From: Lysobacter sp.
GTDB taxonomy: Bacteria; Pseudomonadota; Gammaproteobacteria; Xanthomonadales; Xanthomonadaceae
DNA length: 43,553 nucleotides
Assembly: GCA_011526085.1 (NCBI GenBank)
Contig: WYBC01000028.1
Coordinates: 1-43,553, forward strand
Direction of reading: 5' to 3'
A model generated the notes under the pieces. It ran no database searches, was not told the origin of the DNA, and worked only from the letters and a program-made list of their open reading frames with translations. The translations under genes were made by a program, and so were the position numbers. Below, in pieces: positions 1-43,553 of this stretch (the stretch's first letter is position 1; each line of letters opens with the position of its first letter).

Positions 1-1720
1 CCGCCAGCGTCGGCGTCACCGGAATCACGAAGCTCGTGCTGCCGCCCGCGGCGAGACCCGCCGCAACCGTGCAGGTCACCGTCTGGCCCGCGGCGGTACA
101 GCCCGCAGGCAGCGTGCCGATCGTCAGACCGGTCGGAATCGTGTCGGTGATCGTGCTCGACGCCGTCGTCGCGACGCCGCCGCTGTTGGTCACCTGCAGC
201 GTGTACGACGCCGGCACACCGACCGTGAACGACGCGGCGCTCGCGGTCTTCGTCAGCGTCAGCTGCGGCGGCGGCGGCGGCGAGTTCACGCACACCGCGT
301 TGTCGCCGGCGACGCCGTCTTCCTGGCCGATCGGCAACGACACCGCGTTGTAGAGGCCGCTGCCAGGCGTCGGCGTCACCGCGCAGACGGTCGGCGGCGT
401 ATTGGCGTTGAAGACGTAGCTGATGGTGACGCTGAAGGTGTGCGTCACGCCGGCGCCGATCGAGGTGCCGGCCGGCGCGAGCTGATACGCGCCGGGTCCG
501 GCCTGCGAGCCGCTGGGCGGTGCGCCCGTGCCGCTGGTGGTCCAGGCGACACCGGTTTCGGTGATGCTCGCCGGGAAAACCGGCGAATCGCTCAGTGCGC
601 CATAGGTGCCCGCGGCGGTACCGCTGTTGGTGACGGTCACGGTGTAGGTGACCGTGTAGATCCCGGCGACCGACGGGCCCGTGGCAGTACCGGCCACCTT
701 GGCGATGTTGATGCTGGGACGGTTCACCGGCGTCGGACCGACCGTGTCGGTGCAGCGCGCGGTTGCGGGACAGGTCGGATCGCCACCACCGGTGACGCTC
801 GCGGTATTGGTGACGCTGGCCGCCGCGCTCGCGGTCGGCGTGACCGGAATGACGAAGCTGGTGCTCGCGCCCGCAGCCAGGCTGGCGACGGTGCAGGTCA
901 CGGTCTGGCCTGCGGCGGTGCAGCCCGCAGGCAGCGTGCCGATCGTCAGACCGGTCGGAATCGTGTCGGTGATGGTGCTCGACGCGGTGGTCGCGGAGCT
1001 GCCGGTGTTGGTGAGCTGCAGCGTGTAGCTGGCCGGCACGCCGACCGTGAACGACGCCGCGCTGGCGGTCTTCGTGAGCGTCAGCTGCGGGCGCGTGACC
1101 GTGGTGTTCACGCTGCCGGTGTTGCCGCCGGCACAGGAAATGGGCGCGCCCGAGCAATCGGGATCGCTCACGCCGGTGGGCGGAATGACGGTGGCGGTGT
1201 TGGTGATGCTGGCCGCGGCGGCGGAGCCGACGGTGCAGGCGATCGTGAGCGTGGCGTTGCCGCCGGACGCGATGGCCACGCCGGTCCAGGTGCCGGTGCC
1301 GGTGGCGCCCGAAGCGATGGTGCCGACGGTGAACGTGCCCGCGGAAGGCGTGAAGCTGCAGCCGGTGAGGCCGGCGGGCAGGCTTTCCTCGATGGAGAAG
1401 GTATTCGAGGCGAGGATGGCGCTCGGGCCGCCATTGCTCACGGTGAGGGTGTAGGTCAGAAGCTGACCCACCGCGACCGGGTTCGGGTTGGCGGTCTTGA
1501 CGAGACTGAGGTTGGTGGTCCGGGTGATGGCGTCGCTGTCGGTCGCCGAATTGTTCGCGTTGTTCGGGTCGGTCACGGTCGCCGGTGGCGTGATCGTGGC
1601 GCTGTTGACCGCGTTCTGCGACCACGCGAGCGGACTCGCGGCGAGCGCGAGGCAGAACACGATGGTTGCGGCGATCGAACGGCGCGTGGTTCCGGCGATG
1701 CGAGTCGAATTGGCCAGCAC
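1..1720 (-). CDS. DUF11-repeat secreted surface protein, N-terminal part (partial, runs off left edge)
   Basis: Read on the minus strand, the frame is open from a GTG at 1718-1720 to the window edge (about 573 codons). The GTG follows AAGGGGAAG, a good ribosome binding site. Residues 1-34 form a signal peptide: TRR, then a hydrophobic stretch ending ASPLAWS-Q. After this come DUF11-type beta-sandwich units, with motifs such as LSLVKTANPNPVAVGQ and QLTLTKTASAASFTVG. Paired cysteines occur in each unit (for example AGCTAAGQTVTCTV). The unit at about 855-1090 and the one at 34-290 are near copies; between them is a divergent unit (SINIAKVAG). DUF11 proteins are generally exported adhesin or stalk-like proteins, often carrying a C-terminal anchor, which here lies outside the window. 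A role in surface attachment is inference. The frame has no internal stop in the parts I translated. Confidence 0.85.
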   Translation of the reverse strand, partial: MLANSTRIAGTTRRSIAATIVFCLALAASPLAWSQNAVNSATITPPATVTDPNNANNSATDSDAITRTTNLSLVKTANPNPVAVGQLLTYTLTVSNGGPSAILASNTFSIEESLPAGLTGCSFTPSAGTFTVGTIASGATGTGTWTGVAIASGGNATLTIACTVGSAAAASITNTATVIPPTGVSDPDCSGAPISCAGGNTGSVNTTVTRPQLTLTKTASAASFTVGVPASYTLQLTNTGSSATTASSTITDTIPTGLTIGTLPAGCTAAGQTVTCTVASLAAGASTSFVIPVTPTASAAASVTNTASVTGGGDPTCPATARCTDTVGPTPVNRPSINIAKVAGTATGPSVAGIYTVTYTVTVTNSGTAAGTYGALSDSPVFPASITETGVAWTTSGTGAPPSGSQAGPGAYQLAPAGTSIGAGVTHTFSVTISYVFNANTPPTVCAVTPTPGSGLYNAVSLPIGQEDGVAGDNAVCVNSPPPPPQLTLTKTASAASFTVGVPASYTLQVTNSGGVATTASSTITDTIPTGLTIGTLPAGCTAAGQTVTCTVAAGLAAGGSTSFVIPVTPTLA

Positions 1721-2261
1721 TTGATGCTTCCCCTTGGCACGTCCGCCCCGACGCGTTCGTGCCCCTGTCCCGATGACACGGCACCGCGATTCCCCCGGTG
1801 CCGCTGCTTAGTTGTGATACGGCTTCATGCAACGCCCGGATGCGGATCCGGTGGCGCACAACGGGAACCAGGCGACTTCTCGCCGGGCCCCAGCCTCACG
1901 CCAATGTGACGGTTAGCAAATTTCGAGCCAAGATGCTTTTTCTGCGACTGGAGCGTCGCTATCCCCATGATCCGGCTCGCAATCAGGGCAGCCTGAACGT
2001 TGCCCACAGGCGTGCTGCCCGTCTGCATATTGGGTCACATTTTGGACGTTTATGCCAACAGCGTCCCGATTTCAGGGCCGATTCGTGCGGATCGGCGGAC
2101 CTCAACCGTGGACTGGTCGACGGTTCGCGCCCGCTCCGCCCGCCGCCCAACCCCCTGTTCCTGCTAGAATTTTCGCTCTACTTTCCGCGCCATCCTTCCG
2201 TTTTCGCCACACCGCCACACGCGAGCGCCGTCCATCGGTGCCTCCAGGGACGCCAGAGCTC
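1721..2261. other. Divergent intergenic region
   Basis: These 541 bases separate the divergent DUF11 and indolepyruvate oxidoreductase genes. Short open frames cross it in several phases, but none has a ribosome binding site or recognisable protein. It must hold both promoters; only the one for the rightward gene is recognisable (2162-2170). The stretch around 1915-2060 is more AT-rich than its surroundings. Confidence 0.5.
2162..2170 (+). promoter_or_regulatory. Extended -10 promoter candidate for the indolepyruvate oxidoreductase
   Basis: TGCTAGAAT matches an extended -10 element (TG, one base, then TAGAAT, 5 of 6 to consensus) at the start of an AT-rich patch. No good -35 hexamer lies 17 bases upstream, as is tolerated with extended -10 promoters. 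Transcription would start near 2177, giving a leader of about 85 bases before the ATG at 2262. Confidence 0.45.
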
Positions 2262-5200
2262 ATGACCAGCCCCACCGACCTTCACGCGCCGGCCGGCGCC
2301 CCCTCGCCCGCCGCCGACCACCCGGCCGTCGATCGGGATTACACCCTCGACGACAAGTTCACCCGGACCGAGGGGCGGATCTATCTGTCGGGGGTCCAGG
2401 CGCTGGTGCGACTGCCGTTGATGCAGCGCCTGCGCGACCAGGCGGCCGGGCTGAACACCGCCGGCTTCGTCAGCGGGTACCGGGGCAGCCCGCTCGGCGG
2501 GTTCGATCTGGAACTGTGGCGGGCGAAGAAGCATCTGGCCGAGGCCGGCGTGAAATTCACGCCCGGGCTCAACGAAGACCTCGGCGCGACCATGGTCTGG
2601 GGCACGCAGCAGACCAATCTGTTCCCGGGCGCCAAGGTCGATGGCGTCTTCGGCATGTGGTACGGCAAGGGTCCGGGCGTGGACCGCTGCGGCGACGTGT
2701 TCAAGCACGCCAACGCCGCCGGCACCTCGAAGTTCGGCGGCGTGCTCGCGCTCGCGGCCGACGACCACGCCTGCCGCAGCTCGACCCTGCCGCACGGCAG
2801 CGAGGGCGAATTCCAGTCCGCGCTGATGCCGGTGCTGAACCCGGCGGGCGTGCAGGACATCCTCGACATGGGCCTGATCGGATTCGCGATGTCGCGTTAC
2901 ACCGGTCGCTGGGTCGGCTTCAAGACGATCGCCGAGACCGTCGAATCCTCGGCCTCGGTCGACGTCAATCCGCTGGCGCTGCGGATCGTCACGCCCGACG
3001 ATTTCGAGATGCCGCCGGGCGGCCTCAACATCCGCTGGCCGGATCCGCCGCTCGATCAGGAAATGCGCCTGCATCGCTACGCGGTGAAGGCCGCGCAGGC
3101 GTTCGCGCGCGCCAACCGGCTCGATCGCGTCGTCATCGATTCGCCGAACGCGCGCCTGGGCATCGTCACCACCGGCAAGAGCTACCTCGACGTGCTGCAG
3201 GCGCTGGAATATCTCGGCCTCGACGCGCGCGCCTGCGCCGATCTCGGCATCCGCGTGTACAAGGTCGGCATGACCTGGCCGCTGGAACCGATGGGCATCC
3301 GCGCGTTCGCGCGCGGGCTGCAGGACATCCTGGTGGTCGAGGAAAAGCTCAGCTTCATCGAAAGCCAGATGAAGGAACTGTTCTACAACTTCGACGGCAT
3401 CAATCAGGACAACAGCCGCCCGTCGATCGTCGGCAAGTTCGACGAGAGCGGCGAGTGGATCCTGCCCAGCACCAACGAGCTGACGCCGGCGCGCATCGCC
3501 GGCGTGATCGCGCGCCGCATCCAGCGCTTTCACGACTCCGAACACATCCGCGGCGTGCTGCGCTGGATGGAGGAGAAGGAAGGCGAGCTTGCCCTGCCCC
3601 GCGCCAGCTTCCCGCGCGTGCCCCACTACTGCAGCGGCTGTCCGCACAACACGTCGACGAAGGTGCCGGAAGGCTCGCGCGCGCTCGGCGGCATCGGTTG
3701 CCACTACATGGTCACCTGGATGGACCGCAACACCGACACCTTCACCCACATGGGCGGCGAAGGCGTGACCTGGTGCGGCCAGTCGGCGTTCACCGAGAAC
3801 GAACACGTCTTCCAGAATCTCGGCGACGGCACCTATTTCCATTCCGGTTCGCTGGCCATCCGCCAGTCGATCGCGGCCGGCGTCAACATCACCTACAAGA
3901 TCCTCTACAACGACGCGGTGGCGATGACCGGCGGCCAGCCGGTGGACGGCACGCTCACCGTGCCGCAGATCGCCCAGCAGATGCGCGCCGAAGGCGTGTA
4001 CACCATCGCGGTGGTCAGCGACGACATCACCAAGTGGACGCGCCAGCGCTATCTGTTCCCGAACGACGTCGAATTCTTCGACCGCCGCGAACTGGACGAC
4101 GTGCAGAAGAAGCTGCGCAAGGCCAAGGGCACCAGCGTGCTGATCTACGATCAGACCTGCGCCACCGAGAAGCGTCGCCGGCGCAAGCGCGGCAAGCTGC
4201 CGGACCCGCAGAAGCGGGTGGCGATCAATTCGCTGGTGTGCGAAGGCTGCGGCGACTGCGGCGTGAAGAGCTTCTGCGTGTCGGTGCTGCCGAAGGAAAC
4301 CGAATACGGCCGCAAGCGCGACATCGACCAGAGCAACTGCAACAAGGACTACAGCTGCGTCGAAGGGTTCTGCCCGAGCTTCGTCACCGTGCACGGCGGC
4401 CAGTTGCGCAAGGGCAAGAAAGCCAATGCCGCGGATCGTCTGAACGATCTGCCGATGCCGACCTTCGCCAGCGATCTCGACAGGCCCTGGAACATCCTCA
4501 TCACCGGCGTCGGCGGCACCGGCGTGGTCACCATCGGCGCACTGCTCGGCATGGCCGGGCATCTCGAGCGCAAGGGCGCGACCGTGCTCGACCAGACCGG
4601 CCTCGCCCAGAAGGGCGGCGCGGTCACCACCCACATCCGCATCGCGAAGACGCCCGACGACATCCATGCCGTGCGCATCGCCGCCGGCGAGGCCGACCTG
4701 GTGCTCGGCTGCGACATGGTCGTGGTCAACGACTACTGGGCGCTGTCGAAGATCCGCGAAGGCCGCAGCCACGTCGTGCTCAACAGCTACGAGGCGATGC
4801 CCGGCACCTTCACCACCCGTCCGGACATGCAGTTCCCCGCGGCCGACATCGTCTCCGCGATCCGCACCGCGCTCGGCGGCGACGCGCCGGCGTCGGCACT
4901 GCAGCTCATCGACGCCACCCAACTCGCGACCGCACTGATGGGCGACGCCATCGCCGCCAACCTCTTCATGCTCGGCTACGCCTGGCAGCGCGGGCTGGTG
5001 CCGATCTCCTTCGACGCGATCATGCGCGCGGTGGAACTCAACGGCGCCGCGGTGCAGATGAACAAGACCGCGTTCGCCTGGGGCCGGCTCGCGGCGATCG
5101 ACCTGCCCGCGGTGGTCGACGCCGCGGGCATCGTCAAGAACGCGCCGACCGCCGCCGAAGCGACGCCGCATGCGCTGCCGCTGCTGGCGCCGACCGCCTC

Positions 5201-5993
5201 CGAAGGCCGCGAATCGGGGCTGATGCCGCAAACCGCGAATCTGCGCAGCGGCGACGAGCTGCGCCATGTCCCCGAGCACGACCACGCCGGCGCCGGCCTC
5301 GCGTTCCTGCCGCTGGACGACGCGCGCCTGTCGCGCTCGCTCGACGAAATCATCGCCCGCCGCGTCGCCTTCCTCACCGAGTACCAGGACGCCGCCTACG
5401 CGAAGCGCTACCAGGATCTGGTCGCGAAGGTGCGCGCCGCCGAACAGGCGAAGGCCCCGGGATCGACCGACCTGTCCGAAGCGGTCGCGCGCTATGCGTT
5501 CAAGCTGATGGCGTACAAGGACGAATACGAAGTCGCGCGGCTGTACACCAGTGGCGACTTCCAGCGCCGCATCGAACAGCAGTTCGACGGCGACTACAAG
5601 ATCCACTTCCACCTCGCACCGCCGCTGCTGGCGAAGAAGAACGCGCAGGGTCAACTGATCAAGCAGGAATTCGGGCCGTGGATGTTCAAGGCCTTCAAAC
5701 TGCTGTCGAAACTGCGCGGCCTCCGCGGCGGCACCTTCGACATCTTCGGCTACACCGAAGAGCGGAAGATGGAGCGCCGGCTCACCGCCGACTACTTCGC
5801 CACCGTCGAACGCCTGCTCGCGTCGCTGGACACCGGCAACGCCGCCCTGGCCGCCGAGATCGCCTCGATCCCCGAACACATCCGCGGCTACGGCCACGTG
5901 AAGGAAGCGCATCTGCACAAGGCCAAGGCGCGCGAGGCGGAACTGCTGGCCAGGTGGGACGCCGGCCCTGCGGAGAGCCGCGCGGCGGCGTGA
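2262..5993 (+). CDS. Indolepyruvate:ferredoxin oxidoreductase, fused alpha/gamma-type (about 1243 aa)
   Basis: This is a thiamine-diphosphate enzyme that oxidatively decarboxylates aryl or branched 2-oxo acids (indolepyruvate class) to acyl-CoA, passing electrons to a ferredoxin-like carrier. The N-terminal part has the GYRGSPLGG motif. A Cys motif CSGCPHNTST lies near residue 456 and a TPP-domain motif YNDAVAMTGGQ near 549. A cluster motif CEGCGDCGVKSFC with more cysteines downstream sits near 660, and the gamma-type motif GVGGTGVVT near 750. The last 200 or so residues fit the DUF6537-type tail. The length fits the long fused proteobacterial form rather than separate archaeal IorA/IorB. The frame is open back to 2052, but MTSPTDLHAP at 2262 is preferred: the upstream residues are low-complexity and cross the candidate promoter. 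It appears monocistronic, with a terminator 23 bases after the stop. The exact substrate is inferred from the family. Confidence 0.92.
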   Translation: MTSPTDLHAPAGAPSPAADHPAVDRDYTLDDKFTRTEGRIYLSGVQALVRLPLMQRLRDQAAGLNTAGFVSGYRGSPLGGFDLELWRAKKHLAEAGVKFTPGLNEDLGATMVWGTQQTNLFPGAKVDGVFGMWYGKGPGVDRCGDVFKHANAAGTSKFGGVLALAADDHACRSSTLPHGSEGEFQSALMPVLNPAGVQDILDMGLIGFAMSRYTGRWVGFKTIAETVESSASVDVNPLALRIVTPDDFEMPPGGLNIRWPDPPLDQEMRLHRYAVKAAQAFARANRLDRVVIDSPNARLGIVTTGKSYLDVLQALEYLGLDARACADLGIRVYKVGMTWPLEPMGIRAFARGLQDILVVEEKLSFIESQMKELFYNFDGINQDNSRPSIVGKFDESGEWILPSTNELTPARIAGVIARRIQRFHDSEHIRGVLRWMEEKEGELALPRASFPRVPHYCSGCPHNTSTKVPEGSRALGGIGCHYMVTWMDRNTDTFTHMGGEGVTWCGQSAFTENEHVFQNLGDGTYFHSGSLAIRQSIAAGVNITYKILYNDAVAMTGGQPVDGTLTVPQIAQQMRAEGVYTIAVVSDDITKWTRQRYLFPNDVEFFDRRELDDVQKKLRKAKGTSVLIYDQTCATEKRRRRKRGKLPDPQKRVAINSLVCEGCGDCGVKSFCVSVLPKETEYGRKRDIDQSNCNKDYSCVEGFCPSFVTVHGGQLRKGKKANAADRLNDLPMPTFASDLDRPWNILITGVGGTGVVTIGALLGMAGHLERKGATVLDQTGLAQKGGAVTTHIRIAKTPDDIHAVRIAAGEADLVLGCDMVVVNDYWALSKIREGRSHVVLNSYEAMPGTFTTRPDMQFPAADIVSAIRTALGGDAPASALQLIDATQLATALMGDAIAANLFMLGYAWQRGLVPISFDAIMRAVELNGAAVQMNKTAFAWGRLAAIDLPAVVDAAGIVKNAPTAAEATPHALPLLAPTASEGRESGLMPQTANLRSGDELRHVPEHDHAGAGLAFLPLDDARLSRSLDEIIARRVAFLTEYQDAAYAKRYQDLVAKVRAAEQAKAPGSTDLSEAVARYAFKLMAYKDEYEVARLYTSGDFQRRIEQQFDGDYKIHFHLAPPLLAKKNAQGQLIKQEFGPWMFKAFKLLSKLRGLRGGTFDIFGYTEERKMERRLTADYFATVERLLASLDTGNAALAAEIASIPEHIRGYGHVKEAHLHKAKAREAELLARWDAGPAESRAAA

Positions 5994-6015
5994 GGCCGCA
6001 TCGACAGCGATACGC

Positions 6016-6044
6016 AAAGGCCCCGGGAAACCGGGGCCTTTTTT
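6016..6044 (+). terminator. Rho-independent terminator
   Basis: An 11-bp perfect stem (6016-6026 with 6031-6041: AAAGGCCCCGG against its complement) has a GAAA loop and continues into a run of six T. It ends the rightward oxidoreductase transcript. It lies between convergent genes but has only a short T run in the other direction. Confidence 0.93.
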
Positions 6045-6074
6045 GTGGACGATGGCGATGCAAGCGGCGGGCGA

Positions 6075-8429
6075 TCAACTGCCGTAGAACCGATCCAGCG
6101 CCTTTTCCGCCCTGCCGCGTTCGTGGTCCGACATGCCGCGGGTCACCGCACGGTAGTCTTCGATCAGCATCGGGTCGTTCGGCATCGTCTCGGCCAGCGC
6201 GTTCAATACTTCGCCGCGTTCGAAGTCCGACGACATCGCTCGCACGCTGCGCAGGATCGCGCGGCTGCGTTCCGCGCTCGGCGTGCCGCCGCGGATCAGC
6301 GCGGCCAGCGCTTCGCGCCGCTCGAAGTCGGAAGACATCGCGTCGACGGCCGCGAGATAGTCGGCGTCGGGCAGCGGCACGTCGGCATCGGCCGCGACTT
6401 CCAGCACCGAGCGACGCTCGAAGTCGCTGCTCATGCCGCGCATCGTCCGCAGCGCGAGGGCGAGCGCCGCGGCGCGCGGCTGGCCGTCCTCGATCACCGC
6501 GGTCAGCGCGCGCCTGCGTTCGAAGTCGCTGCCGAGACCGCGCAGCGCGCGCGACCAGCCCTCGGCGTTGCCGCCGTCCACCGGCAATTTCGCAGCGGCT
6601 TCGATGAGCCATTCGGCGCGTTCGAAATCCGAATCGATCTCCGCGGCGATCGACAGCAGCGCGGCCTGCTGCGGCGACGGCACAGGACGCGACAGCGCGA
6701 TGCCGAGCGCGCGACGCTTCTCGAAGTCGGAACGGATCGCACGCACCAGGGTCAGCGCTTTCGCGGTCTGCGCCTCGTCGGGTGCCGCATGTGCGAAGAA
6801 CTGGCCGAGGTATTCGGCCCGGACGTAGTCGCCCTGCAGCTGCGCGATCTCGGCGAGCAGCGCGCCGGCGCCGCCGCGCGCGAGGATGCGCTTCGCGCGC
6901 GCTTCCGCGTCGAGGGCGCTGAGCCGGTAGATCTGCGGGATGGTCGCCGCCAGCCACGCCTGCGCGCCGGCGTCGAACGGACGCACCGCACCGTCGATCT
7001 TGTATTCGCGCACCGCGCCCGTCGTGCCCGGCGTCATCCGCAGGCTGCGCGACACGCCGGCATGGGTCTGTTCGATTTCGAACACCGCGCCGCGGCCGAG
7101 CGTGGCGACATCGCTCTCGGCGTCGTTGAAGGCGACATCGCCGTCGATCAGGACGCGCAGGGTCTCGCCCATTCCGGGCATGTCGGAACGGATCGCGTGG
7201 GTCTGGCCCTTGTTGCGGATCGTGATCGACAGATCATGTCGTTCGAACAGACCGGGCATCATGCCCGGACGCGCCACCACCATCACGCCCGGCAGGGCGA
7301 TGAGTGCGAACAGCGCGAGCGCGGCGGCGGCCCAGCGCCAGCGCGTCGGGATCTTGGAAAGTGTCATGTGCGGATTCTCCAGAAGTGTACGGACGCGCGG
7401 CACGATGCCGTCGCCGCGTTCGGCCATCGCCAGCGCCAGCGCGGCACCGCGATCGAAAGAGGGATGGCGCCGGTCATCGGCAACCTGAGCGCTGCGCGCG
7501 AGGCATTCGGCGAGGCACTCGGCAAGCGCCCGGCCGGCACCGCGCTCGGCCGCGGCGCGGTCGCACAGCATTTCGGCCAGCGTTTCCAGCCGGCGCAGCG
7601 CGTGCCATGCCAGCGGGTGGAAGAACAGCGGCACCAGCGCCAGACGCTGCAGCGGACGCCACAGCGGATCGCGGCGATCCAGGTGCGCGAGTTCGTGCGC
7701 GAGCATCGCGCGTCGCTGCGCGACCGCCAGCGACTCGGCCCAGTGCGGCAACAGCACCACGCCCGGCAGCACCATCGGACTGTCGAGCACCGGCAACACG
7801 CGCAGCGCCGGCGCGGTCAGGCCCATCTCCTCGGCGAGGTCGTGCAGCAACGCGGTCGTCGCGGCGGACGCCGGGCGACCTTCGCGCAACACCCGGCGGC
7901 GCATCCGCAACAACGCACGCATCTGATGCAACACCCGCAGCAGCAGCACGACGCTGCCCAGGCACCACAGCAACAGCGCGAGCAGCAGCGCATCGGTCGC
8001 CACCGGCAGCGCGAGCGCGGGGACGGCATCGGCCGCGGGCACGGCCGCATCCGCTGTGCTGCGCGTGGCGATGGCGGAGATGGCGGCGGCGGGCGGATCG
8101 GCCTTCATGTCGGCGAGCCCATCGGCGCGCGGCGCGGGCTCGACCCGCGACGGCATCGTGGACGGCGTCGCCACCGTTTCGGCGACGACGGGCGATGCGC
8201 TCGGCGTACGCGACGGGTCGAAGGGCACGGCTTCGATCGCGACCGAAACGAAGGCGCCGAACAACGCGATCCGCCAGGCGAGTTCGGCCCAGTGCGGATG
8301 CTTCAGCCAGCCGGCGCGCTCCATCGCCCACACCGCGCCGAGCAGCACGGTCGCGTGCAGCGCGAAGGCCAGCAGCAGACCGCCGAACGATGCCAGCGGC
8401 GGCGCGACGGCGATGATGTCCCCGATCAT
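6075..8429 (-). CDS. M56 (BlaR1-like) membrane metallopeptidase with C-terminal SDFER repeats (784 aa)
   Basis: The N-terminal half carries hydrophobic helices, and a zinc-peptidase motif HELAHLDRRD lies near residue 240, typical of M56/BlaR1 sensors that cleave a BlaI-type repressor. Another membrane helix (about residues 355-375, AAAALALFALIALPG) follows. The C-terminal region is not the penicillin-binding domain of true BlaR1. Instead, from about residue 535 to the end it holds eight degenerate units of roughly 30-40 residues centred on a D-[FY/H]-x-R/K signature: GDYVRAEYL, SDFEKRRAL, SDFERAEWL, SDFERRRAL, SDFERRSVL, SDFERREAL, SDFERGEVL and SDHERGRAE. The ATG at 8427-8429 overlaps the stop of the repressor gene (ATGA), showing translational coupling. 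Longer upstream starts in this frame lie inside the repressor gene and are rejected. The sensor ligand is unknown. Confidence 0.88.
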   Translation of the reverse strand: MIGDIIAVAPPLASFGGLLLAFALHATVLLGAVWAMERAGWLKHPHWAELAWRIALFGAFVSVAIEAVPFDPSRTPSASPVVAETVATPSTMPSRVEPAPRADGLADMKADPPAAAISAIATRSTADAAVPAADAVPALALPVATDALLLALLLWCLGSVVLLLRVLHQMRALLRMRRRVLREGRPASAATTALLHDLAEEMGLTAPALRVLPVLDSPMVLPGVVLLPHWAESLAVAQRRAMLAHELAHLDRRDPLWRPLQRLALVPLFFHPLAWHALRRLETLAEMLCDRAAAERGAGRALAECLAECLARSAQVADDRRHPSFDRGAALALAMAERGDGIVPRVRTLLENPHMTLSKIPTRWRWAAAALALFALIALPGVMVVARPGMMPGLFERHDLSITIRNKGQTHAIRSDMPGMGETLRVLIDGDVAFNDAESDVATLGRGAVFEIEQTHAGVSRSLRMTPGTTGAVREYKIDGAVRPFDAGAQAWLAATIPQIYRLSALDAEARAKRILARGGAGALLAEIAQLQGDYVRAEYLGQFFAHAAPDEAQTAKALTLVRAIRSDFEKRRALGIALSRPVPSPQQAALLSIAAEIDSDFERAEWLIEAAAKLPVDGGNAEGWSRALRGLGSDFERRRALTAVIEDGQPRAAALALALRTMRGMSSDFERRSVLEVAADADVPLPDADYLAAVDAMSSDFERREALAALIRGGTPSAERSRAILRSVRAMSSDFERGEVLNALAETMPNDPMLIEDYRAVTRGMSDHERGRAEKALDRFYGS

Positions 8430-8809
8430 GGCGTCTGCTCCTCGTCGGCCCGCTGCAGCAGCGCGCGCACCTGTTCGAGATCGCCCTGGGCCACGTCGCG
8501 CTCGCTCACCAGATGCGCCAGCAGCGCCTTCGGATCGCCGCGGAAGACCTGCGCGATCAGGCTGGACACCATGGTCCGCCGCACCTGGGCCTCGGTCACG
8601 CAGGGCCGGTAGACCAGCATCCGCCCGTCGCGGCGGGCCTCGACCACGCCGCGCTTCTCCAGCCGGCTCAGCAGGGTGGCCACGGTGGTATGGGCCAGAT
8701 CGCGGTCGACCAGGGCTTCGGTGACCTCGGCCACGCTCAATTCCCCGGCCCGCCACAGCACCCGCATCAGGTCCAGCTGCAGGTCGCTCAATACGATGTC
8801 GTCGGCCAT
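8426..8809 (-). CDS. BlaI/MecI-family transcriptional repressor (127 aa)
   Basis: This is a small winged-helix repressor of the BlaI/MecI/CopY class. Helix-turn-helix residues are seen in LSDLQLDLMRVLWRAGELSV followed by HTTVATLLSRLEKRGVV, and the C-terminal helices would dimerise. An upstream ATG at 8818 is in frame. The sequence GAGGA, however, abuts that ATG directly but sits nine bases before the ATG at 8809, so 8809 (MADDIVLSD) is preferred. It overlaps the M56 gene by four bases. In characterised systems the M56 partner inactivates the repressor by proteolysis. The two tandem dyads just upstream, one covering the -10, imply autoregulation. No beta-lactamase gene is nearby, so the regulon is unknown. 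Confidence 0.92.
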   Translation of the reverse strand: MADDIVLSDLQLDLMRVLWRAGELSVAEVTEALVDRDLAHTTVATLLSRLEKRGVVEARRDGRMLVYRPCVTEAQVRRTMVSSLIAQVFRGDPKALLAHLVSERDVAQGDLEQVRALLQRADEEQTP

Positions 8810-8822
8810 GCCGGCCATTCCT

Positions 8823-8848
8823 CTACAGGTGTAGTACTACAGTTGTAG
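8823..8848. promoter_or_regulatory. Tandem BlaI-type operator dyads
   Basis: Two 12-bp dyads, CTACAGGTGTAG (8823-8834) and CTACAGTTGTAG (8837-8848), are separated by two bases. Both carry the TACA/TGTA half-sites typical of BlaI/MecI operators. They lie just upstream of the repressor start codon, and the second overlaps the predicted -10, so bound repressor would block transcription of its own operon. Confidence 0.8.
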
Positions 8849-8870
8849 AACACGATCCCGGGACCGTCAA
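8842..8870 (-). promoter_or_regulatory. Sigma-70 promoter of the repressor-M56 operon
   Basis: On the minus strand TTGACG (8865-8870, 5 of 6 to consensus) is followed after exactly 17 bases by TACAAC (8842-8847, 4 of 6). The -10 lies inside the second operator dyad. Confidence 0.7.
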
Positions 8871-8893
8871 GAGGCCGAAGGTCACGGCCGGCT

Positions 8894-10108
8894 TCAGGGG
8901 CGCGAGGGCGTTGTCGCCGGCGCGGGCGACGTGGTCCGGTGCCAGCTCAGGACCTCGTCCGCGGGAATGGTCGCCCGCGGCAGACGTTCGTCGTCGATAC
9001 CGCCGGGCACCGCCACGTAGACATGCGCGCCGATGCGGGTCAGCACTTCGACGTTTTCGAGCCGATACGCGCCCGCTTCGCCGCGATGATCCGGCGTACA
9101 GAGCCGCGCGGGCCAGGCCGCATGCACGATCTCGCAGCCGCGCCCGGTGAGGACCAGATCGACGCGACGCATCATGCCCAGGCCGAACGCATTGAGGCCG
9201 CCATCCAGAATCGCCAGCGGTGCGCCCGAATAACACAACACGAGACCGATCATGGCGCCCTTCACCCACCAGCCCTGCACGGAAGCGATGCGATAGGTCG
9301 CGTACAACATCCAGTGCACGAAAGGCACGAGCAGCAACGCGAGACTCGCCATCAACGCGTGACGGACCCGCAGTTCGCCGTCGACGGCGAAGAACGGCAG
9401 CACCGCGATCGGCCAGAACGCGAAATACAGCAGCGAGATCAGCGCGAACTGCCAGCGCGTGCGACGCAGCGCCCGCAGGCGCCGGCGGACCTGCGGGATG
9501 TCCATCGACATCGTCACGGCGAGGACGCCGACCAACGCGATCGTGAATATGCCGACGATCACCTGCTCGGTGACGCCCGGCGGCCAGATCCGGACACCGG
9601 CGAACAGCACGCCGACGTAGGCCAGCAGCGTCCACGCTGCGGCGAGCATGAACCACGACAGCGAACCCGCGCGCGGATGCCAGCCGAAGACCACGCTGCG
9701 GCGCGCACGCGGCGGATGCGCGGCGCGGGGCCGGTGGTGATACGACTTCAGCGACGTCCGCCTGGCGGTCGGATCCGACGCGGCAGGTTTCGGCGGCGGC
9801 GGCAGCAGGTTCGATTCGATCCAGTAACCGATCAGCACCGATGGCAGCACGAGGATCACGATGAAGACGATCAGGCCGCCCAACGAGAACAGCAACAGCG
9901 CCCCCAGCACCGTTCCCAGATCGCCGAACGACAGCGACGGCGCGTAACCGATCCGCCAGAAATGCAGCAGCAGGGCGAAACCGCCGAAAGCCGGCAGCAG
10001 GGTTTTCCAGTGCTCCGCGAGCGACCGCAGCGCGCGCCTGCCCGGACCGGGCGACGGCCCGGACGGCGTCGACGATGTCCCCGTCCCGTCGCTGGACGCT
10101 GCAGTCAT
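8894..10108 (-). CDS. Polytopic membrane protein of unknown function (404 aa)
   Basis: I do not recognise the family. The first 30 or so residues are Ser/Thr/Pro/Gly-rich and likely cytoplasmic. About seven hydrophobic segments follow: LLPAFGGFALLLHFW, a long LLLFSLGGLIVFIVILVLP stretch, MLAAAWTLLAYVGVLF, VIVGIFTIALVGVLAV, LLYFAFWPIAVLPFF, LMASLALLLVPFVHWML and AMIGLVLCYSGAPLAIL. A soluble tail of about 100 residues ends the protein. A basic loop (RRTSLKSYHHRPRAAHPPRA) separates the early helices. The start is supported by AAGGGAGA eight bases upstream of the ATG. It reads towards the repressor-M56 operon but is separated from it by that operon's own promoter. It is divergent from the I78 lipoprotein gene. 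Confidence 0.8.
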   Translation of the reverse strand: MTAASSDGTGTSSTPSGPSPGPGRRALRSLAEHWKTLLPAFGGFALLLHFWRIGYAPSLSFGDLGTVLGALLLFSLGGLIVFIVILVLPSVLIGYWIESNLLPPPPKPAASDPTARRTSLKSYHHRPRAAHPPRARRSVVFGWHPRAGSLSWFMLAAAWTLLAYVGVLFAGVRIWPPGVTEQVIVGIFTIALVGVLAVTMSMDIPQVRRRLRALRRTRWQFALISLLYFAFWPIAVLPFFAVDGELRVRHALMASLALLLVPFVHWMLYATYRIASVQGWWVKGAMIGLVLCYSGAPLAILDGGLNAFGLGMMRRVDLVLTGRGCEIVHAAWPARLCTPDHRGEAGAYRLENVEVLTRIGAHVYVAVPGGIDDERLPRATIPADEVLSWHRTTSPAPATTPSRP

Positions 10109-10218
10109 TTCCGATCTCCCTTCGGCAACGCATCCGGTGCCGGCGGTCGCCGGTGCGCTTTACGAAATCCTACCGCCGCCATGCATACTTGGCGCATCCC
10201 CCGCGGAAAGGAATTGCC

Positions 10219-10617
10219 ATGTCGCCGTTGCCGCTGTCCCTGTTCGCGCTGTTCTCGATCGCCGCCTGCGCGCCCATGACGCCCGACTCCGCACCGGACG
10301 CAGCAGCGCCCGACGCCGCACAACCCGGCGCCGCCGATCCGGCCGATGCCGCCAGCGGCGGCGACACCCCGGTGAAGGGTCCGGAACCGCCGGGCATCGC
10401 CCGCCTGCCCGAAGGCGAGTGCGATGCCGCGCCCGCACAGCGCTACCTCGGGCAGAAGGCCGACAGCACGGTGGTGCAGGCCGCGCTGACCGCGACCAGG
10501 GCCAAGCAGGTACGGGTGATCAAACCCGACATGATGGTCACCATGGATTTCCGCAGCGACCGCCTGAACGTGCGGGTCGACGACGACGGCAAGATCATCG
10601 CCATCACCTGCGGCTGA
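10219..10617 (+). CDS. I78-family peptidase inhibitor-like lipoprotein (132 aa)
   Basis: A signal sequence LPLSLFALFSIAAC ends in a lipobox, so the protein is probably a lipoprotein. An Ala/Pro/Asp-rich linker follows. The C-terminal 65 or so residues fit peptidase inhibitor family I78: a YLGQKAD segment, then RVIKPDMMVTMDFRSDRLN, then DDDGKIIAITCG, with a conserved Cys pair (one near ECDAAP, one near the end). The family inhibits serine peptidases in the eukaryotic homologue; targets of the bacterial lipoproteins are mostly unknown. GGAAAGG lies a few bases before the ATG, supporting this start over an in-frame start at 10075. It is followed 83 bases later by the ribonuclease gene. Confidence 0.85.
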   Translation: MSPLPLSLFALFSIAACAPMTPDSAPDAAAPDAAQPGAADPADAASGGDTPVKGPEPPGIARLPEGECDAAPAQRYLGQKADSTVVQAALTATRAKQVRVIKPDMMVTMDFRSDRLNVRVDDDGKIIAITCG

Positions 10618-10700
10618 CCTCGCTCAATTTGACGCCGATCAGCATCGGCGGCGTCGCACGGGCACACAGTAGGTCGGCACAGCGGCAGGAGAGATCGACG

Positions 10701-11213
10701 ATGCGTGCGAAATGGATCGCGGTGATGGCCGTGGCCGTGCTGGTCGCGCTGGCATGGCTCAGCGCGCGCAAGCCGGAAGCGCCGCCTTCCGCGCCATCGG
10801 CGCCGTTGCCTGCCGCCACGTCGGCGGTCGATCCGGCAACGCGCAATCCACTTGAAACGCCTCCGCCGTTCGCGGCGCCGGCGAAACGCGGTCCCACCGC
10901 GAACACCGCGGGCTATCCCGACTTCCTGCCGCCCGAAGCCGTCGACACGCTGCAGACCATCGCGCGCGGCGGTCCGTATCCGCATCGCCAGGACGACGGC
11001 GTGTTCGGCAATCGCGAACGTCGGCTGCCGTCGCAGCCGCGCGGCTATTACCGCGAGTACACGGTCGAAACGCCGGGCTCGCGCGATCGCGGCGCGCGGC
11101 GGATCGTCGCCGGCGGGCATCCGCCGACGGAATACTTCTACACCGACGATCACTACCGCAGTTTCAGGCGTTTCACGCTGGATGGCGGCGACGCGACGGC
11201 GGAGGCACGATGA
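10701..11213 (+). CDS. Barnase-like exported guanyl-type ribonuclease (170 aa)
   Basis: Residues 4-21 are a single hydrophobic segment (signal peptide or anchor), followed by a Pro/Ala-rich linker and then a microbial ribonuclease N1/barnase fold. Alignment by eye to barnase places FGNRERRLP on its FSNREGKLP. The general base Glu73 corresponds to E119 in YYREYTVE, Arg83 to R128, Arg87 to R134 in ARRIVAG, and the general acid His102 to H151 in DDHYRSF. The catalytic set therefore looks complete. AGGAGAGA precedes the ATG. The gene overlaps a barstar-like inhibitor by ATGA, as expected if the enzyme must be neutralised before export. The role could be extracellular RNA scavenging or intercellular toxicity; the sequence does not decide. 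No secretion-system adaptor domain is visible. Confidence 0.92.
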   Translation: MRAKWIAVMAVAVLVALAWLSARKPEAPPSAPSAPLPAATSAVDPATRNPLETPPPFAAPAKRGPTANTAGYPDFLPPEAVDTLQTIARGGPYPHRQDDGVFGNRERRLPSQPRGYYREYTVETPGSRDRGARRIVAGGHPPTEYFYTDDHYRSFRRFTLDGGDATAEAR

Positions 11214-11647
11214 ATACCATGGAGCTCGGCGCGCTGCTGGCGGATCCGACCCAGGCCGGCACCTATTTCGTCGATGCGCGGGATCGCGAATCGCTGGTGG
11301 AAGCCGGCGGCGTACTGCAGTTCGCGGTGTTGCCGGTGGATCTGCGCGCCTGCACGGATACCGCCGCGGCGATGCGCGAGATCGCGGAGACCCTGCGCTT
11401 TCCCGACTGGTTCGGCGACAACCTCGATGCGCTGGCCGATTGCCTCGCCGACCTGTCGTGGCTGCCTGCGGAAGGCTACGTGTTGATGCTCGAACACACG
11501 GCCGACTGGCGCGCGCAGGATCCCGAAGCGATGGGCACGGTGCTGGAGATCCTCAACGACACCGCCGCGCGCTGGGCCGCGGACCGCATCCCGTTCTGGG
11601 CGTTCCTGCCGGTGTCCGCGCGCGAACTGGAAGCGATCAACGCCTAG
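11210..11647 (+). CDS. Barstar-like ribonuclease inhibitor (145 aa)
   Basis: This is a barstar-family protein. The segment FPDWFGDNLDALADCLADLSWLP matches barstar's LPEYYGENLDALWDCL region and keeps both acidic residues equivalent to Asp35 and Asp39, which contact the barnase active site. It has no signal peptide and so is cytoplasmic. Its ATG overlaps the stop of the ribonuclease gene (ATGA, 11210-11213), so the two are translationally coupled and made together. It is longer than barstar (89 aa), with an N-terminal extension of about 45 residues including a strand-like VLPVDLRAC. The immunity role is well supported by family and context. Confidence 0.93.
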   Translation: MNTMELGALLADPTQAGTYFVDARDRESLVEAGGVLQFAVLPVDLRACTDTAAAMREIAETLRFPDWFGDNLDALADCLADLSWLPAEGYVLMLEHTADWRAQDPEAMGTVLEILNDTAARWAADRIPFWAFLPVSARELEAINA

Positions 11648-11666
11648 GCTTTGCGGCCACCGCTTT

Positions 11667-11741
11667 TGCAGGAGCGCCGGAAGGCGCGACAGGCCGCGGA
11701 AACTCTTTCCGTCATCGGTCGCGCCTTCCGGCGCTCCTACA
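11667..11741. repeat. GTAG-type inverted repeat between convergent genes
   Basis: A perfect 20-bp inverted repeat (11671-11690 with 11718-11737, core GGAGCGCCGGAAGGCGC) has a 27-base spacer. The right arm, read inwards, begins GTAGGAGC, the head typical of REP elements; the left arm has GCAGGAGC. It could also serve as a bidirectional terminator for the converging barstar and MFS genes. Confidence 0.8.
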
Positions 11742-11769
11742 GAAACGATGCCGCGATGCAGCGGCGCGG

Positions 11770-13044
11770 TTACGGCGTCGGATCGGACACCGCGGGGATC
11801 GCCGCCGCCGGCACCCGCGCATACCGCCACGCGACGACGACCGCGGCGGCCAGCAACGCCGCCGCGATCAGGAACGCGATGCCCGGCAGATGCACCGGCG
11901 CGCGCGGGCCGATGAAATAGCCGAACGAGCCGGCGAACACCGCCGGCGCGGCGATGCCCGCCAGCGACACCAGACTGCTCAACGCGCCCTGGATGCGGCC
12001 CTGCACCTCCGGCCCCACCTGGCGCGTGATCAGCGCCTGCGTGGCCGGCGCCGCGATCGCCCACAGCGCGCTGATCGGCAGGCCGAGCATGAACACCCAG
12101 CCGACATCGGCGAAGCCGTAGATCACGAAGCCGACCACGCCGCAGCACAGGCCGAACAGGATCGCGCGGCGTTCGCCCATGCGCTTCACCAGTTTGCCGA
12201 CCAGGATCGCGTTCACGATCACGCTCAGCACGCCGACCGCCGCCAGCACGTAGCCGGCCTCTTTTTCCTTCCAGCCGAAACTCTCGTCGGCGTACAGCAC
12301 GAAGGTGCTCGGGTACACGTAGTGCGCGAAGTTGGCGACGAACACCAGCGCGACCAGGCCCCAGATCTGCGGGTAATTGCGCAGCAGGTGCACCGAACCC
12401 ATCGGCTTGGCGTGCGCCCAGTCGAACGTCGGCGAGCGGCGCTCCTTCGGCAGCGATTCCGGCAGCACGAACAGGCCGTAGGCGAAATTGATCAGCGCCA
12501 GCGCCGCCGAGAACCAGAACGGCAGGCGATGATCGATGTCGCCCAGCAGCCCGCCGATCACCGGCCCGATGATGAAGCCCAGACCGAACGCGGCGCCGAG
12601 CATGCCGAAACTCCTGGCGCGATTCTCCGGCGTGGTGATGTCGGCGATATAGGCATTCGCGGTGGTGAAGCTGGCCGCGGTGACCGCGGAGATCAGCCGG
12701 CCGACGAACAGCCACGCGAGATTCGGCGCCAGCGCCATGAAGATGAAATCGATGCCCAGCCCCAGGCACGACAGCAGGATCACCGGGCGGCGGCCGAAGC
12801 GGTCGGACAACGCGCCCTGCACCGGCGCGCTGAAGAACTGCACGATCGCGAACGCGGTGCCGAAGATCCCGACCCAGTAGGCCGCCGTGGACGTGTCGCC
12901 GCCGACGAAACTTTCGACCAGATGCGGCAGCACCGGGATGATCACGCCGAAGGCGAGCACATCGATCAGCACGGTGACGAAGATGAAAACGAGCGCAGCC
13001 TGACGGCGCGCACCGGCGAGGGGCGGATTGGCAGGCGAATTCAC
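11770..13044 (-). CDS. TetA-like MFS multidrug/tetracycline-type efflux transporter (about 424 aa)
   Basis: Twelve hydrophobic segments are arranged as in the DHA1/TetA branch of the major facilitator superfamily. Loop 2-3 carries the signature GALSDRFGRRPV. The first helix reads FIFVTVLIDVLAFGVIIPVLP, with the acidic residue typical of these proton-driven exporters. The transmembrane 4-5 region has FVGRLISAVTAA and later GPVIGGLLG. The substrate cannot be told from the sequence. The frame is open back to 13167, but the added residues are Arg/Pro-rich and unlike the family. GTG at 13044 (VNSPANPPLAG) gives a normal N-terminus, although no clear ribosome binding site precedes it. It is convergent with barstar and divergent from gltB. 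Confidence 0.88.
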   Translation of the reverse strand: MNSPANPPLAGARRQAALVFIFVTVLIDVLAFGVIIPVLPHLVESFVGGDTSTAAYWVGIFGTAFAIVQFFSAPVQGALSDRFGRRPVILLSCLGLGIDFIFMALAPNLAWLFVGRLISAVTAASFTTANAYIADITTPENRARSFGMLGAAFGLGFIIGPVIGGLLGDIDHRLPFWFSAALALINFAYGLFVLPESLPKERRSPTFDWAHAKPMGSVHLLRNYPQIWGLVALVFVANFAHYVYPSTFVLYADESFGWKEKEAGYVLAAVGVLSVIVNAILVGKLVKRMGERRAILFGLCCGVVGFVIYGFADVGWVFMLGLPISALWAIAAPATQALITRQVGPEVQGRIQGALSSLVSLAGIAAPAVFAGSFGYFIGPRAPVHLPGIAFLIAAALLAAAVVVAWRYARVPAAAIPAVSDPTP

Positions 13045-13150
13045 GGGCGGGGGCGGAGGACCGAGACGAAGGGCGCAGTCTACCCTGCCCGGGCGTCCGT
13101 CCGGCCGACGACGGCGGCGACCGGCGGCCGGCGGCGCGGCCGCGCCCCCG

Positions 13151-13179
13151 TTGCCGCAGTGCACCATTTGTGCTTTAGT
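13151..13179 (+). promoter_or_regulatory. Candidate gltB promoter with a dyad in its spacer
   Basis: TTGCCG (13151-13156), a 17-base spacer and TTTAGT (13174-13179) form a moderate sigma-70 match. The spacer ends in the dyad GCAC-CATTT-GTGC (13161-13173), a possible regulator site. A 9-bp hairpin follows in the leader (13204-13212 with 13215-13223, CGCGGACCC). The rest of the 233-base gap holds nothing else I recognise. Confidence 0.4.
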
Positions 13180-13277
13180 CGGGTCATCCAGCGACAGGAC
13201 CGCCGCGGACCCCCGGGTCCGCGAGGGAATCGTCGCCCTTCGAATCCTGGTGGTGTGATCGTCCCGGAGCCCTTCCG

Positions 13278-19419
<6,142 letters not shown>

Positions 19420-19646
19420 GCCGAACGCGAACGACGCGTCGCGGATGTCGGCGGGCGGATGCCTGCCGCATCAACGCTTATCACTGTCATCCCGAACGCG
19501 GGCAAGGCCCGCGGAGGGATCTGCTGTTTACGCGAAAAGAAGAACCTGTTGGTTTTGACAGGTTGGGTTTCGTTGACAAGGGTTTGGAGGGGGGCGGAGA
19601 CTGCGGTTATGGCCCAAATAGAGGGCTAATCACAAGTTAGGCCTTT
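19420..19646. other. Entry to the orphan-gene island: dispersed repeats, no gene
   Basis: These 227 bases after gltD hold two dispersed elements. The first, 19486-19526, starts GTCATCCCGAACGCGGGC and contains a GCGGGC/GCCCGC stem; a related element occurs in reverse at 22317-22346. The second, 19542-19578, starts GAACCTGTTGG and recurs with changes at 21736-21772. The gap ends with CTAATCACAAGTTAGGC just before the next ATG. Base composition falls towards the right end. Confidence 0.6.
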
Positions 19647-20249
19647 ATGACAGGATATCAATACACTACGGAGTGGCTCGGCACGCTTGGTGATAACGAG
19701 CGCAACATCGTTTTAGGTGCAGTAGGAAGCTTAGTTGCCACTTCAATTGTTGTACTGATTTCGCTCTCTGTTCAGCTCGTTAGTCAAGCAATCTTGCTAA
19801 AGAACAGAACGGGATTCTCATGGCTTCCACGAGAGTGGCTCTGCGAATGGGAACCTGAGTCCGAGTGCCAACCGGATTGGGTTAAGGAACGCTTGGTCAT
19901 TCGCCGATTCTTCGGGACTCTGATTCTGAAGAACAAACAGAACTCAGCTGAATATCGATACAGAGCTGAAGCCCGCTTGGCCTCAGGGGAACGGCTTGAC
20001 GGCAAGTACTTACTTGGAACTTGGTATGACTTGCGGGAAGGAGCCAGTGCTGCGGGTGTCTTTATGTTGACAATCGAGCATAGAGGGGGATTTCTATACG
20101 GCTACATTGTTGGTCCCAACGATGAGGGCCCGATAATGTATGGAAAGTACGTAGTCGGAAGAACCGAGCATGACATTCAGCAGGCGAAACGCATGCTTAG
20201 ATTCTCCGACTCCATCTCGCCACTGAAAAGCTCGACCGAGACAGTCTAA
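19647..20249 (+). CDS. Orphan single-pass membrane protein, island gene 1 (200 aa)
   Basis: I recognise no family. One strong hydrophobic helix lies at about residues 24-52 (IVLGAVGSLVATSIVVLISL then VQLVSQAILL). It is followed by a tryptophan-rich segment (FSWLPREWLCEWEPESE) and a soluble region of about 120 residues with beta-rich motifs: YRYRAEARLASGERLDGKYL, GTWYDLREG, and MLTIEHRGGFLYGYIVGPND. The pattern 'ligand-exposed beta domain after one helix' suggests an envelope or sensor role, but this is only a guess. The ATG begins four bases after GTTAGGC and has no Shine-Dalgarno sequence. Codon use is much more AT-rich than in gltD next to it, pointing to acquisition by transfer. Confidence 0.75.
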   Translation: MTGYQYTTEWLGTLGDNERNIVLGAVGSLVATSIVVLISLSVQLVSQAILLKNRTGFSWLPREWLCEWEPESECQPDWVKERLVIRRFFGTLILKNKQNSAEYRYRAEARLASGERLDGKYLLGTWYDLREGASAAGVFMLTIEHRGGFLYGYIVGPNDEGPIMYGKYVVGRTEHDIQQAKRMLRFSDSISPLKSSTETV

Positions 20250-20270
20250 AAGTTGCATGCAGAACAACTG

Positions 20271-20319
20271 GGGTCAGAGTGAACCTTATCTATATCATGC
20301 CAGAAATCCACTCTGACCC
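20271..20319. repeat. Inverted repeat GGGTCAGAGTG
   Basis: GGGTCAGAGTG (20271-20281) and its exact complement CACTCTGACCC (20309-20319) flank 27 AT-rich bases. Similar GGGGTCAGAGT pairs are dispersed in many gammaproteobacterial genomes. It lies between island genes 1 and 2 and may fold as a hairpin in the mRNA. Confidence 0.7.
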
Positions 20320-20372
20320 GGATTTCTCACGAGTTGGGGTCTAATCACAAGTTATGTTTCTTATCCACATCA

Positions 20373-20843
20373 ATGAGGGCTTCTGTGAACGATTTAATTA
20401 CTGCTGTAGGCGATTGGCCAGTTCTATTGCAAGGCGCTATCGGGTCGGGCCTCTTTTGGGTATTTTTATTTTTCGGTCAAAAAATAACTAGCGCCATTAT
20501 TGCGAAGTACTCTTTTCATTCTTCGATCTCCAGGCGAAGTCATCTGATAAGCAAAATGTACAAATATTCAGCATTTTCTGGAGTTGAACCCGAAAACTCA
20601 GCATTTTATGTAGCCACCTTAATCTATCGATCAACTCGCCATCTTTTTAAAGGCCTCATGTGGCTCTCGCTTGGGCTTATATTTCAGTCATTTTTTTCGA
20701 TTTCCGGGATTATCGGTTTTGCAGGATGTCTATATTATCTTTTCAAAGCCTATGATGTCGTTAAACCGTATCCTGAGGATATAGACATTCAAGCTGAACT
20801 TGCCAAAGTAGAGAAAGAATTGTTCGGCGAGCAAGAAACCTAA
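20373..20843 (+). CDS. Orphan membrane protein, island gene 2 (156 aa)
   Basis: No family is recognised. It has hydrophobic segments at about residues 16-40 (LLQGAIGSGLFWVFLFFG) and 95-130 (GLMWLSLGLIFQSFFS then GIIGFAGCLYYLF), and a charged C-terminus rich in Glu/Lys (EDIDIQAELAKVEKELFGEQ). The composition is strikingly AT-rich: bases 20461-20520 contain only 17 G or C, against GC-dominated neighbours. The frame also opens with TTG at 20334, but ATG at 20373 is preferred; no good ribosome binding site is seen for either. CTAATCACAAGTTA just upstream repeats the sequence before island gene 1. The stop codon abuts the 26-bp repeat unit. Confidence 0.7.
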   Translation: MRASVNDLITAVGDWPVLLQGAIGSGLFWVFLFFGQKITSAIIAKYSFHSSISRRSHLISKMYKYSAFSGVEPENSAFYVATLIYRSTRHLFKGLMWLSLGLIFQSFFSISGIIGFAGCLYYLFKAYDVVKPYPEDIDIQAELAKVEKELFGEQET

Positions 20844-20965
20844 AAGGCCGTAAGGCGCATACCCAACTCCCGTAGGGCGCATAAGCGCAGCGTCATGCGC
20901 CAGCCTTTCTCGGCCGTCATGGCGCATGACGCCTTCGGCTTATGCGCCCTACCGGCTTCGCGACA
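20844..20965. repeat. 26-bp unit plus GTAG-headed REPIN (copy A of a 123-bp direct repeat)
   Basis: The 26-bp unit (20844-20869, starts AAGGCCGTAAGG, ends ACCCAACTC) follows the stop codon of island gene 2 directly. Then 20872-20952 is an inverted pair headed GTAGGGCGCATAAG at each end, each arm itself containing a GCGTCATGCGC-type hairpin. The whole block, with flanking CGGCTTCGCGACA, recurs almost unchanged at 22171-22293. Confidence 0.85.
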
Positions 20966-20970
20966 AGCTC

Positions 20971-21038
20971 GTAGGCTGGGTCATCGACCCAGCAGTCCTC
21001 GTTGTCGGCAAGTGCTGGGTGCAGAGCACCCAGCCTAC
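20971..21038. repeat. 68-bp GTAGGCTGGGT double-hairpin element, copy 1
   Basis: It begins GTAGGCTGGGT and ends with its complement ACCCAGCCTAC. Internally it has CTGGGTCATCGACCCAG and GCTGGGTGCAGAGCACCCAGC as two hairpins. A second copy lies at 23379-23446 with only about four differences. This is the architecture of two inverted REPs (a REPIN). Confidence 0.85.
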
Positions 21039-21047
21039 GAACTACGG

Positions 21048-21097
21048 TTCTTGGCTATACCGCAGACAAGTGGGTGGCGCATGTCGACTTCACGTAA
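21048..21097 (+). pseudogene. Fossil 3' end of a copy of island gene 4
   Basis: Fifty bases match the last 50 bases of island gene 4 (22123-22172) at 47 positions, including the in-frame stop (TAA). They encode the C-terminal residues LGYTADKWVAHVDFT. Everything upstream is replaced by the 68-bp double-hairpin element, so this is the truncated remnant of a duplicated gene. Confidence 0.85.
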
Positions 21098-21171
21098 GTC
21101 GCCGCTGCCCGACCATTCACTCGATCCGATTTCGCTTCGCGGATCGGCCCGATTCACACATCGAGCACCAC

Positions 21172-21639
21172 ATGAATAACCTGTCGCCGGATGGAGCCAA
21201 GGTACGATCAAGGAAGCGATGGCGCTATGTCGTGTGTGCCCTCGCCTTCCTTGTCCCGTTCAAGGTCACCATCGTTCCCGAATGGCGGTTGGTTGTCGTT
21301 GATGAGGGCGGAAGCCCGATGCAAGCAATCGGCGTACGCCAGAGTTGGCAGCATTACACGCTCGAGGCAGAGGGCCATGAAGACGATGCCCGGACGGATG
21401 CTTCGGGAGTTGTAGTTTTCCCGGAGAGAAGCACATGGGCCAATGGCTTGCGGTTCGTTGTTGGCGCGATCAAAAGCGCCGAAGCAGGAGTGCACGCGGG
21501 CTTTGGTCCGTCAGCATTCATCATGACGCTCGCCGGCCCCTGCTTCGGCGGGTCGGTTGACTACGAAGGCGCAGAACCCCTGCCGGACACCCTTGTCATG
21601 CGCCCTTCCGGAACAGCGAGATGTCGGAAAGAAAAGTAA
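21172..21639 (+). CDS. Orphan membrane-anchored protein with Ig-like domain, island gene 3 (155 aa)
   Basis: A basic N-terminus (KVRSRKRWR) precedes one hydrophobic helix (about residues 21-37, YVVCALAFLVPFKVTIV). The rest resembles a small carboxypeptidase-regulatory or Ig-like beta-sandwich: VVVDEGGSPMQAIGV, WQHYTLEAEGHEDD, then RTDASGVVVFPERS. Such a domain would be periplasmic. Two cysteines near the end (GPCFGG and ARCRKEK) may pair. The ATG at 21172 is the first after the repeat cluster; the frame is open further upstream, but that part reads through the repeats and the fossil gene tail. Function unknown. GC content is closer to the genome than in genes 1 and 2. Confidence 0.72.
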   Translation: MNNLSPDGAKVRSRKRWRYVVCALAFLVPFKVTIVPEWRLVVVDEGGSPMQAIGVRQSWQHYTLEAEGHEDDARTDASGVVVFPERSTWANGLRFVVGAIKSAEAGVHAGFGPSAFIMTLAGPCFGGSVDYEGAEPLPDTLVMRPSGTARCRKEK

Positions 21640-21642
21640 ATC

Positions 21643-21706
21643 AAGGCTGTAAGGCGCATACCCAACTCTCGTAGGGCGCATAAGCCGAAGGCGTCATGCG
21701 CCCTAC
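21643..21706. repeat. 26-bp unit plus single GTAGGGCGCAT hairpin
   Basis: The 26-bp unit (21643-21668) starts three bases after the stop of island gene 3. It is followed by a single hairpin at 21671-21706, GTAGGGCGCATAAGCC to GCGCCCTAC. This is a shortened version of the longer pairs at 20872 and 22200. Confidence 0.8.
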
Positions 21707-21735
21707 CGGGCTGGATTTCTTCTTGCTCAAGAATA

Positions 21736-21772
21736 GAACCTGTTTGTTTTGACAGGCCGGTTTGCGTTGACA
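21736..21772. repeat. 37-bp repeat GAACCTGTTTG, second copy
   Basis: Related to 19542-19578: both have GAACCTGTT, GTTTTGACAGG and CGTTGACA in the same order and spacing. Each copy lies upstream of an island gene (1 and 4). The two TTGACA-like hexamers have no convincing -10 partner. The remaining bases to 21839 hold nothing else recognised. Confidence 0.55.
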
Positions 21773-21839
21773 GAATTTGGGGACAAATGGAGACTCGGGT
21801 CGACGCCCCGATTTGGGGTCCAGCCGCAGTCAGGTAGTT

Positions 21840-22172
21840 ATGGGCTTCTGGTCTCTGCTAGCTGCAATCCTCTATGGCGGTGTGTTCGCACTCTTTACCT
21901 TCTGGCGCGTGGATGTCGTTGATTCGCAAACGGCCCGCGGCATCATTGCTGCATTTCTGCTTGGTCTATATTGTGGCGTCGTCACCTTCGGCACCTCGGA
22001 CGAAAAGCGCTCGCTGTCCCTGCCCGGTCAAACAGTCTTAGGCGTCGCTTTGGCGTGTGCCATAGCCGCGTTGTTCGACGCTTCGTCTGAGGGGTACATT
22101 GTGGCTGTTCTGGTCGGACTTATTCTTGGCTACACCGCAGACAAATGGGTGGCGCATGTCGACTTCACTTAA
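21840..22172 (+). CDS. Orphan small polytopic membrane protein, island gene 4 (110 aa)
   Basis: About four hydrophobic segments cover most of the protein: MGFWSLLAAILYGGVFALF, GIIAAFLLGLYCGVVTFG, TVLGVALACAIAALF and IVAVLVGLILGY. A short charged loop (TSDEKRSLS) lies between the second and third. The C-terminus YTADKWVAHVDFT is also preserved as a fossil at 21048-21097. No family is recognised; it resembles small inner-membrane proteins of unknown function. The ATG overlaps a GTTATGG motif and is preceded by CAGGT; a TTG at 21777 is a less likely start. The stop codon abuts the 26-bp repeat unit. Confidence 0.72.
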   Translation: MGFWSLLAAILYGGVFALFTFWRVDVVDSQTARGIIAAFLLGLYCGVVTFGTSDEKRSLSLPGQTVLGVALACAIAALFDASSEGYIVAVLVGLILGYTADKWVAHVDFT

Positions 22173-22293
22173 AGGCCGTAAGGCGCATACCCAACTCTCG
22201 TAGGGCGCATAAGCGCAGCGTCATGCGCCAGCCTTTCTCGTCCCTCATGGCGCATGACGCCTTCGGCTTATGCGCCCTACCGGCTTCGCGACA
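22171..22293. repeat. 26-bp unit plus GTAG-headed REPIN (copy B of the 123-bp direct repeat)
   Basis: This is an almost exact copy of 20843-20965, beginning in the stop codon of island gene 4. The 26-bp unit is at 22172-22197 and the inverted pair at 22200-22280. The few differences lie in the centre (CGTCCCT instead of CGGCCGT) and just after the 26-bp unit. The two direct copies bracket island genes 3 and 4. Confidence 0.88.
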
Positions 22294-22316
22294 GTTCGTC
22301 TTTGAGTCAATCGAAA

Positions 22317-22372
22317 GCAGGCCCCTCGCCTGCGGCTCGGGATGACAAGGCTGTAAGGCGAATATCCAACTC
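22317..22372. repeat. Reverse GTCATCCCGA element joined to a fourth 26-bp unit
   Basis: 22317-22346, read on the minus strand, begins GTCATCCCGAGCCGCAGGC and is related to the forward element at 19486. Directly attached is a diverged 26-bp unit (22347-22372; AAGGCTGTAAGGCGAATA then TCCAACTC). This copy is not beside a stop codon; it precedes island gene 5. Confidence 0.65.
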
Positions 22373-22399
22373 ATGCAGGATGCATCAGGCCCTCAAACC

Positions 22400-23332
22400 A
22401 TGACATTCATTCATTCCATATCAAAGCCAGTCGCAGTGACTCTCGCCTCTGCACTGGCAATTCTCGCGACTCCTTTTGCGTCAGGGCAAACCGTTGCAAG
22501 CGCAAAGGCCGACATTCTGTCAACCTACGATTTCGAGCCATCAAGCATGAGCTACGACGATCAGGCGCGACGAGCACCGTCACTGAGCGCATTATGGGAT
22601 CGGTCCCGTAAATCTGCAGAAATCTACGCCGCGGCCCTGCGAGAAGAGCTTTCCGCTCCAAACAATCGAGAACAGTTGTATTGCGACGGTGGAATGCTCC
22701 TACTCGACATGTCCAAGACTCCGGAGGATCTGGCGCTTGGCACCGCTTCGTTGCGGAAGTGCTCCCTCGCGGAGATACAACACACTCCCTACTTTTACAC
22801 ACTCCATCGGCTGGCAAGCCGCGGAGTCGACACGTTCGGCCTGCAAGAACGTATTCTTGAAAAACCCAATTACTCCGTCTTCATTGTTGAACATGCTCTG
22901 ACCCTTGGGCAGGACTATGCGTTTTTGTATCCTCTACTGGTTCAAGACGAGACGATCTATGTGCCGAAGCTGTTGTCTCGCCTCGCAACGGAAGAGGATC
23001 CGGTGGCCCAAAAATCACTTGTTCTTGCACTTTGGTACGCTGCAACCCCAGAATCGGAGGATGCACTCCGCAAGCTTGTGTCCGACCCCAGGACGTCTTC
23101 ACTTGCTGCCGGACACGCCCGAACATTGCTCGACTCGTTGAATCAGGTACGGGTCTGGAAGCGTAACGAGGCAGATCTGAAGGAGCTGCTCTCCTCGGTG
23201 GACGCAAGTTCATCAATGAAGGTTTCCGAACTTAGGGCCAAGCGTCGGGAGCGAATGCGCTCAGTCAGCGATGAGGCACTTTACGACCTTGACGCGTACA
23301 CAGCGCTGATCTACCGGGCACGTGGAAATTGA
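22400..23332 (+). CDS. Orphan exported protein, island gene 5 (310 aa)
   Basis: A typical signal peptide (MTFIHSISKPVAVTLASALA, then ILATPFASG-Q) suggests periplasmic export. The mature part is helical throughout, with segments such as DALRKLVSDPRTSSLAAGHARTLL and KSLVLALWYAATPESEDA that look like degenerate HEAT-type repeats. Two cysteines (QLYCDGG and LRKCSLAE) may form a disulphide. An upstream in-frame ATG at 22373 would add nine residues and blur the signal peptide, so 22400 is preferred; no clear ribosome binding site is seen. No family is recognised with confidence. A perfect 11-bp hairpin follows the stop. Confidence 0.78.
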   Translation: MTFIHSISKPVAVTLASALAILATPFASGQTVASAKADILSTYDFEPSSMSYDDQARRAPSLSALWDRSRKSAEIYAAALREELSAPNNREQLYCDGGMLLLDMSKTPEDLALGTASLRKCSLAEIQHTPYFYTLHRLASRGVDTFGLQERILEKPNYSVFIVEHALTLGQDYAFLYPLLVQDETIYVPKLLSRLATEEDPVAQKSLVLALWYAATPESEDALRKLVSDPRTSSLAAGHARTLLDSLNQVRVWKRNEADLKELLSSVDASSSMKVSELRAKRRERMRSVSDEALYDLDAYTALIYRARGN

Positions 23333-23334
23333 AC

Positions 23335-23373
23335 GGCGCACCGATCATTGCCGCGTGAGCCCATCGGTGCGCC
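23335..23373 (+). other. Stem-loop after island gene 5
   Basis: GGCGCACCGAT (23335-23345) pairs perfectly with ATCGGTGCGCC (23363-23373) around a 17-base loop, two bases after the stop codon. There is no T run, so it is a poor intrinsic terminator. It could be half of an older mobile element. Confidence 0.65.
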
Positions 23374-23378
23374 AGCTC

Positions 23379-23446
23379 GTAGGCTGGGTCATCGACCCAG
23401 CAGCCCTCGGTGTCGGTAAGTGCTGGGTGCAGAGCACCCAGCCTAC
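23379..23446. repeat. 68-bp GTAGGCTGGGT double-hairpin element, copy 2
   Basis: Near-identical to 20971-21038, including the flanking GAACT and CGG on the right. It is followed by CGTCATTCAGTCGTTAGGC (to 23479), which resembles the right end of an integron attC site, and then by island gene 6. Confidence 0.85.
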
Positions 23447-23506
23447 GAACTGCGGGGCGGCGTCATTCAGTCGTTAGGCATCATGTCACTTTCACAAGGA
23501 GCTCTG

Positions 23507-23791
23507 ATGGCCAGCAATTTGATGTACCAGTGCGAACGCCGAACTCAGTACAAGGTTGATGGTCAGTACGACTGGCGATGGAAAGAAGTTCCTGTCTCCG
23601 AGGCAATCGGCTCAGACGGAAATAACATACGTTGCGTGCATTGCCATGGTGCAGTTCGCATTCATCAACAGCAGGTGCCGCACGGACCCCAAGATCACGT
23701 CGAGCACCTGTCCCGCCACGATTCTGAAAACTGCAGGGGTGGTCATTATTTCAAAGGTGAACACCGCCTCTCTACCCAACCTGTTGAGTAG
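23507..23791 (+). CDS. Orphan small Cys/His-rich protein, island gene 6 (94 aa)
   Basis: AGGAG six bases before the ATG at 23507 fixes the start (an in-frame ATG at 23483 is less likely). The protein has Cys9, Cys43, Cys46 and Cys76 and many histidines: RCVHCHGAVRIHQQQVPHGP, then DHVEHLSRHDSENCRGGHYF. The CVHC pair with C9 and C76 could bind zinc. No signal peptide or membrane segment is seen, so it is probably cytoplasmic. Similar small proteins of unknown function seem familiar from other proteobacteria, but I cannot name the family. The stop is followed after four bases by another 26-bp unit. Confidence 0.75.
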   Translation: MASNLMYQCERRTQYKVDGQYDWRWKEVPVSEAIGSDGNNIRCVHCHGAVRIHQQQVPHGPQDHVEHLSRHDSENCRGGHYFKGEHRLSTQPVE

Positions 23792-23795
23792 GCGC

Positions 23796-23821
23796 AAGGC
23801 CGTAAGGCCCTCATCCAACTC
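23796..23821. repeat. Fifth 26-bp unit
   Basis: A diverged copy (AAGGCCGTAAGGCCCTCA then TCCAACTC), four bases after the stop of island gene 6. With the units at 20844, 21643 and 22172 it makes four of five copies lying zero to four bases behind a stop codon. Confidence 0.7.
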
Positions 23822-23842
23822 CTGCGAAGTACATAAGATCTC

Positions 23843-23950
23843 GTAGGGCGGGCTCAAGCCCGCCGAACGGGAAAGCGACCTGCCATCAAGCGCCACTCGG
23901 GCCACAGGTCGGTGGCGGCTTCGATCATGGCGGGCTTGAGCCCGCCCTAC
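23843..23950. repeat. GTAGGGCGGGCT inverted pair (REPIN)
   Basis: GTAGGGCGGGCTCAAGCCCGCC at the left and its complement at the right (ending in CGCCCTAC at 23950) flank 60-odd bases. Each arm folds on itself (GGCGGGCT/AGCCCGCC). It separates the island from folE and may also terminate folE transcription, since it lies just after the folE stop. Confidence 0.85.
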
Positions 23951-23954
23951 GCGC

Positions 23955-24602
23955 TCACCGCGCGCCGCGCACCCGGATGAGTTCGAGGAATTCGGAACGG
24001 GTGCGGGCGTCGTCGCGGAAGCCGCCGAGCATTTTCGAGGTGACCATGCTGACGCCGCGCTTGTGGATGCCGCGGGTCGTCATGCATTCGTGCGCGGCTT
24101 CGATCACCACGCCGACGCCGCGCGGGTGCAGGGTGTCTTCGATGCAGCGGGCGATCTGCGCGGTCATCTTTTCCTGCACCTGGAAACGACGGGCGTAGGT
24201 CTCGACGACGCGGGCGAGTTTGCTGATGCCGACGACGCGGCCGTTCGGCAGGTAACCGACATGCGCCTTGCCGATGATCGGGGCCATGTGGTGTTCGCAG
24301 TGGCTTTCGAATTCGATGTCGCGCAGCACGACCATCTCGTCGTAGCCCTCGACTTCCTCGAAGGTGCGCTTGAGGTATTCCTCGGGATCGACGGCGTAGC
24401 CGCTGAACCAGTCGGTGTAGGCCTTGGCGACCCGCTTCGGGGTATCGATGAGGCCTTCGCGGGTCGGATCGTCGCCGGCCCAGCGCAGCAGCACGCGGAC
24501 CGCGTCCTCGGCTTGGCTGCGGGTCACGCCGTGGCGCGCGTCACCGGTCGGTGCCGCATCGGAGGCGGTGGAAGGGGCGTCGTCGTGATCGGCGGAACAC
24601 AT
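23955..24602 (-). CDS. folE: GTP cyclohydrolase I (215 aa)
   Basis: It converts GTP to 7,8-dihydroneopterin triphosphate, the first step of folate (and pterin) synthesis. The zinc and catalytic residues are present: [10 protein letters not shown] supplies a Cys and His, and [13 protein letters not shown] the second Cys. Other family motifs are [38 protein letters not shown] and [13 protein letters not shown]. An acidic, Ala/Thr-rich stretch of about 25 residues precedes the core. It is the last gene read leftwards in the recC-recB-recD direction, 63 bases after recD, with a stem-loop in between. Confidence 0.97.
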
Positions 24603-24635
24603 GGGCGGGGTCTCCGGCTGAAGGCGGGCATGTTA

Positions 24636-24661
24636 GCGCGGTCGGCGATGGCCGACCGCGC
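24636..24661 (-). other. Stem-loop between recD and folE
   Basis: A perfect 11-bp stem, GCGCGGTCGGC (24636-24646) with 24651-24661, has a GATG loop. No T run follows on the minus strand, so it may only weakly terminate or may stabilise the recD end of the transcript. Confidence 0.65.
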
Positions 24662-24665
24662 GAGT

Positions 24666-26591
24666 CTACGAACCGAACCGTCCCGCGGATGCAGGCGAGA
24701 GCGCACGCAATCGAGCGTCGAGCCCGGAATCGCGCCAGGTGCGGCGTTCGAGCGCCCGTTCCAGGGCTTCGGGCGCGGCCCAGAGCACCACGCGGCGGCG
24801 GGCGCGGGTGAGCGCGGTGTACAGCAGTTCGCGCGAGAGCACCCGGGCGTCGGCATCCGGCAGCACCAGCAGCACGCGGTCGAACTCCGAGCCCTGCGCC
24901 TTGTGCACGGTGCTGGCGTAGGCCGAGGCGTGCATGGGCAGTTGCGCCGGTCGCCACGCGCGGAGGCCCTGCGCGGTGTCGAACCAGACCGCGGCATCGC
25001 CCTGCGCGCCGCGCCAGACCACGCCGAGATCGCCGTTGTAGAGGCCGTGGCGTTCGCTGTTGGCGCCGATGGCGATCAGGCGGCCGTGGAAATACGGCAC
25101 GCGCGCGCCGAGCTCGGCCGCGCACCACGCGTTCCAGTGTTCGGCGCCGAACGGGCCACGGCGCAGCGCGGTAAGCAGGCGCAGCGACGAGGCGCGCTGC
25201 AGCGCCTGCGCGGGATCGTCGGCGTCACGCACGGCCTCGAACGCGGGCAGCGCTTCGCGACGCACCACCTCGGCCAGCGGCGTCGCATCGCCGCGATGCC
25301 AGGCCAGCGAGTCGCCGCCATCGCGCAGCCGGGCCATGACCGCGTCGCGATCGTCGCGCTGCAGCGCGTCGGCCAAGGCCTGCAGCGTCGCGGCATCGGC
25401 CTGGCGCCAGCCGCGCAGCAGATGCACGCGCGCACCGGCGAGCGGAGCGTCGTCGTCCGGAGCGTCGTCGCGCGCGGGCACGGGCGTGTCGAGCCAGACC
25501 GACACCGCCTGCGCATCCGCGGGCGGCAGCGCGAGACCGTCGCCGCTGGCGGCGCAGAGGCCGCCGAGCACGTCGCCCGCCTCCACCGCCGGCAACTGAT
25601 CCGGATCGCCGAGCAGCACCAGCGTCGCGGTCTCCGGCACCGCGGCGACGAGTTTCGCCATCAGCGGCAGATCGACCATCGAGGCTTCGTCGACGACGAC
25701 CAGATCGAACGGTAGCGGATGGCGCGCGTCGTGACGGAACGACACCCGCCCCGGCTGCGTGCCGAGCAGGCGATGCAGGGTGCGCGCCTGTCGCGGCATG
25801 GCGTCGGCGATGTCGGCATCGAGACGACCGGCGGCGAGATCGGCGCGGATCACGCCATCGATCGCTTCGCCCAGCCGCGCCGCGGCGCGGCCGGTGGGCG
25901 CGGCCAGCGCGATTCGCGGCGGCTGCGCGCCGCGCGATCGCGCGGCCATCCATTGCAGAGCCAGCAGCCGCGCCACGGTGGTGGTCTTGCCGGTGCCGGG
26001 GCCGCCGGTGATCAGCAGCAGGCGACGACGCAGCGCCATCGCCGCGGCCAGCGCCTGGCGGTCGATGTCGCCGTGCGGGGCGGCAGCGTCGCGCGGGAAC
26101 AGACGACGCAGCGCGGATGAGAGCGCGGCCGTATCGTCGTCGCCGGTGACGATCCGCGCGCGTCGATGCAGCGATTCGGCCAGAGCCTGCTCGTAACGCG
26201 CGTAGCGCCGCAGCGCGATGCGTCCGTGCGCGAACGCGAGCAGCGCGCCCGCATCGCCCGCGTTCTCCGCGTGCGCGACGCAGGCGCTGGCGACGAGCGC
26301 GGCGGCCCAGTCGCCGGCGTCCGGCAGCTGCGCGCTGGTGCCCAGCGCATCCAGCAGCCGGTCCGCATCGTTCAGCGCGAAACTGCTGTGTCCCAGCGCG
26401 ACCGCGCGCATCGCCAGTGCGCCGGCCAACGCAACGGTGGCCGGCGCGCGCAGGCGATCGCGCAGCAGCGCGGCGAAGTCGACATCGATCCCGCGCAGCG
26501 CGCCTTCGGCGTGCAGACGCAGCAGCGCACGCGCGGAGATGGTATCGGCATGCGTCGCGTCGGGATGGGTCGCAGGCAGGCTGCCGCTCAT
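24666..26591 (-). CDS. recD: RecBCD exonuclease V, RecD subunit (641 aa)
   Basis: This is the 5'-3' helicase subunit of RecBCD. The Walker A motif GGPGTGKTTTVARLL lies near residue 195, followed by APTGRAAARL. The Walker B-type motif VVVDEASMVDLPLM lies near 300 and LLGDPDQLPAVE near 325. The C-terminal STVHKAQGSEFDRVLL and YTALTRARRRV are superfamily 1B motifs V and VI. The ATG (26589-26591) overlaps the recB stop by ATGA, so the start is well fixed; the frame continues upstream only inside recB. The length is normal for RecD of this group. Confidence 0.96.
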   Translation of the reverse strand: MSGSLPATHPDATHADTISARALLRLHAEGALRGIDVDFAALLRDRLRAPATVALAGALAMRAVALGHSSFALNDADRLLDALGTSAQLPDAGDWAAALVASACVAHAENAGDAGALLAFAHGRIALRRYARYEQALAESLHRRARIVTGDDDTAALSSALRRLFPRDAAAPHGDIDRQALAAAMALRRRLLLITGGPGTGKTTTVARLLALQWMAARSRGAQPPRIALAAPTGRAAARLGEAIDGVIRADLAAGRLDADIADAMPRQARTLHRLLGTQPGRVSFRHDARHPLPFDLVVVDEASMVDLPLMAKLVAAVPETATLVLLGDPDQLPAVEAGDVLGGLCAASGDGLALPPADAQAVSVWLDTPVPARDDAPDDDAPLAGARVHLLRGWRQADAATLQALADALQRDDRDAVMARLRDGGDSLAWHRGDATPLAEVVRREALPAFEAVRDADDPAQALQRASSLRLLTALRRGPFGAEHWNAWCAAELGARVPYFHGRLIAIGANSERHGLYNGDLGVVWRGAQGDAAVWFDTAQGLRAWRPAQLPMHASAYASTVHKAQGSEFDRVLLVLPDADARVLSRELLYTALTRARRRVVLWAAPEALERALERRTWRDSGLDARLRALSPASAGRFGS

Positions 26592-29500
26592 CGCCGGTCC
26601 TCCGTCGCGCCGTCGAACAGCGCATCCAGCGCCGACAGCAGCGCCGGCGACACCGGATCGACATGCACGCCGCTGCGCGAAGCGCCGGCATCGACTCCCT
26701 CGTCTTCGCGCAGATCGATCCCTCTCAAAAACAGATAGACCGCGCCGCCAAGATCGCGCGCATCGTCGTAGTCGGCACCACGCCGCAGCTTCAGCCAGCG
26801 ACGCAGCGCGACCAGATAGATCAGGTACTGCAGATCGTAATCCTGGTGACGGATCGCGCGGCGCAGGCTGTCCGGGTCGTAGCCGGGCAGGCGATTGGTC
26901 TTGTAGTCGAGCACGTAGTGGCGGCCGGCGGCGTCGCGGTACACCAGATCGATGAAGCCGTGCATCAGACCGTCCAGCGTCGCCTGCGCGGGTTTGCGCG
27001 CGCGCGGGTAGCCGTGCGCGTCCAGCAGCGCGTACACCGCGTCGATGCGCGTCGGCCGCAACCGGAAATGGAAGGCCATCTCGCGGACCTGCATCGACGC
27101 GGCCAGCGTGCACAGGCGCACGTCGCCGGGCAGCCGCACGTTCAGCGCGCGCGACACCAGCCGCGCGGTCTGCGCCAGATGCGCGGGCGTGGCCGCCAGG
27201 CCCTGGCGCAGCAGCGCGCGTTCCAGCGGTTCGCGCTGGCTGTCGGGCCAGCGGTCGTCGAGCAGCGTCGCCTGCGCGTCGGCATCGCGACGCCACGCGC
27301 CGGCGTCGGCGGTCTCCAGCACCGCGTGCACCGCGTTGCCGAACGCGGTGCCGCCGAGGCTCGCGGCCTCGACCTCGTCGTCGGCGATCGCGATCGATTC
27401 GTCCTCCGCGCCGCGCATCGGTTCGACGTCGTCATTGTGCGCGTGCAGCGACGAAAAACTGTGCAGGCGCGCGTCGTTGTTGAAGCGGCGCCGCGCTTCG
27501 CGCACCGGCGGCGAGACTGCGGGTGCCGCGCCGCGATGTGCGACTTCGGCGACCGCGCGCGCGATGACCGCCGGCAACGCGGCGATATCGACATCGCGTA
27601 CCGCGATGCCGGGGTCCCGTGCCACCAGCGCGTCGAGGCGCGCGCGCATGCCCGCGGCGTCCAGCGTGTCGGCCTTGCGGCCCATCCGCGCGCCGTCGTG
27701 CAGCAGCCAGTGCAGCGCGGTGTCCTCGGTGCTGCCGTTGCGGCTCCACACGGCGTGGATCGCGTATTTGGCGCGGGTCAGCGCGACGTAGAGCAGACGC
27801 TGCGCTTCGGCATCGTCCTCGTCGTCGGCGAGTTTCTTCGCATCGATGTCGGACGATGACGGCAAGGCCTTCGCCACCCACGCGCGCGCGGGACCCACGG
27901 CATCGAGATGGAAGTCGTGGATCCGCAGCGACGACGGCGGCGGCTCGCTCGACCGCGCCACGAACGGCAGCACCACCACCGCGTATTCCAGGCCCTTGGC
28001 CTTGTGCATCGTGGTGATCTGGATCAGGCCCGCGTCGGCCTCCAGCCGCAATTGCCGGCTGTCGTTCTCGCGGGTGCTGGCGTCGGCCTGCGCGGCGAAC
28101 CAGCGCAGCAGTTCGGCCGGGCCGTGATGCTGCGGCGCTTCGGCCTGCAGCAGTTCCAGCAGATGCAGCAGATCGGTGAGCCGGCGCGCGCCGCCGATCT
28201 CGCCCAGCCAGCGCGGCGCCGCCTGTCGCGCGAACGGCAGCAGCGCCGGCAGCGGGCCGCGGCTGCGCCAGAGCGCGGCGGCGCGGTCGAAGTCGTCGAT
28301 GGTCCGCGCCGAGCGCTGCGGATCGAGATCGAAGGTTTCGATCGCCGCGGCGTCGAAGCCCAGCAGCGGCGTCGCCAGCGCGGCACGGAACAGTCCCGGG
28401 TTGCCGGGTTCGGCCAGCGCGCGCAGCACGGTCTGCAGCATGCCGGCGGCCTCGCTGTCGAACACGCCGTCCTTGCTGAGCAGCGCCGCCGGCAGGCCGG
28501 CGACCGCCAACGCGCGATGCATCCGCAGCGCCTCGTCGTTGCTGCGCGTCAGCACCGCGATGTCGGACGGCCGCAGCGGTTCGCCGCGCAGCGTGGCGTG
28601 CGCGAGCAGATCGGCGATGGCGGCGACCGCGGTCGCGCACAGCAGCGGCAGTTCGTCTTCCTTGCCGCGGAAGCCCTTGTAGGCGTTCGACGAATGATGC
28701 TGAGTCTTGTCGGGCGCGGGCGGCGGCAGCCAGTGCAGGGTCAACGCCGGCACGTTCGCATCGTCGATGCGCAGATCGGCGTCGGCCGCGCCGCCCGCCG
28801 CGCGCAGCGGATGGAATTCGATGCGCGGATCGCGAAACGGCTGCGCGTGCGCGGTGAAGACGGTCTCCAGTGCCTGCAGCACCGCGGGCCGCGAACGATA
28901 GTTGGCATCGAGCGCGTACTCACCCGCCGCCCCGCCCGTGTCGGCCAGTCCGCGCACGCGGTCGCGGGCGCGCAGATAGGTCGCGAGATCGCCGCCGCGG
29001 AACCGGTAGATCGCCTGCTTGGGATCGCCGATCAGGCACAACAGTCGTTGTTCCGGATCGGCCGCATCGTGGATGCGGCTGAAGATGTCCCACTGCCGCG
29101 GATCTGTGTCCTGGAATTCGTCGATCAGCAGCAGCGGCCAGCGTTCGGCGAGCGCGGCGGCGAACGCCGGATCCTCGCTGGCGCGCCACACCGCTTCGAT
29201 CAACTGATCCTGGGTGCGCTCGCCGCGCAACTGCATCAGCGCCGCGAAGCGCGTCTGCGCCTCCGCGCGCAGCGCATGCAGCGCCGCGGCGGCCTCGGAT
29301 TCGTCCGCGTGCGGCAGCGTCGTGCGCGCGGGGTCGCAGAGTTTCGGCAGATCCTTCGCCAGCGCGGCAGGATGCGACCAGAGCTCGCGCAGCAGCGCGT
29401 ACTGCGCGGGATCGCCGTCATCGCCGGCGGCGCGACGCCACAGCTGCGCCGCGGCTTCGTCCCAGGCCTCGGGCGCGCCGTCGACCAGTTCGACATCGGC

Positions 29501-29965
29501 CAGCAGTCCGGCGCGAAACCCGAATTCGCGCAGCGCGCGCTGGCAGAAGCCGTGGATGGTGGCGATCAGCGCTTCGTCGAGCTGCGCCAGCGCCGCGCGC
29601 AGGCGGTCGCGGAGCGTGGCGGCGTCGACCTGCGCGCCGGCTTGCGCGAGCACGGCCTTCGCGGCATTCGCTTCGCTGTCGTCGTCGCGGGTCTGTGTAC
29701 CGTCCAGCACCTTCTGCGCCGCGAGCAGGCGCTGGCGCAGGCGTTTGCGCAGCTCCTGGGTGGCCGCGCGGGTGAAGGTGACCGCGAGCAGTTGCTGGAT
29801 CGGCACGCCGCGCTCCAGCAGCAGGCGCAGCAGCACCGTGACCAGCGTGAAGGTCTTGCCGGTGCCGGCGCTGGCTTCGATCAGGCGCAGGCCGTGCAAC
29901 GGCAGCGAAAGACCGAGATCGCCACTGTCGCCGACAGCTTGCGGACGAGGATCAGACGCGCTCAC
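26588..29965 (-). CDS. recB: RecBCD exonuclease V, RecB subunit (about 1125 aa)
   Basis: This is the 3'-5' helicase and nuclease of RecBCD. Walker A (EASAGTGKTFTL) lies at residues 30-41 and VTFTRAATQELR after it. Walker B (LLLIDEFQDTDPRQWD) lies near 285, LIGDPKQAIYRFRGGDL near 325 and TMHKAKGLEYAVVVLP near 660. The C-terminal nuclease domain has HGFIDLVYRD and YVLDYKTNRLPGY near 1020, so the catalytic Asp/Lys set is present. The best start is GTG at 29963-29965 (VSASDPRPQAV), which overlaps the recC stop as GTGA; longer starts lie inside recC. The order recC-recB-recD with 4-base overlaps shows a tightly coupled operon. Confidence 0.96.
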   Translation of the reverse strand: MSASDPRPQAVGDSGDLGLSLPLHGLRLIEASAGTGKTFTLVTVLLRLLLERGVPIQQLLAVTFTRAATQELRKRLRQRLLAAQKVLDGTQTRDDDSEANAAKAVLAQAGAQVDAATLRDRLRAALAQLDEALIATIHGFCQRALREFGFRAGLLADVELVDGAPEAWDEAAAQLWRRAAGDDGDPAQYALLRELWSHPAALAKDLPKLCDPARTTLPHADESEAAAALHALRAEAQTRFAALMQLRGERTQDQLIEAVWRASEDPAFAAALAERWPLLLIDEFQDTDPRQWDIFSRIHDAADPEQRLLCLIGDPKQAIYRFRGGDLATYLRARDRVRGLADTGGAAGEYALDANYRSRPAVLQALETVFTAHAQPFRDPRIEFHPLRAAGGAADADLRIDDANVPALTLHWLPPPAPDKTQHHSSNAYKGFRGKEDELPLLCATAVAAIADLLAHATLRGEPLRPSDIAVLTRSNDEALRMHRALAVAGLPAALLSKDGVFDSEAAGMLQTVLRALAEPGNPGLFRAALATPLLGFDAAAIETFDLDPQRSARTIDDFDRAAALWRSRGPLPALLPFARQAAPRWLGEIGGARRLTDLLHLLELLQAEAPQHHGPAELLRWFAAQADASTRENDSRQLRLEADAGLIQITTMHKAKGLEYAVVVLPFVARSSEPPPSSLRIHDFHLDAVGPARAWVAKALPSSSDIDAKKLADDEDDAEAQRLLYVALTRAKYAIHAVWSRNGSTEDTALHWLLHDGARMGRKADTLDAAGMRARLDALVARDPGIAVRDVDIAALPAVIARAVAEVAHRGAAPAVSPPVREARRRFNNDARLHSFSSLHAHNDDVEPMRGAEDESIAIADDEVEAASLGGTAFGNAVHAVLETADAGAWRRDADAQATLLDDRWPDSQREPLERALLRQGLAATPAHLAQTARLVSRALNVRLPGDVRLCTLAASMQVREMAFHFRLRPTRIDAVYALLDAHGYPRARKPAQATLDGLMHGFIDLVYRDAAGRHYVLDYKTNRLPGYDPDSLRRAIRHQDYDLQYLIYLVALRRWLKLRRGADYDDARDLGGAVYLFLRGIDLREDEGVDAGASRSGVHVDPVSPALLSALDALFDGATEDRR

Positions 29966-32900
29966 GCCTGCGTCTCCAGGGCACCGAAGATCGCGCGCGC
30001 GACCGCGCCAAAATCCCGCGCGCGGGCGCTGTCCACCGCATCGAACAAGCCCTGCGGGCGGAACGCGAGCGCCAGCCACGCGTCGGCGGATTCGCCGCCG
30101 AAATCGCCGAAGCCCGGCGCGAACGCCTGCTGCGCCGCCGCCCATGCCGCGGCGTGATCGGGCGGTTGCTTGTCGCGGAAACGTTCGACGTATTTCCAGC
30201 CCGCCTTAGGCGCAAACGGCAGCGGTTCGCTTTGGCCTCGACGCCACAATGCGAGCAGCGCATCCAATCGCGCCAGCGCGGTGTCGCGATCAATGCCCGC
30301 AAACGTCTGGATGGCGATGGGCGGCGCATCGTCGGTCGCATCGCCGGATTTTTTCCTGCCGCCCTTCGCTTCGCCCTCGCCCACCAGCACGGTGCGCGCG
30401 GCCGCGCCGTGCACCGAGGCCAGCAGCAGATGATCGATGCCCGCGCGCAGCCGGCGCCTGCCTTCGAGCTTGCCGGCTTCGAGGATCAGCCGCAGCGGAC
30501 GGCCGTCGGCATCGCGATGCACGTCGTCGAAACGGAACGCCACGGGCGCCATGGCTTCGGCGACCTCGCGCGGCGTCGACGCGGTCAGCACGGCGCGCGC
30601 TTCCGCCAGCAGCCCGCGCGCCAGCGGCCGGGTGTCTTCGATCAGCGCGTCGCCGTCGCGACCCGGCGGCAGTTCGGCGCGCGCGCGCATGCGGCGGACG
30701 ATGTCGTCGTGCTCGTCGTCGTGGTGCTCCTCGTCGTCCTGGTCGTCGCCCTGCTGCGCATCCTCCGCGGTCAAGGCTGCGATCACGGCATGGCGACGCA
30801 GCGCATCGCGGCCCTGCGGCTCGCGGTCGTCCAGGGTTTCCTCGCGGGTCGTCAGTCGCAGGCCCAGTCGATCCTGCAGCCAGGCTTTCGCCGGATTCGC
30901 GAAGAACGCCTGCAGCGCATTGCGGTCGGGCAGCGCCGGGGATTCGGGCGCATCCATCGCCAGCGGTGCGGCCACGAACGGCGGTTCGTTCGCCTGCACG
31001 GCCGCAGCGGCGGGCATCGCCCACTCCTTGCGATAGGAGAACCGCCGCGGTTCGACGCCGCCGTCGTCGCCGGCGCCGAACGCGCGCGGCGAGAACGGCT
31101 GCAGCGGGTGCTGCACGGTCAGCCGTTCGCGCACCTCTTCCCCGTGCATGCGTTCGACCGCATCCAGCAGCTCGGCGATCACCGGCGACGGCTCGCGCAC
31201 GCTGCCGTCGCGCGCATCGCTGCCGCCGTAGCTGAGATAGAACACGTCGCCGGCCGCGCACAGCAGCTGCAGGAACAGGAAGCGGTCGTCGTCGCGCACC
31301 GAGCGGTCGCCCGGATGGCGCGGCGCGCGGCCCTGGATCGCATCGACCAGGCGATTGATGTCGTCGGCGGGTTCGCGCCGCGGATAGGCGTCGGCGTCGA
31401 GACCGAGCAGGCAGATGACGCGGAACGGTACCGTGCGCAGCGGCACCATGCCGGCGAAGGTCACGCCGCCGGACAGCCAGGGCCGATGCGGCGACGGCAA
31501 CGTCAGCGCGTCGCGCAGCGCGCGACGGACCAGCAGCGCAGGCAATGCGCCCGCGTTCGCGGCTTCGCTCGCGAAATCGTCCAGCGTTTCCAGCAGCAGC
31601 CGTCGCGCCTGGGCCTCGGCCTCGTCCTGCGGCACCGGCGCCAGCGACGCCTGCAGCCAGCCCGCGAGCCGCGCGCGCCACTCGTTCGCGGCATGCGGTT
31701 CTCGCATCCACGCCGCGAGCTCGCGCAGCCGGCGATAGAACGCCAGCGCGCGATCCAGGGTCTCGGCGTCGGCGCCTTCGAGTTCGGAATACGGTGCGAT
31801 GAGTTCCGCACCCGCGACCGCGGCCTCCGCGCCATCGCCCGCGGCATAACCGCTGAGCAGGCGGTCGATGCCGAAATCGAAACTGTATTCGCGCCAGCGG
31901 CCGGCGCCGGCGCGTTCGCGCGCATGCTCGTCGTCGCCCCAGCGGATGCCGGCGGCGGCGAACCAGCCGTCGATGCGCGCGCGCTGCGCGGCGTCGAGCT
32001 GCAGCGCGTGCGCGACCGCCGGCGTCGCCAGCAGGTCGCGGAACCCGCTGGCGGTGAGCGGCGCGTCGGCCAGCGCCAGTACGTCCAGCAGCATCGCCAC
32101 CAGCGGATGCGACTGCGCCTGCGGGCGGTCGGCCAGCGCGAACGGAATGTAGCGCGGGTCATCCGGCGCCAGCCCGCCGAACACCGCGCGCGCCAGCGGC
32201 AGATAGTCGGCGATGTCGGGCGCCAGCACCGCGATGTCGCGCGGCTGCAGCGGCGGGTCGAAGCGGCGGCCGTCCGGAAGATCGTTGTCGAGCAGCGCGC
32301 GCAGCTGATCGTGCAGTACTTCGACTTCGCGCAGCTTCGAGTGGCAGGCGTGAAGTTGCAGCGACACGTCGCCGGCGTCGAACGCGGAGGCAGTCGGCGC
32401 GGCGCGCGCCAGCACGTCCTGCTGCAGGCGATGCAGCAGCGTGTCGCGGCCCGGCGCGACGAACAGTTCGGTCTCGCGCTGCGGCAGCACCACGTCGTAG
32501 GAGAACAACTGCGCGACGATCTCGCGCCCGCCCGCGCCCCAGGCGGTGAGCAGCGGGTTGTCGCGCTCGGCGTCGGCCAGCGCCTCCGACAGCGATCTGA
32601 TGCCGTCGCGTTTCACGCGCTCGCGCAGCGATTCGACGTCGCCCCAGTATTCCGCCGAGGGCATCGGCAGATAGAAATCGAGTTCGATCCACTGCCCCAC
32701 CACCGCCAGCATGTGCAGCACGTCCGGCGAGACGTGGATGGTGCCGAACGCGGCGACGCGCGGCGGCAGGCCGGGCGGCGCGATGCCTGCGAAACCCTCG
32801 GCCTCGCGGTCGTGGCGCGCCAGCCAGTCGCCGAGCAGCGCGGCGCGGTGCGGGGATCCTTTCAGGCGCTGGCGCAGGCTGCGCCACAGTTGCGCCTGCC

Positions 32901-33432
32901 AGTCGTCGCGGCTGGCCGGCACGTTGCGCTCCCAGTCGCGCAGCCAGTCGGGGCGATAGGCCTGGTAGCGGTCGTAGGCGGCGGCGAGCGCATCGGCGAG
33001 CGCGTAGCGGGCCATCGCGTCGCCGGTCGCGCGTTGACTGGCATCGCCCGAGTCGTCGGTCGAGGCCCACTGCAGATGCCGGCGCACCGGCGGCGGCAGG
33101 GCCGCCGGGGCGTCGCCCAGCAGCGCGTAGAGCTGCCAGCGCAGGCGTTCGCGATCCCAGGGCGAGGCGTCCGGCAGGTCCGGCCGCGCGGCGCGCAGCA
33201 GCCGCCAGACGAATTCGGACGGCGTGCACAGGTCGAGATTGGCGGCGACGCCATAGCGTTCGGCCAGCGCCTGCTGCAGCCAGTGGCGCAGCGCGGGCTG
33301 CGGGATCAGCACGACATCGGCTGCCAGGCTGTCGGCCACGGCCGGCGTGGCCAGCCGCGCGCCCAGATGGGCCGCCAGGCGGTCCAGCCGGTTGCCGTAG
33401 ATCAGGTGGAAGCGGGCGGAGGCGGTGGGCAT
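29962..33432 (-). CDS. recC: RecBCD exonuclease V, RecC subunit (1156 aa)
   Basis: The Chi-recognition and scaffold subunit. The N-terminus (FHLIYGNRLDRLAAHLGARLA) and VVLIPQPALRHWLQQALAE match RecC. Other landmarks are FGTIHVSPDVLHMLAVVGQ, LQLHACHSKLREVEVLHDQL, DIAVLAPDIADYLPL, VPFRVICLLGLDADAYPR and DRFLFLQLLCAAGDVFYLSY, all typical of the family's inactive helicase domains. An unusual acidic and His-rich run (DDQDDEEHHDDEHDD) lies near residue 900 in the degenerate nuclease-like domain. It is the first gene of the operon. The 244 bases upstream contain a REP-type inverted repeat and no recognisable promoter. Confidence 0.96.
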   Translation of the reverse strand: MPTASARFHLIYGNRLDRLAAHLGARLATPAVADSLAADVVLIPQPALRHWLQQALAERYGVAANLDLCTPSEFVWRLLRAARPDLPDASPWDRERLRWQLYALLGDAPAALPPPVRRHLQWASTDDSGDASQRATGDAMARYALADALAAAYDRYQAYRPDWLRDWERNVPASRDDWQAQLWRSLRQRLKGSPHRAALLGDWLARHDREAEGFAGIAPPGLPPRVAAFGTIHVSPDVLHMLAVVGQWIELDFYLPMPSAEYWGDVESLRERVKRDGIRSLSEALADAERDNPLLTAWGAGGREIVAQLFSYDVVLPQRETELFVAPGRDTLLHRLQQDVLARAAPTASAFDAGDVSLQLHACHSKLREVEVLHDQLRALLDNDLPDGRRFDPPLQPRDIAVLAPDIADYLPLARAVFGGLAPDDPRYIPFALADRPQAQSHPLVAMLLDVLALADAPLTASGFRDLLATPAVAHALQLDAAQRARIDGWFAAAGIRWGDDEHARERAGAGRWREYSFDFGIDRLLSGYAAGDGAEAAVAGAELIAPYSELEGADAETLDRALAFYRRLRELAAWMREPHAANEWRARLAGWLQASLAPVPQDEAEAQARRLLLETLDDFASEAANAGALPALLVRRALRDALTLPSPHRPWLSGGVTFAGMVPLRTVPFRVICLLGLDADAYPRREPADDINRLVDAIQGRAPRHPGDRSVRDDDRFLFLQLLCAAGDVFYLSYGGSDARDGSVREPSPVIAELLDAVERMHGEEVRERLTVQHPLQPFSPRAFGAGDDGGVEPRRFSYRKEWAMPAAAAVQANEPPFVAAPLAMDAPESPALPDRNALQAFFANPAKAWLQDRLGLRLTTREETLDDREPQGRDALRRHAVIAALTAEDAQQGDDQDDEEHHDDEHDDIVRRMRARAELPPGRDGDALIEDTRPLARGLLAEARAVLTASTPREVAEAMAPVAFRFDDVHRDADGRPLRLILEAGKLEGRRRLRAGIDHLLLASVHGAAARTVLVGEGEAKGGRKKSGDATDDAPPIAIQTFAGIDRDTALARLDALLALWRRGQSEPLPFAPKAGWKYVERFRDKQPPDHAAAWAAAQQAFAPGFGDFGGESADAWLALAFRPQGLFDAVDSARARDFGAVARAIFGALETQA

Positions 33433-33486
33433 GTGTCCGCCATGATGCCGGAGAGGCGCGGGTCTGCGCTTTCTGGCTGTGCTCCC

Positions 33487-33658
33487 GTAGGAGGGGCTTC
33501 AGCCCGGCCCCGGCAGCGCCATGGATACGACGAGGATGACGCCGCGCCAGCGGCTGGTGGAATGTAGCCGCCAGTTTTTCGTTTCCACCAGCCGTAGGCA
33601 CGGCTCGAATGTCGTCGTCGATCAAGCGCTGCCTGGGCCGGCCTGAAGGCCCTCCTAC
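33487..33658. repeat. GTAGGAGGGGCTTCAGCCC inverted pair (long REPIN)
   Basis: GTAGGAGGGGCTTCAGCCCG starts at 33487 and its partner ends at 33658 (GGCCTGAAGGCCCTCCTAC), about 120 bases apart. A second inner pair lies between them: CGGCTGGTGGAA and TTCCACCAGCCG around a T-rich loop. It fills the gap between the DUF1993 gene and recC. Confidence 0.85.
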
Positions 33659-33676
33659 GAAGGCGTGCGGCGCGGC

Positions 33677-34195
33677 TCAGCGCCGACCGATCGTTCCGAT
33701 GAAATCCATCTTGCCCAGCGGCACGCCGGCATGGCGCAGCAGCGCGTAGGCGATGGTGCAGTGGAAATAGACGTTCGGCACGACGAAGGTGAGCAGGTAG
33801 CCGCGGCCGTCGAAATGCAGGTCGCCGTTGGTGCGCGTGGGCATGGTCACCGCGCGGTCCTCGGCGCCTTCGAACGCCGCCGCGGGAACGCTGGCGAGGT
33901 AATCGATGGCCCGCTGGAGGCGCGCGTCGAGTTCGGCGAACGTGGTTTCGGTGTCCTCGAAGATCGGCGCATCGGTGCCGGTCAGGCGCGCGGCGGCGAA
34001 CTTGGCGATGTCGGTGGCGATCTGCACCTGGCGGGTCAGCGGAATCATGTCCGGCGCGAGGCGCATGCCGAGCAGGACCGCGGGATCCCAGCCATTCGCT
34101 TCGGCGTGGGTCTGGCCCTTCTGCAGGACATGCCGCAGTTGCTGCAGGGCGCGCGCGAGCGCGGGAACGATGTCGTCGTGAATGGCGAGGCTCAT
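33677..34195 (-). CDS. DUF1993 family protein (172 aa)
   Basis: Family features are visible: an N-terminal SLAIHDDIVPALARALQQL, then LLGMRLAPDMIPLTRQVQIA, DTETTFAELDARLQRAIDYL and GYLLTFVVPNVYFHCTIAYA, ending GVPLGKMDFIG. DUF1993 proteins are four-helix DinB-like proteins; no activity is established for most. The start MSLAIHDD is the family N-terminus; the frame is open upstream to 34315, but those residues are Arg-rich and unsupported. It reads in the same direction as recC and the autotransporter, with independent spacing on both sides. Confidence 0.9.
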   Translation of the reverse strand: MSLAIHDDIVPALARALQQLRHVLQKGQTHAEANGWDPAVLLGMRLAPDMIPLTRQVQIATDIAKFAAARLTGTDAPIFEDTETTFAELDARLQRAIDYLASVPAAAFEGAEDRAVTMPTRTNGDLHFDGRGYLLTFVVPNVYFHCTIAYALLRHAGVPLGKMDFIGTIGRR

Positions 34196-34293
34196 GGCGG
34201 GGGCTCCGTGGCGGGCCTGCAGTGTAGGCGTCGCCTTCGACGACGGCAGCCCGCATGCGCGGGCCACAGCGTCGCGCCGGCGGGATGACGCGC

Positions 34294-34346
34294 GATCACG
34301 CCGTCGCGGGATCATGCCGCCGGGAGATCAGGCCGTCGCCGGATCA
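34294..34346. repeat. 16-bp tandem repeat running into a stop codon
   Basis: Three 16-bp units, GATCACGCCGTCGCGG (34294), GATCATGCCGCCGGGA (34310) and GATCAGGCCGTCGCCG (34326), are followed by a partial fourth (GATCA, 34342), whose TCA is the complement of the autotransporter's stop codon. The rest of the 148-base gap is featureless. Confidence 0.8.
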
Positions 34347-37300
34347 GAATTCGTGCTGCAGATCGACGCTGACGCCGTGATCGCTGCCGGTGTCGTCGAG
34401 GGTGCCGCGATAGCCGGCGCGGATGCTCCAGTCGGTGCGGGTCTCGAACAGCGCGCCGAGACCGATCTCCCAGCGATCGCGATCGAAGGCCCCGGGATCG
34501 ATGCGATACGCCGGCGCCGCGAACGCATCGGCATAGCGCAGCTTCGCCGCGCCGGTGGCGTCGAAATCGTGCCGGTACTCGATGCGCAGCTGCGGCGCGA
34601 ACCGGCCCCAGCCGGTGTCCCTGCGATAGTCGACGCGCAGGCCGAGATTGGCCGCACGCGTGCGCAGGGTCTGCGTGTCGTGTCGCAGCGCGAACGCCGG
34701 ATCGTCGCCATGCTCGATGTATCCATCGAGCATGGCGCGCGCGAGATCGACACGGCCATACGGCGAGAACCGCCAGCGGCCGCGTCCGAGATCGGCGCCG
34801 GTAGTGATCGCCGCGAACCACTGCCGCCCGTCGCGATGGCCTCCGAACTCGCCGACATCGCTGCTGCGACGCAGGTCGTAGCGCAGTCGCTGATGGCCCA
34901 GCACCGCATCGACGAAGAACACGTCGCCCGGCGCATGGCTGGCGTAGCCCGCCAGCGTGTACGCGCGCGCATCCGAACGCGTGCGCGCATCGCCCACCCA
35001 GGTGCGGTCGCGGCCGTAGCCGACACCGCCGCCGAACGCCCAGCCGCCGTCGAACCGGCGATCCGCACCGGCGCTGACGCCTTCGGTCTCGAAATCCAGC
35101 GCGGCGCGACCATGCTCCGCATCGCGGTCGCCGCTGCGCACGGTGCCGGCGATCCAGGTGCCGAACAGGGCGTCGCGACGCGGCGCATCGCCCGTGGCCG
35201 CGGGATCGATCAGCGTGCGATCGATCAGGGCGCGATCGGCGAGCGTGGCGCCGGGCACGCCGGATTCGACGCAGGTGTCGGGATCATCGCCGGGCATGGC
35301 ACCGACGCGCGGCGTGCAGCGCCGGCTGGCCGCGAAGGACAGGCCGTTGCTGAAGCCGTTGCGGCCTGCGCCGCTGCCGTGCAGGCGTTCCAGCCGCTGC
35401 CGGAAGTTGCCGATCTGCGCATCGGCGAAGCGCTGCGCGCCGCGCTGCTGGGCATCGATCAGGCCGCGCGCGTCGCGATCCTGCGCGGGGTCCGGTCGCG
35501 GCGCCACCGTCATCGTGAGCGTGGCGGGTGCGGACACGGCATGCGCGTTGGCGAGGGTGAAGGTCAGGGTCGCGATGCCGTCGAAGTCGTGGCGCGGTGC
35601 GAACGTCAGCAGGTAGCGCGCCGTCGCGCCGCTGCCGCTCCGCGCGATCGTGGCGGTGCCCGCGTCCGCGGGTGTCAGCGACACCAGCGTCGCCGCGGTG
35701 AACGGGCCCGCGGTCGCGCCTTCGGTCAGATCGACCGTCATGGTGCGACCCGTCATCGCATCGACCGTGCGCGAAACGACGAGCGGCACCGGTCGCGGCG
35801 ATACCTCGATCGACACCGATGCGGGCGTCGCACTGCCGCCGGCGTTGCGCGCGGTGTAGCGCAGATGATCGACGCCCTCGAAGCCGGCGTCCGCGGTGTA
35901 GATCACGGTCAGGCCATCGACCCGCGCGGTGCCATGCGCGGGCGGTTCGACGATCGCGATCGCATCGATGGCGCCGACATCGTTGGTGGCGACGGCGACG
36001 ACGACCGGCGTCGTGCCGACGGTGGTCGCGGCATCGTCGGTCAGCTGCGGCGCGGCGTCGGCGATGACCACCACGAACGCCAGGCTGGCGACGACGCCGC
36101 GCGCATCGATGGCGCGCACCGTGAGCGGATAGCGGCCGGCCTGCGTGGGCACGCCCTCCAGCCGGCCGCTGTCGGCGAAGGTCAGGCCCGGCGGCACGCT
36201 GCCCGCGATCAGTTCGAATCGATGCGGCGCGACCGCACCGCGCACCGCCAGCGCCTGCGCGTAGGCCTGCGATCGGGTGCCATCGGGCAATGCGGTGGTC
36301 TCGAACACCATCGGTTCGCCGTCGACCGGCGCCGACACGGTCAGCGTGTAGCTGCGCGTGGTCGTCGCGGCGATGCCGCCGGTGCTGTCTTCCGCGGTGA
36401 CGCTGAAGGTGTAGGTCCCGGGCTGCGTGGGCACGCCGACGAGTTCGCCGGCGGCGACGTCGAACACGAGGCCCGGCGCGACGGCTTCCCCGCTCGCGCT
36501 GAAGCGGTAGGGCGCGACGCCGCCGCTCGCGCTGAACGCCTGTCGATACGACACGCCGACCGCGGCGGCCGGCAGCGATTCGGGCTGCAGCGTCAGCGTC
36601 GCCGGCGCGATGTCCAGCGTGTAGGTCCGGTGGATCGTCGCGACACCGCCGCCGCTGCTGTCGGTCGCATAGACGAACACGTCGAAGCGGCCGGCTTCGC
36701 GCGGCACGCCGCCGATGGCGCCGACCGCCGTGTCGTAGCTCATGCCGTCGGGCAGGCCGTGGACCGAAATCGAGTACGGCGCGACGCCGCCCGCGACCAC
36801 CACCGGCGTGGCCGGATACGCGACGGCCGCCGTACCGGCGGGCAGCGACGCGGGTTCGAGCGTGAGGATCGGCGCGCGCATCGCCAGCGAATAGCGCCGC
36901 GTGGACGTGATGCCCGTGGCATCGGTGCAGCGCACGGTCACCGGGAAGACGCCGTTGTGCGTGGTGGTGCCGGACAGCACGCCGTCCTCGCTCAGGGCGA
37001 TGCCCGGCGGCAGGATCGTCAGGTCGACCGTGTCGAAACGATACGGCGCGGTGCCGCCTGACGCCGACAGCGTCACGCTGTACGGCTCGAGTTCGCGGCC
37101 CAGCGGCAGCACGTCGTCGCTCGGCGAAATCACCACCGGCGAGGCGGCGATGGTGAGGTAGAAATTCCGCGAACCCTTGAACGGCGCACCCTGACCGTCG
37201 GCGCCGGTGTCGGTGGCGGTGATCTGCAGCGAATAACTGCCCGATGCGCGCGACTGGCCGGACAGCGTGTTGCCGTCGAACTGCATGCCGGGCGGCAAGG

Positions 37301-40300
37301 TGCCGGACAGGCTGTAGACGTAGGGGCCGATGCCGCCGCTGGCGGTGAAGGTCTGGGTGTAGGGCGCGTCGTAGCCGGCGGTGTAGGACGGATTACTCGG
37401 CGTGAGCTGGATCAGCGGCGAGTAGACCGGCATGCGGTAGTTGACCGTGATCGACCGCGGCGACGGCGCGGCGCTGTCGGTCGCGGTGATCGCGAAGTCG
37501 AAGGTGCCGGCACGCGTGGGCACGCCGGACAGGCGTCCGTTGGCATCGAAATTCAGGCCGTTGGGCAAGGCCCCTGCGGTCAGCGCGTACGTGTACGGCG
37601 GCACCGTGCCGCCGGCGACGAGCGTGACATCGAAGGCTTCGCCCACGCGCGAGAACGGCAGTTGCGCGGGCAGCAGTCGCAGGCCGGGCGGATGGATCTC
37701 GATCCGGTAGTAGGCCCTGGCGTCGTGCGGACCCGGCGCCGGACTGCTGTCGGTCGCGACGACGCCGATGTAGTAACTGCCGCGCTGCGTGGGCGTTCCG
37801 GAGAGCGTGCCATCGGGCGCCAGCACGAGACCGGCCGGCAGCGCGCCCGCGGGTTCGTAGCGATAGGGCGGCTGCCCGCCCGTCGCAGGGCCGAGCACCG
37901 CCGAATAGGCCATGCCCTCGGTGGCGTCGCGCAGCGTCGTGGCCGGCAACGTCACCAGATTCGATTTCACCCGCAGCGTGTAATCCGCGCGCGCGACGAA
38001 GGGGCCCACCGGACCGGGCGAACTGTCGGTGACCTGCAGCGTGAAGGTGAAGTCGCCGTATTCCGTGGGTGTCCCATAGATTTCGGCGTTGTGGTCGTCG
38101 AAGAACAGCCCGTCGGGCAGCCGGCCCGCGACGATCGCATGGGTATACGGTTCGCGACCGCCGCGGGGCGAGAAATTGTGGAGATAGCCTTCCCCGACGC
38201 GTCCGTCTGCCGGATCCACGTAGTCCAGTTCGATCGGATTGTCGTCGTCGATCACGGTGCCGACGGCCGATCCCTGTTCGATGCGGGCGTTCTGCGCGCT
38301 GTGAAGGCCGAAATAGATGCGCTCGAAATATTCCGGCACGGTGTCGCCACGCACCGGGTGGGAGACGGTCTTCGAGGTTTCTCCGGGCGCGAACAGCAGG
38401 CGGCCGTACTGCTGCGGGTTCACCGTATCGAAGAAATCGCCTACCGAGTAATCGGCGGACACGGCATGCGCGGAAGGCTCGCTCAGCCTGATCTCGAATG
38501 TCATCGGCTGCGTGCCGGCATCGCCTTCGACCAGACTCACATCCTGGACCGAGAGCGCGGGCAGTTGCTGCGAGATCGACACGATGCGCACGGTCGCCCG
38601 CGATGCCGGCGGATCGGCACCGACGACGTCGATCGCTTCGATGAAGAATGTCTCCTCGTCTTCCTCCAGCGTGTCGCGCAGCGTCGCCTGATGGGCGAAC
38701 GCCACGCGCTCTCCGGGCCGGATGGAATACCTGCGCGCCTCGAAGCCTTCGTAATCCGTGCCGGCCACCGCCGTGCCATCGACCGTGCGCAGGGTGAAGG
38801 TCACGCCCCCGGGGCCGGCCGGCGCATCCAGCACAGCGTAGAAATAACCCACGCTGCCCTCGTAGACGATGTCGTCGTCGAGGATCAGCCGCGGTCGGCG
38901 GTCGTCGCTGATGATCGTGCCGACCGCTTCGCCGTCTCCGATGATCGCGCCGGAGACATTGGACAGGCGCAGCAGGAAGGTTTCGTCCGCTTCCGGATTA
39001 CGGTCGGCCGTGACCTTCACATCGACGAAGGCGTGCGTGAGGGATGCGGGAATCGTCACCCGCTGCGCCGGGATCGGCACGTAGTCGGCGCCGGCCACCG
39101 TGGCGGTGCCGTCGAAGGTCTGGACATCGAACGCGATGCCGGCCGCGGGCGCGGGCGCGGTCGACCGGATCTCGAAACGCAGCGTGGTGAAGCGCGAATC
39201 GCCCTCGACGATGGCGCTGTCGAGCACCGACAGCACGGCGCGCGGCGGCGGCGGCGGCGACGCATCCACCCGCAGCGCGTAGCGGCGGGTGTAGGTGGAC
39301 GGGCCGTCGCTGGCCTGGATCGTGAAGGCGTACAGGCCCAGCGCGGTGGGCGTACCGGACAACCCCTGGCCATCGAAGTCGATGCCGGGCGGCAGGTCGC
39401 CCGCGATCAGGCTGTACAGATACGCCGACGTGCCGTCGGTGGGCACGAATGCCTGCGCGTACGGCCTGCCGGCGACGGCCACGGGCAGCGTGGACGGCCC
39501 GAACGAAATCTGCGGCGGCGCGATGCGCAACACGAACGATGCGGTCGCGACGCCGGGCACGATGAGCGTGCTGTCGGTCAGCGTGACGTCGATGGGGAAA
39601 TCGCCGGATTCGGCGGGAATGCCGCTGATTTCGCCGCCCGGGCTCAACTGCAGGCCCGCGGGCAGCGCACCGCCGGTGAGGCTGTAGACGAGGGGCTCGG
39701 TGTAGTGGCCGCTGACCGCGAACTGCGCGCTGTAGTCGCCGCCCTCGCTGCCATCGAGCGTAAACAGCGGCGCGAAGCTGAAGCTGGGCGGCAACGCCTG
39801 CAGCGTGTAATCGCGACTGGCGGTGTACGGCCCGGCCGCGCTGCTGTCGGACACGGTCACGGTGAACGCGAACGCGCCGGAACCGCGCGAACTGCCGGCG
39901 ATCGTGCCGTTCTCGCCCAGGGTCAGGCCCGGCGGCAGCGCACCGGCGGTGATCGCGTAGCGATACGGCGGCTGCGCGCCGGTGGCCGGATTCAGCGCGG
40001 CGAGGTATCCGTCGTCGAACACCGCATCGGGCAATGTCGTCGGCGGCAGGGCCAAGGTGTGGCCGCCGATGACGATCGTGTAGTCGCGATAGGCGACCGT
40101 CGCATTCGACAGCACGCCCGCGGTCGCCATCACTCGGAAGGCATACGTACCGACAACGGTCGGAAACCCGAGGAGGTAAGCGCGCCCGTTGACGATCGTC
40201 AGCGCGATGCCCGGCGGCAGCGCGCCCGACACGATCTCGAACCGGGCATCGGCCCGCGACGTGGAGAAGCCCTGGTCGTAGCGCTCGCCCAGCGCGCCGT

Positions 40301-41120
40301 CGGGCAGCGTCGCCGGCTGGATCGCGAACGCATCGTTGTCGTCGGTCACGATGTGGATCGTCGCTTCGCCGCCGCCGATCGCGCCGACGGCGTCGCTCAA
40401 CAGGACGTGGAACGCTTCCGTCGGCTCGCTTTCGGTATCGCCATGGATGCGGAACTGCAGCGACCTGCGGGTTTCGCCAGGTGCGAACGCCAGCGTCCCG
40501 GACTGCGCTTCGTAGTCGTCCGGCGCGGACGCCCGATGATCGAACGTTGCGTAATCGACCCGCACGTCCTGCGCGGCCGGATAGCTCAGCACGACCTCCA
40601 GCATCGCGATCGCGTCACCGGCATCGCCTTCGACCACCGCGATGTCCGACTCGGCGAAGCCGATGTCCGGCGTGAGTTCGTCGTTGCGGATCGTGCCCAC
40701 GGCGCGCCCATCGGCGACCGTCGCGCCGACCACGTTCGCGATGTCGACGTAGAAGGTTTCGTCCGGCTCGTAATCGCCGTCGGCGTTGACGAGGACGGTG
40801 TAGGGGAATTCGGTCTCGCCTTCGGGAATCTCGGCGGCACCGGAGGACAGCACGTAATAGTCGGCGCCGTCGGCGCTGCCATCGGTCGTCGCGATGTCGA
40901 AACGCACGCCGCCGGCGGGCGCGGGTGCGTCGAGGCGCACCCGGAACACCATCGTCGTCGCGGCGGCCTCGTCCTCGGCGATGGCGACATCGTCGATGGA
41001 CAGCGCCGGCTGCGCCCGCGCGGGCGCGGACAGCGCAACGGCGAGCAGCAGCACCGCGCATGCGGCCGCGGACCGGACCGGGCCACGGCCGAAGGTGAAC
41101 AAGCGCTTCCCCACGAACAT
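34344..41120 (-). CDS. Giant autotransporter with Calx-beta and putative-Ig repeats (2258 aa)
   Basis: A signal peptide (AAACAVLLLAVALSAPARA-Q) opens the protein. Two Calx-beta-like units follow (about residues 38-265; IDDVAIAEDEAA, DGSADGADY). Then come He_PIG-type putative-Ig repeats of about 85 residues (to about 620), recognisable by GALPPGLTL, GTPT and FTVTVSD patterns. Three more Calx-beta units (about 625-965; DGTATVAGADY, VEGDAGT) and about nine more putative-Ig repeats to about 1680 come next. A cadherin-like unit (TTVGTTPVVVAVATNDVGA) follows. After a linker (RFADAQIGNFRQRLERLHG) the last 270 or so residues form an autotransporter barrel, ending in SVDLQHEF with the terminal Phe needed by BamA. 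GGAGAGGGC precedes the ATG. It is a paralogue of the next gene upstream. The likely role is a cell-surface adhesin. Confidence 0.93.
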   Translation of the reverse strand: MFVGKRLFTFGRGPVRSAAACAVLLLAVALSAPARAQPALSIDDVAIAEDEAAATTMVFRVRLDAPAPAGGVRFDIATTDGSADGADYYVLSSGAAEIPEGETEFPYTVLVNADGDYEPDETFYVDIANVVGATVADGRAVGTIRNDELTPDIGFAESDIAVVEGDAGDAIAMLEVVLSYPAAQDVRVDYATFDHRASAPDDYEAQSGTLAFAPGETRRSLQFRIHGDTESEPTEAFHVLLSDAVGAIGGGEATIHIVTDDNDAFAIQPATLPDGALGERYDQGFSTSRADARFEIVSGALPPGIALTIVNGRAYLLGFPTVVGTYAFRVMATAGVLSNATVAYRDYTIVIGGHTLALPPTTLPDAVFDDGYLAALNPATGAQPPYRYAITAGALPPGLTLGENGTIAGSSRGSGAFAFTVTVSDSSAAGPYTASRDYTLQALPPSFSFAPLFTLDGSEGGDYSAQFAVSGHYTEPLVYSLTGGALPAGLQLSPGGEISGIPAESGDFPIDVTLTDSTLIVPGVATASFVLRIAPPQISFGPSTLPVAVAGRPYAQAFVPTDGTSAYLYSLIAGDLPPGIDFDGQGLSGTPTALGLYAFTIQASDGPSTYTRRYALRVDASPPPPPRAVLSVLDSAIVEGDSRFTTLRFEIRSTAPAPAAGIAFDVQTFDGTATVAGADYVPIPAQRVTIPASLTHAFVDVKVTADRNPEADETFLLRLSNVSGAIIGDGEAVGTIISDDRRPRLILDDDIVYEGSVGYFYAVLDAPAGPGGVTFTLRTVDGTAVAGTDYEGFEARRYSIRPGERVAFAHQATLRDTLEEDEETFFIEAIDVVGADPPASRATVRIVSISQQLPALSVQDVSLVEGDAGTQPMTFEIRLSEPSAHAVSADYSVGDFFDTVNPQQYGRLLFAPGETSKTVSHPVRGDTVPEYFERIYFGLHSAQNARIEQGSAVGTVIDDDNPIELDYVDPADGRVGEGYLHNFSPRGGREPYTHAIVAGRLPDGLFFDDHNAEIYGTPTEYGDFTFTLQVTDSSPGPVGPFVARADYTLRVKSNLVTLPATTLRDATEGMAYSAVLGPATGGQPPYRYEPAGALPAGLVLAPDGTLSGTPTQRGSYYIGVVATDSSPAPGPHDARAYYRIEIHPPGLRLLPAQLPFSRVGEAFDVTLVAGGTVPPYTYALTAGALPNGLNFDANGRLSGVPTRAGTFDFAITATDSAAPSPRSITVNYRMPVYSPLIQLTPSNPSYTAGYDAPYTQTFTASGGIGPYVYSLSGTLPPGMQFDGNTLSGQSRASGSYSLQITATDTGADGQGAPFKGSRNFYLTIAASPVVISPSDDVLPLGRELEPYSVTLSASGGTAPYRFDTVDLTILPPGIALSEDGVLSGTTTHNGVFPVTVRCTDATGITSTRRYSLAMRAPILTLEPASLPAGTAAVAYPATPVVVAGGVAPYSISVHGLPDGMSYDTAVGAIGGVPREAGRFDVFVYATDSSGGGVATIHRTYTLDIAPATLTLQPESLPAAAVGVSYRQAFSASGGVAPYRFSASGEAVAPGLVFDVAAGELVGVPTQPGTYTFSVTAEDSTGGIAATTTRSYTLTVSAPVDGEPMVFETTALPDGTRSQAYAQALAVRGAVAPHRFELIAGSVPPGLTFADSGRLEGVPTQAGRYPLTVRAIDARGVVASLAFVVVIADAAPQLTDDAATTVGTTPVVVAVATNDVGAIDAIAIVEPPAHGTARVDGLTVIYTADAGFEGVDHLRYTARNAGGSATPASVSIEVSPRPVPLVVSRTVDAMTGRTMTVDLTEGATAGPFTAATLVSLTPADAGTATIARSGSGATARYLLTFAPRHDFDGIATLTFTLANAHAVSAPATLTMTVAPRPDPAQDRDARGLIDAQQRGAQRFADAQIGNFRQRLERLHGSGAGRNGFSNGLSFAASRRCTPRVGAMPGDDPDTCVESGVPGATLADRALIDRTLIDPAATGDAPRRDALFGTWIAGTVRSGDRDAEHGRAALDFETEGVSAGADRRFDGGWAFGGGVGYGRDRTWVGDARTRSDARAYTLAGYASHAPGDVFFVDAVLGHQRLRYDLRRSSDVGEFGGHRDGRQWFAAITTGADLGRGRWRFSPYGRVDLARAMLDGYIEHGDDPAFALRHDTQTLRTRAANLGLRVDYRRDTGWGRFAPQLRIEYRHDFDATGAAKLRYADAFAAPAYRIDPGAFDRDRWEIGLGALFETRTDWSIRAGYRGTLDDTGSDHGVSVDLQHEF

Positions 41121-41181
41121 GCCCTCTCCGATGGCGGGATTCCCGGCCCCGCCGTGCGAGCGGTCACCTTATCACCGGCCG

Positions 41182-41214
41182 AAAAAAAACGCCGCTGCGG
41201 GGCAGCGGCGTTTT
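41182..41214 (-). terminator. Rho-independent terminator of the upstream autotransporter gene
   Basis: On the minus strand a 13-bp stem (AAAACGCCGCTGC with its complement, loop CCC) runs into eight T (complement of 41182-41189). It lies 25 bases after the stop of the partial autotransporter gene. It should separate that transcript from the 2258-aa gene, for which no convincing promoter was found in the 60 or so bases that follow. Confidence 0.93.
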
Positions 41215-41238
41215 CGGTACTTCAGGCGGACGTGGACG

Positions 41239-43553
41239 TCAGAACTTCCTGTCCACGTTGATCTGCAGGCTGTTGTCGCGATCGTCGCTGCCGGTCAGGC
41301 CGCGGTAATCGAAACGGAACGACCAGCCGCTGTCGAGATCGAACAGCAGACCCAGGCCCAGCATCAGGCGCGTGCGATCGAACTCGCTCAGGCTGGTGCT
41401 GTAGAACGGACCGGTCGGCAGATCCGCGTAACGCATCGACTGCGAACCGTTGGCGCGGAAGTCGTGCTGGTATTCCAGACGGAACTGCGGCGTCAGGAAG
41501 CCCCACGCGGCCTGGTGGCGGTAGTCGATGCGCACGCCGGCGTTGCCGGTGTTCGTGTCGACTTCCATGTTGTCGTAGGCCAGCGAGAAGATCGCGTCGC
41601 CGGTTTCGGTATAGGCCTCCAGGTCGCCGCGCATCACGTCCGCACGGACGTACGGCGTGAACTGCCACGCACCGCTCTGGAAGTCCGCACCCGCCGACAC
41701 CGAACCGAACCACTGCGTACCCGAACGGCTGCCGTTGACGAACGCGCCGTTGGTGGTGACGTAGCGGCGCAGGTCGTAATCCAGCTTCTGGTAGCCGACC
41801 AGGCCGTCGAGGAAGAAGCGGTCGCCCGGGCTGTAGCTCGCATACATCGCGAACGTGTAGGCGGTGCCTTCGCTGCGGCTGCCGTTGTCGCCGATGTCGC
41901 TGTCGTCGCGGCCGTAGCCGACGCCGCCACCGACGCTGAAGGCATCGCTGATGCGGCGATCGATACCGACGCTGACGCCATCGGTCTCGAAGTCGACGCC
42001 GGCGCTGCCGTTGCGACCGTCGTGGTTGCCCGAGCGGATCATGCCCGCCGCCCACACGCCGAGACCGCTGTTGCCGCCGCCGTTGGCCTGCTGGCCGCCG
42101 CCGGCCATGCCGTTGCCGCCATTCATGCCGTTGGCGCCGACAGGGCCGCCGGCCTGGGTGTTGTCGCAACGGCGGCCCGGGATGGCGCCGACGGTCTCCG
42201 GACAGTAGGTGTTGTAGGCCGCGGCCAGACCGTTGTCGAAGCCGCCCTCACCCGCACCGTGCAGGCGCTCCAGGCGCTGCTGGAAGTTGTTGATCTGGGT
42301 GGTGGCGAAGCGACGGGTCGAATCCGCCTGCGCATCGAGCAGACCCTTCACTTCCGGATCGCGCGACGGATCCGGGCGCTGCACGACCGCGATCGTGTAG
42401 GCACGGGTGCCGGTGAAGCCCAGGGCGTCGGTGGCGCGCACGGTGAAGTTGAACGTGCCCGTGGCCGTGGCGGCGCCGCTGAGGGTGCCGGTGCTGCTCA
42501 GGGTCACGCCGGCCGGCAACGCACCCGCGCTGATCGCGAAGGTGTACGGCGCGGTACCGCCGACGGCGGTCAGCACGTGGTTGTACGGCACCGAGAACAC
42601 CGCGCCCGGCAGGGTCGGCGGGTTGATGACGATCGTGGGCGCCGACAGCACCAGCGTGTAGGCGATCGTCACCGTGCCGGCGGTGCCGGTGGTGCTGTCG
42701 GTCGCGGTGACGCTGAAGTTGAAGGTCCCGGCCACGGTCGGCGTGCCGCCGAGCGTGCCGCTGGCCGCGTTGAACGTGAGGCCGGCCGGCAGCGCACCCG
42801 TCAGGGTGTAGGTGTACGGCGCGATGCCGCCGCTGGCGGTGAACGTCTGGCTGTAGGCCACGCCCGCGGTGCCGCCCGGCACCGTCGCCGGGGTCAGGGT
42901 CAGGGTCGGGGCCGCGATCGTCAGCGTGTAGTTGTTGGTGATCGTGGCCGCGGTGCCGCCGGTGCTGTCGGTCGCGGTGACGCTGATGTTGAACGTGCCC
43001 GACTGCGTCGGCGTGCCGCTGAAGGTGCGGGTCGCGGCGTTGAAGGTGAGCCCGGCCGGCAGCGCGCCGGTCTGGGTCACCGTGTACGGCGCGATGCCGC
43101 CGCTGAGCGTCAGCACCTGGCTGTAGGCCGTGCCCGCGGTGCCCGCCGGCAGCGTGGCCGGGGTCAGCGTGAGCGTCGGCACCGCCACGACGACGGTGTA
43201 GGCGCGGCTGCCGGTCTGGCCGAACTGGTCGGTCGCGGTCACCGTGAAGTTGAACGTGCCCGAGGCGGTCGTCGTCCCGGACAGGGCACCGCCCGCACTC
43301 AGGGTCAGGCCATTCGGCAGGGCGCCGGCGGTGACCGCGAAGCTGTACGGCGCGACCGCGCCGCTGGCGGTGATCGTCTGGGTGTAGCTCAGGCCCGCCG
43401 TGGTGTTCGGCAGGGTGGCCGGATCGACCACGATGGTCGGTGCCGGCACGTCGATCGTGTAGTTCTGCGCGATCGAGAACGGCGCGCCCACGCCCGTGAG
43501 CACGGTGTCGGTGGCGGTGACGGTGATCGGATAGCTGCCCGGCACCGTCGGCG
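41239..43553 (-). CDS. Autotransporter with putative-Ig repeats, C-terminal part (partial, start beyond right edge)
   Basis: The frame is open to the right edge and the first residues already lie inside an Ig-like repeat (GSYPITVTATD), so the true start is outside. At least four and a half repeats of 87-90 residues are seen (DNA period about 261-280 bases), each with TLPAGTAG or similar, a SYTQ/AYSQ motif, GGIAPY, GALPAGLT and SGTFNFTVTATD. A linker (RFATTQINNFQQRLERLHG) and a Gly/Asn-rich stretch (GANGMNGGNGMAGGG) follow. A beta-barrel of about 270 residues then ends INVDRKF with terminal Phe. The barrel aligns along its length with that of the 2258-aa neighbour, including GVGYGRD, DYDLRR and RLEYQHDF. 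It is an exported outer-membrane protein, probably an adhesin. Confidence 0.92.
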   Translation of the reverse strand, partial: PTVPGSYPITVTATDTVLTGVGAPFSIAQNYTIDVPAPTIVVDPATLPNTTAGLSYTQTITASGAVAPYSFAVTAGALPNGLTLSAGGALSGTTTASGTFNFTVTATDQFGQTGSRAYTVVVAVPTLTLTPATLPAGTAGTAYSQVLTLSGGIAPYTVTQTGALPAGLTFNAATRTFSGTPTQSGTFNISVTATDSTGGTAATITNNYTLTIAAPTLTLTPATVPGGTAGVAYSQTFTASGGIAPYTYTLTGALPAGLTFNAASGTLGGTPTVAGTFNFSVTATDSTTGTAGTVTIAYTLVLSAPTIVINPPTLPGAVFSVPYNHVLTAVGGTAPYTFAISAGALPAGVTLSSTGTLSGAATATGTFNFTVRATDALGFTGTRAYTIAVVQRPDPSRDPEVKGLLDAQADSTRRFATTQINNFQQRLERLHGAGEGGFDNGLAAAYNTYCPETVGAIPGRRCDNTQAGGPVGANGMNGGNGMAGGGQQANGGGNSGLGVWAAGMIRSGNHDGRNGSAGVDFETDGVSVGIDRRISDAFSVGGGVGYGRDDSDIGDNGSRSEGTAYTFAMYASYSPGDRFFLDGLVGYQKLDYDLRRYVTTNGAFVNGSRSGTQWFGSVSAGADFQSGAWQFTPYVRADVMRGDLEAYTETGDAIFSLAYDNMEVDTNTGNAGVRIDYRHQAAWGFLTPQFRLEYQHDFRANGSQSMRYADLPTGPFYSTSLSEFDRTRLMLGLGLLFDLDSGWSFRFDYRGLTGSDDRDNSLQINVDRKF

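Follow-up and report, generated by a model that had tools for sequence, protein, structure and literature searches.

A gene island between gltD and folE of a Lysobacter sp. genome as a likely decayed group of integron gene cassettes

The gltD-folE island

How did six genes of unusual composition come to lie in a row between gltD and folE of a Lysobacter sp. (assembly GCA_011526085.1)? The locus is contained in contig WYBC01000028.1, positions 1–43,553 of which are referred to here as the window. A first-pass annotation, made from the sequence alone, described the place as a site that repeatedly collects single genes of no recognizable family, each followed by a palindromic block, by a mechanism encoded outside the window. 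The composition drop noted there is real: GC content per 1-kb window falls from ca. 0.70 to 0.47–0.58 between gltD (17926–19419, + strand, assigned as an ORF and by its neighbourhood in relatives) and folE (23955–24602, − strand, assigned as an ORF), and bases 20461–20520 contain 17 G/C.

The six genes announced for this interval are present as ORFs, all six on the + strand, i.e., in the single orientation expected of integron cassettes. Gene 1 (19647–20249, 200 aa, GC 0.50) has one N-terminal hydrophobic stretch, gene 2 (20373–20843, 156 aa, GC 0.40) several hydrophobic stretches, and gene 3 (21172–21639, 155 aa, GC 0.59) a hydrophobic stretch at its N-terminus; gene 4 (21840–22172, 110 aa) resembles a small membrane protein and gene 5 (22400–23332, 310 aa) looks exported, all by visual inspection. 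Gene 6 (23483–23791, 102 aa) is Cys/His-rich. When measured per gene, GC (0.40–0.59), GC3 (0.38–0.63) and codon adaptation (0.10–0.26, versus 0.71–0.79 in gltB, gltD and folE) set the island genes apart from their neighbours; their GC is near the 0.46–0.56 of five cassettes measured in the integron array of the same genome. No Rfam match was found over positions 17500–25500 (E ≤ 1), and a known RNA element at the island was rejected.

The interval is variable in relatives. Out of 80 gltD loci fetched, 23 have folE downstream; the gap is shorter than 1 kb in 13 of these, and five genus members have 2.2–7.5 kb of other sequence between the two genes. A joined protein search of limited sensitivity did not find all six genes together elsewhere. 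The genomes compared are mostly drafts.

Relatives of the island genes

None of the six proteins reaches a Pfam or NCBIfam cut-off; gene 5 comes nearest to HEAT_2, a weak match of 20.9 bits versus a cut-off of 27.7. Known anti-phage families found no support, with 0 of 6 genes matching PADLOC models at E ≤ 0.5. At least two of the genes are not orphans. A relative of gene 4 lies among attC sites in genome G073 (76% identity), and another is immediately 3′ of an attC in G358 (50%). Gene 6 has a relative among attC sites in an array of G038 (69%) and one in G010 (67%) that was inserted singly and has the beginning of an attC behind it (63 positions, nhmmer E = 2.2e-11; this site is not listed at E ≤ 0.05 by the attC model R1 described below). 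The relatives of these two genes are cassettes, and the homologue search proposed in the first-pass annotation leads to attC sites in other genomes.

Presence within attC-bounded arrays elsewhere was seen for these two of the six genes; none was found for genes 1, 2, 3 and 5, and beside the relatives seen for gene 5 (50%), gene 1 (29%) and gene 2 (32%) the attC search came up empty at E ≤ 0.05. In the joined protein searches, at most two candidates were scored per genome. Since even the island's own copy of gene 3 escaped these searches, we do not conclude that gene 3 is absent elsewhere, and take the other absences as no more than indicative. Three marginal matches (E from 7.6e-4 to 0.003) to that section of a joined query which covers genes 3 and 5, and two weak matches to the gene 5 section, in G167 and G211, were also recorded. 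Plasmid searches with genes 1, 2, 4 and 6 returned nothing; a plasmid origin is unsupported for these genes, and likewise for the island as a block.

REP elements in the intergenic gaps

A repeat search of the window placed repeats D1–D5, D8 and I1–I3, among others, in the island. All repeats and att relics below are given on the + strand. Paired GTAG REP elements of family A are located at 20844–20955, with copies elsewhere in the genome, and at 22172–22283, and a single REP of this family at 21643–21709; diverged remnants of the family A 5′ part are present at 22347–22389 and 23796–23838 (repeat D1, 79% and 67%). Pairs of family B (GCTGGGT type) occupy 20966–21047 and 23374–23455, and a third type of inverted pair, likewise with GTAG heads, lies at 23837–23956 (I3). 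Repeats do separate the genes, as had been claimed, but they are of mixed kinds: REP pairs or single REPs are found in four of the five intergenic gaps (after genes 2, 3, 4 and 5), while the gap between genes 1 and 2 has a different inverted repeat, with arms at 20270–20281 and 20309–20319 recognized by eye.

The main palindromes are GTAG-type REP elements. They carry the GTAG head and form inverted pairs; island DNA has at least 42 matches in its own genome, the self-match included, and matches in all 11 genus genomes, and those listed are mostly REP repeats. At locus L009, the same REP flanks on both sides (C9:51556 and C9:52228) an ORF matching TnpA-REP 4er8 with E = 8.3e-50, i.e., a RAYT gene. 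In their GTAG head, paired inverted units, place downstream of genes and TnpA-REP-like gene flanked by the same REP, these elements agree with the GTAG REP/BIME systems described in the available text of PMC3733652 and PMC2817692. We see no basic difference, except that here a REP copy abuts or overlaps an attC in three places. REP elements and cassettes show no genome-wide association: among the matches listed, every REP of this genome beyond the window is more than 10 kb away from the attC places listed for it. Because copies occupy many places of the genome and a TnpA-REP-like gene lies elsewhere, the REP elements are an overlay and not the collector of the genes. A collecting role of the palindromic blocks is not supported.

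attI and attC relics precede most of the genes

The window was searched with two models, R1 for attC and R2 for attI; nine attI sites from the genus went into R2 and match it by construction, and the E-values of both models are rough by the tool's own account. The best R1 match in the 43.5 kb is a full 60-position attC at 21107–21166 (E = 1.5e-5, the next being 0.14; nhmmer E = 2.6e-5), just 5′ of gene 3. The best R2 match is an attI/Pc relic at 21767–21833, heading gene 4 (E = 1.5e-5, or 0.0015 for the whole genome; nhmmer E = 6.7e-5). The whole-genome R1 search, in which 150 of 7225 candidates were scored, did not list the attC relic, whose 27.9 bits compare with 40 bits for the weakest match listed. 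An nhmmer attC scan of the reversed window reached only E = 0.26. The attC relic lies between gene 3 and a 50-nt fragment (21048–21097; repeat D5, 94%) that duplicates the 3′-terminal part of gene 4, stop codon included. This fragment had been overlooked in the first-pass annotation, as had the att relics.

Three further relics are weaker. An attC 3′ half ending in GTTAGGC lies 5′ of gene 6 at 23439–23479, where it overlaps a REP end; it was found by nhmmer (long attC model E = 0.0075; short model E = 0.0097 at 23452–23479) and is unlisted by R1 up to E = 10. The 3′ part of an attI-like site lies 5′ of gene 2 at 20330–20354: R2 gives its second-best match in the window at 20330–20346 (E = 0.2), and alignment to the attI of G009 shows identity in 22 of 25 columns, with 0 of 1000 shuffles as good. 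The weakest of the three attI-like heads is that of gene 1 (19573–19645, from TTGACA to GTTAGGC), unlisted on the + strand by R2 up to E = 10; its alignment scores against the region upstream of gene 4 and against the attI at C34 of the same genome (L240) were each reached by 0 of 1000 shuffles. Relics therefore stand before genes 3 and 6 (attC) and, with evidence falling in this order, before genes 4, 2 and 1 (attI-like).

Could the att-like sequences be chance, with unrelated genes gathered here through REP/RAYT activity or ordinary horizontal gene transfer? The REP elements in four of the five gaps and the four genes with no demonstrated cassette relative would fit, but the best matches to both models in 43.5 kb sit just 5′ of island gene starts, genes 4 and 6 have relatives among attC sites, and the REP elements are found at many other places of the genome. 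For genes 4 and 6 this explanation fails, and overall we regard it as very improbable.

The genome encodes an integron integrase on another contig

An open-frame integron integrase gene, intI, is present in this genome at 8604–9623 of contig C20, beside a cassette array, and its product matches TIGR02249 with 486 bits (cut-off 265). Genome-wide, the R1 search lists at least 32 attC sites (again with 150 of 7225 candidates scored), and C20 accounts for 18 of those listed. On the contig of the window, C23, no TIGR02249 match is listed. By this listing the island has no intI beside an attI, which agrees with the earlier view that the collecting mechanism is not encoded in the window.

We consider it likely that this integrase captured the island genes as integron cassettes, and that the group has since decayed. 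Each gene would have arrived as a cassette, put next to an att site by IntI encoded on the other contig beside its array, leaving the three attI-like heads (genes 4, 2 and 1) and the two attC relics (genes 3 and 6). Decay of the att sites would have followed, along with the arrival of REP elements between the genes, partly against or inside attC, so that the island cassettes are probably fixed by now. Genes 1, 2, 3 and 5 we infer to be cassettes too, from position, strand, GC and, for the first three, the relics before them. The earlier idea of separate acquisitions is supported, since the genes have the appearance of units of one gene each that arrived independently. Against the cassette account stands gene 5, before which no att relic was found, and the reading is limited by there being one full-length attC match and one significant attI match in the island. 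Several attI heads in a row are also not expected from ordinary cassette insertion.

Alternatively, IntI may have inserted single cassettes at non-classical genomic sites (attG), with attI uninvolved. Such insertion is mentioned in the available parts of PMC12444791 and PMC12901181, and genes 3 and 6 do have attC relics only. Insertion at attG would, however, be expected to bring neither an attI nor a cassette promoter, and the island has attI-like heads; we find this route very improbable.

attI heads lacking an adjacent integrase in the genus

Besides the heads in the island, 22 attI matches (E ≤ 1e-4) that do not adjoin a full-length integrase were found in 11 genus genomes, and attC sites follow in 16 of the 20 such loci read. 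At the locus behind glmU (a name that, like RHS, reflects our own reading of protein and DNA and no family search), the sequences of two species can be aligned as far as the attI crossover, beyond which their cassettes differ, with no intI at the attI in either. This suggests capture in trans. By such comparison, IntI would also have acted in trans on the attI heads that have no intI of their own. Against the cassette account also count that in G001 no intI now exceeds the cut-off and that the intI match of G009 contains a stop.

Another explanation is that complete integrons, one or several, formerly occupied the site and that their intI was deleted in place, the present genes being the remainder of the arrays. 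Loss of this kind seems to have occurred elsewhere. Contig C23 of G008 has the neighbouring sequence of our C20 integron; leader, attI and cassettes are retained there, but any intI match falls short of the cut-off; the left neighbour of the lone head on our contig C25 (897 bp, 80–83%) is common to places where G005 and G009 keep intI; and in a rough leader tree (ca. 85 nt, bootstrap not settled) some lone heads group closest with the integron head from the same genome. Against in-place loss at the island speak the absence of any listed intI piece on its contig, its several attI-like heads, which one integron lacks, and the differing glmU cassettes. We judge it unlikely here.

Extending the cassette reading, the integron of this genus may be a distributed system, in which one IntI serves several attI-Pc sites at fixed chromosomal loci devoid of integrase, with cassettes still being exchanged in trans; the island would then be a fossil of about three such heads, sealed by REP elements. 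We offer this tentatively and put it at somewhat less than an even chance. If lone attI heads keep capturing, a single integrase can extend and express cassettes in many parts of the chromosome, and intI counts understate the capacity for capture. The account would also explain in concrete terms how some "orphan gene islands" arose amid housekeeping genes, and the REP-attC junctions suggest a simple route by which mobile cassettes could become fixed.

Two copies of a palindrome, CCTGT-N8-ACAGG, are present in the island (repeat D8, 19545–19562 and 21739–21756), and CTGT-N8-ACAG occurs in the window only these two times. Of 20 lone heads, only 4 have the palindrome upstream; in the tentative reading given above, some of the heads would each come with a conserved left arm and palindrome of their own, as expected of a unit that gets copied. 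We considered LexA boxes and do not claim them, because, according to the available text of PMC3108266, the two LexA proteins of Xanthomonadaceae both fail to recognise the beta/gamma motif.

Comparison with known integron structures

The relics share their attI and attC types with the integrons of the genus, from whose intI-attI-cassette array plan the island differs by having no integrase at the site and several attI-like heads. Clusters of attC sites lacking an integrase are termed CALIN in IntegronFinder 2.0, whose default rule asks for two attC sites; they are proposed to be degraded integrons, and attI outside class 1 goes undetected by the program (available text of PMC9024848). CALIN cassettes occur in ca. 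50% of Xanthomonas genomes, at seven loci in well-sampled species (available text of PMC12444791). As in a CALIN, the island genes lie away from the intI locus in a single orientation. Because there is one full attC match (R1 E = 1.5e-5) and otherwise one 3′ half (nhmmer E = 0.0075–0.0097), the island falls outside the two-attC rule with no intI nearby, and it differs further by its attI-like heads. Delta-attI cassettes of mobile integrons, as far as described in the available part of PMC12901181, likewise carry attI pieces beyond the platform; there, the pieces replace the attC 3′ of the gene, whereas here the heads precede the genes and are scattered over chromosomal loci.

The gltD-folE Interval Differs across the Genus

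The interval between gltD (17926–19419, + strand), the left neighbour of the island, and folE (23955–24602, − strand), its right neighbour, has a GC content of 0.47–0.58 per kb versus ~0.70 in the surroundings, which confirms the sharp drop in base composition reported in the first-pass annotation. It contains six ORFs, all on the + strand (200, 156, 155, 110, 310 and 102 aa), and the spacers between them hold direct and inverted repeats, so the earlier description of six genes separated by repeats stands as well. When taken gene by gene, as had been proposed, both GC content (0.40–0.59) and codon adaptation (0.10–0.26, compared with 0.71–0.79 for gltB, gltD and folE) were low relative to these three genes. 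None of the six proteins reached a Pfam or NCBIfam cut-off, and PADLOC returned no match for them.

The comparison of the interval in relatives, also called for at first pass, was performed on 80 gltD loci taken from named genomes. folE was located downstream of gltD inside the fetched stretch in 23 loci, 13 of them with the two matches under 1 kb apart (28–793 bp), and upstream in one; no folE was seen in 56 loci, and in 16 of those the rightward sequence is shorter than 10 kb. Other contents fill the interval in genomes G009 (2.2 kb), G003 (3.0 kb) and G005 (4.6 kb), while the intervals of G008 (6.3 kb) and G004 (7.5 kb) each carry a long gene that we read, from its sequence, as RHS-repeat type (loci L045 and L147). 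G006 has no folE within 10 kb of gltD. The gltD-folE place is variable across the genus, and the island is found in this genome alone among the genomes seen. Two attC-like sites are present ~8 kb upstream of gltD in G006, a genome closely related to this one (L040, 857–963 and 1612–1722); both were detected by nhmmer and the second also by R1, our attC model.

Main Island Repeats Are REP Elements

The main island repeat is a GTAG-headed palindrome arranged as inverted pairs (family A) at 20844–20955 and 22172–22283, with a single unit at 21643–21709. A second family with the core GCTGGGT is found at 20966–21047 and 23374–23455, and a third kind of inverted pair at 23837–23956. These repeats correspond to the GTAG REP/RAYT system (PMC3733652, PMC2817692). 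A search with island DNA yielded matches in all 11 genus genomes, including 42 in the own genome (self-match counted), and the matches listed were mostly the REP repeats. The 26-nt start of family A in its island form matched the own genome four times at ≤3 mismatches, each time inside the island. On contig C9 of the same genome, family A repeats flank on both sides an ORF (L009, 868–1371) that matches the solved TnpA-REP structure 4er8 (E = 8.3e-50). Pfam Y1_Tnp was above cut-off at two other places of the genome and matched another C9 gene below cut-off. In L009, a REP pair separates convergent TnpA-REP/Y1-type genes at 868–1371 (+) and ~1501–1896 (−), the second of which is below the Pfam cut-off. 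An additional repeat (GTCATCCCGAACGCGGGC...) lies downstream of gltD at 19482–19528 of the window and is also present at other sites of the own genome and in the genus.

Island Genes Look Like Integron Cassettes

The six proteins were joined as one query and searched against 395 genomes of the family, seven of which, the own genome counted, gave a match. Relatives of gene 4 were found in G073 (76%) and G358 (50%) and those of gene 6 in G038 (69%) and G010 (67%); the gene 5 part of the query matched weakly in two more genomes. The G073 and G038 relatives sit among small genes with attC between them (R1, E down to 2.7e-23), and the G358 relative immediately follows an attC (E = 1.6e-13). In G010, the relative is a lone insertion amid other genes; behind it, nhmmer detects the initial 63 positions of an attC (E = 2.2e-11), a match that R1 does not list. 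Among 369 genomes of the class, relatives of genes 5 (50%), 1 (29%) and 2 (32%) were retrieved. The homologue search suggested by the first-pass annotation places relatives of genes 4 and 6 next to attC; those of genes 5, 1 and 2 show no attC match. Since the protein searches did not list gene 3 even in its own genome, they are uninformative on relatives of this gene. Judged by these neighbourhoods, the island genes look like cassettes.

Integron integrase (IntI, TIGR02249) is above cut-off in 9 of the 11 genus genomes. The own IntI (486 bits, within a 339-aa ORF) is encoded on contig C20, where attI and then a cassette array, on the opposite strand, reach the contig end. The genome contains at least 32 attC sites (R1), with 18 on C20 and 9 on C1 among the matches listed. 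Several similar ~300-base stretches in which no gene is evident by eye lie between ~116-nt attC sites of C20 (L164, ~470–3770). In the G005 integron, a tRNA-like gene (L154, 2709–2799; ARAGORN, tRNA of undetermined type) occupies the first-cassette position right after attI (2612–2690).

Lone attI Heads in the Genus

The attI model R2 produced 31 matches at E ≤ 1e-4 in the 11 genus genomes and, up to E = 1, no match in 17 control loci (212 kb). Nine of the 31 are the sites beside full-length intI from which the model was built; among the 22 others, two lie close to intI fragments (G001:C48 and G002:C15) and a third (G002:C94) retains part of intI. Nineteen of these 22 and one weaker match (G000:C34) were fetched as 20 lone-head loci, i.e., attI heads without full-length intI beside them. 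Same-strand attC follows the head in 16 of the 20 (R1, E ≤ 0.05). Heads without integrase exist.

At 11 of the 20 heads, homology to the integron leader begins no more than ~50 bases from where the integrase model starts; at L251 it begins inside intI, and at eight heads not before the promoter region. In a rough tree, some lone heads are nearest the integron head of the genome that carries them, e.g., L241 in G005 and L251 in G002. The lone head on own contig C25 has a left neighbour in common with the places of intI in G005 and G009, and that of G008:C23 has one in common with the intI place of the own genome. Because these two share left neighbours with intI-bearing places, some lone heads probably arose through in-place loss of intI.

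Changing Cassettes at Fixed Places

Lone heads L243 (G005), L250 (G001) and L254 (G009) occupy one common place, with 91–93% identity of left-flank DNA, to the right of a gene that we read as glmU. The same place in six other genomes is a short interval (74–302 bp, except for 776 bp in G002) with no attI, attC or REP match; the comparison left out two genomes, and in G001 the contig stops within the right flank. G001 and G009 align at 79% over 530 columns from the glmU end through an intI-less leader to the attI bases GTAGTTA, where the alignment stops. The first three genes behind the head have no mutual match (tblastn, E ≤ 1e-8, half length), and the fourth is common to both (85%). Such a cassette change at attI without intI in both species is as predicted by capture in trans, and we infer that lone attI heads may capture cassettes in this way.

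A second place is defined by the left flank of L239. Six genomes have an interval of 59–406 bp there, and G000 and G009 have a longer one; the fetched stretches of G005 and G001 end before any right flank. R2 matches at this place in G000 and G005 and, with E = 0.037, in G001. The short interval is bounded on the right by a gene whose far side has an attI head in G007 (L298, 3518–3586) and an attC in G008 (L288, 3848–3956); this gene may thus serve on both sides. A gene behind the G008 lone head L252 has 93% protein identity to an own C20 array gene.

In L012, the first 62 attC positions and 2 further bases are followed by REP; in L255, REP ends 4 bases upstream of attC; and in the window, REP overlaps the 3′ half of one attC. 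Given these junctions, REP insertion could have fixed cassettes. REP is absent from a 161-kb control set and present in 2 of the 20 lone-head loci; the REP-attC association is not general.

Beyond the ilvD locus, CALINs occur in ~50% of Xanthomonas genomes, and the same study considers attG insertion (PMC12444791); attI outside class 1 goes undetected by IntegronFinder (PMC9024848), and Δ-attI cassettes are known from mobile integrons (PMC12901181). Among the open-licence papers listed by our searches, we noticed none on integrase-less attI heads scattered over the chromosome. We conclude that the island is probably a decayed cassette island with ordinary parts, and that the genus-wide pattern of lone heads is less ordinary than the island itself.

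A Palindrome Upstream of Some Lone Heads

The window contains two copies of the palindrome CTGT-N8-ACAG, upstream of the gene 1 and gene 4 heads; 4 of the 20 lone heads are also preceded by this palindrome. It is present at the second place in 4/4 filled loci and 0/6 short ones, and behind glmU in 2/3 loci with a head and 0/6 short ones. No copy was detected around the nine integron heads, and 164 kb of background sequence contains 2. A ~190-base stretch from palindrome to leader, absent elsewhere in the fetched loci at E ≤ 0.01, is common to L243, L244, L250 and L254 and weakly to L241 and L242. These patterns are no more than suggestive of a possible unit of palindrome, stretch and head.
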